Source of the DNA: Planctomycetota bacterium
GTDB lineage: Bacteria > Planctomycetota > Planctomycetia > Gemmatales > Gemmataceae
Assembly: GCA_016873095.1 (NCBI GenBank)
Contig: VGYC01000007.1
Coordinates: 1 to 64,000, forward strand
DNA length: 64,000 nucleotides
Direction: 5' to 3'
In this document: positions 1 to 64,000 of the stretch, piece by piece
Position numbering within the stretch: position 1 is the first letter of the stretch
How the letters are laid out: each line of letters opens with the position of its first letter
Program-made: the position numbers and the translations under genes
Notes under the pieces: generated by a model
The model's input: only the letters and a program-made list of their open reading frames with translations
Databases searched by the model: none
What the model was told of the DNA's origin: nothing

Positions 1-53
1 GGCCCAGCAACGCAACTGGCTCGGCCGAATCAGACGGTGATCGGGCGTCGACA

Positions 54-1055
54 TCATGGCACTCGCACCACCTTACCCGTGGCGGCCGAGCGTTCCGCGG
101 CCGCCAGCACGGCGACGGCAGCACGCGCTGCCGCAGGCGTGACGACCGACGGCGGTTTCCCCTCGCCCACGCATGCCGCGAAGTAGCCCAGCTCGTCGCG
201 CAAGGCCCCGCCTGTCTGGCCATGCACTTCCGGCCAGTAAAGCGTGTCCGGACAATCGGTGCCGGACTTGCCGTGCAGGAAGACGTTCATGTCGCCGCCG
301 TGAATATACAGGGCGCCGGCCGTGCCGATGATCTCCAGTGTTTCGTGAATGCGGAATGGTGTCCCATCCGGCAGGCACCAGACGTTTTCGATGACGCCGA
401 TGGCGCCGCTGTCGAAACGATACATCGCCCAGCCAAGGTCCGGAAAGCGCAGCTTGCGAATGCGATGCGTCAGCGCATAGACGGTCTCGATGCGGGCTGC
501 TGACATCCACAGCATCAAGTCGGTGTCGTGGATGCCGTCGCCCAGTAGCGGGCCGACCTTCTCGAGCACGGTCGCGGAGCGGGCCGCCGGGATGTTGCGG
601 CGGGCGTGCATGGACACGATCTGCCCGATCTCGCCGGCGCGAATGCGCTCGCGGGCGATGGCATAGCGTGGGTTGAACCGGCAAATGTGGCCGACCATCA
701 AAATGCGATTCGCCTTGTCAGCGGCAGCGACGATCTTGTCGCACTGCGCCGGTGTCCGTGCCATCGGCTTTTCCAGCAAGACGTGCTTGCCGGCACGCAA
801 CGCCGCCACTGCCGGCTCGACGTGGTCATCCACGTGCGTCACCACGCTGACAGCCTCGATCTCAGGATCGGCCAGCAAGTCGTGATAGTCGCGATATTCA
901 TGGGACACTTCAAGCCGCTTCTTGATCTCCTGCCGCCGTCGATCTTGCCGCGAGCAGATTGCTCGCAGGTTCACTGTGGGCAAGGCAGCGGCCACCTCGG
1001 CGTGCTTCTCGCCGAAGAAGCCCAGACCGATAACGCCATAACCGATGCGTCTCAT
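54..1055 (-). CDS. Gfo/Idh/MocA family oxidoreductase
   Basis: Predicted NAD(P)-dependent sugar or inositol-type dehydrogenase. The N-terminus carries the Rossmann signature GVIGLGFFG (residues 7-15), and the family catalytic-site motif EKP is at 95-97, followed by the usual C-terminal mixed alpha/beta substrate domain (about 125-333). The 333-residue length is normal for the family, and no signal peptide is visible, so it is probably cytoplasmic. Its start codon overlaps the stop of the upstream NYN-domain gene by 4 bp, so the two are probably co-translated. The substrate cannot be read from the sequence; this family is large in planctomycetes and covers many sugar substrates. Confidence 0.9.
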   Translation of the reverse strand: MRRIGYGVIGLGFFGEKHAEVAAALPTVNLRAICSRQDRRRQEIKKRLEVSHEYRDYHDLLADPEIEAVSVVTHVDDHVEPAVAALRAGKHVLLEKPMARTPAQCDKIVAAADKANRILMVGHICRFNPRYAIARERIRAGEIGQIVSMHARRNIPAARSATVLEKVGPLLGDGIHDTDLMLWMSAARIETVYALTHRIRKLRFPDLGWAMYRFDSGAIGVIENVWCLPDGTPFRIHETLEIIGTAGALYIHGGDMNVFLHGKSGTDCPDTLYWPEVHGQTGGALRDELGYFAACVGEGKPPSVVTPAAARAAVAVLAAAERSAATGKVVRVP

Positions 1056-1612
1056 GATGCTCCCCGGTCGCCATTCCTTTTCTTCTCCTCGGTGAAATCA
1101 TAGGGATCGAAGAACTGACGCAGTTCATCATCGAGGTCCTTGAAGTGCTGGAGCAGGCGGTCGTTCTCGCCGCGCGAGAGGTGCTTTTCATCTTCGGGAC
1201 TACTGGGCGGGCCGGCTGTCAGGGGCAGTTCGAGCCAGTCGAGAAATGCCGTGCATTTCATCGCGGTCGCACCGCGCCGCTGGGCCGCCTGTTGCAGGCG
1301 ATGATCGTCGGAGACCACGGTCAGCCGCCTGGGAACGGCGGCTTCGCGGATCAGGTCTTCGATGATGTCGTCCGCCTCGCGATCCGCCGGCGCGAACACG
1401 CTGGTGATGCCATGCTCGTCCACGGAGATCGCGCCAGCGCCGCGCGACGCATCGAAGACGACGGTGAGATGCACGGGCCTTCCCTTGAGGCCGGCTCGCA
1501 AGAGGTCCAGCAGGCGACGCCGCGACCGCTCCACGTCGCCGGGCACCGCCTTGCCGCCCAGCAAGCCCACGAAATGGATCAGGTTGTAGCCATCGATGAG
1601 AAAACTGGTCAC
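1052..1612 (-). CDS. NYN domain (YacP-like) putative RNA nuclease
   Basis: A 186-residue protein that opens with the NYN/YacP signature IDGYNLIH (Asp7, Asn10). Further acidic positions are at VVFDAS (Asp54), DREADDIIE (77-85) and SDDH (101-104). These are the places where PIN/NYN-fold nucleases bind metal, so an RNA-processing role is the likely one. The C-terminal 55 residues are charged and probably helical. It lies just downstream of a terminator that closes the chaperone operon, so it probably starts its own two-gene unit with the overlapping oxidoreductase gene. The link to that oxidoreductase is positional only. Confidence 0.8.
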   Translation of the reverse strand: MTSFLIDGYNLIHFVGLLGGKAVPGDVERSRRRLLDLLRAGLKGRPVHLTVVFDASRGAGAISVDEHGITSVFAPADREADDIIEDLIREAAVPRRLTVVSDDHRLQQAAQRRGATAMKCTAFLDWLELPLTAGPPSSPEDEKHLSRGENDRLLQHFKDLDDELRQFFDPYDFTEEKKRNGDRGAS

Positions 1613-1654
1613 CAGGGCATTGTAGTCTGCTCAGGGCGGCTCAGGGCCTGGCGC

Positions 1655-1689
1655 AAAAAAAGAGAGGCGTAGTGATGACCTACGCCTCT
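1655..1689 (-). terminator. Rho-independent terminator closing the chaperone operon
   Basis: Read on the minus strand, a perfect 10-bp stem (AGAGGCGTAG with CTACGCCTCT, plus-strand arms 1663-1672 and 1680-1689) with a 7-nt loop is followed by a run of seven T. It sits 43 bp after the yacG stop and before the NYN gene, so it would end the groEL-to-yacG transcript. Confidence 0.85.
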
Positions 1690-1731
1690 TCTCTATTGGG
1701 AACGACCGAAGGAACGGCCGGTATAGGGGGG

Positions 1732-1929
1732 CTAGTTTCGCTCGGCCTCGTCGGCCTCGCTCTCCGGTTCCGTGTCGGACGGAGCGGCGGGCAGACAGTA
1801 GTCTCCGCCCAGCCAGCGGCCGAGGTCGATCAGACGGCAGCGGGAACTGCAGAATGGCCTGTCCGGCCAGTCGCCAGGCCCCGCGGCCGGCATGTCGCGC
1901 CCGCAAATCGGGCAACGTATGCTATTCAT
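1732..1929 (-). CDS. yacG: DNA gyrase inhibitor YacG-like zinc protein
   Basis: A 65-residue protein with the YacG four-cysteine zinc site: CPIC near the N-terminus and CSSRC about 20 residues later, followed by the conserved IDLGRWL segment and an acidic tail. E. coli YacG binds GyrB and inhibits gyrase. The open frame extends 47 codons further upstream into the fmdB-like gene, but that extension looks non-coding; the ATG at 1929 gives the family's normal length and lies 7 bp after the upstream stop. It is the last gene before the terminator at 1655-1689. Confidence 0.85.
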   Translation of the reverse strand: MNSIRCPICGRDMPAAGPGDWPDRPFCSSRCRLIDLGRWLGGDYCLPAAPSDTEPESEADEAERN

Positions 1930-1936
1930 CGGAATC

Positions 1937-2320
1937 TCATGACCCGGACTTCTGGCTTTTCGGCGAAGACCTGGCGTTTGATCCGCTGGAACTGGCGGAC
2001 TTGCCGGTTGTGCCGGAAGTATCGCTGGATTTGGCTTCGCTCTTGGATGAATCACTTTTGGATGAATCACTTTTGGCGGCGTCGCTGGCGGGCTTGGCCG
2101 CGGCCTCGTCCGCCTTGGCGGCGCTCTTGTAGGACTCGCTGCGGTAGTCGGTCTGGTAGAAACCGGAGCCCTTGAAGATGATGGCCGCCCCCGTGCCGAA
2201 CACGCGCCGCAGCTTCGACTTGCCGCACTTGGGGCACTTCTTCAGCGGCTTCTCGGTGAAGCTCTGGAACTCGTCAAAGTTGTGCTCGCAGGCATCACAC
2301 TGATATTCATAAGTCGGCAT
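1937..2320 (-). CDS. FmdB-family zinc-ribbon regulatory protein
   Basis: A 127-residue protein with an N-terminal FmdB/CxxC_CXXC_SSSS zinc ribbon: MPTYEYQCDAC, then CPKCG and RRVFG. The last 60 residues are Ser/Lys/Ala-rich and look disordered. Part of that tail comes from a 15-bp tandem duplication near 2043-2072 that encodes repeated SDSSK. Members of this family are often called putative regulators, but their biochemical role is not established. Its position between grpE and yacG, in a tight operon, suggests a housekeeping or stress role. Confidence 0.8.
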   Translation of the reverse strand: MPTYEYQCDACEHNFDEFQSFTEKPLKKCPKCGKSKLRRVFGTGAAIIFKGSGFYQTDYRSESYKSAAKADEAAAKPASDAAKSDSSKSDSSKSEAKSSDTSGTTGKSASSSGSNARSSPKSQKSGS

Positions 2321-2362
2321 GGCAAGATCCCCCCCTGATTTCCCAGCTTCTCAGTCCCAGGC

Positions 2363-2869
2363 TCAGGCAATCTCCTTGGACACGATGACCTTCGCCGGTC
2401 GCAGCACGCGGTCGTGGATCGTGTAACCATGTTCCAGAACCTGGATGACGGTGTTCGCGGGCTTGTCGGCGGCGGGTTGCTGCATGACCGCCTGGTGGAC
2501 GTTTGGATCGAAGGGCCGATCCTCGGCCTCGATGCGCGACACGCCGTGGCGCTTGAAGACGTCGAGAAACTGATTCAGCACGATGGCCACGCCATCCACC
2601 AGCGGACCCTTCTCGTCGGCCTGCTTGGCGGCAGCCATGGCACGCTCCAGGTTGTCCAGCACCGGCAACAGATCGACGAAGACGTTGCTCGTCAGGTAGC
2701 GGCGTTCCTGGTCGCGATCTTTCTGATTGCGCTTCTGATAGTTCTCGAACTCGGCGCGATTGCGTTGCAGCATGTCCAGATACTGGTCGCGCTCCTGGGC
2801 GCGAGCACGCAGCTGCGCCAGTTCCTCCGCCGACGGTTGCTCTTCCTTCAATTGTTCCGCTTCATTCAT
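2363..2869 (-). CDS. grpE: GrpE nucleotide exchange factor
   Basis: A 168-residue GrpE: an N-terminal charged coiled coil (about 1-60, with RAEFENYQKR) is followed by the family core, LLPVLDNLERA, and by the C-terminal beta-wing with FDPNVHQAVM and GYTIHDRVLRPAKVIVSK. GrpE releases ADP from DnaK. It follows dnaJ in the same operon, about 80 bp downstream, with an inverted repeat in the gap. No dnaK lies in the window, so its chaperone partner must be encoded elsewhere. Confidence 0.95.
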   Translation of the reverse strand: MNEAEQLKEEQPSAEELAQLRARAQERDQYLDMLQRNRAEFENYQKRNQKDRDQERRYLTSNVFVDLLPVLDNLERAMAAAKQADEKGPLVDGVAIVLNQFLDVFKRHGVSRIEAEDRPFDPNVHQAVMQQPAADKPANTVIQVLEHGYTIHDRVLRPAKVIVSKEIA

Positions 2870-2890
2870 GATCTCGCCCCGTCCTGTTCA

Positions 2891-2942
2891 CGTTTCGCGC
2901 TCGAGTGCAACCTTTCGGAAAGAGGCACGCAAGCGCGAAACG
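2891..2942. repeat. Inverted repeat, GCGCGAAACG family
   Basis: Perfect 11-bp arms (CGTTTCGCGCT at 2891-2901, AGCGCGAAACG at 2932-2942) in the dnaJ-grpE spacer. The arm sequence recurs at 4139-4205 as an 18-bp inverted repeat and at 62958-62974 as a single arm, so this is a dispersed element. Confidence 0.75.
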
Positions 2943-2949
2943 AAACCGA

Positions 2950-4077
2950 TCAACCCACTTTTTCCTCCGGTTCCTCCGTGGTGAACAGTCCCTTCAGTTT
3001 CGCGAAAAAGCTCTTGCGCTGCGGCGACACCTGTTTGTGGTCAATCTCCGCCAGCTCACGAAAGAGTTCCTCTTGCCGCTTGGTCAGGCTGCGCGGGGTT
3101 TCCACGGCGATCACCACAACCAGGTCTCCCTTGCGCTGGCTGCGCAGGTTGGGCATGCCCTTGCCTTGAATGCGCACGTACTCGCCGCTCTGCATGCCGG
3201 CACGAAGCGTATGCGTGATCGGGCCATCGAGCGTGGGTACCTGGATGTCGCCGCCGAGCGCCGCCTGGCTGAAGGTCACGGGAACCTGGCAGATCAAGTG
3301 ATCGCCGTCGCGCTTGAAGAAATCGTGCTCGCGGACGCGAATCTGGCAGATGAGATCGCCGCGCGCCGCGCCGGGAGCGCCGGCCTCGCCTTCACCGCGC
3401 ATGACGAACTGCAGACCATTGTAAGCGCCCGCGGGAATCGTGACCTCGATGCTGCGCCGGGCGGACACCCTGCCGCGGCCGTTGCACGACGTGCACGGAT
3501 CGGTGATGATGGCGCCCGATCCGCCGCACGCGCGGCACGTCTGCTGGATGCGAAAGAATCCCTGGCTCACGAGGACCGCGCCATGACCGTCGCATTGCCT
3601 GCATTTGGCCGGACGCGTGCCGCGCCGGCAGCCCTGGCCGCCGCACTCGGAGCAATTCTCCTCGCGCGCGATGTTGATCGACTTCTTGCAACCCCTGGCT
3701 GCCTCGAGCAGGTTGATCTCCAGCTCATAGCCGAGGTCCTGCCCGGGCCGGGGACCGCGTTGCCGGCCGCCGCCGAATATGCCGCCCAGCAAGTCGCCAA
3801 ACATGTCGAAGATCGATTGCGACGAGTTGAAATCCGGCATGCCCATGCCGTTGAGCCCGGCATGGCCGTAACGGTCGTAAACGTTGCGCTTGTCCGGTTC
3901 GCTCAGGACGGCATAGGCTTCAGCGACTTCCTTGAACTGGACCGCCGCCTCCTCGTCGCCGACGTTGCGGTCGGGATGATACTTCATCGCCAGTGAGCGA
4001 TAGGCCTTCTTCAATTGCTCGTCGTTGGCGTTCCTGGGCACACCGAGCACATCGTAGAAACACCGCTTGTCGGCCAT
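2950..4077 (-). CDS. dnaJ: Chaperone protein DnaJ
   Basis: A full-length type I DnaJ of 375 residues: a J domain with HPD at about 34-36, a Gly/Phe-rich linker ([16 protein letters not shown]), four zinc-binding CxxCxGxG repeats ([32 protein letters not shown]) and the C-terminal substrate-binding beta domains. DnaJ delivers clients to DnaK and stimulates its ATPase. The ATG at 4077 is chosen because a strong GGAGGAG ribosome-binding site lies 8 nt before it; an in-frame GTG at 4086 abuts that site. The C-terminus is slightly extended and charged. It is followed by grpE. Confidence 0.95.
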
Positions 4078-4113
4078 ATCGTTCACTCCTCCATCTGGAG
4101 GACTCTCAAAAAA

Positions 4114-4247
4114 GATTGCAGATTGCAGATTGATTTCTTGGTTTACGTTTCGCGCTCGCAGGCTCAGCTCATCGACCGTGCCCTGCCAGCGCGAAACGTA
4201 AACCAGGCAATCTTAATCTACAATCTGCAATCTCAAATCTGCAATCT
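4114..4247. repeat. Composite nested palindrome in the groEL-dnaJ spacer
   Basis: The outer arms are copies of the AT-rich GATTGCA/AATCTGC unit (GATTGCAGATTGCAGATTG at 4114-4132 against 4208-4247). The inner arms are a perfect 18-bp inverted repeat (TGGTTTACGTTTCGCGCT at 4139-4156, complement at 4188-4205) around a 31-nt loop. The outer family recurs at 5913-5983 and inside the WD40 kinase gene; the inner family recurs at 2891 and 62958. It could form a long hairpin in the chaperone transcript. Confidence 0.8.
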
Positions 4248-4251
4248 CAAG

Positions 4252-5877
4252 TTACCGGATGGCGCCGGCGACCTTGTTCTTGGGCTCGTCCTCGTCGATG
4301 CGCGTGATCATGACCTCGGTCGTGAGCATGAGGCCGGCGATGCTGGCGGCGTTCTGCAACGCCGAGCGCGTGACCTTGGTCGGATCGACGATGCCGGCCT
4401 TGAACATGTCGACGTATTCGCCGGTGTTGGCGTTAAAGCCGATGTTCGCGTTCTTCTCGCCGCGCTGATGGATCTCGTCGGCGACAACCGCGCCGTCGAT
4501 GCCGGAGTTGGCAGCGATGGTGCGGACGGGTTTCTCGAGAGCGCGGACGACGATCTCGGCCCCGCTCTTCTCGTCGCCTTCGAGCTTCTTGGCGGCCGCC
4601 TCGACGGCGTCCACGGCGCGGATCAGGGCCACGCCGCCGCCCGGCAGAATGCCTTCGGCGACGGCCGCACGCGTCGCATGCAGCGCGTCTTCCACGCGAC
4701 CCTTCTTCTGCTTCATGTCCGCCTCGGTGGCGGCGCCGACGCGGATGATGGCCACCCCGCCCGTCAGCTTGGCCAGCCGTTCGCTGAACTTCTCCTTGTC
4801 GTACTCGCTCTCGGTCTGATCCATCTGGGCACGGATCTGATCGATGCGCTTCTTGATGTTGTCTTTCTTGCCGGCGCCGTTGATGATCGTGCAGCTCTCC
4901 TTCTCGACGCGGACGGTCCTGGCCTTGCCAAGCTGGTCAAGCGTGACATTTTCCAGCTTGAGGCCGAGATCCTCGCTGATGAACTGCCCGCCGGTGAGGG
5001 TGGCGATGTCGCCGAGCATGGCCTTGCGGCGGTCGCCGAAGCCGGGGGCCTTCACGGCGCACACGTTGAGCACGCCGCGCAAGCGGTTGACGACCAGGGC
5101 CGCCAGCGCCTCGCTCTCCACGTCCTCGGCAATGATCAGGAGCGGCTTGGCCGCCTGCGCCACCTTTTCCAGCAGCGGCAGCATGTCGCGGACGTTCGAC
5201 AGCTTCTTCTCGTAGATGAGGATGTAGGGATCTTCCAGTTCGCACTTCATCTCGGTGGGATTCGTGACGAAGTACGGTGAAATGTAGCCCTTGTCGAACT
5301 GCATGCCCTCGACAAACTCGAGCGAGGTGTCCGAAGTCTTGCCTTCCTCGACGGTGATGACGCCGTCCTTGCCGACCTTCTCAAAGGCGTCGGCCATCTG
5401 CTTGCCGATCTCCGGATCGTTGTTGGCGCTGATGCTGGCGACCTGCTCCATCTCTTCCTTGGACTTCAGTTGCTTGGACATGCCGTCGAGGAACTTGACT
5501 GCGGCCTCGACGCCCTTGTCAATGCCGCGCTTGACGGCCATCGGGTTGGCCCCGGCGGTGATGTTTCGCAGGCCTTCCTGGTAGATGGCCAGCGCCAGGA
5601 TGGTCGCAGTGGTCGTGCCGTCTCCGGCAACATCAGAGGTCTTCTGGGCCACGGCATTGACCAGCTTGGCTCCCATGTTCTCGAACGGGTCCGGCAGGTC
5701 GATCTCCTTGCTGACGGTGACGCCGTCCTTGGTGACGCTCGGCCCGCCAAAGCTCTTGTCGATGATCACGTTCCGCCCGGTGGGCCCGAGCGTGCTGCCA
5801 ACCGCATGTGCCAGCTTGTCCGCCCCGGCCAGGAGCTTCTTGCGGGCCTCATCGGTGTAGAGAAGTTGCTTCGCCAT
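4252..5877 (-). CDS. groEL: Chaperonin GroEL, copy without a GGM tail
   Basis: A 541-residue GroEL with the usual ATP-site segments: [12 protein letters not shown] near residue 30, DGVTVSKEI near 53 and [11 protein letters not shown] near 87, with the conserved apical and C-terminal equatorial regions. It ends [13 protein letters not shown] and lacks the Gly-Gly-Met tail of typical GroEL. It follows groES by about 110 bp and precedes dnaJ. An AAGGGAG ribosome-binding site precedes the ATG. The second GroEL in the same operon (6341-8059) has the GGM tail, so the two copies have probably diverged in client range or regulation. The missing tail is visible; the specialisation is inferred. Confidence 0.96.
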
Positions 5878-5912
5878 CTATGGTCTCCCTTGGGTACTCT
5901 GGTTTCTGTATG

Positions 5913-5983
5913 GATTGCAGAGTGTAGATTTGAGATTGCAGATTGTTACCAAATCTGCAATCTGCAATCGCAAATCTGCAATC
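5913..5983. repeat. AT-rich GATTGCA inverted repeat
   Basis: Between groES and groEL, two roughly 32-nt arms built from GATTGCAGATT-type units face each other across a 7-nt centre. The composition is far more AT-rich than the neighbouring genes. It belongs to the same family as 4114-4247 and 20053-20245. Confidence 0.75.
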
Positions 5984-5989
5984 GTTTGT

Positions 5990-6298
5990 CTACTTGACCA
6001 CCTTCGCCAGGATGTCGCTTTCGCGGAGAATCTTGATCTCGCGGCGGTCGATCTCGACGTCGCTGCCGGCGTAGCGGCCGAAAATAACTTCATCCCCCTT
6101 GGCGACATTGAGAGCGGCGCGCTGGCCGTTGTCAAGCAGCTTGCCGGGGCCGACTGCCAAGATCTTGCCGCGCTGCGGCTTCTGGCGCGCCGTGTCGGGC
6201 AGCAGGATGCCGCCGGCGGTCACTTCTTCCGCCTCCAGCGTCTCGACCACCACGCGATCGTCGAGCGGCCGGACCTTCAGGTTCAGTTCCTTGCTCAT
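5990..6298 (-). CDS. groES: Co-chaperonin GroES
   Basis: A GroES of 102 residues: [15 protein letters not shown] at the N-terminus, the mobile-loop region [18 protein letters not shown], and [19 protein letters not shown]. GroES caps the GroEL ring during folding. The start at 6298 is chosen because an AGGAG ribosome-binding site precedes it, rather than the upstream in-frame start at 6319. It lies between two groEL genes on the same strand and is the only groES in the window, so it probably serves both. Confidence 0.95.
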
Positions 6299-6340
6299 CT
6301 TCAATCTCCTGAGAATCAAAAATCTGCAATTAGGAAATTA

Positions 6341-8059
6341 CTACATTCCCATGTCACCCATACCGCCCATGCCGCCCATGCCCATGCCGCCCATTCCTCC
6401 CATGCCACCCATACCACCCATGCCGCCCATGCCACCGCCGTGATGGTCGTCGTGGTGGTCGTCCTTCTTCTCTTCGGGGATGTCGGCGACGAGCGACTCG
6501 GTCGTGAGCAGCAGGCAGGCCACGCTGGCGCCGTTCTGCAGCGCGCTGCGCGTGACCTTCACCGGGTCCACGATGCCGGCCTTGCGAAGGTCGGTGTACT
6601 CGCCCTTCTCGGCGTTGTAGCCGTAGTTCTTGTCCTTGCTGCGGCGGACGTGGGCGGCGACGACGGTGCCGTCTAGCCCGGCGTTGTCGGCGATCCAGCG
6701 GCAGGGAATGTCGAGCACGTTCTTCAGCAGCCGCACGCCCAGCGCCTGGTCGCCGTCGAGGTCCATCTTGTCGAGAACCTTGCTGGCCTGAATCAGGGCC
6801 GTGCCGCCGCCGGGGACGATGCCCTCGGCGATGGCCGCCCGCGTGGCGTGCAGGGCGTCCTCGTAGAGTGCCTTGCGTTCCTTCATCTCGGTCTCGGTGG
6901 CGGCACCGACCTTGACCTGGGCCACGCCGCCGGCCAGCTTGGCGAGCCGTTCTTGCAGCTTCTCGCGATCGTATTCGCTGTCGGTGGTGCCGATCTCGCG
7001 GCGGATCATCTCGCAACGGCCCTCGACGGCCTTCTTGTCGCCGATGCCCTCAGTGATGGTGGTGTTCTCGGCGTCGATCTTGACCTTCTTGGCCCGGCCC
7101 AGATCGCGAAGCTGGATGTTCTCCACCTGGATGCCCAGGTCCTTGAAGATCGCCTTGCCGCCCGTGAGCGTGGCGATGTCCTCGAGCATGGCCTTGCGGC
7201 GATCGCCGTAGCCCGGAGCCTTGACGGCACACACCTGCAAGATGCCCTTCAGCTTGTTGACCACCAGCGTCGCCAGGGCATCGCCCTCGAGATCCTCGGC
7301 AATGATGAGCAACGGCTCTTTCTTCTTCGAGATGGTCTCGAGCAGCGGGATCAGCGACTTCGCGGAGGTGATCTTCTCTTCGTAGATGAGGATGTACGGG
7401 TTTTCCAGCTCGACTGTGACGGTGTCCTGATTGGTGACAAAGTGCGGCGACAGGTAACCGCGGTCGAACTGCATGCCCTGCACGACCACGACCTCGGTGT
7501 CGGCGGTCTTGCCTTCCTCGATGGTGATGACGCCGTTGGAGGCGCCGACCAGCTTCATGGCCTCGGCCAGCTTCTTGCCGATCTCGGGGTTGTTGTTGGA
7601 GGCGATGGTCGCGACTTCAGTGATCTCCTTGTCGTCCTTGTCGTCGATCTTCTCGGCGAGGCGGTGCAACTCGTCGACGATCTTCTCGACACCCTTCTGG
7701 ATGCCGCGCGTCAGGGCCATCGGATCGGCGCCGGACGCGATGCTCTTGAGTCCTTCGCGATAAATGGCCTCGGCCAGGATGGTCGCGGTGGTGGTGCCAT
7801 CGCCGGCGACGTCGCTGGTCTTGCTCGCGGCCTCCTTGACCAGTTGAGCACCCATGTTCTCGTAGGGGTCTTGCAGCTCGATCTCCTCGGCCACGGTCAC
7901 GCCGTCCTTGGTGACGTTGGGGCTGCCCCAGCCCTTGTCGATGACGGCGTTGCGGCCGCGCGGCCCCAGGGTGGTCCGCACCGCCCGGGCCAGCTTGCTC
8001 ACGCCGGCCAGCAGCTTCTGCCGAGCCTCGTCGCTATAGGAAAGTTGCTTCGCGCCCAT
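6341..8059 (-). CDS. groEL: Chaperonin GroEL, copy with GGM tail
   Basis: A 572-residue GroEL with [21 protein letters not shown] and [14 protein letters not shown] near the N-terminus. The C-terminus has a long Gly-Gly-Met tail encoded by 9-bp direct repeats at about 6354-6434, preceded by a DDHHDDHH stretch. The ATG at 8059 is chosen over an upstream extension to 8236 because a strong AAAGGAGA site lies 8 nt before it and the family N-terminus begins there. It is the first gene of the chaperone operon. A perfect 9-bp hairpin lies in its leader at 8090-8110. I see no CIRCE (HrcA) operator upstream. Confidence 0.96.
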
Positions 8060-8403
8060 CCAAGCATCTCCTTTCGTTGCAACCGTGAAGGGCAAGTTCG
8101 CAACTTGCCCGGATAGATCCAGCCGGACGCGGCCGGTTTCCTGGCCGCCGTAGTCTATAGAGTATCTACTGGCAGGGTCGACCGCGTGTATGCAAGGCAT
8201 GTGCCACATAACGGAATTGCCGCAACCAGCGATCATGTCATTACTTCCGATGCTGCCGCCGGGCCAGAAATTCTGCCAAACTGGCAGGACGGGTATTGCC
8301 GCCTGACAAATCAGGTTTCATCTCAGACCGATTAAGGAAGCGACAATGTCGGCTTCCTACAATAGCCAGCAGGTCACGAGTCACCTTCACCAGGAGAAAG
8401 CCG
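8060..8403. promoter_or_regulatory. Divergent intergenic region upstream of groEL and a DinB-like gene
   Basis: 344 bp with no gene. It must hold the chaperone-operon promoter (leftward) and the promoter of the DinB-like gene (rightward). Visible structures are the hairpin at 8090-8110, short inverted repeats at 8273-8287 (CTGCCA/TGGCAG) and 8301-8315 (CCTGA/TCAGG), and a bulged repeat at 8334-8358. I could not assign convincing -35/-10 boxes, and there is no CIRCE sequence. Confidence 0.5.
8090..8110. repeat. Perfect palindrome in the groEL leader
   Basis: GGGCAAGTT and AACTTGCCC flank CGC, giving a 9-bp stem 31 bp upstream of the groEL start. It resembles other short perfect palindromes in the window (21004-21056, 33178-33198, 31607-31628). 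It could be a regulatory mRNA hairpin or another dispersed element. Confidence 0.6.
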
Positions 8404-8898
8404 ATGAACGCCAGGGAAGCCATCACCATTGCGTTGCAGGGGACCGGCGGCATGTTGCCGATGTACCTGGGCGACCTTTCGGACGCGGACTTTCTGGTCC
8501 GGCCGGCGCCGTCCGCCAATCACATCGCCTGGCAGCTGGGCCACCTGATCGCCTCCGAGGCACAGCTCATCAAGGGGCAGGTGTCGACGGCGGTCTATCC
8601 AGAGATGCCGGCTGGATTCGACAAGCAACACGGCAAGGAGACGTCGGCCGTCGAACCGCCCAAGGGATTTGCCACGAAGGCGGACTACCTGTCGTTGTTC
8701 GCAAAGGTTCGGGAGGCCACAGTCGCCAATCTGCAGAAGCTCAGCGACGCCGATCTTGACAAGACCACAACGGGCCCGATGGCCGCCTATGCGCCAAACG
8801 TGGGAGCGATGTTCCTGCTGGTCTCGAACCACACGCTGATGCACGCCGGACAGTTCACCGTGGTCCGCCGCAAGCTCGGCAAGCCGGTGCTGTTCTGA
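8404..8898 (+). CDS. DinB-like metal-binding four-helix protein
   Basis: A 164-residue helical protein of the DinB/YfiT superfamily. The likely metal-binding histidines are in NHIAWQLGHL (about residues 39-48) and NHTLMHAGQF (about 142-151), the usual placement for this fold. Members include thiol-dependent transferases and many proteins of unknown function, so the activity is not assigned. The ATG at 8404 follows an AGGAG site; the open frame extends 36 codons upstream, but that part reads as spacer. The last codons fall within a 14-bp tandem duplication (8889-8916). Confidence 0.8.
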   Translation: MNAREAITIALQGTGGMLPMYLGDLSDADFLVRPAPSANHIAWQLGHLIASEAQLIKGQVSTAVYPEMPAGFDKQHGKETSAVEPPKGFATKADYLSLFAKVREATVANLQKLSDADLDKTTTGPMAAYAPNVGAMFLLVSNHTLMHAGQFTVVRRKLGKPVLF

Positions 8899-8916
8899 TC
8901 ATGCTGTTCTGATCAT
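8889..8916. repeat. 14-bp tandem duplication at a gene end
   Basis: GCTGTTCTGATCAT occurs twice in direct succession (8889-8902 and 8903-8916). The first copy contains the stop codon of the DinB-like gene; the second contains an ATG that could falsely extend the next gene upstream. Confidence 0.85.
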
Positions 8917-8992
8917 GGCGTTTCGCTGGGAGCCGGCAGGCGACCATTATCGCCCCGGGCGCCAGGCTCCTCGCCAATCCGGGAACGATGCC

Positions 8993-10054
8993 ATGTCGCA
9001 AGCACAGACGTCAGCCCCTGAACACAACGTCACGGGCATCGACTATGCACGCCGCGAGCATTTTTGCTATCGCGGGCCGATCATCGACATTCACACGCAC
9101 GTGACGCAGACGCGACCCGGCGATCCGCCGGCGGGACCGCCTCCCGAGAACCGAGCAGGCGCTACCTCCGAACAGGCGGCAGTGATGCTCGACGTTGCCC
9201 GCGAGTTCGGCATCGTCAAGAGCGTGTCGATGTGTCCGCCCGAGGACATTCCGGTTCTGCGCCAGCGCTTTGGCGATGCCATCGGTTTCAATGGTTCAAT
9301 AGTGAAGAAGACCGTTGACGATCCGGACGATGCCGCCATTCGACTGCTCGAGCGCTTCCTTGAACAGGGAGTCGCGATCATCAAGTACTGGTCGGCGCCG
9401 CGCGGTCGGGAGCGTGGCCTGTTCGTCGATGCTCCATGGCGTATCGAGACGACGCGCCGGGCCATTGCCGCCGGCGTGCGCATCTTCATGGTCCACGTCG
9501 CCGACCCGGATGCCTGGTTTGGCACTGTCTACGCGGATGCCGGCAAGTTCGGCACCAAGGCCGAGCAATACGTCGGCCTGCGCCGCATGCTCGAGATGTT
9601 TCCCGAGGCTGCCTGGATTGGCGCTCACATGGGAGGCGATCCGGAGCACCCCGATCACCTGCAGGCCTTGCTTGAGACCTACCCGCACTTGCATCTCGAC
9701 ACCAGCGCCACGAAATGGCAGGTCCGCGAAATCTCGCCGCGGCGGACCGCCATCCGCGACTTGATGTGCCGGCATCCGGATCGCTTTCTCTTTGGCAGCG
9801 ACCTGGTAACCCGTCAGCATCTGCCGCGCGAGCACTACGTCAGCCGCTACTGGTGCCAGCGGACCCTGTGGGAAAGCGACTGGCAAGGTCCCAGCCCCAT
9901 TGCCGACCCGGACTGGCAGCAGGCCGAGCAGCCGACGCCGCCGCTGGCGGGCGTGCGCCTGCCGATGGCGGTGCTCGACAAGGTCTATTTCCGCAACGCC
10001 GAGAAACTGCTGGGCAACCTCCACGTCGCCGGCTGCGCTCCAGTCCTCTCTTGA
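8993..10054 (+). CDS. Amidohydrolase-family metal-dependent hydrolase
   Basis: A TIM-barrel amidohydrolase of about 353 residues. Metal-site motifs are IIDIHTHV near the N-terminus, FMVHVADPD and WIGAHMGGDPEHPDH in the middle, and FLFGSDL toward the end, matching the amidohydrolase-2 pattern. It has no signal peptide. An in-frame ATG at 8915 would add 26 residues, but it lies inside a tandem duplication, so MSQAQTS at 8993 is preferred. The substrate is unknown; relatives include decarboxylases and lactonases. Confidence 0.8.
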   Translation: MSQAQTSAPEHNVTGIDYARREHFCYRGPIIDIHTHVTQTRPGDPPAGPPPENRAGATSEQAAVMLDVAREFGIVKSVSMCPPEDIPVLRQRFGDAIGFNGSIVKKTVDDPDDAAIRLLERFLEQGVAIIKYWSAPRGRERGLFVDAPWRIETTRRAIAAGVRIFMVHVADPDAWFGTVYADAGKFGTKAEQYVGLRRMLEMFPEAAWIGAHMGGDPEHPDHLQALLETYPHLHLDTSATKWQVREISPRRTAIRDLMCRHPDRFLFGSDLVTRQHLPREHYVSRYWCQRTLWESDWQGPSPIADPDWQQAEQPTPPLAGVRLPMAVLDKVYFRNAEKLLGNLHVAGCAPVLS

Positions 10055-10155
10055 TGCTACCGTAGGTGCAACACGCGGCAGTCCCAGCGGCGCCGCTCAT
10101 CGAGGGGCGGGCGAAAGGGATCGCGCAATGGCATGGCGTGAATCCTCCATTGCGA

Positions 10156-11139
10156 TCATGGGCTTTCCGCCGCCAGCGCCGCCTGATGCCGGGCCGCCTG
10201 ATGCAGGGCCGGCACGGTCTGTCGGTGATCGCCCTGGACGTAGAAACTGGCGCCGCCGTCGGCGACGGTGCGGACGAGGATCGTCTTCCAGGGGCGGTAG
10301 TAATAGCGCGGGTCGGTTTTCGGGGCCTCGTGGGCCAGGTCGCCGTCGAACGGCAGCAGGTCAAAGACGCCCGTGGCGAATCGGCGGATTTCACGGCCTT
10401 CCTGACGCGCGACATTGCGAGCCATCGACAACGCCTTCAGGTAGACCTCGGGGCCCATGACGGCCGTGCCGAAGCTCAGCAGCACGCCCCCTTCCAGCCG
10501 ACGCACGCCTTCCGTGAATACGAGGAAGTCGTGATAACTGCTTTGTCCCAGGGCGGCGCCGTCGCAATTGGGATGCTCGTGAATGATGTCGTAGCCGACG
10601 CCCACATGTACCGTGACTGGCACGCCAAGCCTGACTCCCGCAGCGAGAACGCTCACGTCCTTGTTCGGAAAGTCTCCCTCCAGGATCGCCCGGCCAAGTG
10701 CCTCGCCAAGCCCCAGGCCGGCGCGGACGCCGTCGCGGATGACATCGTTCATGCGGCCGGTCTCGTGCCAGAGGCCGAACTCGCCGGTCTGGATGTAGCG
10801 GGCAACGCTTTCCGTGGTGGCGCCGATGAGGGCGAGTTCCCAGTCGTGGATCGGCCCGGCGCCGTTCATGGCGATGTGTGTCAGCAGGCCGCGCTCCATC
10901 AAGTCGATCAGGAAGCGCGACACGCCGGCGCGCAGCACGTGTGCCCCCATCATCAGGATGCGCGACGCGCCCTGGTCGCGAGCTTGCACCAGCCGCTTGC
11001 CAAGTTCAGGTAGCGCAGCGTGCGCGAACTGCGGCGTGGGTCCTTCGAGGGGCAGCAGCGCCGACAGGTCGAGATCGTGCTTGCGTGATGCCAGCGGCTG
11101 AATCTTGAGGCGGCGACGATCGAAGAGCGGATATGGCAT
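10156..11139 (-). CDS. Deoxyhypusine-synthase-like Rossmann protein, function unassigned
   Basis: A 327-residue cytoplasmic protein. Conserved-looking segments include MMGAHVLRAGVSRFLIDLM (about 63-81), a glycine-rich MNGAGPIHDWELALIG (about 91-106), and VTVHVGVGYDIIHEHPNCD with GGVLLSFGTAVMGPEV. These resemble bacterial proteins loosely placed in the deoxyhypusine/homospermidine synthase superfamily, which bind NAD and polyamine. I do not recognise the active-site lysine with confidence, so a true DHS activity is not claimed. It lies downstream of the FHA-GAF-SpoIIE gene on the same strand (about 50 bp), so the two may share a transcript. Confidence 0.55.
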   Translation of the reverse strand: MPYPLFDRRRLKIQPLASRKHDLDLSALLPLEGPTPQFAHAALPELGKRLVQARDQGASRILMMGAHVLRAGVSRFLIDLMERGLLTHIAMNGAGPIHDWELALIGATTESVARYIQTGEFGLWHETGRMNDVIRDGVRAGLGLGEALGRAILEGDFPNKDVSVLAAGVRLGVPVTVHVGVGYDIIHEHPNCDGAALGQSSYHDFLVFTEGVRRLEGGVLLSFGTAVMGPEVYLKALSMARNVARQEGREIRRFATGVFDLLPFDGDLAHEAPKTDPRYYYRPWKTILVRTVADGGASFYVQGDHRQTVPALHQAARHQAALAAESP

Positions 11140-11188
11140 GATTTACATCTGGCGTTCGAGGAATCCCGTCATTGCCGTGTCGCGCCGC

Positions 11189-12820
11189 TTACCTTCGCCG
11201 CAGCAGCAATAGCGTCAAGTCGTCCTGCAATTCCCTGGCGGCGGTGAACTTCTCGACGGCGTTCTTGGCCAGCTCGGCACAGGCTGGCAGCGGCCTGTCG
11301 GCAGTGAAATGCTTCACGACATCCGAGAGCCGGCGCGTACCGAACATCGACTTGCCGGCCGGCTCGTGCGCCTCGACAGCGCCGTCGGTGAAGAAAACAA
11401 GCGTGTCTCCGCGCGCCAGCAAGATGCGCGTCTCCGGATACTGGAAGTTGCCTTCCTCGAAGCCCAGCAGCCGGCCGGTGGGCACGTCCAGTTCCTCGAC
11501 CGATCCGTCGACGCGGCGCAGGAGCGGCGCCGGATGCCCGCCGGAAGCCAGAACGACCTCGCCCGTGCCAGGGTCATAGAGTCCATGGCTGAGCGTCACG
11601 AACATGCCGCCGGGGTTGTCTTCGGAGAGCGTGGCATTGAGTTGCTTCAGCGTGGGGCCGGGATGCCGGCTCAGCGACGACAGGTGCCGGCACAGCGTGT
11701 GAACCGCGACCATGAACAGCGCTGCCGGCATGCCCTTGCCGGACACGTCGCCGATGTAAAAACCCAGCCGGCCATCGGGCGCCTTCATGAAGTCGTAAAG
11801 GTCTCCGGCCACCTGCCGCGCCGGAAAGACCTCGCCGTGAATCTCGAAGCCCGCGCCGGGAAAGCCCTCGACTTCGTGCGGCAGATAGCCCTGCTGGATC
11901 TCGCGGGCCAGCGCCAGTTCCTGTTGCAGGCGCTGCTGACGCAGGCGCTCGGCGTGCAAGGCGGCGTTCTCCAGCACGACCGCCAGCTGCAGGCAGATGG
12001 TCGCCAGCAATTGCAAGTCCTCGGTGCGAAACGGATGGCCGCGGCGAAAGCGGTCCACCTGCACCACGCCCAGCCGCTTGCCCCCCTGGCCGATCAGCGG
12101 CACGCACAGCACGGAATGCAGATCCAGCGATGTCAGGGTCGCGGACGATTTGAAACGGTCATCGGCGCCGGCGTCCTCGCTGAGCAAGCCGACGCCCTCA
12201 TCGAGGGCGCGGCGAACGATGGTGCGGCTGTAGGGGTAGGCCGACGCGTCCTCGGCATGCCGGCAACGCTGGCCGCGCACCACTAGCCGCTCTCCCTCGC
12301 ACAGCAGCACCATGGCCCGGTCTGCCTGCGGAAACAGCCGGATCAATTGTTCCAGCATCTTTTCCAGCAAAGGTTCCAGGTCGAGCGTCCGCCCCAGGTT
12401 CTGTGCGATCTCGAGGACGACCTGGAGCTTCAGCGCCGGATCATGCGTGTACACGCTCTGGTCGAGGATGGTGGCATTGACCTGCTGCCTGACAACCAGG
12501 CTCGACTCGGTGCTGGCCACGGTGGGCGCGGGGCGCAGAGCGAAGAGGTAGGGTCCGATCTGAAAGACATCGCGTTCATTGACGGCCTCGGCCACGCGCG
12601 GCGCCAGCCGTTTGCCGTTCAGATAGGTGCCGTTGCTGCTCTCCAGGTCTTCGAGAAAGTAGCGGCCGTCGCGCAACAACAACTGGGCATGATGCCGGCT
12701 CACCGCCCGCCCGTTGAGGCAGACGGTCGAGTCATATTGCCGGCCCATGATGATGCGATCCTTGTCCAGCGGAAAGGACCGCCCCGCATCCGGCCCCTGC
12801 AGCGTGACGAGCGTGGCCAT
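11189..12820 (-). CDS. FHA-GAF-SpoIIE (PP2C-type) phosphatase
   Basis: A 543-residue signalling protein. Residues about 1-95 are an FHA phosphothreonine-binding domain (GRQYDSTVCL, SRHHAQL, SSNGTYLNG). Residues about 140-300 are a GAF domain. Residues about 330-543 are an RsbU/SpoIIE phosphatase domain with VAGDLYDF, IGDVSGKGMPAALFM, LASGGHPAPLL and FFTDGAVEA. Such proteins dephosphorylate anti-sigma antagonists; the FHA domain suggests an input from Ser/Thr kinases, of which this window has three. No transmembrane segment is seen. The cognate partner is not adjacent. Confidence 0.9.
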   Translation of the reverse strand: MATLVTLQGPDAGRSFPLDKDRIIMGRQYDSTVCLNGRAVSRHHAQLLLRDGRYFLEDLESSNGTYLNGKRLAPRVAEAVNERDVFQIGPYLFALRPAPTVASTESSLVVRQQVNATILDQSVYTHDPALKLQVVLEIAQNLGRTLDLEPLLEKMLEQLIRLFPQADRAMVLLCEGERLVVRGQRCRHAEDASAYPYSRTIVRRALDEGVGLLSEDAGADDRFKSSATLTSLDLHSVLCVPLIGQGGKRLGVVQVDRFRRGHPFRTEDLQLLATICLQLAVVLENAALHAERLRQQRLQQELALAREIQQGYLPHEVEGFPGAGFEIHGEVFPARQVAGDLYDFMKAPDGRLGFYIGDVSGKGMPAALFMVAVHTLCRHLSSLSRHPGPTLKQLNATLSEDNPGGMFVTLSHGLYDPGTGEVVLASGGHPAPLLRRVDGSVEELDVPTGRLLGFEEGNFQYPETRILLARGDTLVFFTDGAVEAHEPAGKSMFGTRRLSDVVKHFTADRPLPACAELAKNAVEKFTAARELQDDLTLLLLRRR

Positions 12821-13027
12821 GCCGTTAATCTAACTCATCCATTTGGCGATTGCCAGAGGCGGAGCGCCCGATGCGGGGATGCGTGGCTTGATGCTTGTTT
12901 CTTCGTTGTCGGTTGCATTGCGCCCGCGAGTTTTGCACACACCCGTCGGTCGTGGCCACCCTTTCCTCAGCTCGCACGAATCGCAGCCATGGCAAACACA
13001 GAATGATGTGTGTACCAATGTATTGAC

Positions 13028-13369
13028 ATGAACTGCTTGACGATTCGCAATGCCGCTATCCTGGCCTTGCTGCAGCTTGGCGCCGTCTCCGCCACGGCGC
13101 TCACAGCCGCATTGGTTTTCAGGTGGCATACCGGGTATGGTTTGACCGAACCGCTGTCAATCCGGCAGATTGCTGACCACGGCTGGTATTGTTTGCTGGT
13201 GCCAGTCGTCTGGTTCGTCGTCACGTATCAGATTCTTGGGCGCGATGATTCTTCTGATCGCGCCCGCGGCCTGGCCGCTCTTTCCGGTATTCTCTTGCTG
13301 GCCGTGCTTCTTCTCGCCGCAAGTTATACCGCATGGCATGCGTGGTTGCTCGTCGGTCATCACGCATAG
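13028..13369 (+). CDS. Small hydrophobic membrane protein
   Basis: A 113-residue protein with three likely membrane helices: about 6-28 (AILALLQLGAVSATALTAAL), about 46-66 (YCLLVPVVWFVVTYQI) and about 79-102 (ALSGILLLAVLLLAASYTAW). I do not recognise the family. The ATG at 13028 is used; a GTG at 13010 in the same frame is possible. It is an isolated gene, divergent from the FHA-SpoIIE gene, in a 207-bp spacer in which I saw no clear promoter. Confidence 0.55.
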   Translation: MNCLTIRNAAILALLQLGAVSATALTAALVFRWHTGYGLTEPLSIRQIADHGWYCLLVPVVWFVVTYQILGRDDSSDRARGLAALSGILLLAVLLLAASYTAWHAWLLVGHHA

Positions 13370-13419
13370 CCGTCAAGCTTCTCGAGTGTTGCGGAACTGG
13401 GCCCTGGGACCCGGCCGTC

Positions 13420-13473
13420 CGAAGGCAATTCGTTGCCGGGGTGCAGTGAGGGGGGTGGCAACGCAACGACTCT
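13420..13473. repeat. GTTGCC/GGCAAC dispersed palindromic element
   Basis: The element holds ATTCGTTGCCGGGG, a GC-rich purine stretch, then GGGGTGGCAACGCAACGA. CGTTGCC (13431-13437) pairs with GGCAACG (13457-13463). An inverted copy is at 36995-37054. It sits between the small membrane protein gene and the SDR gene stop. Confidence 0.7.
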
Positions 13474-13479
13474 TTGCTC

Positions 13480-14337
13480 TCACGTGCGCGCGGCGATGGT
13501 CTCCTGCCGCCGCTGCTGTCGCGAGTTTCGTTCTTCCGCGAACAGCTCGCGTACCTTGCGGCGCGACACGCGGTCGGCGAGCCAGGGGAAGAAACGGCTG
13601 ACCAGCACCAGCAGCTTGCCCTTGAAGGACAGGCAGGTCTCGTGGCTGCCGCGTTCGATGGCGCGGAGCGTTTGCCGGGCCACCTGCTCGGCGGTCATGC
13701 CGCGGAGATGGTCCATCTGGATGAGGGCCTTCTGCTCCAGCATGTTCTGCGAGAAGTTGGTCTGCGTCAGGCCGGGGCAGACGAGCAGCACGTCGATGCC
13801 GTCCTTGGCGACCTCGGCGCGCAGGGCTTCGCTGAAACCCTGGACGGCGAACTTGCTGGCCGAGTAGTCGCTGCGCGCCGGGATGCCACGCTTGCCGGCG
13901 ATGGAGGAGATATTGACGATGGCGGGACGATTGCCCTGTTTCAAGACGGGCAGGAAGGCCCGCGTGGTTTCCGCCAGCCCGAAGAAGTTGACCTCCATGA
14001 TCTTGCGGAGCCGATCCGGCGCGGCGTCGGCGAAGTGGCCGGTGGCGCCGATGCCGGCGTTGTTGATAAGCACGTCGAGCCCGCCGAAGTAGCGGTTACT
14101 CGCTTCCACCATGCGACGGCGGTCGGCCGGCTCGGTGACGTCTCCCTGCACGCCTTCGATGAACCCACCCTGGCCTCGGACCTTTTGAACAAGTTCCTCG
14201 AGCAGATCGACGGAGCGGGCCACAGCCAGCACGCGGCCACCCATGTTGGCCGCCTGCTCCGCCAGCTCCCGGCCAATGCCCTGCGAGGCCCCGGTGATCA
14301 ATACCCGTGATCCGGCGATGCGACGGCGTCGACCCAT
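13480..14337 (-). CDS. Short-chain dehydrogenase/reductase
   Basis: A 285-residue classical SDR: the cofactor motif TGASQGIG (about 16-23), NNAGIG (about 91-96), the catalytic Ser in NISSIAG and the YSASK motif (Tyr and Lys at about 160-164), in the normal order and spacing. The C-terminus is longer than the core SDR fold and rich in Arg and hydrophobic residues (LVLVSRFFPWLADRVSRRK), which suggests membrane association. It is probably an NAD(P)H-dependent oxidoreductase of lipid or small alcohols, but the substrate is not known. Confidence 0.9.
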   Translation of the reverse strand: MGRRRRIAGSRVLITGASQGIGRELAEQAANMGGRVLAVARSVDLLEELVQKVRGQGGFIEGVQGDVTEPADRRRMVEASNRYFGGLDVLINNAGIGATGHFADAAPDRLRKIMEVNFFGLAETTRAFLPVLKQGNRPAIVNISSIAGKRGIPARSDYSASKFAVQGFSEALRAEVAKDGIDVLLVCPGLTQTNFSQNMLEQKALIQMDHLRGMTAEQVARQTLRAIERGSHETCLSFKGKLLVLVSRFFPWLADRVSRRKVRELFAEERNSRQQRRQETIAART

Positions 14338-14537
14338 GCTGTCCTCGGCTATCTCAAAACCACAGACACAGCTACTGACAATTGCATGTCAATGGCAGGA
14401 ACTCGACAATTCTATCAGGCAAGGTCGAGCGGCCGACTGGCAAGCCGGGCAAAATGTGCGGGCGGCGACGGAGAACCGGCCGTACAGACCGATTCTTCGC
14501 TAGCATCGGAACCGTTGACGAGACTGTCTTTGCAAAC

Positions 14538-17500
14538 TCATCCAGGTCGAGAAACGGTCCTCAGACGCAAGACGTAGATGGTGCCGTTGGCATTGCCGAC
14601 GGCCAGATGCTGGCCGTCGTGGGCGAAGGCGATGGCGCTGATGCCGCCGGGCCAGTCCCACTGGTGCAGTTGCTTGCCGCTGACGGTGTCGCAAACGACG
14701 AGCTTGGTTGCATACCAGGCTGCCAGGCGTTTGCCCGTGGCATCGAAGCGGAAGTTCGCGTAACTCGGCAGACCAGTCAGCCTGAGTCTTTCCACCGGGA
14801 CCTTGCCGGTCAGGTCCCAGAGCACGACGGTGTTGCCATCGCCGACGGCAAGCGTCCGGCCGTCCGCTGCGAGGGCGACGCGGTTGGCCTTGATGGCGGG
14901 GAAGGACATTGGCACCAGACCGTTGGCGGTGACCCGCCACACCTGGACCACGTTATCGTCGCCATAGGACTCAGAAGGAGCGGCGACCAGGAACTGGCCG
15001 TCCGGCGACAGCGACAGGCTCGCCACGCGGCCGTCGGACATCAACTTCTTGACCGTGAAGCGGATCCTTGGTTGCGGACCGTCGAGATCGATGATGCTGA
15101 GGTCCGGTTCAACGCCGCCGCGTGCCAGGACCTTGCCGTCGGCGCTGAAGCTCTGCTTGACGTGGCCCCAGTTGCGATTGTGCCCGTCGATGGGCTTGAA
15201 GCGCGGCGCGGCGTTCGGGCCGTTGATGTCCCAGAGCGTGAAGTGACCGTGGCTGAGCAGCAGGTCCGTGCTGCCGGGGAGGAAGTGAACGGTGTCCGCT
15301 CCGCTGGGCAGGACGGTCGCCCGCAGCACGTTGTCGGCACACAGGGTCCATACGTGGGTCGATGATCCGTCGGTCGAGGCGAGCCGCTGATCATCACGGC
15401 TGAAATCCAGGGAGATAATGTTTGCCCGATGACCGCGCGGCGAGGTTCTTTCGACGTAGGAATCGCCCACGCGATCCCAGACGCGCAATGTTACGCCGTC
15501 GCCGGCGGCTACCAGGTTGCCGTCGGCAGAGGCGGCCGTGCCGGCAGCGTATCCACTTTTCCACGGCAGCTGCAAACGCTTCATCTCACGCGCCGGCTTC
15601 ACGGTCAGGTCAAAGTCCCGCGTCGCCATCGCATAACCGCCAACCGATAACGTCCGGCCATCGGCGGCAAAGCGCGCGAAAGTCACTTGACTGCCGATGT
15701 TCAGCTCGAAGCGCAAGCCCGGGGTCTGCCCACCGATGTCCCAACAGCGAACGGTCTTGTCGAGCGGAACGGCGAGCAGATCGCCGTGCAGGGCATAGCT
15801 CAGGTGCTCGAGATGAGGCGAATCGATCTTGATGGCGGCCCGCCTGCGCGGCGTGGCGCCTGCAACGTCGAAGACATGAATGTGCTTGTCGAAGCGCATG
15901 ACCACGCCGACACGCTTGCCGTCCGTGCTGAAGATAACATTGCTCGCCGAGTTGGGGCCGCCCGGCACCTTGACCAGGGAGACCGGCCTGGCAAGCTTGT
16001 CGCCGACCTTCAGGAGCCAGAGCTCGTCTCGATCGCGAAGGAGCGCGACGCTTGCGTCCGGACTCACGCGCGCGATCCACTTGCCCTGGGCAAGCCGCTG
16101 GGAAAAGACACGGATTGGTTGCAGGCCGGAGAGACTCCAGAGCTGAAGCGCCGATTCGGCCTCGACCACGGCCTCGTCGCGACCGCGCACGAAGCCGCGA
16201 AACGTGCCGGGCATCACGGCCAGCGCGCGCAGGCTGCCGGCATCCCAGAGACGCGTCACGTTGTGCCAGTAATCGCCGGCAGCGATGAAGCGCTTGCTGT
16301 CGCTGATCGCGACCATGGCGATCGGGTACCACTCCTTGTGCGCCTGTTCACCGAGGACGGCTACCAGTTCCCTGGGCTGCCCCATGATCCGTTCTGTGGC
16401 GGGGATTCGCGCGGCGTCCAGCTTCGCCAGTGGGCCGGGCCGAAGTTCCTGTCGTCGGGCCGCCTTGAGCGCGGCGGACACGGCGGCAGATGGTTTCCCC
16501 CAGGCGAACGGCTCCGGGCCGGCAACGCCTGGAGGCGGATCAGCCAGCGGGTCGCGCCGAGGTTGATTCGCCGCCAGCAGCTCGAAACGTTCGCGTTCCT
16601 GGTAAGTCAGGTCACGCGTGCGCCGCGGCAGGACGACGCTCCATAGCTCGACCGGCCACAGCCGGGCCGTGTGGTCGTGGCTCACCGTTGCGACCTGCTT
16701 GCCATCGGCGCGGAACGCCACCTGGATGACGGCGCCGGTGTGTCCGCGATAGAGCGCGCTCATCTTGCCCGTGGCGCTGTCCCAGAGTCCCGCCGTGCCG
16801 TCGTGCGATCCGGTCAGCACCTGGCTGCCGTCGTGATTGACGGCCAGCGTGCTGATGCCGCTCTCATGGCCGCGCAAGGTCGCCAGCAGCTGGCGCGAGC
16901 TCAGGTCCCAGACATGAGCGATCTTCCCCGCGCTGGTGACCAGGCGCTTGCCGTCGCCGCTCACGGCGAGTTGGCCGACCTGATCGGAGAACCCCTTGAA
17001 GCGGAATAGCTGGCCGCCGGTCGCCGTTTCGTGGATCGTGATCTGACTGCCCTTCGCCACCACGACGCACTGGCCGTCCGGTGTGAATGCGAATGCGACG
17101 CGGCCGTAGCTTTGCGGGGACCGATATTCCGCCAGCACCTTGCCGGTCGTGGCGTCGTAGAGCTTGGGCAAGCGGGCTTCGACATCGTAGCTGATCAGGC
17201 GCTTGCCGTCGGGAGCTAAGCGAGGAATGAAGTCGTCGTCGCTGCTTCGCCAGCCGTCGCTCTTGCGGCCGGGGACGACGCCGACGAGCTTGCCGGTGGC
17301 GGCGTCCCAGAGCTGCAGCCGGCCCAGCTCGGCCGTGCTGTGCGCGTTGATGTCGACCTTGACGCCGATGCCCAAATCGATTTCCTTGCCGGTCTTCGGG
17401 TCCTTCTTGTCTTTGGCCGGCATGTTGCCTCCGGCGAGCCGGCGATGGCCGTCGCCCATCGTCAGTACGTGCCTGCCGTTCGGGCTGAAGAAAGCAGCGC

Positions 17501-20500
17501 TCGCGCCGGTTTCCAGACTGTCGATCGCCAGCGAATCCTTGCCGCTGGCCACGTCCCAGACCAGGACCGAGGCGGGCGCGAGCTTGGCTTGCTTCTCGAC
17601 CCGGCTGACGCCGGCGGCCGTCACGATGCGCTTGCCGTCATGACTGAAGCGGACCATCCGGACGGGGCCCAGGTATCGTCCGAGGCCGATGACGCGTACC
17701 TCCTTGCCCGTCGCGGTATTCCAGAGACGCACGGTCCCATCCAGCGACGCGGTCGCCGCCAGCTTGCCGTCGGGACTGTAATCGAACGCGGTGACATTGC
17801 CGGTGTGCCCGGTCAGTGCCGTTTCCGGCATCCTGGGCGCTTCGAGCGTCCAGATGCGCGTCAGGCCGCCGCTGGTGGTCACCGCCAGCTTGCCGTCCGG
17901 GCTGATGTCCACATCCGCGACCGCCTGACCATGGCCACGCAGGATGGCCTTTTCGATGCCGCTATCGACTTCCCAGACGCGGGCTGTGGCGTCGGGCGAC
18001 CGGGTGAGCAGCAGTTTCCCGGAGCGGTCGAAGCGCAGGCCGCTCACGGCGTCTCCATGGCCGCGCAGGCGCAGCGTCTCCTTGCCGGTCTTCGCATCCC
18101 AGAGGCGCACCGTTCGGTCGCCCGCAGCAGTCGCGATGAGCTTGCCATCGGGACGAAACGCGATGGCCGCGATCTTGCCGTCATGTCCCGTCATCGTGCA
18201 GATGAACTTGCCGGAGCCGGCATCGTAGACGCTCGCCTCGGACTCAAAGCCGATGGCGACCAGTCGCCCATCTGCAGAGATGTCTGCCGCCTGTGGCCTT
18301 CCCACCGGACCGGGTTTCAGCCCCGGCGGCACATGGGAATAACCCGCCAGCGTTTTTCCAGTTCCCACGTCCCAGAGATGGGCCGCGGTCCGCGAACCGT
18401 CGAGCAGCGACAGGTATGCGGCCGGGCCATGGACCGTGACTTCCACGGACATGGACATCTGGGAGTGCCCGGAGCCGGAACCTGCCTTGGCATCCGCATC
18501 ATACTCCGGGTCCATCGGGACCTTATCGGAATCCGAATAACTGCTGGACCACCCGGCTGCGGCCGCGACCATCAGGACCTTGCCGCTATCCGGTGTGAAG
18601 CGCGCGAGCTTCAACGACGGCTTGGAGGAGAACAACCCCGCTTTGGCCTTCGCACGCAGAGTTTGCAGCAGCTTGCCGCTCACGGCATCATAGACGCGGG
18701 CGGCGCCGTCCCAGGAGGCCGTGACGATCCGCTTGCCGTCCGGGCTGAAATGCCCTTCGATCACCTTGTCCTTCGAGCCACGCAGACGGTGAACCTCCTT
18801 GCCGGTCGTGAGATCGATGACGAAGGCGAGACGATCGGTGTAGCGGTCCGTCTTGCCGTCGGAGTGCACGACCGTCGCATAGCCGTTGCCGGTGACAATG
18901 ACCTTGCTGCCATCGGGACTGAAATTCACGGTCTCCACAGGCAAGCCGTAGCCCGGCCACTGGAGAAGCGTCTTGCCAGAATCGACGTCATGAATCTGCA
19001 GCGAAGGGCCGGCCACGGTAAGGATCCGCTTGCCGTCCGGGAGAAACCGACTGAAGCGGTCGCCGTGATTGACGACGCGAATTTCACGGCATGCGCTCAT
19101 GGCTGCATACAGGGAGCTGAAGGTAAGATGATGCGGCGTTCGCTTCGTGCCCTCGATGGCGAGCAGCAATGCGAGGCCCGGATCGCGGAGGCGGGCGGCA
19201 TCGGCCTCGGCGGCCAGGCGCAGGCCTTCCGCGCGGCTCAACGCCAGATTCTTGGCATCGCGATCGCTTTCGGCTTGCTTGCGTGCCTTGGCCTCGGCCT
19301 CGCGTGCCTGTGCTTCCTTCTTCCGGGCGGCGATGGCGGCATCCTTGGCCTTGGCCTCTTGCCGGCGTGCCTCCGCCTCCTCGCGCTGCGCTTTCTCGGC
19401 CAGCTCGGCCTTGTTGCGCGCCTCTTGCTCGGCCCGGACTGCGGCTTGCTTGGCCAGAATCTCGGCCTCGGCCTTGTCGTTGGCTTTCTTTTCGGCTTGA
19501 ACCGCGCTGTATTCCGCCGCCACGGCGTCCTGCCACTTCCAGGTAATGCCCGCCATGCCCAGCGTGGTGATGAGGACAATGGCGGCCAGGAGCGCCGCGA
19601 CGGCCGGCCGTCGCCTGGCCCACTTGATGGTGCGTTCCCAGGCGCTCGTCGGCCGCGCCAGAATCGGCTCGCCGCGCAGCCAGCGCTCCAGATCGTCGGC
19701 CAGCGCCGCCGCCGATGCGTAGCGCCGCGCCGGGTCCTTTTCGAGGCACTTGAGTGCGATCACCGACAAATCGGGATCGGCCTCGGCGTTGAATCGTCGC
19801 GGATGCTCCGGCTCGCGCTCGATGACTTGCAGCACCGTATCGAGCACTGAATCGGCGCGAAACGGCGGCCGGCCCGTCAGCAACTCGTAGAGGATGGCGC
19901 CCAGGCTGTACACATCCACCGCCGTCGTCAGCCGCTTCTCCGCCCGCGCCTGCTCGGGCGCCATGTAGCTCGGCGTGCCGACGATGGCCCCGCTGCGCGT
20001 CTGCTGGCTATCGCCCTCCACGCGCTTGGCCAGGCCGAAGTCGGTGACAAAGGGGATTGCAGATTGCAGATTGAAGATCGCCGATTGTTCAGACTCGAGG
20101 AGGATATTCGCCGGTTTCAGGTCGCGGTGCAGGATGCCGCGCTGATGGGCATGGTGGACGGCTCGTGCGACCGTGGACAGCAACCGTATCGCATCGGCTT
20201 GACGGCTCCGAAAATCTGAAATCTGCAATCTAGAATCTGCAATCCACTTGGCCAGGCTGTATCCTTCGATCAGCTTCATGCTGAAATAATGCTGCCCCTC
20301 GTGCTCGCCGACCTCGTAGACGGGGACGACGTTGGGATGGCCGAGATCGCCGGCAGCCTGAGCCTCCGTGCGAAACCGCTCGACGTCGCTTGCGGAAGCG
20401 AGCTGTCCGGTCAGGATCATCTTCAGCGCCACAATGCGGTTGAGGCTGATTTGCCGGGCCCTGTAGACCACACCCATGCCGCCGCGGGCAATCTCTTCCA

Positions 20501-20912
20501 GAAGCTCATAGTCGCCGACGTGGCGAATCGTGGCGCCCATCAAGGAATCGGCAGCAGCAGGAGCGGAGTCCTGCCCCAATGAGCCCTCAGACGCGAAGGA
20601 CCTTGGAACAGCGGGCCCGATTGTTTCGGCCTCGGTTGCATGACCTCTGCCCCAGATCGGCTCGGTTTCCGCCGGCGAACCCGCCGGGCTGTCTGTCCTG
20701 TCACCGGCCAGATCCGTCAAGGGCTTATCCAGGAAGGGCTTTTCCAGGAAGCTGCCTGCCTCGCCATGGGCCGCGAGCAAGTCTTCGACGCGCCGTCGCA
20801 ACAGCGGATCGCCGGCGCAAGCTTCGTCCAGCCGGGCCAGCCGTTCCTCGTGCGTGGTTTCTTCCAGGACAGCGGCAAAAAGGGCTTCGACACGTTTCGG
20901 GTCGGGATGCAT
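14538..20912 (-). CDS. Giant Ser/Thr protein kinase with WD40 repeat array
   Basis: About 2,124 residues from the ATG at 20912. An N-terminal helical segment (1-60) and a linker precede a Pkn-type kinase domain: GGMG loop 144-147, Lys164, HRD 262-264, DFG 291-293, APEQ and the DVYSLG segment. A membrane helix (RRRPAVAALLAAIVLITTLG, about 440-465) and a long Lys/Glu/Ala coiled coil follow. The rest, from about 610, is a beta-propeller region of more than twenty WD40-type blades marked by recurrent DGK and VWD/LWD motifs. Two AT-rich repeats are inserted in frame in the kinase domain, at about 226-239 and between the catalytic loop and DFG (about 273-286). It follows an ECF sigma factor gene, a pairing known in planctomycetes. 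Signals and substrates are unknown. Confidence 0.93.
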   Translation of the reverse strand: MHPDPKRVEALFAAVLEETTHEERLARLDEACAGDPLLRRRVEDLLAAHGEAGSFLEKPFLDKPLTDLAGDRTDSPAGSPAETEPIWGRGHATEAETIGPAVPRSFASEGSLGQDSAPAAADSLMGATIRHVGDYELLEEIARGGMGVVYRARQISLNRIVALKMILTGQLASASDVERFRTEAQAAGDLGHPNVVPVYEVGEHEGQHYFSMKLIEGYSLAKWIADSRLQISDFRSRQADAIRLLSTVARAVHHAHQRGILHRDLKPANILLESEQSAIFNLQSAIPFVTDFGLAKRVEGDSQQTRSGAIVGTPSYMAPEQARAEKRLTTAVDVYSLGAILYELLTGRPPFRADSVLDTVLQVIEREPEHPRRFNAEADPDLSVIALKCLEKDPARRYASAAALADDLERWLRGEPILARPTSAWERTIKWARRRPAVAALLAAIVLITTLGMAGITWKWQDAVAAEYSAVQAEKKANDKAEAEILAKQAAVRAEQEARNKAELAEKAQREEAEARRQEAKAKDAAIAARKKEAQAREAEAKARKQAESDRDAKNLALSRAEGLRLAAEADAARLRDPGLALLLAIEGTKRTPHHLTFSSLYAAMSACREIRVVNHGDRFSRFLPDGKRILTVAGPSLQIHDVDSGKTLLQWPGYGLPVETVNFSPDGSKVIVTGNGYATVVHSDGKTDRYTDRLAFVIDLTTGKEVHRLRGSKDKVIEGHFSPDGKRIVTASWDGAARVYDAVSGKLLQTLRAKAKAGLFSSKPSLKLARFTPDSGKVLMVAAAAGWSSSYSDSDKVPMDPEYDADAKAGSGSGHSQMSMSVEVTVHGPAAYLSLLDGSRTAAHLWDVGTGKTLAGYSHVPPGLKPGPVGRPQAADISADGRLVAIGFESEASVYDAGSGKFICTMTGHDGKIAAIAFRPDGKLIATAAGDRTVRLWDAKTGKETLRLRGHGDAVSGLRFDRSGKLLLTRSPDATARVWEVDSGIEKAILRGHGQAVADVDISPDGKLAVTTSGGLTRIWTLEAPRMPETALTGHTGNVTAFDYSPDGKLAATASLDGTVRLWNTATGKEVRVIGLGRYLGPVRMVRFSHDGKRIVTAAGVSRVEKQAKLAPASVLVWDVASGKDSLAIDSLETGASAAFFSPNGRHVLTMGDGHRRLAGGNMPAKDKKDPKTGKEIDLGIGVKVDINAHSTAELGRLQLWDAATGKLVGVVPGRKSDGWRSSDDDFIPRLAPDGKRLISYDVEARLPKLYDATTGKVLAEYRSPQSYGRVAFAFTPDGQCVVVAKGSQITIHETATGGQLFRFKGFSDQVGQLAVSGDGKRLVTSAGKIAHVWDLSSRQLLATLRGHESGISTLAVNHDGSQVLTGSHDGTAGLWDSATGKMSALYRGHTGAVIQVAFRADGKQVATVSHDHTARLWPVELWSVVLPRRTRDLTYQERERFELLAANQPRRDPLADPPPGVAGPEPFAWGKPSAAVSAALKAARRQELRPGPLAKLDAARIPATERIMGQPRELVAVLGEQAHKEWYPIAMVAISDSKRFIAAGDYWHNVTRLWDAGSLRALAVMPGTFRGFVRGRDEAVVEAESALQLWSLSGLQPIRVFSQRLAQGKWIARVSPDASVALLRDRDELWLLKVGDKLARPVSLVKVPGGPNSASNVIFSTDGKRVGVVMRFDKHIHVFDVAGATPRRRAAIKIDSPHLEHLSYALHGDLLAVPLDKTVRCWDIGGQTPGLRFELNIGSQVTFARFAADGRTLSVGGYAMATRDFDLTVKPAREMKRLQLPWKSGYAAGTAASADGNLVAAGDGVTLRVWDRVGDSYVERTSPRGHRANIISLDFSRDDQRLASTDGSSTHVWTLCADNVLRATVLPSGADTVHFLPGSTDLLLSHGHFTLWDINGPNAAPRFKPIDGHNRNWGHVKQSFSADGKVLARGGVEPDLSIIDLDGPQPRIRFTVKKLMSDGRVASLSLSPDGQFLVAAPSESYGDDNVVQVWRVTANGLVPMSFPAIKANRVALAADGRTLAVGDGNTVVLWDLTGKVPVERLRLTGLPSYANFRFDATGKRLAAWYATKLVVCDTVSGKQLHQWDWPGGISAIAFAHDGQHLAVGNANGTIYVLRLRTVSRPG
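20053..20091. repeat. AT-rich repeat in frame in the kinase gene (activation-side copy)
   Basis: GATTGCAGATTGCAGATTG-type repeat within coding sequence. It encodes SEQSAIFNLQSAI between the catalytic loop and the DFG motif, where related kinases have a short turn. Same family as 4114-4247 and 5913-5983. Confidence 0.75.
20208..20245. repeat. AT-rich repeat in frame in the kinase gene (hinge-side copy)
   Basis: Opposite-orientation copy (AAATCTGCAATCTAGAATC). It encodes DSRLQISDFRSRQ after the hinge region of the kinase domain. Together with 20053-20091 it forms an inverted pair around about 115 bp of kinase coding sequence. Confidence 0.75.
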
Positions 20913-21003
20913 GGCGCGATACCTTGGTCGTGGTTGTAGTCTTCTAGACAATGCGCCGTTTGCCGGCTGCGCGCCTCAGAGTCGTGCAAAAATTCTCGTG
21001 GCC

Positions 21004-21056
21004 GCAAGCTGCTAGCTTGCGTGCCGAAGGAAGCGACAAGCTGGCAGCTTGTCGCT
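21004..21056. repeat. Two short perfect palindromes between sigma factor and kinase
   Basis: GCAAGCT/AGCTTGC (21004-21020, 3-nt loop) and a 12-bp perfect palindrome, AGCGACAAGCTG/CAGCTTGTCGCT (21032-21056, 1-nt centre), lie in the 181-bp spacer between the ECF sigma stop and the kinase start. A third weaker stem, CCGCTC/GAGCGG, follows at 21067-21086. Confidence 0.7.
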
Positions 21057-21093
21057 ACGAAAGCGACCGCTCGTCGGTCTGAGCGGAGCCTCG

Positions 21094-21669
21094 CTAGCGT
21101 TTCGGGCTCAGGCGTTCGAAGAGCCAGGCGCGGGCGTAGGCCCAGTAACGATCGGCCGTGGCGCGCGAGATGCCCAGGCAGCGGGCCGCTTCCTCGACCG
21201 ACAGGCCCGCGAAATAGCGAAGCTTGACGAGTTCGGCTTTTTGCGCATCCTCCGCAGCCAGGTTGTCCAGGGCCTCGTCCAGGGCCAGCAGGTCCGCGGC
21301 GGGAGCGGGCGACTGGGCTTCGATCTGATCCAGGTCGAGGCGCTGGCGGTCGCCACCGCGCTTGTGCCGTTGCTTCTTCCGCGCGTTGTCAACCAGGATG
21401 CGGCGCATGGACTCGGCGGCGGCCGCGAAAAAATGGCCGCGACTATCCCAGCGCTGCTCGGGGTCCCCGGCCTTGCGGCCGCTGGCCACCAGTCGTAGAT
21501 AGGCCTCGTGCACCAGGGCGGTGGCCTGCAAGGTCTGCCCCGGCTGTTCTTGCGCCAGCTTCTGCGACGCCAGCCGCCGCAATTCATCGTAGACCAGCGG
21601 CAGCAACTCGCCGGCGGCGCGCGCATCCCCCTGGTCGATGGCGTTCAAGATCCGGGTGACATCGCTCAT
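21094..21669 (-). CDS. ECF-subfamily RNA polymerase sigma factor
   Basis: A 191-residue sigma-70 family factor. Region 2 is visible as LLPLVYDELRRLA through ALVHEAYLRLV and WDSRGHFFAAAAESMRRILVDNAR; region 4 is LRYFAGLSVEEAARCLGIS with the helix-turn-helix ATADRYWAYARAWL. It matches the planctomycete ECF subgroup that is encoded next to Ser/Thr kinases. The start at 21669 follows an AGGGGAT site; the upstream 39 codons are not conserved-looking. No anti-sigma gene is adjacent, so control by kinase phosphorylation is plausible but inferred. Confidence 0.9.
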   Translation of the reverse strand: MSDVTRILNAIDQGDARAAGELLPLVYDELRRLASQKLAQEQPGQTLQATALVHEAYLRLVASGRKAGDPEQRWDSRGHFFAAAAESMRRILVDNARKKQRHKRGGDRQRLDLDQIEAQSPAPAADLLALDEALDNLAAEDAQKAELVKLRYFAGLSVEEAARCLGISRATADRYWAYARAWLFERLSPKR

Positions 21670-21784
21670 GATCCCCTGATTGTGAACCATGCCCTCATGC
21701 TTGTCAATTCGCCCAGGTAGCCAGGCAGCTGCAGACGTTCGCACCACTTGACTCGGCGCGTCGTGCCATTTAGCCTGAACGAAC

Positions 21785-25063
<3,279 letters not shown>

Positions 25064-25109
25064 GGAGTCAGGCGACACGATTCAGGAAATCAGCAGTCAG
25101 GAGTCTGGA

Positions 25110-26135
25110 ATGCGAACGGTTTTCTATATCGTTGTGGCGGTCGTCATCCTGGTCTTGGCTCGCATGTCGTTCTTCGCGGTGGATGCAGCGGAGTATGTGT
25201 ACGTCACACGGCTGGGCAAGCCGGTGGCGACACTGGACGGCGGCGACAACGCCAAAGGAGCCGGCCTGCACTTCGGCTGGCCCTATCCCTTCCAGGCAAA
25301 CACGCGCCTCGATCGCCGGTTGCAAGCGTTCGACCTGCCCAGCGCGGAGTTTCTTACCCATGATCCCGAAGGCAAGACCATCGACAAGACGTTGACAGTC
25401 GAGGCGTCCGTGGTCTGGCGTATTGCCAATGCTGACGCGGTGGACCGTTTCATCAAGAGCATGGGGACGCCGGAACGGGCTCGCGAGCTGATTGGCCAGC
25501 GGATCAACAGCCAGCTTGGCGCCGCCCTGGGGCAGATGCGCATGGACGACATCATCAGCATCGACCCCGGACAGGAGCCGGGCAAGACCCGGGTTGATGA
25601 CACTCTTGACGCCTTGAAGGGGCGGTTGCTGGCCAGCCTGCAAAAGGACCTTGACCAAAAATTCGGCATCGCCCTGGTCGATATCCGGCTGCGCCGCTTC
25701 AACCATCCGGTCCAGGTCCGCGACGAGATCTTTCAGCGCATTCGCAGCGAACGGCAAAAGAAGGTGGCCTACTACCAGAGCGAGGGCGAGAAACAGCAAA
25801 AAAACATCGCCAGCGAGGCGGAGCAAAAGCGACGCGACCTGCTGGCCCAGGCCCGCTACAAGGAAGAGACGCTCAAGGGCGAGGCCGACACCGCCGCCGC
25901 GCGCATCCGCAACGAGGCCCACAGCCAGGACCCGGAGTTTTACGCGTTCCTGAAGAAGCTGGAGAAACTGCAGACCATCCTCGGTGACAACAAGACGGTC
26001 CTGCTCCTGTCAAGCCACCGGCCATTGTTCGATTTGCTGTTTCAGCCGCCGCGGCCCAACGGCATGGGCAACGGCTCGCCGCCGGTGATCGGGCCTGCGG
26101 GCTCGACTTCCGGCCGGAAGGGAGGCGAGAAGTGA
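25110..26135 (+). CDS. HflC-like SPFH/Band 7 membrane protein
   Basis: A 341-residue protein: one N-terminal membrane helix (VFYIVVAVVILVLARMSFFA), then an SPFH domain starting DAAEYVYVTRLGKPV, then a charged helical stretch (QKKVAYYQSEGEKQQKNIASE) as in HflC and stomatins. HflC and HflK form a membrane complex that controls the FtsH protease in E. coli. The ATG at 25110 follows an AGGAG site; the open frame upstream overlaps the fusion gene and runs through CAGGAGTC repeats. The C-terminal 50 residues are Gly/Pro-rich. It overlaps the next SPFH gene by 4 bp. Confidence 0.85.
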   Translation: MRTVFYIVVAVVILVLARMSFFAVDAAEYVYVTRLGKPVATLDGGDNAKGAGLHFGWPYPFQANTRLDRRLQAFDLPSAEFLTHDPEGKTIDKTLTVEASVVWRIANADAVDRFIKSMGTPERARELIGQRINSQLGAALGQMRMDDIISIDPGQEPGKTRVDDTLDALKGRLLASLQKDLDQKFGIALVDIRLRRFNHPVQVRDEIFQRIRSERQKKVAYYQSEGEKQQKNIASEAEQKRRDLLAQARYKEETLKGEADTAAARIRNEAHSQDPEFYAFLKKLEKLQTILGDNKTVLLLSSHRPLFDLLFQPPRPNGMGNGSPPVIGPAGSTSGRKGGEK

Positions 26136-27067
26136 AACGGCTGCTGCTGCTGCTGTTGCTCATCGTGCTGGTGAACACACTGGCGTCGGCGGTTACTTTC
26201 GTGCAGGCGGATGAGCGCGCCGTCGTCCGTCGCTTTGGCCGGATCGTCGCCACTCCCAGTCCCGGTCTGTACATCGGCCTGCCGTGGGGCATGGATCGGG
26301 TGGACCGCATTCCTGTGAGGCTGCGGCGCGTCACGCTCGGCGCACTGTCCACAACCGAAGACGAGCTGGCGGATTCGCGTATTCCTGACGGCCAGCTCTT
26401 GACCGGCGACCATAACCTGGTCAACGTCCAGGTGGAGATTGATTACCGAGTGGATGAGACGCAGATCGAGAAGTTCGCATTGCAGATGGACCAGGCCGAT
26501 CGGTTGATCGCGCGCGTGGGCGCCGCCGCTCTGGCCGAGTGGGTCGCCGGGCGGTCCGTGGATTATGTCCTGCTTCGCAAGGCAGAGGTCCCCGGCTGGC
26601 TGGTGGACGAACTGTCAAAGCGGATCGCCCCCTACGACCTGGGGGTGCAGATCGAAAATGCCAGCGTCAGCATGTCTCCGCCGGCGGAGGTGAAGAGACA
26701 TTTCGACGCCGTCGCCGAGGCCCAGACCAAGATTCGCACGCTCGTGAACCAGGCGGAGCAACGGGCCGATTCGGACCTGCGCGCCGCCGCCGCCGAGGTC
26801 TACAACATGGAGAAACTGGCCAGCGCTTATGCTCGCGAGCAGAATCTGGCCGCCCAGGCCGAGGCCGGCAACTTCAAGAAACGTCTGACACAGTTCCGCG
26901 CCCTGCAGAAGCAGAATCCCGACCACCTTGCCGGCATCTGGCACGACGAGATGACGCGCCTGTACACGCGCATGCGGCAGAATGGCCGGCTGGATCTGCT
27001 CGACAACCACATCGGCCCCGACGGCCTGGATATCACGCAGTTGCCGCTCCTGCCGAAGAAGCGCTGA
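26132..27067 (+). CDS. HflK/HflC-like SPFH/Band 7 membrane protein
   Basis: A 311-residue third SPFH protein of the locus: an N-terminal membrane helix (LLLLLLLIVLVNTLASAVTF), an SPFH core from QADERAVVRRFGRIVATP to about residue 190, and a long Ala/Glu-rich helix. It starts with GTG overlapping the TGA of the previous gene (GTGA), with a GGGAGG site upstream, so the two are probably translated together. With the fused ATPase it gives three SPFH domains in one operon. The partner protease is not encoded here. Confidence 0.85.
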   Translation: MKRLLLLLLLIVLVNTLASAVTFVQADERAVVRRFGRIVATPSPGLYIGLPWGMDRVDRIPVRLRRVTLGALSTTEDELADSRIPDGQLLTGDHNLVNVQVEIDYRVDETQIEKFALQMDQADRLIARVGAAALAEWVAGRSVDYVLLRKAEVPGWLVDELSKRIAPYDLGVQIENASVSMSPPAEVKRHFDAVAEAQTKIRTLVNQAEQRADSDLRAAAAEVYNMEKLASAYAREQNLAAQAEAGNFKKRLTQFRALQKQNPDHLAGIWHDEMTRLYTRMRQNGRLDLLDNHIGPDGLDITQLPLLPKKR

Positions 27068-27122
27068 CCTTTCGAGAGTCGAATCAGCGCTTGCGGTTGC
27101 GCGCCCAATCTGAGGTGGCCAC

Positions 27123-28832
27123 ATGAGCGGCAACACTCTTGCTGATCACCTTGCGATACCATACCCAAATATTGGTATGGCCATTGTCGAGAAACAACCC
27201 GAGACCTCCGCGCCCTCGGCCACGCCGCTTACGGCGGTATTGCACGACTGGCTGACCACCGTCGATCACAAGAAGATCGGCATCATGTACATACTCATGG
27301 CGCTGCTCTTTCTGGTGCTGGCCGGCGTGCAGGCACTCATCATGCGCTGCCAGCTGTGGTGGGCCGGCAATGACATCGTTGGGCCGGACACGTTCAACCA
27401 GATGTTCACCATGCACGGCACGACGATGGTGTTCTTCGCCGGCATGCCGATCCTGGCGGGCATCGCCAACTATGTCGTGCCGTTGCAACTCGGCGCCCGC
27501 GACATGGCGTTTCCGCGGCTCAATGCACTGGGTCTATGGGCGACGCTTCTCGGCGGGTTGCTGACGTACTTCAGCTTCATCGCCGGCTCGCCGCCGGCCA
27601 TCGGCTGGTTCGCCTATGCGCCGCTCACGCAACGCAACTTCAACATGGGACCAGGAGTCGATTACTGGATCCTTGGTCTGCTGGTCACCGGCATTGGCTC
27701 GGTAACCGGGGCGATCAACCTCGTGGTGACCGTGGTGTGCCTGCGTGCGCCGGGCATGTACCTGCGGCGGTTGCCGCTTTACACCTGGATGGCCTTCTGG
27801 GCGAACCTGCAGATCCTGGCGGTGTTGCCGCCCCTGACGGCCGCCCTCATCATGCTGCTCTTCGACAGAACCTTCGGCACGCACTTCTTCAAACCAGACA
27901 GTGGCGGCTCGGCGTATCTGTGGCAACACCTTTTCTGGTTCTTTGGCCATCCGGAAGTCTACGTGCTCATCCTGCCGGCCTTCGGCATGATCTCCGAGAT
28001 CATCCCGGTGTTCTCGCGCAAGGTGATCTTCGGCTACGAGTTCGTGGCGCTTTCGACGGTCGCCATCGCCTTCATCGCCTTCGGCGTGTGGGCGCATCAC
28101 ATGTTCACGGTGGGCATGCCGCGTGCACTGGACATGTACTTCAGCGCGGCGAGTCTCCTGATCGCCATCCCGACGGGCGTCAAGATCTTCAACTGGCTGG
28201 CGACCATGTGGGGCGGCAAGCTCTGGCTGGCGTCGCCGATGCTGTTTGTCGTGGGCTTCATGTCGATGTTCGTGCTCGGTGGCTTGACCGGCATCATGCT
28301 GGCCGTCGCTCCCATCGACTTCCAGGTGTCGGACACCTATTTCGTCGTCGGCCATTTTCACTGGGTGCTGATCGGCGGCACACTGTTCGGCGTGTTCGCG
28401 GCCCTGCACTTCTGGTATCCCAAGGCGACCGGCCGCATGCTCAATGAAAGACTGGCACGCTGGCAGTTCTGGCTGCTGCTCATCGGCTTTTTCCTGACGT
28501 TCGGCCCGATGCACATCTCCGGCATGCTGGGCATGCCGCGGCGCATCTTCACCTACCCGGCCGACCGCGGCTGGGAATTCTGGAACCAGCTTTCCACCAT
28601 CGGCGCCTTGATCCAGGCACCGAGCTACCTGATATTTGTCTGGAACGTGCTGTGGTCGCTGAAGCACGGCGACATCGCCGGCGACGACCCATGGAACGCC
28701 TGGACGCTGGAATGGGCGACCACGTCGCCGCCGCCGTCATACAACTTCGAGACGATCCCAACGGTGCAGAGCCGCCGCCCGCTCTGGGACCAAAAGCACC
28801 CGGAAGACCCGGACTGGAAGCATGAAGAATAG
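27123..28832 (+). CDS. ctaD: Haem-copper oxidase subunit I
   Basis: A 569-residue, about 12-helix haem-copper oxidase subunit I. The low-spin haem ligand is in MHGTTM. The active site shows GHPEVY (CuB His and cross-linked Tyr), AHHMF (CuB His pair) and VVGHFHWVL (haem ligands). D-channel Asp is in ARDMAFPRLN. These are type A features. The enzyme reduces oxygen to water and pumps protons. The start at 27123 follows a GAGG site; a second ATG at 27177 is possible. It is followed by subunit III, but no subunit II with a CuA site is nearby. An inverted repeat follows the stop codon. Confidence 0.95.
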   Translation: MSGNTLADHLAIPYPNIGMAIVEKQPETSAPSATPLTAVLHDWLTTVDHKKIGIMYILMALLFLVLAGVQALIMRCQLWWAGNDIVGPDTFNQMFTMHGTTMVFFAGMPILAGIANYVVPLQLGARDMAFPRLNALGLWATLLGGLLTYFSFIAGSPPAIGWFAYAPLTQRNFNMGPGVDYWILGLLVTGIGSVTGAINLVVTVVCLRAPGMYLRRLPLYTWMAFWANLQILAVLPPLTAALIMLLFDRTFGTHFFKPDSGGSAYLWQHLFWFFGHPEVYVLILPAFGMISEIIPVFSRKVIFGYEFVALSTVAIAFIAFGVWAHHMFTVGMPRALDMYFSAASLLIAIPTGVKIFNWLATMWGGKLWLASPMLFVVGFMSMFVLGGLTGIMLAVAPIDFQVSDTYFVVGHFHWVLIGGTLFGVFAALHFWYPKATGRMLNERLARWQFWLLLIGFFLTFGPMHISGMLGMPRRIFTYPADRGWEFWNQLSTIGALIQAPSYLIFVWNVLWSLKHGDIAGDDPWNAWTLEWATTSPPPSYNFETIPTVQSRRPLWDQKHPEDPDWKHEE

Positions 28833-28900
28833 TTTTCAATGTTCAATTTTCAGTGTTCAGCAAGAAGGGCTTGCATTACTGAAAACTGAACACTGAAAAC
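28832..28900. repeat. AT-rich inverted repeat between oxidase subunits I and III
   Basis: 23-nt arms (28832-28854 and 28878-28900, two mismatches) built from ACTGAAAA/TTTTCAGT units form a hairpin that begins at the subunit I stop codon. The same unit recurs upstream of leuD (63813-63867) and as a fragment near 44881. Confidence 0.8.
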
Positions 28901-28912
28901 TGAAAACTAAAC

Positions 28913-29515
28913 ATGAATCACGCGAGCGATAGCCTGGCGCATCATGAAGGCAACCTCGACCCGGTCAAGGCGGGGATGATCACGTTCCTGGCGTCGGAGA
29001 GCGCTTTCTTCGGCACGCTGATCATGGTCTACCTCTTCAACCTGGGGACGGCGTTCGAGCCGGAGCGCGAACCTTATACTCCCGGCAAGATGCTGGACCT
29101 GCCGCTGGCGCTGCCGGGGACGATATGTCTCCTCCTGAGCAGCGTGACGGTGCATTATGCGGCCAAGATGCTGGCGCAAAAGAAGGACGCCGCCTTTCGC
29201 CTGCTGTGGCTGGCGACGATCACGCTCGGCATCGTCTTCCTGGGCGGGACGGCAGTTGAATGGCGCGACATGATCCACGCCGGCTTCAACATCAGCACCA
29301 ACCTGTTCGGCAGCTCGTATTTCACGCTGGTGGGCTTTCATGCCGCCCACGTCACGGTCGGCATCATCCTCTTAACGTTGGTGCTGGCGCTAAGCCGGCG
29401 GACGCGCGCGATCCACCGCCACGAGGTGTTCGCGGAAGTCGTCTCCTGGTACTGGCACTTCGTGGACGGCGTCTGGGTGGTGGTGTTCAGCGTGGTGTAT
29501 GTGTTCGGCCGCTGA
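28913..29515 (+). CDS. ctaE: Haem-copper oxidase subunit III
   Basis: A 200-residue, about five-helix subunit III. Family marks are the buried Glu in FLASESAFFG, VEWRDM, the LVGFHAAHVTVGI helix and the C-terminal SWYWHFVDGVWVVVF. Subunit III stabilises the proton-pumping core. The length fits the five-helix bacterial form. It is 80 bp after subunit I with the AT-rich hairpin between, and 45 bp before the next membrane protein gene. Confidence 0.93.
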   Translation: MNHASDSLAHHEGNLDPVKAGMITFLASESAFFGTLIMVYLFNLGTAFEPEREPYTPGKMLDLPLALPGTICLLLSSVTVHYAAKMLAQKKDAAFRLLWLATITLGIVFLGGTAVEWRDMIHAGFNISTNLFGSSYFTLVGFHAAHVTVGIILLTLVLALSRRTRAIHRHEVFAEVVSWYWHFVDGVWVVVFSVVYVFGR

Positions 29516-29560
29516 ATCAAGCGCTTGCGGTTTTGCGCACGGGAAGCGTCGGAGAGAAGC

Positions 29561-30334
29561 ATGGCTGGCGACGGACGACAAAAAGTCGAAATGCCCGCCG
29601 CGACGGTGTCGCCGTTCGTGCTGGCGCTCGGCATCGTGCTGATCTTCGCCGGGCCGGTGCTGAGCTGGGCGATGACGGCGACGGGCATCGTGCTGCTGAT
29701 CGTGGGGATTTCCGGCTGGGTCGGACAGTTGACGTCGCCGGAAGGCCAGATCGAGGAGCCGGTGGTCGCCGGGCCGAAGCCCATCGAAGGGATTGCCGGC
29801 CGCGTGGAGGCGCTGCGACCTGGCATGCCCGGTTACCGCGCCCGCTTGCCGGAGAAGATGCATCCCTACTCGGCGGGGCTCAAGGGCGGTCTGGTCGGCG
29901 GCGTCCTCATGCCCATTCCCGCGCTGATCTTCGGCCTGATCGCTTATCGCAGCATCTGGTTCCCCGTGAATCTCCTGGCCGGCGTGGTGCTGCCGCAACT
30001 GGTGGACGAGACCCTGTCCGCGACGGAGCAGGTCGCGTACCTGTCGGCATTTCACCCGGGTCTGTTCATCGGCGCGGTGCTGATCCACGCGGTGATTTCG
30101 GCAAGCCTGGGCCTCATGTACGGTGTGATGCTGCCGACCCTGCCGGGCCGGCCCATCATCTGGGGCGGCATTGTTCTGCCGCTCTTGTGGACAGGCTTCA
30201 GCTACGGCTTCATGGGCGTGCTCAACCCGATCCTGCACGACCACGTCGATTGGCCGTCGTTCGTCGTCGCTCAGTTTGTCTTTGGCATCACCGCCGCCAT
30301 CGTGGTGGCACGCACTGAACAGATACCGGCTTGA
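29561..30334 (+). CDS. Multi-pass membrane protein in the oxidase operon
   Basis: A 257-residue protein with about six or seven membrane helices: two near the N-terminus (FVLALGIVLIFAGPVLSWAM and TGIVLLIVGISGWVGQL), then helices around PIPALIFGLIAYRSIW, LFIGAVLIHAVISASLGLM, IIWGGIVLPLLWTGFSYG and FVVAQFVFGITAAIVVA. The ATG at 29561 follows a GGAGAG site. I do not recognise it as subunit II or IV: no CuA ligands are present. Its position between subunit III and the cytochrome c suggests an accessory or electron-transfer membrane subunit. Confidence 0.7.
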   Translation: MAGDGRQKVEMPAATVSPFVLALGIVLIFAGPVLSWAMTATGIVLLIVGISGWVGQLTSPEGQIEEPVVAGPKPIEGIAGRVEALRPGMPGYRARLPEKMHPYSAGLKGGLVGGVLMPIPALIFGLIAYRSIWFPVNLLAGVVLPQLVDETLSATEQVAYLSAFHPGLFIGAVLIHAVISASLGLMYGVMLPTLPGRPIIWGGIVLPLLWTGFSYGFMGVLNPILHDHVDWPSFVVAQFVFGITAAIVVARTEQIPA

Positions 30335-30337
30335 ACC

Positions 30338-31087
30338 ATGGCACGACTCACCGTCATCTTCTGGTCTTGCGCCGCAGTTGCGGCCGCCGGTTGCGGCAAG
30401 CCGGACCCCAAGGACAGGTTTCAGCGTCCCGAAACGATCACCGACTTCACGACGCTCTACAACACGAACTGCCAGGGCTGCCACGGTCCCGACGGCAGGA
30501 TGGGACCGGCGCCGCCGCTCAATGACGCGCTGTTTCTTGCCATCGTCCCCGATGCCGAGCTGCACAAGGTCATCCGCGAAGGCCGCAAGGGGACGCTCAT
30601 GCCCGGCTTCATCGGCCGGCATGGCGATTCGCAAGCGCGGCTAGCCAAAGGTCCGATCATCGGCACCGGCATGCTGACCGAAAAGCAGATCGACATCGTC
30701 GTCAAGGGAATGCGGAAGGCGTGGGGCACGAAGGTGGATGGCGCCTTGCCGCGCTATCTCGACGGCGCGGCCGTCAAGAAAGACCTGGCCGGCGCCGACC
30801 TCGCCAATGGCAAGGCCGTGTTTGCCCAGGCATGCGCGAGCTGTCATGGCGACAAGGGCCAGGGCACGAAATCCGCCGGCGCCATCAATCAGCCGGCGTT
30901 CCTTTCCCTGGTCAGCGATCAGCTCCTGCGGCGGATCATCATCACCGGCCGGCCCGACCTCGGCATGCCCAATTATCAGGAGAACGCCGGCGACATGTCC
31001 GCCAACGACATCCGCGACCTGGGCGGCCTGCTAAACTCCTGGCGAAACTCGTCGGGCAACGGAGGCAAAAATGGAAGCAAACGCTGA
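30338..31087 (+). CDS. Dihaem cytochrome c lipoprotein
   Basis: A 249-residue exported cytochrome with two CxxCH haem sites, NCQGCHG (about 45-51) and ACASCHGDKG (about 167-176), and possible axial Met residues in TLMPGF and LGMPNY. The N-terminus (VIFWSCAAVAAAGC) ends in a lipobox, so it is probably a membrane-anchored lipoprotein in the periplasm. It starts 3 bp after the previous gene and overlaps the Rieske gene by 17 bp. It is a likely electron donor to the oxidase. Confidence 0.88.
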   Translation: MARLTVIFWSCAAVAAAGCGKPDPKDRFQRPETITDFTTLYNTNCQGCHGPDGRMGPAPPLNDALFLAIVPDAELHKVIREGRKGTLMPGFIGRHGDSQARLAKGPIIGTGMLTEKQIDIVVKGMRKAWGTKVDGALPRYLDGAAVKKDLAGADLANGKAVFAQACASCHGDKGQGTKSAGAINQPAFLSLVSDQLLRRIIITGRPDLGMPNYQENAGDMSANDIRDLGGLLNSWRNSSGNGGKNGSKR

Positions 31088-31580
31088 ACCCAAGATGCCG
31101 CGCCGCAACATGCTCGCCTGGCTGAGCGTGCTGCTGGGAGGCATTGGCGCTGCCCTCGCCGGTGTCCCCATCGTCGGCTATCTGCTCGGCGCGCTCGTGA
31201 AACCGAAGGCCGACGTGGACATCACGCTGGGACCCGTCGAGCAGTTTCCCGTGGGCGAAACGACAATGGTCACGTTCGCCAATCCGTTGCGGCAGCAGTG
31301 GGACGGCATGACGGCCAACACCGCCGTCTATGTCCGCCGCCTGCAAGGCGAGCAGTTCGAGGTCTTTGCCGTCAACTGCACGCACCTGGGCTGCCCGGTG
31401 TCGTGGTTCCCGCAATCGGGGTTGTTCATGTGCCCGTGCCACGGCGGCGTCTACTACGCCGACGGCAACCGCGCTTCCGGCCCGCCCCCCGAAGGGTTGT
31501 ATCGCTACCCGTGGAAGGTCGCCGGCGGGCAACTGAGCATCACCGGCGGCCACCTGCCGACCCTGCAAGACCCGGTGTGA
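31071..31580 (+). CDS. Rieske [2Fe-2S] protein
   Basis: A 169-residue Rieske protein: an N-terminal Arg-containing membrane or Tat-like segment (RRNMLAWLSVLLGGIGAALAG) and the cluster motifs CTHLGCPV and CPCHGGVY, giving the two Cys and two His ligands. A perfect GGAGG site lies 5 nt before the ATG, inside the end of the cytochrome c gene. Rieske proteins usually work with cytochrome b in a bc-type complex, but no cytochrome b gene is in the window, so its partner is unknown. It closes the operon. Confidence 0.92.
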   Translation: MEANAEPKMPRRNMLAWLSVLLGGIGAALAGVPIVGYLLGALVKPKADVDITLGPVEQFPVGETTMVTFANPLRQQWDGMTANTAVYVRRLQGEQFEVFAVNCTHLGCPVSWFPQSGLFMCPCHGGVYYADGNRASGPPPEGLYRYPWKVAGGQLSITGGHLPTLQDPV

Positions 31581-31606
31581 ACCGTTCTTCCGAGAGCATG
31601 CTCCCG

Positions 31607-31628
31607 GCGGAACTCTTGCGAGTTCCGC
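31607..31628. repeat. Hairpin after the Rieske gene
   Basis: GCGGAACTC and GAGTTCCGC with a 4-nt loop, 27 bp after the Rieske stop. No T-tract follows, so it is not a typical intrinsic terminator. Confidence 0.55.
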
Positions 31629-31667
31629 TACGTATTCGTTGATCCTCAACCTGCGGAAACCGCATCC

Positions 31668-33170
31668 ATGCTGACACGCACCTCACTCATCGTCGTCGCA
31701 TCGTTCCTCATCCACGGCCGGGCCTTCACCCAGGACAAGAAGCCGGCCGCCAAGGCCGAGCACCTGAAGGAAGTGCAGGCTACGACGCAGCACAGCATCG
31801 CCATCAAGGGGGGAAAGCTCGATTACACGGCGACGGCCGGCAACCTGCTCCTCAAGGAGGAGGACGGCAAGGTGAAGGCCAGCATCTTCTTCATCGCCTA
31901 CACGCGAGATGGCGTGAAGGACATGAAGAAACGTCCCGTGACCTTCACATTCAACGGCGGCCCCGGCTCGTCGTCGGTCTGGCTGCACCTGGGCGCCTTT
32001 GGCCCCAAGCGCGTGCTCATGACCGACAAGGGGGAAGCGTTGCCGCCGCCCTACCGGCTGGTTGACAATGACGAGACCCTCCTCGACGTGACCGATCTGG
32101 TGTTCATCGATCCCCCTTCGACGGGCTTCAGCCGGATTGCGCCCGGCGAGAAGCACAAGGATTTTCACGGCGTCAACGAAGACGTGAAGGCGGTGGGCGA
32201 GTTCATCCGGCTGTACACGACGCGCCAGCGCCGCTGGGATTCGCCGAAGTTCCTGGCCGGCGAGAGCTACGGCACCACCCGGGCCGCCGGTCTCTCCGGC
32301 TACTTGCAAGACAAGCTCGGCATGAACCTCAACGGCATCATGCTCGTCTCCGCGGTTCTCAACTTCATGACCATCCGCTTCGACGAGGGCAATGACCTGC
32401 CCTATATCCTGTATCTGCCGACGTACACGGCCACGGCCTGGCATCACAAGAAGCTCGGCACGGAGCTGCAAGACAACTTCCGCAAGGCGCTCGACGAGGC
32501 CGAGAAGTTCGCCATGACCGACTACACGCTGGCCCTCATGAAGGGTTCGAAGCTGACACCGTCGGAGACGAAGGAGATTGCCGGCAAGGTCGCCCGGCTC
32601 ACGGGCCTGTCGCCGGATTTCGTGCTGCGCTCGAACCTGCGCGTGCCGATCTTCCGCTTCACGAAGGAACTGCTGCGCGGCGAGCGCCGCAGCGTCGGCC
32701 GCTTCGACAGCCGCTACAAGGGCATCGATCGCGACGCCGCCGGCGAGTCGCCCGACTACGACCCCAGCTACGCGGCCATCCAGGGGACGTACACCGCCAC
32801 GCTGAACCAGTACCTGCGCAACGACCTCAAGTTCGAGAGCGATTCTCCTTACGAGATCCTCACCGGCCGCGTGCAGCCGTGGAATTTCGAGACCGCGACC
32901 AACCGCTATCTCGATGTCTCGGGCAGCCTGCGCGCCGCCATGACCAAGAACCCGCACCTGAAGGTCTTCGTCGCCAACGGCTACTACGATCTCGCGACCC
33001 CCTACTTCGCCACGGAATACACGTTCAATCACCTCGGCCTCGACCGGTCGCTGACCGGCAACATCACCATGGAGAACTACGCCGCCGGCCACATGATGTA
33101 CGTCCACCGCGCCTCGCACGAGCGCCTCAAGCGCGACCTGGCGAAGTTCGTGCGGGAGGCGTGTCCGTGA
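31668..33170 (+). CDS. S10-family serine carboxypeptidase, exported
   Basis: A 500-residue serine carboxypeptidase. Visible marks are FNGGPGSSS (96-103), the nucleophile in GESYGTT (Ser200), Asp in NGYYDLATP and His in AAGHMMY toward the end. The N-terminus (LIVVASFLIHGRAFTQD) is a signal peptide, so it acts in the periplasm or outside. It removes C-terminal residues from peptides. It is a single gene, 87 bp after the Rieske stop and probably not functionally linked to the oxidase. Confidence 0.9.
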   Translation: MLTRTSLIVVASFLIHGRAFTQDKKPAAKAEHLKEVQATTQHSIAIKGGKLDYTATAGNLLLKEEDGKVKASIFFIAYTRDGVKDMKKRPVTFTFNGGPGSSSVWLHLGAFGPKRVLMTDKGEALPPPYRLVDNDETLLDVTDLVFIDPPSTGFSRIAPGEKHKDFHGVNEDVKAVGEFIRLYTTRQRRWDSPKFLAGESYGTTRAAGLSGYLQDKLGMNLNGIMLVSAVLNFMTIRFDEGNDLPYILYLPTYTATAWHHKKLGTELQDNFRKALDEAEKFAMTDYTLALMKGSKLTPSETKEIAGKVARLTGLSPDFVLRSNLRVPIFRFTKELLRGERRSVGRFDSRYKGIDRDAAGESPDYDPSYAAIQGTYTATLNQYLRNDLKFESDSPYEILTGRVQPWNFETATNRYLDVSGSLRAAMTKNPHLKVFVANGYYDLATPYFATEYTFNHLGLDRSLTGNITMENYAAGHMMYVHRASHERLKRDLAKFVREACP

Positions 33171-33177
33171 TCGCGTA

Positions 33178-33198
33178 GGCGACGCTGCCAGCGTCGCC
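33178..33198. repeat. Perfect palindrome GGCGACGCTG/CAGCGTCGCC
   Basis: 10-bp arms with a single central C, in the convergent spacer between the S10 gene and the DUF4159 gene. It resembles the palindromes at 21032-21056 and 8090-8110. Confidence 0.65.
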
Positions 33199-33277
33199 GA
33201 ACATCCACTGAAGCGACGCAATCAAGGCGCCGCTGCAAAGGTCAACGCGGAGATGTTCGAAAAAAAAATCGCCCTCG

Positions 33278-35626
33278 TCACGGCCGTAGCGTGTACAGCA
33301 CGGCCGCCGTCGCGATCCGCAGGGCGCTGTCCGGCACGTAGCCGATGCAGTCGGACGATTGATGGCGCTCGAGGGCGCAGCCGATGTCGTACTTGCTGTA
33401 GAGGATGGCCCAGCGGCCGTCGATCTTGATCCCTTCCAGGAACGGCGGCATGTTGCGCGGCTGGCCGTTCTTCTCTTGCCGGCAGCGGATCGTTTCGGCC
33501 GTCAGGGCGTCGCCGTTCAGTTCCTTGCTGAAGAGGATGTCGTCGAGCGGGACCTGCTCGAGCTTGTGCCTGGGAAAGAGTTCCTTGACGAACTGGCGAA
33601 ACGATTTGTCGAATGTCTCCTGGCCGCAACAGGCATCGGCGAGCAGCAGGCCGCCATTCTCGAGGTTGAAGCGCAGGTTGTCCAGTTCCTCCTCGCCAAA
33701 CTTGAACTTGCCCCGGCCATGCAGGTACAGGAACTTGAAGTCGCGGACGTTGCGCGAGAAGACCTGCATCTCCTCGGTCTTGAGGACGACATCGAGGCCG
33801 GCGAACTTGCGCATGTGGTCCATGAGGTTGCGCATGGCCCGCGGGGCCGGCTTGTAGTCGCCCTGGAACTTAAGCTGGGCGACCCGGAAGTAGCCGCGCG
33901 GGATGTCGCGCTGGTCGTCCTTGTCGCTGGCGACCGCGACCTCGGTCAACCGCGGCTTGGGCAACTCCAGGCCCGTGGCGTAGGCGATGATGTTGGCCCC
34001 GAGGCGAAACGCCGTCCGGGCCCGGCCGTCGTATTCGTTCGACTCCCACTGGCAGGAAAGGTCCTGCGGGCTGTAGATGACCACCGTCTTGCAGCCCATC
34101 TGCACGCCCATGAGCTTGTACGGCCTGCCGGGCGCCGTCTCGAAGCCGGGGAACGCCTGCCACACCGGGTGATTGCCGGAGAGTTCTTCGAGCGGATTGT
34201 CCGGCCAGAGCTCGGCGGCGAGCTGCTTGAAGCCGTTGTCGAAGGCCGGGCTGGCACAGCACGCTTCGGCCAGGATGAAGCCGCCGTTCTCGACATACTG
34301 CTTCAGGAGCGTCTTCTCCTTGGCGGTGAAGCGCCGGCGCGGCGACTTGTGGCCGTTGATATACGCGATCGGCGCCTGCAGCATGTCGGACAGCACTTCG
34401 TCTTCCGGCATGGCCTCGGCGGCGCGCATCATGTCGAAGATCTGCCAGGCCAGCGGTTGCTTCTTGAACAGCTCGCGGCTGGCGAACTCGGTCATGTGCC
34501 GCAGGTCGTAGCGGTCGTTGTTCCAGTCGAGATCGCCGGGGTCGCGCGGCCATTGATCGGTGTGCATCAGCTTGCTCATCAGGACCGGAGTGCGGCCCTT
34601 GGACAGGAACAGCAGCGCGAAGCCGGTGCTGACGGCGGGATACTGATCGAAGCCGCGACCTTCCCACGAGCCGTCGTCGCGCTGGTTGGCGACCAGGTAC
34701 TTGCAGCCTTCGCGATACCAGTCGTGCCCGCCGATGAAGCGCAACCCTGATAGCCGGCCGATACGCTCGATGCCGTACATGTTGTAAAAGACGCGACTGT
34801 TGAGATCGAGCTGAAAGTTGGTCGCGACCCAGTGCAGGGCGCGGACGGCGGGCTTGTTGTCGTCGTACTCGCCGCAGTTGGCGGCCGAGCCGTCGGCCTG
34901 GATCGGGCCTTCGCGGCCGGCGTTGAGTTCCATTCCGGCGATGAGCAGGCCGCTCAGCCCGGCGGCGGTCATGGTCAGCGAGCCGAGCCGCTCGGGGCCG
35001 GCGCCCCCCGGCTGATAGTTGTAGCTGCCATCCTTCTCCTGCGTCTGAATGTAGTAGTCGCGAATGATCTTCCAGACCTCGCGGCTGATGACGGCTCCCC
35101 CCTGCTTGCCGGCGTGCAGGCCCAGGAGGGCATATTGCGTGTTCGAGTTGTCGCCGGAATTGGACTGGTTGTTGCCGTAGTTCCAGCCGCGGAACTCGCC
35201 GTTGCGGATGACGCGCTTGTCGATGAGCCATTTGACATTCTGGGCGATGCGCTCGCGGTCCTCGGCCTGGCCGGCCTCGGCGAAAACCATCGTCTGCAAG
35301 GCGCGAACGTACGTCATGCCGGACTGCAAGCCGCGCAGGTACTTCAAGCCACGGACAATCATCGGATCATTGACTGGCACACCGGCATTCAAAAGGCCGA
35401 TCATGGCCAGGGCGGTCGGACCGCCTTCCGTCGGCGCCAGCAGCGCATAAAGCTCCCAGCTGCCGTTGGCCCGCTGCACCTTGCGAAGGTAGCGCACGCC
35501 GCGATCGATGCTGCGCTTGACCTGGTCGACCAGCGGTTCCTTGCGGCGCGGCTCCTGACCTGAAGTATTCGCGCTCAGGCAACCGAGCAGCAGCAACCCG
35601 CAGAGCAAGACATGGATCGCTTTCAT
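33278..35626 (-). CDS. DUF4159 protein with alpha-toroid repeats, exported
   Basis: A 782-residue exported protein. The signal sequence (VLLCGLLLLGCLSA) has a possible lipobox. Residues about 35-390 have prenyltransferase/squalene-cyclase-like repeats (GVRYLRKVQRANGSWELY, GCKYLVANQRDDGSWEGRG). Two DUF4159-type segments follow, one with NGGFILAEACCASPAFDNGF and one with NGGLLLADACCGQETFDKSF, each including RPYKLMG or GRWAILYSKYDIGC parts. Planctomycetes have many of these; no activity is known. A run of nine T follows the stop on this strand. The ATG at 35626 gives a proper signal peptide, unlike the upstream extension. Confidence 0.85.
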   Translation of the reverse strand: MKAIHVLLCGLLLLGCLSANTSGQEPRRKEPLVDQVKRSIDRGVRYLRKVQRANGSWELYALLAPTEGGPTALAMIGLLNAGVPVNDPMIVRGLKYLRGLQSGMTYVRALQTMVFAEAGQAEDRERIAQNVKWLIDKRVIRNGEFRGWNYGNNQSNSGDNSNTQYALLGLHAGKQGGAVISREVWKIIRDYYIQTQEKDGSYNYQPGGAGPERLGSLTMTAAGLSGLLIAGMELNAGREGPIQADGSAANCGEYDDNKPAVRALHWVATNFQLDLNSRVFYNMYGIERIGRLSGLRFIGGHDWYREGCKYLVANQRDDGSWEGRGFDQYPAVSTGFALLFLSKGRTPVLMSKLMHTDQWPRDPGDLDWNNDRYDLRHMTEFASRELFKKQPLAWQIFDMMRAAEAMPEDEVLSDMLQAPIAYINGHKSPRRRFTAKEKTLLKQYVENGGFILAEACCASPAFDNGFKQLAAELWPDNPLEELSGNHPVWQAFPGFETAPGRPYKLMGVQMGCKTVVIYSPQDLSCQWESNEYDGRARTAFRLGANIIAYATGLELPKPRLTEVAVASDKDDQRDIPRGYFRVAQLKFQGDYKPAPRAMRNLMDHMRKFAGLDVVLKTEEMQVFSRNVRDFKFLYLHGRGKFKFGEEELDNLRFNLENGGLLLADACCGQETFDKSFRQFVKELFPRHKLEQVPLDDILFSKELNGDALTAETIRCRQEKNGQPRNMPPFLEGIKIDGRWAILYSKYDIGCALERHQSSDCIGYVPDSALRIATAAVLYTLRP

Positions 35627-35754
35627 GGCGGCATCCTGAGTGAGTTGCAAGCGATGGGCGACGCTGCCACTATTGTGACTGGAGGGCAAGCGCTTGCCAA
35701 GAGGGAAACGACCCTTTGCTCTCCGAGCGTCATGGCCGTGATTGGACCTTGCGT

Positions 35755-35862
35755 GCCATGCTCACGGCTTTGCGTGAGCATGGCGAACCCAGTTCCAGCG
35801 CGTTCCATTGAGCGATGACGCTGCGTGGCGCAGCCATGCCCACGCAAAGCCGTGGGCATGGC
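35755..35862. repeat. REPIN-like hairpin doublet (copy 1)
   Basis: Hairpin 1 (35755-35784): GCCATGCTCACG, loop GCTTTG, CGTGAGCATGGC. Hairpin 2 (35833-35862): GCCATGCCCACG, loop CAAAGC, CGTGGGCATGGC. The loop of the second is the reverse complement of the first, and the T-A to C-G change in the stem is compensated on the other arm. A second doublet lies at 54761-54862. It is upstream of the ATP-grasp gene. Confidence 0.85.
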
Positions 35863-35892
35863 ACACATGGCACACAACCATTGAGGATATCT

Positions 35893-36954
35893 GTGCGCGT
35901 CTTTGTCTACGAATACGCCGCGCTTCTCGGCCCGCAGGCGGCGCCGTCAATCCAGGCCGAGGGACGGGCGATGCTTGCCGCCGTCGTCGCGGACTTTGCA
36001 CGCATCGGCGAGGTACGCGTCATCACCTTGCTGCACGATCGCATCGGCGAAGCGCTCGGCGATGAGTGCCTGCGCGTGCCACCGGAGCGCGAAGCGGAGG
36101 CATTTCGGGCCGTGGCCGCGCGGGCCGATTTCACGCTGGTCATCGCTCCCGAGACGGGCGGCGTGCTCGCCGAACGCAGCCGCTGGGTGCTTGCCGCCGG
36201 CGGAAGACTGCTGGGCTCGACGCCGGAGGCCATCGAGCTTGCCGCCGACAAGCTGGCCATGAGCGACCCGACTCGGTCGCCGCTCTCCCGAACTTCGGGG
36301 GAGAGGGGGGTGGCCGTTGCGCGCCCGCAAACATGCGCTCGGCCCCTCATTCCTCGAGCAGAGCGCGCCGGTGATACCGCGCTGGCCAGCATGACGTTTC
36401 CGCTCATCTGCAAGCCGCGCGACGGGGCCGGCTCGCAGGCAACATTTCTGGTTCCCTCACGCAGCGAGCTAGCGCCAATTCTCGCGCGAGCGCAGGCCGA
36501 GGTGCCCGACGCCGAGTTCATCTTGCAGCCGTTCATCGCGGGGATGGCGGTGAGCGCGGCGTTCATCATCGGCGACGACTGGAGAATGGGATTGCCCCCG
36601 TGCCGGCAACGGCTCAGCGACGATGGCCGGTTCCATTACCTGGGTGGCGAATGCCCGCTGTCAGACGATCTGGCGGCGCGGGCCCAGCGTCTTGCCGCCT
36701 CGGCTATGGGCATGGTCCCCGGCCTGCGTGGCTACATTGGCGTCGATCTGGTCCTGGGCGACGCCGCCGACGGCAGCCGCGATCACGTCATCGAGATCAA
36801 TCCACGCCTGACGACGTCATACATCGGCCTGCGCGCGCTGGCCGGCGGCAACCTGGCGGACGTCATGCTGGCCGCCGCGACGGGGCACGCGCCGCCCGAC
36901 ATGACCTGGAAGTCGGGTCGTGTGCGCTTCATCGCCGCTGGCGCCGTCTCGTAG
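35893..36954 (+). CDS. ATP-grasp ligase, possibly MfnD-like
   Basis: A 353-residue ATP-grasp enzyme. The ATP-binding elements are FPLICKPRDGAGSQATFLV and, toward the end, the metal-binding HVIEINPRLTTSYIGLR. The N-terminus VRVFVYEYAALLGP resembles tyramine-glutamate ligases (MfnD) of the methanofuran pathway, which occurs with tetrahydromethanopterin C1 genes in planctomycetes; this assignment is tentative. The GTG at 35893 is chosen because GAGG lies 7 nt before it and because the upstream frame is the hairpin repeat. A stretch of about 45 residues near 128-172 (SPLSRTSGERG) contains a palindromic repeat and looks inserted. Confidence 0.75.
   Translation: MRVFVYEYAALLGPQAAPSIQAEGRAMLAAVVADFARIGEVRVITLLHDRIGEALGDECLRVPPEREAEAFRAVAARADFTLVIAPETGGVLAERSRWVLAAGGRLLGSTPEAIELAADKLAMSDPTRSPLSRTSGERGVAVARPQTCARPLIPRAERAGDTALASMTFPLICKPRDGAGSQATFLVPSRSELAPILARAQAEVPDAEFILQPFIAGMAVSAAFIIGDDWRMGLPPCRQRLSDDGRFHYLGGECPLSDDLAARAQRLAASAMGMVPGLRGYIGVDLVLGDAADGSRDHVIEINPRLTTSYIGLRALAGGNLADVMLAAATGHAPPDMTWKSGRVRFIAAGAVS
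36283..36305. repeat. Palindrome in frame inside the ATP-grasp gene
   Basis: CTCTCCCGAA pairs with TTCGGGGGAGAG (near-perfect). It encodes SPLSRTSGERG between the N-terminal domain and the ATP-binding lobe, where related enzymes have a short linker. Confidence 0.6.
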
Positions 36955-36994
36955 CGAAATTCGGAATATCTGCTCGGCCTGGTCCGGGCTGGTT

Positions 36995-37054
36995 CCTTCG
37001 GATTCATTGCGTTGCCACCCCCTCCCTGCCACCCCCGGCAACGAATCCGGAAGG
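36995..37054. repeat. GTTGCC/GGCAAC dispersed palindromic element, inverted copy
   Basis: A 60-bp element in the 226-bp spacer after the ATP-grasp gene. Its reverse complement aligns with 13420-13473, sharing ATTCGTTGCCGGGG and GGGGTGGCAACGCAA. Outer arms CCTTCGGATTC and GAATCCGGAAGG also pair. Confidence 0.7.
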
Positions 37055-37180
37055 GGCGCGGACAGGCTCGCGATTCTCGGATTCTTTCAGCTTCTTGTTG
37101 CAATCCGCCCATGCCGCGATTAGACTCATTTCCATCCTCATTCACATCAGTGCTAAGCCACAACAACTTCGGGGTGGAAC

Positions 37181-38767
37181 ATGAGCACCACCAGGCAAGT
37201 GATCGCTCGATTCGTGCAAGGCGTTGTCGCGCTGGCCATGCTTGCCATCCTCCCCATGTTGCAGGCCGGCTACGATCCGGAGCCCAGGGAAGCGACCCGC
37301 TTCGCGTTTGATTTCGACGGTAGTGTGCTGCTTCGATTGCTAATTCCGGCCGCGCCTGCAGCTTCGCGAACAGATCGCAACGTCCTGATTGATGACCTGT
37401 CCGAGGCGCCAGAGATTCTCATGCAAGAATCTACCAGGCCGCTCCGGACGGAATACGACGATGAATGCTGTCCGACCGATGCCACGGGCGAGGCGCGGAA
37501 GAGCGTCGCCCATTTGCTGGCCAAGATCAACCACATCAACCAGCGCGGGACCGACCGATTCATTGCAATGCTGAAGGTTCAGCGCGCAGACCTGGCCGGT
37601 CTGCCGTTCAGCGTCGGCGAAGCGGCCCGGCTAACACCCGCGGCACGGCGCGAATTTGGACGAGCGGTTGCCGATGTGCGTCAACTGCAAGGACCGAGAT
37701 TTGCGGTATTTCCCGACGGCCGTGTGCCGATCTCACGCGACCCTGCCGCGGCGGCAGCGCTCGCACAGATGCTCTGGACGGCGGCGCATGTCCAGACGCC
37801 GAGCAGCTCATCTCATTCAGGCGAGGGCCTTGTCGAAATCCTCGACCGCAATCGCAGCGGCGAGGCAACGCGGGCGCTCATGCGCCTCGCCGTCTTCTCC
37901 TCGGACGACCAGCAGCGCAGCGCCGCCCTGGCAATCTTGCGGAATCGCAATACGAGCGAGGCCAGCGACATCATTCAAAAGGGCCTGCGCTATCCGTGGC
38001 CTGGGATCGTGCGAAACGCTGCCGATGCGGTGGTCGTGCTGGCACGCCACGATCTCGGCTACCAACTTGCCGACATGCTCGACGCTGCCGACCCGCGTGC
38101 GCCGTCACGCGAAACCGTTGACGGCAACTCGGTCCACGTGGTGCGCGAACTGGTACGCATCAATCATGAAAGAAACTGCCTGCTTTGTCATCCGCCCGCG
38201 AACACGCCCGACGTGGTCCGTCCCGGCCCCGTCAATGATCGCAACATGTTTGTCGATCGTGAAGTGGCCGCCTTGACGGGCCAGACGCCGGTTCCCGGCG
38301 AAGGCTTGCCCATACGCGACTTCAGGTACGATCCGTTCGCAACCGAATTCCCCGACTTGCTGGTGCGTGCCGACGTGACGTACTTGCGGCAGGACTTCTC
38401 GCTCCTGCAACACGTCGCCCACGCCGATCCCTGGCCAACCCTGCAGCGCTTCGATTATCTGGTCCGGACACGCGTGCTCAACTCGGATGAAGCGCAGGAC
38501 TTGCACAAGAAGCTTGCCGCGCGTAGCGACTTCGCCGAACATCGTCACACGGCCCTGGCAGCTCTGCGAGGGCTGACCGGTGTCGATGCGGGCGAATCGG
38601 CCGACGCCTGGCGCGATGTCCTGTGGACTGCCGCTGCCTGGCGTACCGCACGTCTGTGGACCGTCGTCGGTTGCTTCTGTGCCGCTGGACTGCTGGTCGG
38701 CTGGCGCTGGCGGCTTGCTCAACAGCTGGTGCGATTCGCACAATCCGTTGCCTTGACACTTCGCTGA
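37181..38767 (+). CDS. Exported protein with a CxxCH site and two membrane segments
   Basis: A 528-residue protein of no recognised family. An N-terminal hydrophobic segment (GVVALAMLAILPMLQAG) and a C-terminal helix (WTVVGCFCAAGLLVGWRW) suggest an exported, membrane-anchored protein. Residues about 210-290 look like HEAT-type helical repeats (ALMRLAVFSSDDQQRSAALAIL). A CLLCH motif near residue 335 could bind c-type haem, and Cys-Cys and His-rich positions flank it. GGGGTGG precedes the ATG. It lies upstream of the PVC haem protein (39051-42047) with 283 bp between, so an electron-transfer role is possible but unproven. Confidence 0.65.
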   Translation: MSTTRQVIARFVQGVVALAMLAILPMLQAGYDPEPREATRFAFDFDGSVLLRLLIPAAPAASRTDRNVLIDDLSEAPEILMQESTRPLRTEYDDECCPTDATGEARKSVAHLLAKINHINQRGTDRFIAMLKVQRADLAGLPFSVGEAARLTPAARREFGRAVADVRQLQGPRFAVFPDGRVPISRDPAAAAALAQMLWTAAHVQTPSSSSHSGEGLVEILDRNRSGEATRALMRLAVFSSDDQQRSAALAILRNRNTSEASDIIQKGLRYPWPGIVRNAADAVVVLARHDLGYQLADMLDAADPRAPSRETVDGNSVHVVRELVRINHERNCLLCHPPANTPDVVRPGPVNDRNMFVDREVAALTGQTPVPGEGLPIRDFRYDPFATEFPDLLVRADVTYLRQDFSLLQHVAHADPWPTLQRFDYLVRTRVLNSDEAQDLHKKLAARSDFAEHRHTALAALRGLTGVDAGESADAWRDVLWTAAAWRTARLWTVVGCFCAAGLLVGWRWRLAQQLVRFAQSVALTLR

Positions 38768-38939
38768 AGCGTGCAACACGAGCGCCGCCTCGCGTGCACT
38801 GGATCAACGTTCAGCAGCCGGGCAGAGATTCGAGCTCATCGAGCCGGCTGCCGATGGCCATTCGGGCGAGCTCGCGCTTCGCGCGATATATTATGTCAAA
38901 ACCTGCAAGCTGGTGACAGACAGCCTGTCATCCTGGATA

Positions 38940-39011
38940 CCACGGATTACACTGATGGCATGGGAGTGTGCTGCCTACTGCCCTGATCCGTTTTATCCGT
39001 GTGCTCCGTGG
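38940..39011. repeat. CCACGGA...TCCGTGG dispersed inverted repeat
   Basis: 13-nt arms (CCACGGATTACAC at 38940 and GTGTGCTCCGTGG at 38999, two mismatches) in the spacer before the PVC haem protein. It includes TCCGTTTTATCCGTG. The rest of the 283-bp spacer shows no gene. Confidence 0.55.
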
Positions 39012-39050
39012 TTCGTTCTTTAGTGCGTCTAACTCTGGGGAAATCGATTC

Positions 39051-42047
39051 ATGCGCAGTATCGCATGTGGAACGTTGCTGGTGTTCATGTCCAGCCTGCT
39101 TGCCCAGGACACGGGCCTGCCCCCCGGCGTCAAGAACACGCAGGATGCGAAGGATGTTCCGCCGTCGCCGGCCGAGGCCGTCCGGCTCTTCAAGCCGGGC
39201 CAGGGCCTCAATGTCACCCTGTTTGCCGGCGAGCCGGATGTTGCGCAGCCCATCTCGATGGCGTTCGATGAGCGCGGCCGGCTGTGGGTGGCCGAGTGCT
39301 ACTCATCGCCCAGCTGGACGAAGAAGCCGGAAACGGGCCGCGACCGCATCCTGATCTTCGAGGACACCGATGGCGACGGCAAGTTCGACCGCCGCACCGT
39401 CTTCTGGAACCGGGCCTACAACCTCACCAGCGTGCTCCCCGGCAATGGCGGTGTCTGGGCATTGTGCGCCCCGCACCTGCTGTTCATCCCGAACCGCGGC
39501 GACAAGGCCGGCGAGCCACAGATCGTCCTCGACGGCTGGAGCCTGGAGACGCGACACAACATCGTCAACGGCCTGTTGTGGGGGCCCGATGGCTGGATCT
39601 ATGGCCGGCACGGCATCATCGCCGAGTCGCGCGCCGGCACGCCGGGCACGCCGAAGGACAAGCGGCCGCCGATCAACTGCGGCGTCTGGCGTTACCATCC
39701 AACCAAGAAAAAGTATGAGGTCGTCGCCCACGGCACGACCAACCCCTGGGGGATGGATTTCGATGAGCATGGCGAGGCGTTCATCACCAACTGCGTCATC
39801 GGCCATCTCTTCCACGTTGTCCCCGGCGCCCGCTACCAGCGCATGTACGGGCAGGATTACAACAAGTACTCGTATGAACTCCTGCCGCCGACGTCGGACC
39901 ATCTGCACTGGGGCGGCGGGCACTGGACCGACTCGCGCAGCGGTAAGGGCGCCCACAGCGAGGCCGGCGGCGGCCACGCTCACGTCGGCGCCATGCTCTA
40001 CCTCGGCGACAACCTGCCGGACAAGTTCCGCAACCACCTCTTCACGTGCAACATCCACGGCAACCGCATCAACTGCGATCGCCTCGACCGCCACGGCAAC
40101 GGCTACGTCGCCCGCCACACGCCCGACTTCCTGCTCTCCGACAACCAGTGGTTCCGCGGCATCGACCTGACGTATGGTCCCGACGGCGGCGTCTTCGTCT
40201 CCGACTGGTGCGACTTCGGCGAATGCCACGACAACGACGGCACGCACAAGTCGAGCGGCCGCATCTACAAGGTCACGCACGGCAAGCCGAAGCCGGTCAC
40301 CGGCATCGACCTGGCCAAGGAATCGGATGAGAAGTTGGTCGCGCTGCAACTGCACAAGAATGAGTGGTACGTGCGGCAAGCGCGGCGAATCTTGACGGAG
40401 CGCGCCGATGCTGGGCGGCCGATGGACAAGGTCCATGTCGCGCTGCGCAAGATCTTCGACGAGAATCCGGACGTGACGCGCAAACTGCGGGCCATGTGGG
40501 CGCTGTACACAACGGGTGGGGCGTCGCGCGACTGGCAGGTGAAGCACCTTGAACATCGAGATGAACACGTTCGGTCCTGGGCGGTGCGGTTGCTCTCCGA
40601 TGGCGGCGCTCTCGACGGAAAGGCTGCACAGCAGTTGCACTCCATCATGGCAACTGAAAAGTCGCGCCTCGTTCGATTGCACCTGGCATCGGCCTTGCAA
40701 CGAATAAGTCACCCATTGCAGAGGCAAATGTTTGCTGGGTTTCTGATTCGCGAGGAGGACGACGCGAGTGATCCGTGGCAATCGCTAATGATCTGGTACG
40801 GCATTGAACCGAATGTGACGACGCAGAAGCCGGCAGAGTCCCTCATGCTTGCCGCTCGCAGTCGGATTCCGAAGGTCCGCCAGTTCATTGTGCGACGGTT
40901 GGCCGAGGCCGCCGGTAAAGATGTCGCTCGTCTGGAGCCGATTCTCGATGTTCTGGCGGCCAGGGAGGACACGGACTATCAGCGCGACATCATTGCCGGG
41001 CTGCGCGACGGGCTACGCGGCCGTCGCGACCTGGCGACGCCCTACGGCTGGAAAACGGCATTCCCACGCTTGGCTGCTAGCGAGGCCGAAGAGGTGCGCC
41101 TGTCGTCGCATCAGCTCGGGCTGCTGTTCCGCGATCCGCGCGCCCGCGACGGGCTGCGCGCCATGGTGCGCGACAAGGCCGGCGCGCGCTCGCAGCGCGA
41201 GGGCGCCTTGCAAGCCCTAGTCGAAGCACGCGACACCGACATGTTGCCTTTGCTCTTTGGCCTCCTGCCGGATCCCACAATGCGCGGCCAAGCGCTGCGG
41301 GCCCTGGCTGGACATGCCGACGACAAGGTTCCGCCGCGGATCCTTGAACTCTATCCCTCGCTAAGCGCCAGTGAAAAACAAGACTCCCTCGGCACGCTAG
41401 CCTCGCGCAAGCCATTTGCGCTGGCGCTGCTCGACGCCGTCGAGAAGAAGCGCATCCCGAGCACCGACATCTCCCCATTCACTGCCCGGCAAATGCAGGA
41501 CTTGAAGGACAAGGAAGTGACCGAGCGGCTTGCGAAGGTCTGGGGTCAGGTCCGGCAGAGTTCCGCCGACAGGAAGGCGCTCATCGCCAAGCACAAGGCG
41601 CTCCTGACTCCGGATGTGCTGAAGAAGGCCAACGCCGCGCATGGCCGACTCGTCTACAAGAAGACTTGCGCCCAGTGCCACACGCTCTTCGGCGAGGGGA
41701 ACAAGATCGGCCCGGACCTCACCGGCTCCAACCGCGCCGACCTGCACTACGTCCTGGAAAACATCATCGACCCGAGCGCCGTGATCGGCCGGGACTATCA
41801 GCTCACCAACATCGTCACCAGGAACGGCCGATTGATTGCCGGCATCGTCGTCGAGGAGAACGATCGCGCCGTCACCATGCAGACCGCCAACGAGAAGCTG
41901 GTCATCTCGAAAGCCGACATCGACGAGCGTCAGGTGCTGCCCATCTCGATGATGCCCGAAGGCCAGCTCGAGCAGCTTACCTTCGCCGAGCTGCGCGACC
42001 TGGTGGCCTACCTGGCCAGCAAGGAACAGGTGCCGCTCGGCAAGTAA
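39051..42047 (+). CDS. PVC-type haem-binding CxxCH dehydrogenase-like protein
   Basis: A 998-residue exported protein typical of Planctomycetota and Verrucomicrobiota. After a signal peptide (about 1-20), residues about 45-420 form a PQQ/NHL-type beta-propeller 'membrane-bound dehydrogenase' domain (MAFDERGRLWVAE, GPDGWIYGRHG, GVFVSDWCDFGE). A HEAT-repeat middle (about 430-800) follows. The C-terminus is a Pirellula/Verrucomicrobium-type cytochrome c domain with CAQCHTLFGEGNKIGPDLTG (CxxCH at about residue 873) and the terminal LRDLVAYLAS helix. It probably oxidises a sugar or alcohol and passes electrons to haem; the substrate is unknown. Confidence 0.93.
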   Translation: MRSIACGTLLVFMSSLLAQDTGLPPGVKNTQDAKDVPPSPAEAVRLFKPGQGLNVTLFAGEPDVAQPISMAFDERGRLWVAECYSSPSWTKKPETGRDRILIFEDTDGDGKFDRRTVFWNRAYNLTSVLPGNGGVWALCAPHLLFIPNRGDKAGEPQIVLDGWSLETRHNIVNGLLWGPDGWIYGRHGIIAESRAGTPGTPKDKRPPINCGVWRYHPTKKKYEVVAHGTTNPWGMDFDEHGEAFITNCVIGHLFHVVPGARYQRMYGQDYNKYSYELLPPTSDHLHWGGGHWTDSRSGKGAHSEAGGGHAHVGAMLYLGDNLPDKFRNHLFTCNIHGNRINCDRLDRHGNGYVARHTPDFLLSDNQWFRGIDLTYGPDGGVFVSDWCDFGECHDNDGTHKSSGRIYKVTHGKPKPVTGIDLAKESDEKLVALQLHKNEWYVRQARRILTERADAGRPMDKVHVALRKIFDENPDVTRKLRAMWALYTTGGASRDWQVKHLEHRDEHVRSWAVRLLSDGGALDGKAAQQLHSIMATEKSRLVRLHLASALQRISHPLQRQMFAGFLIREEDDASDPWQSLMIWYGIEPNVTTQKPAESLMLAARSRIPKVRQFIVRRLAEAAGKDVARLEPILDVLAAREDTDYQRDIIAGLRDGLRGRRDLATPYGWKTAFPRLAASEAEEVRLSSHQLGLLFRDPRARDGLRAMVRDKAGARSQREGALQALVEARDTDMLPLLFGLLPDPTMRGQALRALAGHADDKVPPRILELYPSLSASEKQDSLGTLASRKPFALALLDAVEKKRIPSTDISPFTARQMQDLKDKEVTERLAKVWGQVRQSSADRKALIAKHKALLTPDVLKKANAAHGRLVYKKTCAQCHTLFGEGNKIGPDLTGSNRADLHYVLENIIDPSAVIGRDYQLTNIVTRNGRLIAGIVVEENDRAVTMQTANEKLVISKADIDERQVLPISMMPEGQLEQLTFAELRDLVAYLASKEQVPLGK

Positions 42048-42213
42048 GAGGCTGTCCGAAAAGCCCCCTTTCGCAGCCAATCAAGAGATTCTTCCAGTTA
42101 TTCGTCCAGAATGAGACATACACCCCCTCGGCACATCAGGCGCCGGACAGATCGCCGCGCTCGGTTTGGATCGATCTCATCAAAGCCAGCGCATGATGCC
42201 TCCAGGAAAAGTG

Positions 42214-44085
<1,872 letters not shown>

Positions 44086-44187
44086 GGTTGCTTCGCCTGG
44101 AACCGCGGGCTGTGCGACACAACTCTGACGTGACGCCGATTATAGACGCTTCCGTGGCATTGTCAAAAGCTTGAAAAGCATCGGCGA

Positions 44188-44862
44188 TTACGAGGTGGTC
44201 GGCGCGGATCGCGATATACGGAGCTTGCCGCGAAGCGGTTCAGGCCCGCCGTTGACGGAGGGTGTTTGGGTGCGAGACAGAGAACTTTGGGCCCGTTTGA
44301 AACGAGGCTGAAAGCACCTGGTCGCGCAACGAATTCCGGATGAAGAACTTCGTCGGTTTTCATCCGCCCGCGGCCGGCCGGCGGAGACGCCATGGACCCA
44401 GAGGACTATGAATTCTGGGAAAACGCTTCCTTCATTCCGGCCATCATTTCCTCCGGGGTACCAGCTATGGCCGAACGGGTCGGTGACAACGCCGTAGCGG
44501 TCTCCCCAGAACATGTCCTGCGCGGGCATGAGGATGGTGGCCCCGGCATCGACGGCGCGCTGGATGGCGGCGTCGCAATCCGTGACGTAGCGATGCAGCG
44601 TCACCGGCGTGCCGCCCAGCGCCCTGGGCGATTGCGACTTGCCGCCGCAATACTCTGGGAAATCGTCGACGAGAAACACGGTGGCGTTGCCGATGCGAAT
44701 GGCAGCATGCATGATCCGGCCATCAGGAGCCGGCATGCGGGCCAGTTCCTCGGCGGCGAAGGCCTTCTTGTAGAACTCCATCGCTTCGGCGCAGGGGTCG
44801 CACACCAGGTGCGGTATCAGTCCGTCCAGCCCGGGCGGGATCGGTTGCTTGGATTGGCTCAT
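44188..44862 (-). CDS. Glyoxalase-fold (VOC/PhnB-like) protein with frameshifted C-terminus
   Basis: Residues 1-134 match the PhnB-like VOC family: LIPHLVCDPCAEAMEFYKKAF, DGRIMHAAIRIGNATVFLVDD and VVTDPFGHSW. After Trp134 the frame changes. In the +1 frame the sequence reads TPEEMMAGMKEAF, which is the expected family ending, and stops at 44406. About nine residues (usually SVATHxEDL) are missing, so a deletion not a multiple of three removed them. The present frame instead runs 90 residues into unrelated sequence. The protein is probably non-functional or altered. The start follows the family consensus. Confidence 0.8.
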   Translation of the reverse strand: MSQSKQPIPPGLDGLIPHLVCDPCAEAMEFYKKAFAAEELARMPAPDGRIMHAAIRIGNATVFLVDDFPEYCGGKSQSPRALGGTPVTLHRYVTDCDAAIQRAVDAGATILMPAQDMFWGDRYGVVTDPFGHSWYPGGNDGRNEGSVFPEFIVLWVHGVSAGRPRADENRRSSSSGIRCATRCFQPRFKRAQSSLSRTQTPSVNGGPEPLRGKLRISRSAPTTS

Positions 44863-44998
44863 GGCGAAGGCTCCTTTCGTTGTCAGTGTTCAGTTTTCCG
44901 GCGCTCATCGGTCGCTTGAACCAGGGCGTGACAATACCTGGTACACTCCTTAGTCGAATGAGCAGCCCTCGAATCGACAATATGCCAAAAAAATGCAG

Positions 44999-45919
44999 TC
45001 ACATCATCAGCCGTGTCTCCGCGACATCCTGAAAGCTCCTAGACTCGGGATCGAACGTCCGTCGCAGGATCGCGATTGCATTGCCGTCGAGCGTGTATTC
45101 CGAGTAGCTCCAGCAGCCGGTCTGCGTGGCGCTGCCGGCGCAGACGACGGGAAAGGGGGCGAGCGTCGGCTTGTCGATGCAGTAGGGCCCGTGGCGATGA
45201 CCGTGCAGCCAGAGCTTGACGCCGCCGGCCGCGGCGATCCTGACCACGTCGTCGAGGTCGCGCAGGCCGTGCGTGCGTCGCTCCGGCTTGCCATTGGCGA
45301 GGCACACGGGATAGTGCGTGACCAGGATGCGCGGGCCCGGCGTCAGCTCGGCCAGCAGTCGCTCGAGCCGCGCCAGCTGTTCCCGGCCGACGCTGCCGCC
45401 CGCGTCCCACGCCCAGCGATTTCCAGTGCAGGAATTGACCGCGACCAGCCAGGCATGCCCCACCTTCTGGGCGAAGGGATAGATTGCGCCATCGATGCGC
45501 TCGCCCCGCTGCCACGGTGCGAAATACCGCTCGAAGATGCCTGAGGCGGCGGCCGGGACGGTGCAGTAGTCATGGTTGCCCGGCACGGCAAGCCCGCCGG
45601 CGACGTCGCCGACCCGGAGTTCCTCGACGGCGCGGCGCAGCTCCTCCTCAAAGCCAAGTGCCGTGGCGTCGCCCGAAAAGATGACGTGGTCAATGCCGCG
45701 CGTGCGCAGGTCCTCGACCAGGATGCCAAGCACCTCTTCGCCGTGGCGGAAGCGAAAGCGGCGGCCCAGGCAGCGGAAGTTGAACCACGCCGCCAGCCGC
45801 TTGTTGAACCAGTCCGCGCGCTGCCAGCCAAGCCGCGGCGCGCTCACGTGAATGTCGCTCAGGTGGGCCAGGCGGACCGTGCCGCAACTCGCTTGTCGCT
45901 CGTTTTCCACAGACACCAT
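44999..45919 (-). CDS. Calcineurin-like metallophosphoesterase
   Basis: A 306-residue phosphoesterase with all five metal-site motifs in order: LSDIHVS, FSGDAT, VPGNHDY, VTHYP and LHGHRHG. No signal peptide is seen. Members hydrolyse phosphoesters such as cyclic nucleotides or nucleotide-sugar derivatives; the substrate is unknown. The ATG at 45919 is preferred to a TTG at 45937. It is divergent from the ferredoxin-biotin operon across about 90 bp, which must hold promoters for both. Confidence 0.88.
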   Translation of the reverse strand: MVSVENERQASCGTVRLAHLSDIHVSAPRLGWQRADWFNKRLAAWFNFRCLGRRFRFRHGEEVLGILVEDLRTRGIDHVIFSGDATALGFEEELRRAVEELRVGDVAGGLAVPGNHDYCTVPAAASGIFERYFAPWQRGERIDGAIYPFAQKVGHAWLVAVNSCTGNRWAWDAGGSVGREQLARLERLLAELTPGPRILVTHYPVCLANGKPERRTHGLRDLDDVVRIAAAGGVKLWLHGHRHGPYCIDKPTLAPFPVVCAGSATQTGCWSYSEYTLDGNAIAILRRTFDPESRSFQDVAETRLMM

Positions 45920-46008
45920 ACCGTCGGTTTCGTACAATTGCGGGGTTGCATTCTTTTCAACGTCATTCTACGATCTGGCCCGATCGTTCCAGAGCAAGGG
46001 TCCGCGAC

Positions 46009-46374
46009 ATGCCCAAGGTGGTATTCGTCAACGAGAAGCGCGAGATTGAGGTGCCGGCCGGCGCCAACATGCGTGACGAGGCGCGCAAGGCCGGCATCGA
46101 ACTGTATCCAGGCATGGCTCGTTACTTCAACTGTTTCGGCCACGGCCAGTGCGGCACCTGCAAGGTCCTGGTCTCCAAGGGAGGCGAGAACCTCAGCCCC
46201 AAGACCGCCATCGAGCGCTTTACCATCTGGCGCATGCTCTCCAGCATCGGCCTCGAAAGCGAAATGCGCCTCGCCTGTCAGTGCAAGGTCAACGGCGACT
46301 GCTCAGTCCAGACACAGCCCGACATGAATCTGTGCGGCGATAACTTCTGGCAGAAGCCGTATCCGAACAAGTAG
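46009..46374 (+). CDS. 2Fe-2S ferredoxin
   Basis: A 121-residue plant-type ferredoxin with cluster cysteines C42, C48, C51 and C90 (NCFGHGQCGTC then RLACQC). The start at 46009 gives the conserved PKVVFVNEKREIEVPAG N-terminus; the upstream frame is not conserved-looking. It is the first gene of a run with the nucleosidase, bioB, bioF and bioDA, so it may be an electron donor for BioB, which needs reduced flavodoxin or ferredoxin. That role is inferred from position. Confidence 0.88.
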   Translation: MPKVVFVNEKREIEVPAGANMRDEARKAGIELYPGMARYFNCFGHGQCGTCKVLVSKGGENLSPKTAIERFTIWRMLSSIGLESEMRLACQCKVNGDCSVQTQPDMNLCGDNFWQKPYPNK

Positions 46375-46407
46375 ACCTCTTGACGCGAGACGGACAGGCC
46401 GGCCTCC

Positions 46408-47163
46408 ATGACTCGCGATGAACCATGTATCCTTTTCTCGCTGGCGCGCGAGCGCCGTTCGTTTGCGCGGCTCTTCCCTGCCGAAACAGTCCTCTCGCGA
46501 CTTCCTGACTTGCGCCGCTTGACTGCTCCTGACGGCCACACGGTGTGCGTCCTTCTCACCGGTGTCGGCGACGCCTGCGTGCGTTCCGCGCTGGCCTGGC
46601 TCCTGAACGACCCACGGATTGGCGACCCACGGATTGGCGCTGAGGTGTACCGTCCGCGCTTGCTAATCAGCGCCGGCTTCTCCGGCGCGCTTTGCCATGA
46701 ACTGAGTGTTGGCGACCTCGTGCTGGGCACCGAATTCATCGCCGAGTCGGGGCAGCGCTGGCCGGCGACCCAGCCATGCCCGGCGGCGATCCCCTGCCGG
46801 TGCGGGGCCTTGCTGACTGTAAATCGCTTCGTCACGCGCACCGAGGAAAAACGTGCTCTCGCTCAACGGCATGGCGCGCTGGCGGCGGACATGGAATCGG
46901 CCTGCATCGCTGAATTGTGTCAGCAGTATGGCGTGCCGTTCTGCTGTTTGCGCGTCATCTCCGACGACGCGCGCACGCCGCTCTCACACCATCTCGACAA
47001 CATTGTCGTCAACGGTCAGGTGTCGACCTGGGCGCTCCTGAAAGCCGTGGCCCGCTCGCCGCGCGTCATGCGCGATCTCTGGCGGCTTGGCAAGAACACG
47101 CGCCTGGCGGCCGAGCGATTGGCGAAGGCGCTGGCGACGCTGATTCATACAATGCCGACATGA
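46408..47163 (+). CDS. HpnG/MTAN-like nucleoside phosphorylase
   Basis: A 251-residue purine-nucleoside phosphorylase/nucleosidase. Family marks are SAGFSGALCHELSVGDLVLG (about 92-111), the substrate-binding AADMESACIAE (about 155-165) and LRVISDDA. The C-terminal WALLKAVARSPRVMRDLWRL resembles HpnG, which removes adenine from adenosylhopane. Its stop overlaps the bioB start (ATGATGA). Because BioB releases 5'-deoxyadenosine, which inhibits it, a role in removing this product is attractive but inferred. A 15-bp tandem duplication (46609-46638) repeats DPRIG. Confidence 0.82.
   Translation: MTRDEPCILFSLARERRSFARLFPAETVLSRLPDLRRLTAPDGHTVCVLLTGVGDACVRSALAWLLNDPRIGDPRIGAEVYRPRLLISAGFSGALCHELSVGDLVLGTEFIAESGQRWPATQPCPAAIPCRCGALLTVNRFVTRTEEKRALAQRHGALAADMESACIAELCQQYGVPFCCLRVISDDARTPLSHHLDNIVVNGQVSTWALLKAVARSPRVMRDLWRLGKNTRLAAERLAKALATLIHTMPT
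46609..46638. repeat. 15-bp in-frame tandem duplication
   Basis: GACCCACGGATTGGC is repeated exactly (46609-46623 and 46624-46638) inside the nucleosidase gene and doubles the peptide DPRIG on the protein. Confidence 0.9.
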
Positions 47164-48110
47164 TGACGCAAGCAATTGACGCACCGAGAGAACGACTGAC
47201 CGCGCTGCGCTCGATCTATGCATTGCCGTTGCCGGAGCTGATCTTCCGCGCCGCCAGCGTGCACCGCGAGCATCACGAGATCGGCGACATCCAGCGCTGT
47301 GCCCTGCTGAGCATCAAGACCGGCGGCTGTGCGGAAGATTGCGGCTACTGCGCCCAGAGCGCCCATTTCAAGACCGGAGTGCCGGCCACGCCGCTGCTGT
47401 CGCTCGACGAGGTTCGCGACAAGGCGACCCGCGCCCGCGAACTGGGCGCCACGCGCTTTTGCATGGGCACGGCCTGGCGCGAGGTCAAGGACGGCCTTGC
47501 CTTCGACCGTATCCTCGACATGGTCCGCTGCGTTCGCGGCCTGGGGATGGAGGCCTGTGTCACCCTCGGCATGTTGACTGACGAACAGGCCAGGAAGCTC
47601 GCGGACGCGGGACTGACCGCCTACAACCATAACCTCGATACCTCGCGGCGCTATTATCCGCAGATCGTCAGTACACGGTCCTACGATGAGCGGCTGGAGA
47701 CGCTCAGGTCGATTCAGCGGGCCGGCATCTCCGTCTGCTGCGGCGGCATCATCGGCATGGGCGAGACCGAGGATGATCGCCTCGAATTGCTGGCGGAGCT
47801 GGCGAGCCTGGATCCGGTGCCGGAGAGCATCCCGATCAACTGCCTGGTGCCGATCACCGGCACGCCGCTGGAAAATGCCGAACCCGTCGATGCCATCCAG
47901 CTCGTCCGGCTGATTGCCACGGCGCGAATCGTGTTTCCGAAGGCGCGTGTGCGCCTCAGCGCCGGCCGGGACCGCATGAGCCGGGAATTGCAGGTGCTTT
48001 GTTTTCTTGCCGGCGCCAATTCGATCTTCTTCGGCGACAAGCTGCTCACGGCGCCGAACCCGGACGCCGGCGACGACGCGGAGCTGTTCCGGGCGATGGG
48101 CTTGACGTGA
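47160..48110 (+). CDS. bioB: Biotin synthase
   Basis: A 315-316-residue radical-SAM biotin synthase. The [4Fe-4S] motif is CAEDCGYC (Cys 56, 60 and 63 from the second Met); further conserved parts are SAHFKTG, YNHNLDTSRRYY, CCGGIIGMGE and the C-terminal RLSAGRDRMS and GANSIFFGDKLLT. It inserts sulphur into dethiobiotin. The frame extends upstream through the nucleosidase gene, but the family start is at ATG 47160 or 47163, overlapping that gene's stop, so translation is probably coupled. Confidence 0.95.
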   Translation: MMTQAIDAPRERLTALRSIYALPLPELIFRAASVHREHHEIGDIQRCALLSIKTGGCAEDCGYCAQSAHFKTGVPATPLLSLDEVRDKATRARELGATRFCMGTAWREVKDGLAFDRILDMVRCVRGLGMEACVTLGMLTDEQARKLADAGLTAYNHNLDTSRRYYPQIVSTRSYDERLETLRSIQRAGISVCCGGIIGMGETEDDRLELLAELASLDPVPESIPINCLVPITGTPLENAEPVDAIQLVRLIATARIVFPKARVRLSAGRDRMSRELQVLCFLAGANSIFFGDKLLTAPNPDAGDDAELFRAMGLT

Positions 48111-48137
48111 GACAGGCGTCGCGAATCTCTGACGAGC

Positions 48138-49268
48138 ATGAACCTCGACGATCGCTGGACAACGATTCTGGAGGAGCTTCGTGCCGCCGGCCGGTATCGC
48201 CGGCTCGACGCGCCGCGCGGTTTAGACCTGTCGTCAAATGACTACCTGGGGCACGGGCGCAAGCCGCCGCCTGATTGCAAGTTGCCCGGCAGCGGCCTGT
48301 CGTCGCGTCTGGTTCATGGGCAGCATCCCACCTGGGACAAGGTTGAATCCGAGCTGGCAGGCTGGCATGCCTGTGAAGCGGCCCTGGTCTTCACCAGCGG
48401 CTACGTCGCCAACGAGGGCTTGCTCGCGACCATCCTCGAGCCGGGCGACTTCGTCGCGTCCGATGAGTTGAACCATGCCTCGATTGTGGACGGCATTCGT
48501 CTGGGCCGCGCTGAGAAGTTCATCTTCCGCCACAACGACCTCGAGCACCTGAAGCATGGGCTTCTCGCGGCGCGCCAGCGGCAATCAGCCGGCCGGCAGC
48601 TATTCGTTGTCACCGAGTCGCTCTTCGGCATGGATGGCGATCTGACACCTCTCGCTGAGATCGTCGAGATCTGCCAGCGCTTCCAGGCGCACCTGATCGT
48701 CGATGAGGCACACGCGACGGGTTGCTTCGGCCCGGAGGGTGCCGGTCGAATCGCCGAAGCCGGCTTGCGGCAGCACGTGCTCGCCACCGTGCACACCGGA
48801 GGCAAGGCGCTCGGCGTGGCCGGGGCTTACGTATGCGGCTCGCCGCGGCTGCGCGAGTTGCTCATCAACCGCTGCCGGCATTTCATCTACACCACGGCGC
48901 TACCCGCGGCGCTGAGCGACTGGTGGCTGCATGCTCTGGCACGGACGCGCGCGGATGACGACGGCCGACGCCGGTTGCACGAGGTAGCCGGCCACTTCCG
49001 CCGCGAGCTTGCCCGCCACGGCGTTGACGCGGCCGGCACGGGCTATATCGTGCCCATCGTCGTCGGCGCGGATGCCGAAGCAACGGCGGCGGCCGCCAGG
49101 CTGCAAGCGCTCGGCTTCGACATTCGCGCGATTCGTCCACCATCGGTCCCCGCCGGCACGGCGCGGCTGCGCGTGTCCATTCACGCCGACCACGACATGG
49201 ACGTGCTGACGCTCGCCGCCGCCGCCATCGCCCATGTTCTGACGCCGACCCCGCTGAGTATCTCATGA
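48138..49268 (+). CDS. bioF: 8-amino-7-oxononanoate synthase
   Basis: A 376-residue PLP enzyme of the alpha-oxoamine synthase family. It condenses pimeloyl-thioester with alanine in biotin synthesis. Visible marks are LSSNDYLG, GSGLSSRLVHGQH, FTSGYVANEG, VDEAHATG and the PLP lysine in HTGGKALG (Lys223). It lies 27 bp after bioB and overlaps the next gene by 4 bp (ATGA). No bioC or bioH is present in the window, so pimeloyl supply is encoded elsewhere. Confidence 0.93.
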   Translation: MNLDDRWTTILEELRAAGRYRRLDAPRGLDLSSNDYLGHGRKPPPDCKLPGSGLSSRLVHGQHPTWDKVESELAGWHACEAALVFTSGYVANEGLLATILEPGDFVASDELNHASIVDGIRLGRAEKFIFRHNDLEHLKHGLLAARQRQSAGRQLFVVTESLFGMDGDLTPLAEIVEICQRFQAHLIVDEAHATGCFGPEGAGRIAEAGLRQHVLATVHTGGKALGVAGAYVCGSPRLRELLINRCRHFIYTTALPAALSDWWLHALARTRADDDGRRRLHEVAGHFRRELARHGVDAAGTGYIVPIVVGADAEATAAAARLQALGFDIRAIRPPSVPAGTARLRVSIHADHDMDVLTLAAAAIAHVLTPTPLSIS

Positions 49269-51292
49269 CCGACCTGCTTGTCCTTGGCACCGACACCGAC
49301 GCAGGCAAGACGGCCTTCTGCTCGCAGTGGCTGGCCGCCTTCCATGAACAGTGGGAATACTGGAAGCCCGTCGAGACCGGCAATTCTGATACGGCGACCG
49401 TCCGCGCGCTCGTCCCCGGCGCGTCGGTTCACGCGCCTTTGAAGGCGCTGACGGAGCCGGTGGCGCCCTTGCTCGCGGCGCGGCGAGCGGGCGACACGGT
49501 GCCTTGCGTCGCGACGATCGTTGCTGCTCGGCCGACGGCGGCCCCCGGTCGTGGCTTGCTCATCGAAACCTTTGGCGGGCCCTTCTCGCCACTGGATGAA
49601 GCGGATTTGCAGATCGCGCTGGTGCGGGCGCTGGCCTGTCCCTCCGTGCTCGTGTCTTCATCGGCTCTGGGCGCCATCGGACGGACACTGCAATGTCTCG
49701 ACGCCCTGGCTGGATCCGGTATCCGGCCTCTGGCGGTTGTATTGCTCGGTTCTTTGGACGCATTCGCCGCCGAGCAGATCGGCAAGCATGGACGCGTTCC
49801 AGTAGGTTCGCTGAAACTGCCCGCCGCCTGGGAACCGGCGGCCATCGCGGACTCGGCGCGGCAACAATCCGTCGCCCTTCAGGATCTGCGCGGTTTGCTG
49901 CCTCGGGAGGGCGAGGCTCCCGCCGAGCCGCGAACTCGCGAGAGTCATGACCGTCGGACGGCTCGGCAGGAGCCTCGCCCTCCCGAACTCGGACCTCGCA
50001 CTCCCAGACTCGAATCTCGCCCAACCGCGTCTGCCGATTTGCAGGCCCGTGACCGGCGTGTCGTCTGGCATCCGTATACCTCGCTGTGTGCGCCGGACCT
50101 GCCCTTGCCGTGCATCGGCGCCGAGGATGAGTTTTTGATCCTGGCAGACGGCCGACGGCTGATCGACGGTATTTCGTCGTGGTGGACGATCCTGCATGGA
50201 CATCGGCACCCGCCGCTGGTGCAGGCGCTGCATGACGCGCTGGCGCAAATCGATCATGTCCTGTTCGCCGGTGTCACCCATCCCTGGGCGGTCGACCTGG
50301 CCGAGTTATTGCTGCAAACGACACCCTGGCGAGGCGGCCGCGTGTTCTACTCCGACAACGGCAGCACCGCCGTCGAGGTCGCGCTGAAGATGGCTTACCA
50401 GTACTGGTGTCAGCAGGGCGAGCCGGGGCGGACGCGTTTCGTCGGTTTCGAGGCCGGTTATCACGGCGACACCTTCGGCGCCATGTCGGTCAGCCGCGAT
50501 CCAGTGTTCTTCGGTCGCTTCGAGCCGCTGCTGTTCCACGCGGACATCGTCCCGGTCTGTGCCGACAGGCTTGAAGCGGCGCTCAGGAAACGGCCCGGCG
50601 AGGTGGCGGCCGTCATCATCGAACCACTGGTGCAAGGCGCCGGCGGCATGCGCATGCACACCCCAGACGAGCTGCGCGACATTGTCGCGGCGGCGCGTGC
50701 CAGCAACGTGCTGGTCATCGTCGATGAAGTGATGACCGGCGGCGGCCGCACTGGAACCCTGTGGGCACATCAGGCCGCGCGCGTGGTGCCCGACCTCATC
50801 TGCTCGAGCAAGACGCTGACTGGCGGCATGATGCCGCTGGCGGCGACGCTGGTTTCACCAATGATTGTGTCAGCCTTCGATTCGCCCGAGCCCTCCGGCA
50901 CGTTCTTTCACGGACACTCGTTCACGGCGCACCCGCTGGCATGCGCGGTCGCCGTCGCCAGCTGGCGGATCCTGACCGAGCAACCGTCGCTCGCCCCGGC
51001 GCGCATGGAGGAATTCTGGCAAGCATCCCTCACGCCGTTGCAGGAATTGCCACACGTGCGCGACGTGCGCATTCGTGGCTGCATCGCCGCCGTGGAGCTG
51101 AACGTGCCGGGCGGCTACCTCGCCGATGCCGGGCGATCGATGCGGCAACTATGTCTGCAGCATGACGTGTTCCTGCGACCGTTGGGAAACGTGCTGTACG
51201 CGCTGCCGCCGTTGTGCACGTCGCCAGCATCGCTGGAGCGGATCGCGGCGGCAATGCACCATGCGGTGCGCAGTATCGCCGACCGCGCTTGA
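49265..51292 (+). CDS. bioDA: Fused dethiobiotin synthetase / DAPA aminotransferase (BioD-BioA)
   Basis: A 675-residue bifunctional enzyme. Residues about 1-210 are BioD: the ATP-binding loop GTDTDAGKT (8-16), KPVETG and the ETFGG segment. Residues about 260-675 are BioA: WHPYTS, DGISSWW, SDNGSTAVEVALK, GYHGDTFGA, VDEVMTGGGRTG and PLP-lysine Lys516 (SSKTLTGG). Together they convert 7-keto-8-aminopelargonate to dethiobiotin. The linker (about 213-260) is encoded in part by an 84-bp inverted repeat (49903-49986) read in frame. The order D-A matches plant BIO3-BIO1 fusions; bacterial fusions are uncommon. Confidence 0.92.
   Translation: MTDLLVLGTDTDAGKTAFCSQWLAAFHEQWEYWKPVETGNSDTATVRALVPGASVHAPLKALTEPVAPLLAARRAGDTVPCVATIVAARPTAAPGRGLLIETFGGPFSPLDEADLQIALVRALACPSVLVSSSALGAIGRTLQCLDALAGSGIRPLAVVLLGSLDAFAAEQIGKHGRVPVGSLKLPAAWEPAAIADSARQQSVALQDLRGLLPREGEAPAEPRTRESHDRRTARQEPRPPELGPRTPRLESRPTASADLQARDRRVVWHPYTSLCAPDLPLPCIGAEDEFLILADGRRLIDGISSWWTILHGHRHPPLVQALHDALAQIDHVLFAGVTHPWAVDLAELLLQTTPWRGGRVFYSDNGSTAVEVALKMAYQYWCQQGEPGRTRFVGFEAGYHGDTFGAMSVSRDPVFFGRFEPLLFHADIVPVCADRLEAALRKRPGEVAAVIIEPLVQGAGGMRMHTPDELRDIVAAARASNVLVIVDEVMTGGGRTGTLWAHQAARVVPDLICSSKTLTGGMMPLAATLVSPMIVSAFDSPEPSGTFFHGHSFTAHPLACAVAVASWRILTEQPSLAPARMEEFWQASLTPLQELPHVRDVRIRGCIAAVELNVPGGYLADAGRSMRQLCLQHDVFLRPLGNVLYALPPLCTSPASLERIAAAMHHAVRSIADRA
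49903..49986. repeat. 84-bp inverted repeat inside the BioD-BioA linker
   Basis: 28-nt arms (49903-49930 and 49959-49986, one mismatch; they include GGGAGGGCGAGGCTCC) flank a 28-nt centre. The frame remains open and encodes REGEAPAEP and later RQEPRPPE between the two enzyme domains. The element is unlike the surrounding catalytic domains. Confidence 0.9.
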
Positions 51293-51304
51293 GCCCCGAA
51301 CAGT

Positions 51305-52567
51305 TCAAGCGTCGCTGGGACACAGAAAATAATAGACTGCGGCGCCGATGCAGCCCATGGCGAACGCAGTCAGCAGCAAGACCTGCGGCCCCCAGAGATG
51401 CCAGATGACGGCGCCGACCAGCGCCGACCAGCAGGTCGCGAAGAAGCGCAGTCCCCAGTACAGGCCGACGCCGCGGGCGCGGACCTCTCCCGGAATCAAC
51501 GACGTGATGAGCGCCTTGCGGGCCGGCTCGCCGATCTCGCGCAATCCGTAGATGATGAACACCGGGATCAGCCAGTAGCCGCCCGGCGCGATTGCCAGCG
51601 CCAGCGGAAAGAGCGCGAAGAAGATGAAAGTCAAGCCGATGAACGGCCGCAAGCCACGCGAACGCGTCAACTGCCCGATGGGCAGATACGTCAAGAGCGC
51701 TGTGAAATGTTGCAGGGCGATGAGCGCTCCCACCTCCGCGATGGGCACGTTCTCCACCAGCAGCAAATACAGCACGACGAAGTCGCGCACCAGCCAGTCG
51801 CACCAGCGCGTGCAGACCTCGGCAAGCCAGAGCCCGCGCAGAATGGGATGGAACGAGCGCACAATGGCAATGGCCGGTGGTCCGGGCGGCGGCGCTGGAC
51901 GATGCGGCATGAAGCGCAGCTGGACGGCCAGAGACAGCATGCCAAGGGCGAGCGCCGTACCGACGAGGATACTCATGCCCCGCACCTGCCCGGCATCCTC
52001 ACCCCAGGTCTGCCGGGCCCAGCCGAGCAGCAGACCGCCCACGAACGGTCCGATGATCTTCGGCAACCGTTTCTGGATGGACTGCAGCGCGAACGCCATG
52101 CCGCGCCCGCGCTCGCTGACCGTCGAGCCGACCGTGGTGAAGGTCACTGGCACGGACAGCGGCTCCCAGCCGAGAATCAAGAGCGCCGCCAGCACCGCCA
52201 TCCAGGTGGCAGTTCCCAGCAGAAACAGGGAATAGCCGAGAATGGTCAGGACGCCGAAGAGCAGCAGCGAGCCACGGTCGCCAAGGCGGGCCGTGACAGT
52301 GCCGCCGCCAATGTAGCAGAACGCCTCGAAGAGATTGCGAAGAAACGTGTACGTGCCGACCAGCAACAGGATGTCGAGCGGCAAGTCGCCCGATGTACGC
52401 TGCCCACCCCACGAGCGCACGCGCAGCAGCTCCGGCATGAAGTCGCTCCAGAGCTGTTCGCCCAGGCCGAAGAGCAGGACCGATGCCAGCACCACTGCCA
52501 CGGTCCGATTGAGCGCGAGCAGGTTCGCCAGCCGTTCGCCCAGCTTGGGTCCCATGTTCCCTTCCAT
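51305..52567 (-). CDS. Major facilitator superfamily transporter
   Basis: A 420-residue integral membrane protein with about twelve hydrophobic helices in two halves, and the loop motif DRGSLLL of the MFS type between helices 2 and 3. It ends in an extra helix pair (VLLLTAFAMGCIGAAVYYF). The substrate is unknown; members export drugs or import sugars. The ATG at 52567 is used; an in-frame ATG at 52555 is preceded by AAGGG and is an alternative. It is convergent with the biotin operon (12 bp apart) and divergent from a dehydrogenase gene. Confidence 0.85.
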   Translation of the reverse strand: MEGNMGPKLGERLANLLALNRTVAVVLASVLLFGLGEQLWSDFMPELLRVRSWGGQRTSGDLPLDILLLVGTYTFLRNLFEAFCYIGGGTVTARLGDRGSLLLFGVLTILGYSLFLLGTATWMAVLAALLILGWEPLSVPVTFTTVGSTVSERGRGMAFALQSIQKRLPKIIGPFVGGLLLGWARQTWGEDAGQVRGMSILVGTALALGMLSLAVQLRFMPHRPAPPPGPPAIAIVRSFHPILRGLWLAEVCTRWCDWLVRDFVVLYLLLVENVPIAEVGALIALQHFTALLTYLPIGQLTRSRGLRPFIGLTFIFFALFPLALAIAPGGYWLIPVFIIYGLREIGEPARKALITSLIPGEVRARGVGLYWGLRFFATCWSALVGAVIWHLWGPQVLLLTAFAMGCIGAAVYYFLCPSDA

Positions 52568-52622
52568 ATAAAAGCAACGGCGACAAGCCCGCGCTTGTCC
52601 GGAGCAGCCATCGGAGATTCTA

Positions 52623-53651
52623 ATGCGTGTGCGACAGGCGGTCATCCGCGAGCCGTTTCAGGTGGAAGTTCGCGAGGCGGAGTTGCCGGCGCCGGCTGCC
52701 AACCAGGTTCTCGTCGAGACGCACGTCAGCGCGGTCAGCCCCGGCACGGAGCTGGCGGTCTATACCGGCACGCATCAGTGGCTGCGCGATCCAAATCTGC
52801 CGGACTGGAAGTTTCCGTTCCGTTCCGGCTACAGCGCCGCCGGCGTGGTGCGCGCCGTTGGCGCGGATGTCAAGGGCTGGAAGCCCGGCGACCGCATCAG
52901 CTATCCCGGCAACCATGCCTCGGCAGAGTTGCTCACGCTGGGACACGAGCGCGGCCGCTGGTGGAAGCTCCCCGACAACCTGGACTTCCTGCCGGCAGCG
53001 GTCGCCTGCATCGCCCGGTACGGCCTGGGCGCTTCGATTCGCGCCGGCATCACGCTTGGGCGGTCCGCCGCGGTGCTCGGACTCGGCGTCATCGGCCAGT
53101 TTGCGCTGCGCTGCCTGCTGGCGGCCGGAGCGAACCCGGTCATCGGCATCGATTCGGTGGCCATGCGCCGGCAGGCTGCGCTTGACGCGGGCGCCTGCCA
53201 TGTCATCGACCCAGCAGCAGGCGACACGCGCGACCAGCTCGACGCCTTCCTTGGGAAACGCGGTGTCGAGATTGTCGCCGACGCCACCGGCATCCCGGAC
53301 GCCGTGCCGCAGGCGATGGCGCTGGCCTGCGATGCCGGGCAGGTTGTCGTCGTGGGCAGCCCGCGCGGCAAGGCCAGGGACGTCAACTTCTACGACGACC
53401 TGCATCGCCGTTACATCGAGGTCACGGGCGCTCACGGCAACATGCTCTTCGAGCCGGCTCACGTCCGCCTCGCCGGCAACTGGGACATCCACAAGGCGCA
53501 GCGCTGGCTTCTGGCGGCGCTCGCGAGCGGCCGCCTCAGCCTCGCCGGTCTCATCACCCAGCAGATCACGCCGGCGGAACTGGGCACTGCCTACGACGGC
53601 CTGCTGAAAAGAAAGGAACAATACCTCGGCGTCATTGTGCAGTGGCAGTGA
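52623..53651 (+). CDS. Medium-chain dehydrogenase/reductase (alcohol dehydrogenase fold)
   Basis: A 342-residue MDR oxidoreductase. The N-terminal GroES-like domain includes SAVSPGTELAVY and GYSAAGVVRAVG; the Rossmann motif is GLGVIG near residue 157. The usual catalytic-zinc Cys is not seen at its place (SPGTE), and no structural-zinc cysteines are seen, so it may be a zinc-free type. It is NAD(P)-dependent by family, with substrate unknown. Its 3' end overlaps pdxA by 20 bp on the opposite strand. Confidence 0.85.
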   Translation: MRVRQAVIREPFQVEVREAELPAPAANQVLVETHVSAVSPGTELAVYTGTHQWLRDPNLPDWKFPFRSGYSAAGVVRAVGADVKGWKPGDRISYPGNHASAELLTLGHERGRWWKLPDNLDFLPAAVACIARYGLGASIRAGITLGRSAAVLGLGVIGQFALRCLLAAGANPVIGIDSVAMRRQAALDAGACHVIDPAAGDTRDQLDAFLGKRGVEIVADATGIPDAVPQAMALACDAGQVVVVGSPRGKARDVNFYDDLHRRYIEVTGAHGNMLFEPAHVRLAGNWDIHKAQRWLLAALASGRLSLAGLITQQITPAELGTAYDGLLKRKEQYLGVIVQWQ

Positions 53652-54663
53652 CCACGGCTTCGCCCTTGCACAGCAGTGCCGCGGTTCGGGCCGCCTCGAT
53701 GAGGCTGCTGGCGTCGGCAACGCCACGACCGGCGATGTCGTAGGCCGTGCCGTGAGCCACGCTGGTGCGGACGATGGGTAGGCCGACGGTAATGTTGACC
53801 GCGCTTCTGCCAGCCAGCAGTTTCAACGGGATGTGCCCCTGATCGTGGTACATGGCGACGATGCCGTCGAAGTCGCCGTCGCGGGCACGGACGAAGAGAG
53901 CATCCGCGGGCCAGGGGCCGCTGGCGTCGATGCCGGCGCGCCGGGCCTGCTCGACGGCCGGTTGAATGATGCGTTCCTCCTGATCGCCGAATAGCCCGCC
54001 GTCGCTGGCATGTGGATTGAGTGCCGCCACGCCGATTCGCGGCCGGCGGCCTTCTTGCAGCCGCGGCAGCATCGCGTCAAGCAGGCGAATCTTGTCGCTC
54101 ACATTGCGCTCGCTCAGGTGGCAGAAAACGTCGTGCAACGCCATGTGCAACGTGACATGCACGACGCCCAGGCCACGCGGCAGGCCTGGGCCTCGCGCAT
54201 ACAGCATCATGCCGTAGGAAGAGACGCCGCTCCGCTCGGCGAGGATCTCGGTGTGCCCGGGATACGGCAGCCGCGCCTCCTTCAGCCCTTCCTTGTGCAG
54301 CGGCGCGGTGACGATGCCGTCGGCTTGGCCCGCGCGCGTCAGGTCGATGGCGGTGCACAGAAAGTCGTAGGCCGCCTTGCCCGACGCCGCGCTGACCTTG
54401 CCGGCTTGCACCGCGCTGAGGTCCTCCTGGCTGCCGCTCAGGCAGGGCAGGACATCCCTGGAGGCTGTCGCCTCATCGGGTCGAGTGACGACGCAAATGT
54501 CGCCGTTCATGCCCGCGATTCTCAGGCCGCGCCTCAGCCAGCCGGGATCGCCGACCACCAGCGGTCGGCAGATCGCCAGCAGTTCCGGCCAGGCACGAGC
54601 AATGATCTCCGGACCCACGCCGGCCACGTCCCCCATCGTCAACAACAGTCGCGGCAGACTCAT
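53632..54663 (-). CDS. pdxA: 4-hydroxythreonine-4-phosphate dehydrogenase
   Basis: A 343-residue PdxA of vitamin B6 synthesis. It oxidises 4-phosphohydroxy-threonine with NAD. Conserved parts are TMGDVAGVGPEI at the start, HKEGL, YPGHTEIL with the metal-binding His, NPHASDGGLFG, MYHDQGHIPLK and RTSVAHGTAYDIAG near the C-terminus. The length is normal. The 3' end overlaps the convergent dehydrogenase gene. A REPIN-like doublet lies upstream (54761-54862). Confidence 0.95.
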   Translation of the reverse strand: MSLPRLLLTMGDVAGVGPEIIARAWPELLAICRPLVVGDPGWLRRGLRIAGMNGDICVVTRPDEATASRDVLPCLSGSQEDLSAVQAGKVSAASGKAAYDFLCTAIDLTRAGQADGIVTAPLHKEGLKEARLPYPGHTEILAERSGVSSYGMMLYARGPGLPRGLGVVHVTLHMALHDVFCHLSERNVSDKIRLLDAMLPRLQEGRRPRIGVAALNPHASDGGLFGDQEERIIQPAVEQARRAGIDASGPWPADALFVRARDGDFDGIVAMYHDQGHIPLKLLAGRSAVNITVGLPIVRTSVAHGTAYDIAGRGVADASSLIEAARTAALLCKGEAVVTATAQ

Positions 54664-54760
54664 ACGGTTATTCTAAGACCAGAATCATTCTCAGAACCAC
54701 GAGCGTGTGGCGCAATTCGCAAGAATTCCACTTGAGTTCTCGATTGACTCGAGTCCGCGT

Positions 54761-54862
54761 GCCATGCTCACGGCCTTGCGTGAGCATGGCGAGATGGTGC
54801 TCGATTTGCAAGGATGTCGCGGCGTGGCAATAGCCATCCTCACGCAAGCGTGTGAGCATGGC
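54761..54862. repeat. REPIN-like hairpin doublet (copy 2)
   Basis: Hairpin 1 (54761-54790): GCCATGCTCACG, loop GCCTTG, CGTGAGCATGGC, perfect. Hairpin 2 (54833-54862): GCCATCCTCACG, loop CAAGCG, TGTGAGCATGGC, with two mismatches. The spacing (42 nt) and inverse orientation match the doublet at 35755-35862 (48 nt). It fills most of the spacer between pdxA and the DUF1501 gene. Confidence 0.85.
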
Positions 54863-54884
54863 ACGCACAATTGCAGTCCAGGCC

Positions 54885-56351
54885 TCACGCGAACAGTGCC
54901 GTCAGGATCTCGCCGCCATCGACGAGTGCGACGGGGCGTCCTTGCCGGTCGTGCAAGGCGTGAGCGTGGGGATCGATGCCCAGCGTATGATAGATGGTGC
55001 AGGCCAGGTCTTCGGGGCTGACGGGGCGGTCGCTGGGCCAGGCGGCGTCACTGTCGGACCGGCCGTAGGCGATGCCGCCACGGATGCCGGCGCCGGCGAG
55101 CACGCAGGGGTAGCAGTAGCTCCAGTGGTCGCGACCGTCTTGCTGGCCGCGATTCTCGAAGCGCGGCGTGCGGCCCATCTCGCCGACGGCGATCACCAGC
55201 GTCTCGTCCAGCAGGCCGCGCGCCTGCAGGTCGTCGAGCACGGCGGATAGGCCCCAGTCCAGGCCGGGGAGCAGATGGTCCTTCATGACGCGCTCGAGGC
55301 CGGCGTGCATGTCCCAGCTGCCCATCACGTCGCCGCGCACCGCCAGGTCCCAGGCGACGGTCACGAAGCGTGCGCCCGCTTCGATGAGCCGGCGGCCCAT
55401 CAGCAGCGATTGACCGAAGAGGTTGCGGCCATACTGATCGCGCAAGCGTGCCGGTTCACGGCGGATGTCGAAGGCGGCGGCGACGCGCTCGGAAGCCAGC
55501 AGCCCGGCGGCGCGGGCGCGCTGCCCGGTGAAGTCACGCACCGCCGGCGAATGGTCGAATTGCCGGCGCCGTGCGTCCAGCTGGTCGCGCAACGAATCGC
55601 GACGGCCGAAACGCTCCAGCGTCACTTCGGGATACGGATCGAGCCCGGCCAGGCGAAAGTCAAGTTCGTCGTCCGTGCAGTCGCGGAAGAAGGGATTGTC
55701 GGTGGCGTGGCGCTTGCCGATGTTGGCGGCGATGCCGTCGTAGGCGCGGCCGAGCCAGCCGGCATACTGGCCGTTGATATTGTAGCCGGCCATGTGCCCC
55801 AGCCGCCGCGGCAAGTAGATGTAGCCGGGAAACGAGCGCGAACGTTGCAATCGCTCGTCCAGATGTTCGACAACCGAGCCGAAGGCCGGCCAGTCCCGGT
55901 CGGTGGCATCGACATTGTCCGCGCCCCTCTGCGCCGGCGGCAGCGGATGGCCCGTCTGGATGTAGTGCGTTCCGTTGTGGTCGTTCTGCCGGTGGTTGAC
56001 GGTGCGGATCACGCAGTAACGATCCGAGCGTGCTGCCAGCCGGGGCAGATGCTCGCAGATGCGCAGATCCGGCGTGCGTGCGGCGATGGGACGATACGGC
56101 CCGCGGATGTTGCTGGGCGCGTCCGGCTTCATGTCGAATGTCTCGAGCTGACTCGGTCCGCCGTAGAGAAAAACGAACAGCACGGACCTGGCGCGAGCAC
56201 GGGCCGGCAGAGCGTTCAGCGAGGGGGTCGCTGCCGCCGACAGCACGCGCGGCAGAGTCAACCCGAACAGCCCCGCACCGCCGGCCTGGAGAAGCTGCCG
56301 GCGCGTGTAGCCGGCGCATGTTCGACGCGGACGTCCCATTACGGTGATCAT
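54885..56351 (-). CDS. DUF1501 protein, Tat-exported
   Basis: A 488-residue DUF1501 protein. The Tat signal is TRRQLLQAGGAGLFGLTLP (about 16-34), so it is exported folded. The rest has the family pattern related to sulfatases and alkaline phosphatases: LYGGPSQLETFDMKPDAP, FGQSLLMGRRLIEAG, GSWDMHAG and VIAVGEMGRTPRF. DUF1501 proteins are numerous in planctomycetes, usually with DUF1549/DUF1553 partners; none is adjacent here. It follows a kinase gene by 42 bp. An ATG at 56339 is an alternative start. Confidence 0.9.
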   Translation of the reverse strand: MITVMGRPRRTCAGYTRRQLLQAGGAGLFGLTLPRVLSAAATPSLNALPARARARSVLFVFLYGGPSQLETFDMKPDAPSNIRGPYRPIAARTPDLRICEHLPRLAARSDRYCVIRTVNHRQNDHNGTHYIQTGHPLPPAQRGADNVDATDRDWPAFGSVVEHLDERLQRSRSFPGYIYLPRRLGHMAGYNINGQYAGWLGRAYDGIAANIGKRHATDNPFFRDCTDDELDFRLAGLDPYPEVTLERFGRRDSLRDQLDARRRQFDHSPAVRDFTGQRARAAGLLASERVAAAFDIRREPARLRDQYGRNLFGQSLLMGRRLIEAGARFVTVAWDLAVRGDVMGSWDMHAGLERVMKDHLLPGLDWGLSAVLDDLQARGLLDETLVIAVGEMGRTPRFENRGQQDGRDHWSYCYPCVLAGAGIRGGIAYGRSDSDAAWPSDRPVSPEDLACTIYHTLGIDPHAHALHDRQGRPVALVDGGEILTALFA

Positions 56352-56393
56352 GTCGCTTTCCCGGCATGCCCGATATTCATGGCCCGCTCCGTC

Positions 56394-58784
56394 TCACGGT
56401 ATCTTGCGCAACGGCATCCTGCTGACCTCGAGGCTCGTGAACCCGGCGCGGGGAAACTGCAACAGTAACCAGTTATTCGTCGTTTCGCCGACGAAAGTCA
56501 TGAACGACTTGTACTGGCCGGTGGACTCGACCCCTTGAGGCGTCAGTAGCCTGATCTTGTGAGACCTCTCATCCGGCGTGATGGTGAATGACTGAAAATC
56601 GGCAAGATTCGCCCGTACTTCCTCGCCGGCCACGTGAATCGAAATCGAGTTCTCAAAGCGACCGGTGTAAGCATACAGATGGTACGGCGTTAGCCGGAAG
56701 GTACGCTTGCCAAGTGCTCCGACGGTGGCGGTGTATCGCGTCATTGTCGGCTTGGCAGGTGTCACCACCGGCGCCTCGTGAATGAACACGGTTTTGGCGT
56801 CCTGGAAGCGATAGATCTGGCCGCTTGTCGAATCCTTGATCGAGCCGAGCGGTTGACCGGTGATTTCCTTGCCGTCGCGCAGGGCGAGCACATGGCGCTT
56901 GCCTTTCACGGTCGCGGACTTGACCTGGTCCAGGGGAATCATGAGGATCAGGCCCTGATCCACCACCAGGGTGAAATAGGCGGTCTGCAACTTGCCAAGC
57001 CCACTCATGCCGCGTTCCCGCCTGGGATAAAAAACGAAGTCGCGGAACACCGAGCCGTAGCCGTAGTCGGGGCCGAGCGGCGAGAAGTCGGTGCTGACGT
57101 CGCCGGCGAGCTTGGCCGTCACGCCCAGCTTGCTCGTGAGATTCACGCGGACGGGCCCTTCGCCCCAGGGTTTCGTCGGATCATCGGTGGGATCCTTGAA
57201 CTCGGGTGCCACGACGACCGGCGGTTCGGGCTCCGGCTCGACAATGACTTCTTTGGCCTTGTTGTCGGGCTTTATGGCGGGCTTGGGTTCCGGTTTGGGC
57301 TGCGACTTGCCGTCGTCGCCCAGCTTCTTGGCAGCAGCAACGGGGTTGCTCGGCTCTCCTTCGGCAACGTTTTTCCGCCACGGGCCCCATACAAGCAGAC
57401 CCGCCAGGATGAGCAGGGCCCCGGCACCAGCCGCGGCCAGCAGCCAGCTGCGCTGAGACAATCGCCGCGCGGGCCTTGTTGTCGGCAACTCCGGAGGCCT
57501 GGAAGCCGGCCCTGCTTGCGCCGCAGGCACGTTCCAGCCCGGTTCCACATGGTCGGTCGTCAACGCGGAAAGCGGCGGCGGTCCCGACTGTGATTCGGAA
57601 ACCGCCAGCGACCAGCCGTGCTCGCTCGTGCCCGAAAGCGGCGTCGCCTCGTCCGCTGATGCAACCGCCAGGGTCCAGCCGCGCTCATGCGAAAGCGGCG
57701 GCAGCGAATGGCCCGACGCAGGCGCAGCGGAAGGCGCCGCTGCGGCCGCCGCTGCCGGCACGGGCACCTTGGCTCCATGGCAGTGAGGCGCCAGCGCTGC
57801 GGCGACCTCCGCCGGCGTTCCATAGCGGTCTGCCGGATTCTTGGCGAGCATGCGCTGCATGATGCCGATCACCTCGGCAGGGATGTCGGCGCGCAGCGTG
57901 TTCAGGCTGGTCGGCTCGGTCTGCTGATGCCAGAGCAGCTTCTGCGTGAGCGAACTCTCGGGAAACGGCGGACGTCCGGCGAGCAGGAAGTACAACGTGC
58001 ATCCCAGACTGTAGATGTCCGCACGAATGTCAACGACGTGGGCATCGCGTGCCTGCTCGGGCGCCAGAAAGTCCGGCGAGCCGACCACGGCACCGGAGCG
58101 TGTGATGTCGTGACCGCCGGACGCGGCCGGCGCCAACGATCGGGCCAGGCCCAGGTCCAGCAACTTGACCGTTCCGTCGGTCGAGACCAGCAGGTTCGAC
58201 GGCTTGACGTCGCGATGCACCAGGCCGCGCTCGTGTGCGTGCTGCAATCCCAGGGCCGCCTGGCGGACGTAGTCGCAGGCCTGGGCCACGGGCAGCGGGC
58301 CCGCTTTCTTCGAGAGCCGGGCCAGGTCCATGCCCTCGATGAACTCCATGACCAGAAAGTGCTGATCGCCCACTTGCCCGGCGTCATGCGCGAGCACGAT
58401 ATGCGGATGCGCGACCTGTGCCGCGGACTGAATCTCGCGGCGAAAGCGCGCGATGGCCTCGGCGTTGCCCAGCCGCTCGCCGCGCATGACCTTCAAGGCC
58501 ACCAGCCGATTCATGACCTGGTGCCGCGCCTTGAAGACCTGCCCCATGCCTCCTTGCCCGAGGCGCTCGAGCAAGACATACGGCCCGAGGAGCAACTCAC
58601 GGGCGCGGCCCTGGAAAATCTGGTTCACCTGAAACGGCGTCAACCAGTCGCGCCGCACCAGTTCCCTGGCCAGTGCTTTCGGGTCGGCATACCCCGCCTC
58701 CAGGCCGGCGAGCGCCTCGCACTGCTCGGGGCTCAGGAGCGGTTGCAGCAACTCGACAAACTCGGTGGTGGAAGCAACGGGCAT
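56394..58784 (-). CDS. Membrane Ser/Thr protein kinase with a C-terminal beta domain
   Basis: A 796-residue kinase. Residues 1-65 form the helical N-terminal domain common before planctomycete kinases. The catalytic domain has GQGGMG 76-81, Lys98, HRDVKPSN from 190, DLG (in place of DFG) at 210-212 and APEQ. A Pro/Ala-rich linker leads to a membrane helix (about 447-467). The extracytoplasmic part (about 540-796) is of unknown fold, with two similar-looking beta segments. It starts 6 bp after holA and precedes a DUF1501 gene, so all three are likely one transcript. The function of the pairing is unknown. Confidence 0.92.
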   Translation of the reverse strand: MPVASTTEFVELLQPLLSPEQCEALAGLEAGYADPKALARELVRRDWLTPFQVNQIFQGRARELLLGPYVLLERLGQGGMGQVFKARHQVMNRLVALKVMRGERLGNAEAIARFRREIQSAAQVAHPHIVLAHDAGQVGDQHFLVMEFIEGMDLARLSKKAGPLPVAQACDYVRQAALGLQHAHERGLVHRDVKPSNLLVSTDGTVKLLDLGLARSLAPAASGGHDITRSGAVVGSPDFLAPEQARDAHVVDIRADIYSLGCTLYFLLAGRPPFPESSLTQKLLWHQQTEPTSLNTLRADIPAEVIGIMQRMLAKNPADRYGTPAEVAAALAPHCHGAKVPVPAAAAAAAPSAAPASGHSLPPLSHERGWTLAVASADEATPLSGTSEHGWSLAVSESQSGPPPLSALTTDHVEPGWNVPAAQAGPASRPPELPTTRPARRLSQRSWLLAAAGAGALLILAGLLVWGPWRKNVAEGEPSNPVAAAKKLGDDGKSQPKPEPKPAIKPDNKAKEVIVEPEPEPPVVVAPEFKDPTDDPTKPWGEGPVRVNLTSKLGVTAKLAGDVSTDFSPLGPDYGYGSVFRDFVFYPRRERGMSGLGKLQTAYFTLVVDQGLILMIPLDQVKSATVKGKRHVLALRDGKEITGQPLGSIKDSTSGQIYRFQDAKTVFIHEAPVVTPAKPTMTRYTATVGALGKRTFRLTPYHLYAYTGRFENSISIHVAGEEVRANLADFQSFTITPDERSHKIRLLTPQGVESTGQYKSFMTFVGETTNNWLLLQFPRAGFTSLEVSRMPLRKIP

Positions 58785-58790
58785 GGCGAT

Positions 58791-59813
58791 CTACCTCGTG
58801 CCGACCATTGTAGCAGTTCGCGGCTCGGGCCGGGACAGCTGCACGACAAATCGTTCCAGCAGCGTTCGCGGCGGCAGCGGGCTGCCGCCCTTGAAACCCA
58901 GGTCGAGCTCCAGCAGCCAGTCATAAAGCTTCAGAGCGCGGCGGCGGCCGAGGAACTTCAATTGCTGCTCGGCACCCCGGGCGGCGAACGGCGGCACGCC
59001 GACGCGCTGCAGCGCCGAAGCCATCGGCTTGCCCTGCACCACCAGCCGGGCCGCCTGCGCCAGCCGCCGCAGTTGCATGCTGAACGCGCCCAGCAGGCGC
59101 ATCGGCTCTTCGCCTTGATCGAAAAGCCGGTCGAGCATGCCAAGCGCCTCGGCGGCATTGCCGGCGCCGATGGCGTCGAAGATCTTCCAGGTATTCTCCG
59201 CCCGGCTCTGGCCGACGAGCTTGTCCACGTCCGCGGGATCGATCCGGCCGCGCTCGCCGATGTAAATGGCCAGCTTCTCCATTTCCTGGTCGAGCAGTCC
59301 CATCTCCGCGCCAATCAGGTCCACCAGCAGCGCTGCCGCCTGACTGGAGATCTGCTTGCCATGCCGAGCCGGGCACCATTGCCCGCACCACTGCGGCAGA
59401 CGAAACGCCGCCGGCGCCTTGCAGGCAATCGACGAGGCATCCGCGACGAGCTTGTACAGTCTTGTGTTCGACGGAAAGGACTTCAATTCGAGAACCAGGA
59501 CGCCGCTGGACGGCAGCCTGGCGATCCTCTTTTCCAGGGCCGCGCGAAACCTGGTCACGAAGGGATCGGCGTCCTCGACGATGACCAGCCGCCGCGAGCC
59601 AAAGAACGGCACCGTCTCCAGCTCATCGCAGACCTCGGAGAGCTGAGCCTTGTCGCCTTCATGAATTGAGGCCGCCATGTCATCGCCTTCGAGCACGCGC
59701 TTGCGGATGCCCCGGATGACTTCGCGCTTCAGAAAGTCCTCGTCGCCATGCACGACGTACAGCGGCAACGGCTGCAGCCGGTCGATGCGTTCGAGGAAAG
59801 CCATGCTGTCCAT
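58791..59813 (-). CDS. holA: DNA polymerase III delta subunit
   Basis: A 340-residue clamp-loader delta subunit. The N-terminal part has PLYVVHGDEDFLKREVIRGIR (about 16-36); the middle has VVIVEDADPF-type and LELKSFPSNTRLYK; the C-terminal helical domain has ENTWKIFDAIGAGNAAEAL. It opens the beta clamp for loading onto DNA. The start at 59813 (or 59804) gives the family N-terminus; a much longer open frame upstream overlaps the divergent DUF1501 gene and is not real. It is followed 6 bp later by a kinase gene. Confidence 0.88.
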   Translation of the reverse strand: MDSMAFLERIDRLQPLPLYVVHGDEDFLKREVIRGIRKRVLEGDDMAASIHEGDKAQLSEVCDELETVPFFGSRRLVIVEDADPFVTRFRAALEKRIARLPSSGVLVLELKSFPSNTRLYKLVADASSIACKAPAAFRLPQWCGQWCPARHGKQISSQAAALLVDLIGAEMGLLDQEMEKLAIYIGERGRIDPADVDKLVGQSRAENTWKIFDAIGAGNAAEALGMLDRLFDQGEEPMRLLGAFSMQLRRLAQAARLVVQGKPMASALQRVGVPPFAARGAEQQLKFLGRRRALKLYDWLLELDLGFKGGSPLPPRTLLERFVVQLSRPEPRTATMVGTR

Positions 59814-59931
59814 GCGGATGATGTATCGTTTCGTGCCGGCGACGTCCGCGACGCCCGCGGGGATGGACAGCGGCATTTCGATCAGGTAAGCTCTGTTCAT
59901 CGGCAAGCCATTTGACCGCAGGGGATATTCC

Positions 59932-61317
59932 ATGACGATGCAGTCCTCGATCTTCACCCGCCGCCGCCTCCTGCAAGCCGGCAGTCTCGGCGCCCTGAAC
60001 ATGGCGCTGCCCGGCATGGTGGCCGCGCGCGTGGACGCAAACCAGGGCTTGCGCGGCATCGCCGCCGAGCGTTCGTGCATCTTCATCCTGCTGTGCGGTG
60101 GACCGAGCCATCTCGATACCTGGGACCTGAAGCCGGAAGCGCCGGAGGGAATCCGCGGGCCGTATCGTCCGGTACAGACGGCCGTGCCCGGCATGCGCAT
60201 CTCCGAGCTGCACACGCGGCTGCCGGCGCTGACGCGGCACATCTGCCTGATCCGCTCGATGACGCACGTCGGCAACATCAGCAACCACTTCGACGCTATG
60301 CACCACTGCCTGAGCGGGCAGGCGGGAGCGCCGGCCGATGCCCCGTACCTCGGCTCCATCGTGTCGCGGGCCCGGCCCAGCCGCGGCAATATCCCGTCCT
60401 ATGTCTGGCTGATCCGCTGCGTCGGCGATCCGGTCTTTTGCGCTCCCAACATCGGCAGCGGCGGGCATCTCGGCGCCCAGTACATGCCGCTGTTCGTCGG
60501 CAACGCGGCCAATCACCCGGCCATGCCGACCTTCCGCGCCCCCGACGAACTGCAAGCTGCCGTCGAACCGGAACGCTTGCAAGGACGGCGCCGGTTGCTC
60601 AATGCCGTGACATCCACCGAGAACGCCGGCGGCTGGCTGGACCTGCAGCAGCGCGCCTTCGACCTGACGAGTGGCCGCGGCGGCCGCGAAGTCTTCGACC
60701 TCGAACGAGAGCCACGCACCGTCCGCGACCGCTACGGCATGCATCCGCTCGGACAGAACCTGCTGCTGGCACGGCGGCTGGTCGAGTCCGGCGTCGGCTT
60801 CGTCACCGTCAATGGCTGGACTGGCCAGGCTCCCAACGGCGGCGGCGGTCCGCCCGCTTCCAGCTGGGACATGCACGGCGGCGAGATGGGCATGGGCAAC
60901 GCCTTCGGCACCGGCTCCCACGGCATGGGCCATTGCTTGCCGCGCCTCGACGAGGCCCTGTCCGCCTTGCTCATCGACCTGGAAGAGCGCGGCCTGCTGG
61001 AGCGAACCCTCGTGGTCGTCAGCGGCGAGTTCGGCCGCACGCCGAACATCAACGCACTCGGCACCGCCAATCCCGGCCGGCAACACTGGCCGACCTGCTA
61101 CTCCGCCATGCTCGCCGGCGGCGGCATCCGCGGCGGCATGGTTTACGGCGAATCCGATCGCATCGCTGCCTACGTCAAGGACCGCCCCGTCCGCCCGCAA
61201 GACCTGGGCGCCACCATCTTCCACTCCCTGGGCATCCCGCTCGACCAGCGCCTCGGCCGCGACGGCTTCACACGGCCGGTCTCCATCGGCCAACCGATCA
61301 TGGAGATGTTCGGCTGA
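59932..61317 (+). CDS. DUF1501 protein, Tat-exported (second copy)
   Basis: A 461-residue DUF1501 protein. The Tat signal is FTRRRLLQAGSLGALNMALPG. The core has LLCGGPSHLDTWDLKPEAPE, LGQNLLLARRLVESG, SWDMHGGEMG and VVVSGEFGRTPN. It differs clearly from the copy at 54885-56351. An AGGGGA site precedes the ATG. It stands alone, without a DUF1549/DUF1553 partner. A 29-bp-arm inverted repeat follows its stop. Confidence 0.92.
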   Translation: MTMQSSIFTRRRLLQAGSLGALNMALPGMVAARVDANQGLRGIAAERSCIFILLCGGPSHLDTWDLKPEAPEGIRGPYRPVQTAVPGMRISELHTRLPALTRHICLIRSMTHVGNISNHFDAMHHCLSGQAGAPADAPYLGSIVSRARPSRGNIPSYVWLIRCVGDPVFCAPNIGSGGHLGAQYMPLFVGNAANHPAMPTFRAPDELQAAVEPERLQGRRRLLNAVTSTENAGGWLDLQQRAFDLTSGRGGREVFDLEREPRTVRDRYGMHPLGQNLLLARRLVESGVGFVTVNGWTGQAPNGGGGPPASSWDMHGGEMGMGNAFGTGSHGMGHCLPRLDEALSALLIDLEERGLLERTLVVVSGEFGRTPNINALGTANPGRQHWPTCYSAMLAGGGIRGGMVYGESDRIAAYVKDRPVRPQDLGATIFHSLGIPLDQRLGRDGFTRPVSIGQPIMEMFG

Positions 61318-61320
61318 CAG

Positions 61321-61389
61321 GGCGAACGTCGAGGCGTAAGCCCGACGTGAGTGCGCAATACACGTCGAGCTTACGCCTCGACGCTCGCC
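61321..61389. repeat. Long inverted repeat after the DUF1501 gene
   Basis: 29-nt arms (61321-61349 and 61361-61389, two mismatches; they include GTCGAGGCGTAAGC) around an 11-nt loop. No T-tract follows, so it is a strong hairpin but not a typical terminator. Confidence 0.8.
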
Positions 61390-61411
61390 AATCTCTTCAC
61401 GGTCCTTCAAT

Positions 61412-62503
61412 ATGAGTGGCACATTCCTGCTTCGAGTTGGCGTCTTCCTCTTCGCCATTCTTGCACTTCCTGGAGTGCGTGCCCCGGCGGACGATCGGCC
61501 GTCCCCGATCTACGCCGACAAGTCAAAGCTGCTGATCTTCCGCGACGCTGCCGGCGTCGAGCATCCCGTCCGCGATCGCGACGACTGGCGCAAGCGCCGC
61601 GAGCACATCCTTGCTGCCATGCAGCTTGTCATGGGGCCGTTGCCTTCCGCCAAGAGCAAGGTCCCGCTCGACGTGAGCGTCACCGAGAAGATCGAGACCG
61701 ACAAGTACACGCGGCTGTTGCTCACCTATGCGGTAGATGACAAGGATCGCGTGCCTGCATATCTTTTCTTGCCGCGCGGCGAGAAGAAGCAACGGCCGGC
61801 GGTGCTGTGCCTGCATCCGACAGAGCGCAAGCTCGGCAAGAAGGTGGCCGCGGGCCTCGGCCCCAAGGCGGATCGCGGCTACGCCCTGCACCTGGCCGAG
61901 CGCGGCTACGTCACGCTGGCGCCCGATTATCCCAACATGGGCGGCTACGGCTACGATGCCTACAAGCACGGCTACGCCAGCACGACCATGAAGGCGATCT
62001 GGAACCACATGATCGCCGTCGATTTGCTGCAATCGCTGCCCGAGGTTGACAGGGAGCGGATCGGCGTCATCGGCCATTCGCTGGGTGGGCACAACAGCAT
62101 GTTCGTGGCTGCCTTCGACGAGCGCATCAAGTGCATCGTCTCCAACTGCGGATTCTGCAGCTTCAAGACGTACATGAAGGGCAAGATCGCCGGCTGGGCC
62201 CACGACGGCTACATGCCGAAGCTGCGGACCGTCTACGACCTCAAGCCGGAGAACGTGCCATTCGACTTCACGGAGATCACCGCCGCCCTGGCGCCGCGTG
62301 CCTTCCTCGCCAGCGCTCCGCTCCGCGATCACAACTTCGACGCCGACGGCGTCAAGGAGTGCATCGCCGCTGCACGTCCGGTGTATCGGTTGCTCGGCGC
62401 CGAGGAGAAGCTGGCTGCCAACTATCCCGACTGCGATCACAACTTCCCGGATGATGTTCGCCGCGTGGCCTATGAGTGGCTGGACCGGTGGCGCATGAAA
62501 TAG
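61412..62503 (+). CDS. Exported alpha/beta hydrolase (dienelactone-hydrolase-like)
   Basis: A 363-residue alpha/beta hydrolase with a signal peptide (FLLRVGVFLFAILALPGVRA). The nucleophile elbow is GHSLGGH (about residues 222-228), and a likely catalytic His is in DCDHNFPDD near the end. RPAVLCLHPTERK precedes the active region. It probably cleaves an ester or lactone in the periplasm; the substrate is not known. It is a single gene between the inverted repeat and a small zinc-ribbon gene. Confidence 0.85.
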   Translation: MSGTFLLRVGVFLFAILALPGVRAPADDRPSPIYADKSKLLIFRDAAGVEHPVRDRDDWRKRREHILAAMQLVMGPLPSAKSKVPLDVSVTEKIETDKYTRLLLTYAVDDKDRVPAYLFLPRGEKKQRPAVLCLHPTERKLGKKVAAGLGPKADRGYALHLAERGYVTLAPDYPNMGGYGYDAYKHGYASTTMKAIWNHMIAVDLLQSLPEVDRERIGVIGHSLGGHNSMFVAAFDERIKCIVSNCGFCSFKTYMKGKIAGWAHDGYMPKLRTVYDLKPENVPFDFTEITAALAPRAFLASAPLRDHNFDADGVKECIAAARPVYRLLGAEEKLAANYPDCDHNFPDDVRRVAYEWLDRWRMK

Positions 62504-62530
62504 CGCAAACCGGTTCGCAGAGTGCATCCC

Positions 62531-62923
62531 ATGGCTGTTTGCCCAGTCTGCCAGGCTGAAATCGATGAAGGAACTGAATACTGCCCTCGGTGCCGTGAGC
62601 TTGTGACATCGAGTCTGCCTGCAGCAAGCAGAGCGGAAACATCGGCGCGTCTGCGCTGGTGGGGTGTTCGCCTGTGGGTTGTCAGTCTTGCCTGCTTTGC
62701 GGCTGGCATCCTCAGTCGCATGATCTGCCATCAAACCGATCTGGCGGCCACCTACCCGCTCGCGATGGCGGCACAGGCCATTTGCTATGGGGCCGGATTC
62801 ATTCTGTACGAGATCTGGCTCAGGATTGGCAGCAAGAAAGCCAATATCTATCTCGGCTGTGCGATACCGCTTTTCTTGCTGATTGCGTCATGTCTTGGAG
62901 TGCTTTCGTCGAGTCCCAAATAG
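62531..62923 (+). CDS. Zinc-ribbon small membrane protein
   Basis: A 130-residue protein: an N-terminal zinc ribbon (CPVCQAEIDEGTEYCPRCR) is followed by three probable membrane helices (about 46-64, 74-94 and 105-125). The family is not recognised. The ATG at 62531 is used; a GTG at 62522 is in frame. It sits 27 bp after the hydrolase gene and upstream of dapB. Confidence 0.6.
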   Translation: MAVCPVCQAEIDEGTEYCPRCRELVTSSLPAASRAETSARLRWWGVRLWVVSLACFAAGILSRMICHQTDLAATYPLAMAAQAICYGAGFILYEIWLRIGSKKANIYLGCAIPLFLLIASCLGVLSSSPK

Positions 62924-62957
62924 CAACACAGGATTCTCATTCGCAAGGCGCCGTGCG

Positions 62958-62974
62958 AGCGCGAAACGTAAACC
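62958..62974. repeat. Single arm of the GCGCGAAACGTAAACC family
   Basis: AGCGCGAAACGTAAACC, identical to the inner arm at 4188-4204, in the spacer upstream of dapB. No matching arm is found nearby, so it is probably a fragment of the dispersed element. Confidence 0.65.
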
Positions 62975-63009
62975 GGTTGCCGCGTCTTGCCCGCCGCTAC
63001 AATGATCCC

Positions 63010-63804
63010 ATGAAGACCATCATCGGCATGAACGGCGCCTGTGGCCGCATGGGGCAGCGGATCATCCAGCTTGCCCATCAGGACAGGGCGTTGACCATCG
63101 GCGCGGCCCTGGAGGCAGCGGGCCATCCGCACCAGGGGCGCGACATCGGCGACATCGCCGGCATCGGCGCCATCGGCGTGCGCGTGGCGCCATCCATCCC
63201 GGTTGAGCACCGGATCGACGCTATCATTGATTTTTCGCTGCCGGCCGGGACGATGGCGGTCCTGCCCCTGTGCCGCGAGCGCAAGATTCCGCTGGTGGTG
63301 GCGACGACGGGGCACACCGCCGAGCAGCGGGCCGAGATCGAGGCGGCCGCCCACCACACCGCGATCCTCATGGCCCCAAACATGAGCCTGGCCGTCAACG
63401 TGCTCATGAAACTGGTGCAACAGGCGGCCGGCATCTTGACCAACCACGACTTCGACGTCGAGGTTCTCGAACGACACCATCGCTACAAGAAGGATTCGCC
63501 CAGCGGCACGGCGTTACACTTCGCCCGCATCATCCAGGAAGCGATGGGGCAGACCGAGGTGCGGCATGGCCGCGAAGGGCTGGTCGGCGAGCGGCCGCAC
63601 CATGAGATCGGCGTTCACGCCATCCGCGTGGGCGACAACGTCGGCGAGCACACCATCATCTTCAGCACGCTGGGCGAGACGCTGGAACTGAGCCACCGCG
63701 CCCACGCCCGCGACTGCTACGCCCGCGGCGCCCTCCAGGCCGCCCGGTTCCTCGCCAACCGCCCCGCGGGCCGCTACACCATGAACGATGTACTCGGGCT
63801 GTAA
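63010..63804 (+). CDS. dapB: 4-hydroxy-tetrahydrodipicolinate reductase
   Basis: A 264-residue DapB of the lysine/diaminopimelate pathway. It has GACGRMGQRI (about 9-18), a Rossmann core, and the substrate-binding ERHHRYKKDSPSGTA (about 157-171). It reduces the dihydrodipicolinate precursor with NAD(P)H. The open frame extends far upstream into the previous gene, but the family start is ATG 63010. An ACTGAAAA-type repeat follows it, before leuD. Confidence 0.93.
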   Translation: MKTIIGMNGACGRMGQRIIQLAHQDRALTIGAALEAAGHPHQGRDIGDIAGIGAIGVRVAPSIPVEHRIDAIIDFSLPAGTMAVLPLCRERKIPLVVATTGHTAEQRAEIEAAAHHTAILMAPNMSLAVNVLMKLVQQAAGILTNHDFDVEVLERHHRYKKDSPSGTALHFARIIQEAMGQTEVRHGREGLVGERPHHEIGVHAIRVGDNVGEHTIIFSTLGETLELSHRAHARDCYARGALQAARFLANRPAGRYTMNDVLGL

Positions 63805-63812
63805 CCAAGTGG

Positions 63813-63867
63813 TCAGTTTTCAGTTCTGAACACTGAAAACTGAACACTGAAAACTGAACACTGAAAC
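63813..63867. repeat. AT-rich ACTGAAAACTGAAC repeat upstream of leuD
   Basis: Tandem copies of the ACTGAAAACTGAAC unit, preceded by an inverted copy (CAGTTTTCAGTTC), in the dapB-leuD spacer. They match the hairpin at 28832-28900. Confidence 0.8.
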
Positions 63868-63869
63868 CC

Positions 63870-64000
63870 ATGCAGAAAACCATCACCGGCCAAGCCTACG
63901 TGCTGGGCGACAATGTCGATACCGACCAGATCATTCCGGCGCAGTATCTGACGTTCAACCCGGCCATTCCGGAGGAATACCGGCAGTTCGGCAAGTATGC
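63870..64000 (+). CDS. leuD: 3-isopropylmalate dehydratase small subunit (partial)
   Basis: The first 43 codons of a gene cut by the window end. The translated start MQKTITGQAYVLGDNVDTDQ and the following IIPAQYL match the N-terminus of LeuD-type small subunits of aconitase-family dehydratases in leucine synthesis. The large subunit is not visible. Confidence 0.8.
   Translation, partial: MQKTITGQAYVLGDNVDTDQIIPAQYLTFNPAIPEEYRQFGKY

Follow-up and report, generated by a model that had tools for sequence, protein, structure and literature searches.

The linker between the two domains of a fused BioD-BioA enzyme was shown to be a recurrent landing site for unrelated palindromes of the host genomes. 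In the Gemmataceae planctomycete analysed here, of which a stretch of 64,000 nucleotides (the window) was studied, the linker carries an 84-bp palindrome that is one copy of a dispersed, mostly extragenic family. Very probably, BioD and BioA were already fused when a mobile palindrome entered their linker with the frame kept, and the insert was tolerated there, the linker being permissive to unrelated palindromes.

The fused bioD-bioA gene was delimited from its open reading frame and profile matches at positions 49265 to 51292 of the forward strand, including the stop codon, and encodes 675 amino acids. Two genes on the same strand lie upstream. The first is a bioB reading frame (46917 to 48110; TIGR00433, 386 bits, above the cut-off), the true start of which is probably downstream of the start of the reading frame; the profile match begins at residue 98. 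The second is a bioF-type gene (48138 to 49268), which shares its last 4 bp with the beginning of the fused gene and has TIGR00858 as its best match, at 330 bits and under the 426-bit cut-off of that profile. In the fused enzyme, Pfam AAA_26, a BioD-type domain, matched residues 4 to 180 and Aminotran_3 residues 286 to 668, and the bioA profile TIGR00508 spanned residues 267 to 668, above its cut-off. An AlphaFold2 model built with 38 relatives gave a well-modelled BioD (dethiobiotin synthetase) domain (residues 1 to 209; 49265 to 49891) and a well-modelled BioA (DAPA aminotransferase) domain (residues 256 to 674; 50030 to 51286), both on the forward strand. The inter-domain linker (residues 210 to 255; 49892 to 50029) contains the palindrome, and its residues 220 to 253 had a pLDDT below 50 and were predicted to be disordered. 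The catalytic motifs, namely the GTDTDAGKT P-loop region, KPVETG and the BioA SSKTLTGG lysine (K516), were intact in one open frame, and residues D10, T11, G14, K15, K34 and K516 were invariant in the 38 relatives. The fused enzyme is presumably active. A literature search for BioD-BioA fusions returned nothing on the topic.

A preliminary description of this DNA had reported an inverted repeat of 84 bp, with 28-nt arms and one mismatch, that lies between the BioD and BioA domains and is read in frame, and both observations were upheld. The repeat lies at 49903 to 49986. Its left arm (49903 to 49930, forward strand) and right arm (49959 to 49986, reverse strand), identified by inverted-repeat comparison, were paired at 27 of 28 positions (96% complementary), and they enclose a 28-nt loop (49931 to 49958), the sequence of which varies from copy to copy. 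The RNA fold of the repeat was −70.7 kcal/mol (z = −7.5), and none of 200 shuffled sequences was equally stable. On the forward strand the element is read as residues ~214 to 241 (REGEAPAEPRTRESHDRRTARQEPRPPE), between the AAA_26 and TIGR00508 matches, and the reading frame passes through it with no stop codon (...LLP-REGEAPAEPRTRESHDRRTARQEPRPPE-LGP...). The encoded peptide, REGEAPAEP...RQEPRPPE, is hydrophilic and rich in Pro, Glu and Arg in the frame that is used, and the GC-rich arms are free of stop codons in all frames. Comparison with known structured RNAs gave just sub-threshold hairpin look-alikes, which were animal microRNA models at 30 bits against a cut-off of 100.

Within the window, the arm motif GGGAGGGCGAGGCTCC was confined to the two arms of this repeat. 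Palindromes of other kinds were also observed there. A second palindromic family of the genome, a long inverted repeat with arms containing GCCATGCTCACG..., was present at 35747 to 35870 and 54757 to 54866, both copies being outside genes or at a gene edge. Imperfect palindromes composed of short units resembling AGATTGCAG and TTTTCAGT were found between genes at 4113 to 4247, 5913 to 5983, 28830 to 28911 and 63808 to 63862, and these resembled one another at distant places of the window.

The search of the genome for further palindromes that the preliminary description had suggested was productive. In the 8.36-Mb draft genome (548 contigs) the arm motif gave 89 + 85 = 174 matches with at most one mismatch, compared with no matches for the backwards control pattern, and BLAST with the element identified about 45 further places at ~75-90% identity. 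The genome stretches surveyed contained at least 50 paired copies and 36 single-arm sites. Most paired copies measured 79-80 bp from GGG to CCC. The conserved arms of the paired copies are GGGAGGGCGAGGCTCC(T/C)GCCGAGCCG, and about 20 copies had a longer form, in which the outer flanks contain GAGCAG/CTGCTC. Terminal inverted repeats were present in the junction copy and in the genomic copies. Local clusters and tandem arrays of the element were also noted (G000:C4 28486-28695 and 70845-71066; G000:C86 26994-27830), and the longer flanking unit in these clusters (GAGCAGTGGATGGGCCGAATTT...) may be the complete mobile unit. The distribution of the family was patchy: 20 of the 95 family genomes carried the arm motif (up to 341 exact arms in G089, and 262 in G015), as did 17 of 392 genomes across the phylum, mostly in low number.

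It is this distribution which suggests that the copies moved by transposition. There was no excess of matching 3-8-base flanks, as a target-site duplication would leave, around 50 copies, and no transposase gene was located beside element copies in the surveyed stretches. The genome has five Y1_Tnp genes, and the arm motif was within ~1.5 kb of none of them, although contig gaps or degradation of the flanks could have concealed it. The flanks of the copies had no common motif except for a pyrimidine-rich base beside the arm.

About 13 of 86 element sites in the surveyed stretches were read through inside genes, the remainder being mostly outside genes; in this count the borderline sites BioDA, L055 and L169 were included manually, and neighbouring arms were merged at L033 and L156. 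Besides the fused bioD-bioA gene, the element was in frame in about ten genes that are unrelated to one another. In PabB the copy is within the N-terminal region. In three further products it separates two domains: PUA from the methyltransferase domain in an RlmI-like methyltransferase, AIRS_C from the following PurM-like domain in PurL, and DEAD from Helicase_C in an Lhr helicase. The other products include a cytochrome c protein, a DEAD helicase and a lactate permease. One frame, giving REGEAPAEP and/or ARQEPRPP, is shared by nearly all of the in-gene copies. In PabB, a short connector precedes LPPFQGG in 15 of 15 relatives, and the palindrome-encoded peptide occupies this place in the genome studied; this copy is an unambiguous insertion.

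A length of 1 mod 3 was found in none of ten paired in-gene copies and in 25 of 40 other copies (Fisher p = 0.0006), or with p = 0.011 when the long-form copies, which are not independent in this test, were left out. Copies were assigned to the in-gene and other classes by a simple codon-usage score trained on the window, and since the classes were set after the data had been seen, the result is supportive of filtering by frame and not decisive. The paired in-gene copies were open in four to six of the six frames, so little is lost when 3n bases enter a linker that is disordered. We propose that presumably mobile palindromes would land widely across the genome and that copies inside genes would persist only if the frame was kept and folded cores were avoided, copies that break frames or folds being lost; selection against broken copies would thus have shaped the observed pattern. 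The copy studied here would have entered the pre-existing linker of an already fused BioD-BioA with the frame kept, and would have been tolerated because the linker is disordered, the arms are stop-free and the peptide is hydrophilic.

The same linker was found to have been hit by other palindromes in relatives. Palindromes of different sequence were present in frame at the BioD-BioA junction in G063/G067 (RDRQGAADNARTVSGRPIPDGRGS), G027, G023, G034 (LTPNPSPQRGEGS), G062, G066, G016/G019, G015, G060 and G042; across the relatives, about 11 palindromic element types are found at this linker. The linkers of G063, G067, G023, G027, G034, G062, G066, G042 and G089 had many further matches in their own genomes and those of G015, G060 and G016 had few, whereas the palindrome-free control linkers of G049 and G054 matched just themselves, as did those of G061 and G064 among the matches listed. 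When one rule was applied throughout, strong inverted repeats were present in 11 of 46 linkers, compared with 9 of the 602 remaining 125-nt windows in these genes (Fisher p = 7e-9); among the 46 genes are one that is truncated and four records in which the frames are broken or separate. Repeat-bearing linkers were also longer: the median distance between the beginning of the BioD match and the WHPY motif was 732 nt, versus 693 nt for the others (p = 0.002). The tree requires at least nine changes of palindrome presence and 13 of palindrome type, counts which include one tandem-repeat linker and one weak hairpin; because some close relatives share ancestry, the independent events are fewer than the entries.

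A second permissive site was identified in a BioA loop just before GGRVFYSDNG/GRVFFSDNG, where in-frame palindromes were found in G029 (G029:C60 ~18321-18414, locus L099/L179) and G043 (G043:C285 4883-4965, locus L103/L182). These two palindromes differ from one another and each is multicopy in its own genome. Two other linkers deserve mention. That of G002:C163 (L065) has been lengthened by a tandem repeat (ARPDPARPDP...), with no palindrome. The linker hairpin of G089:C495 61138-61227 (L184) has an NN assembly gap at its centre and a frame that looks broken; G089 was considered as a relative split by the insert and was rejected, as the broken frame coincides with the NN gap inside the hairpin. 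Perfect hairpins have probably been misassembled elsewhere too.

Such recurrence might suggest that unrelated palindromes are targeted to the junction or positively kept there, as translational pause hairpins or useful disordered spacers, a reading that we consider unlikely. A hairpin could be selected at the junction, for example by slowing the ribosome so that BioD folds before BioA, or by acting in the mRNA. The very stable fold is in keeping with such a role, as is the excess of strong hairpins of unrelated sources in the linker relative to the rest of the gene; however, 35 of the 46 junctions have no strong inverted repeat, the same element occurs in unrelated genes and mostly outside genes, the BioA loop has been hit as well, and tolerance at a disordered site accounts for the excess with no function invoked. 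Since most linkers have no hairpin, a selected role is not needed, and we regard it as quite improbable. The preliminary description had called the palindrome domesticated; in the sense of a selected function this term was not supported. Tolerance at a permissive site explains the data, because at this position some relatives have other palindromes and some have none.

Alternatively, the elements might favour a feature of the DNA, such as a pre-existing hairpin or a GC-rich stretch, which would make the junction an insertion hot spot. Several lineages have been hit within the same ~100 nt, the G023 junction has two adjacent hairpins, and tandem clusters are numerous elsewhere. Nevertheless, the elements have no target in common, the linker sequence being unconserved, and the flanks offer no common motif beyond the pyrimidine-rich base next to the arm. 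A target preference has a low probability.

The possibility that the insertion itself created the fusion, in that the bioD stop codon was lost and the repeat provided an open linker, was addressed by comparison with relatives. The position of the repeat exactly at the junction fits this proposal, as do the separate genes of distant records: in the more distant L118-L120, and only there, bioD and bioA are unfused and adjacent or overlapping. However, the search of 95 family genomes and the scan of genome contigs recovered about 40 distinct fused BioD-BioA genes, with proteins 47-64% identical, most of which are palindrome-free; the majority were placed in Gemmataceae, for example in Zavarzinella formosa and Limnoglobus roseus. 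In a tree of 608 columns from which the linker was left out, L101 was the sister of the sequence studied (support 97/99) and is fused with no palindrome, and the deepest fused branches also had no palindrome. The L101 linker is already fairly long, so the length of the linker here is not due to the element alone. Among the relatives compared, all of which are too distant, there was no exact empty site for this linker. These comparisons indicate that the fusion predates the palindrome and that the insert lengthened an existing linker; an origin of the fusion by insertion is ruled out by the fused relatives with no palindrome and must be considered highly improbable. The preliminary description had proposed that a repeat insertion joined two genes or lengthened their junction, to be examined by comparing the junction in relatives. 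The lengthening stood, with a dispersed repeat inserted in the linker and read in frame, but the joining did not, as the fusion was already present with no repeat. A chance inverted repeat or an assembly artefact, which the draft state of the assembly and the NN gap in the G089 linker hairpin might bring to mind, is contradicted by the genome-wide copies (174 arm matches against a control of 0), by the fold, by in-frame sequence that is unbroken within an 84-kb contig and by the patchy distribution of the family with its hundreds of exact arms, and is almost certainly wrong.

Intragenic palindromes have precedents. The Rickettsia palindromic elements (RPE; Ogata et al. 2000, 2002) are, as summarised in PMC10969869, short dispersed palindromes, part of which lie in frame inside unrelated genes and add a peptide to the gene product, as here. 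RPEs are ~150 bp rather than ~80 bp long, differ in sequence and phylum, and are found inside genes in nearly half of cases, against ~13 of 86 sites here; PMC10969869 does not mention, for RPEs, repeated hits of unrelated elements on a single linker. The element may be called RPE-like in behaviour, being multicopy, in frame in unrelated genes and absent from homologues, a likeness of behaviour and not of sequence. REPs of the GTAG and CGTC superfamilies are dispersed palindromes, mostly extragenic with some inside genes; their families occur in Planctomycetes, and different REPs lie at about the same recB site in X. campestris and X. oryzae (PMC3733652). They are 20-40 bp long, compared with a unit of ~80 bp here, the arms here (GGGAGGGCGAGGCTCC(T/C)GCCGAGCCG) have no GTAG or CGTC tag, and no tyrosine transposase (RAYT) gene adjoins a copy in the surveyed stretches. 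By its sequence, the element is not a GTAG/CGTC REP. It resembles MITEs in being small, non-coding by itself, flanked by terminal inverted repeats, multicopy and patchy between species, but a target-site duplication and a parent transposon were not found, and MITE status is not established.

The Arabidopsis bifunctional BIO3-BIO1 has the same domain order as the bacterial fusion. Both activities are on one chain in each (PDB 4a0f, 4a0g, 4a0r), and among the 50 matches listed the Arabidopsis fusion was the only two-domain match across almost the whole model, at 23% identity and an rmsd of ~13 Å; the domain arrangement differs and the bacterial linker is repeat-derived. No mention of the peptides GEAPAEP, PLPDGRGS or NPSPARGEG was found in a limited literature collection. 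The novelty lies in how often a single fusion linker has been hit, and in the occurrence in planctomycetes.

These findings carry a warning for annotation, as REGEAPAEP...ARQEPRPP and RDRQGA...PDGRGS in planctomycete proteins are repeat-derived and are not conserved domains. If palindromes were indeed targeted to or kept at the junction, dispersed palindromes would be a general supplier of inter-domain linkers in planctomycetes. The BioD-BioA linker provides a natural replicate experiment, in which one enzyme linker has received about 11 palindrome types across lineages and empty relatives are available for comparison. It makes directly testable the role of palindromes as linker suppliers, their filtering by frame and fold, and the effect of hairpins on translation at domain junctions.
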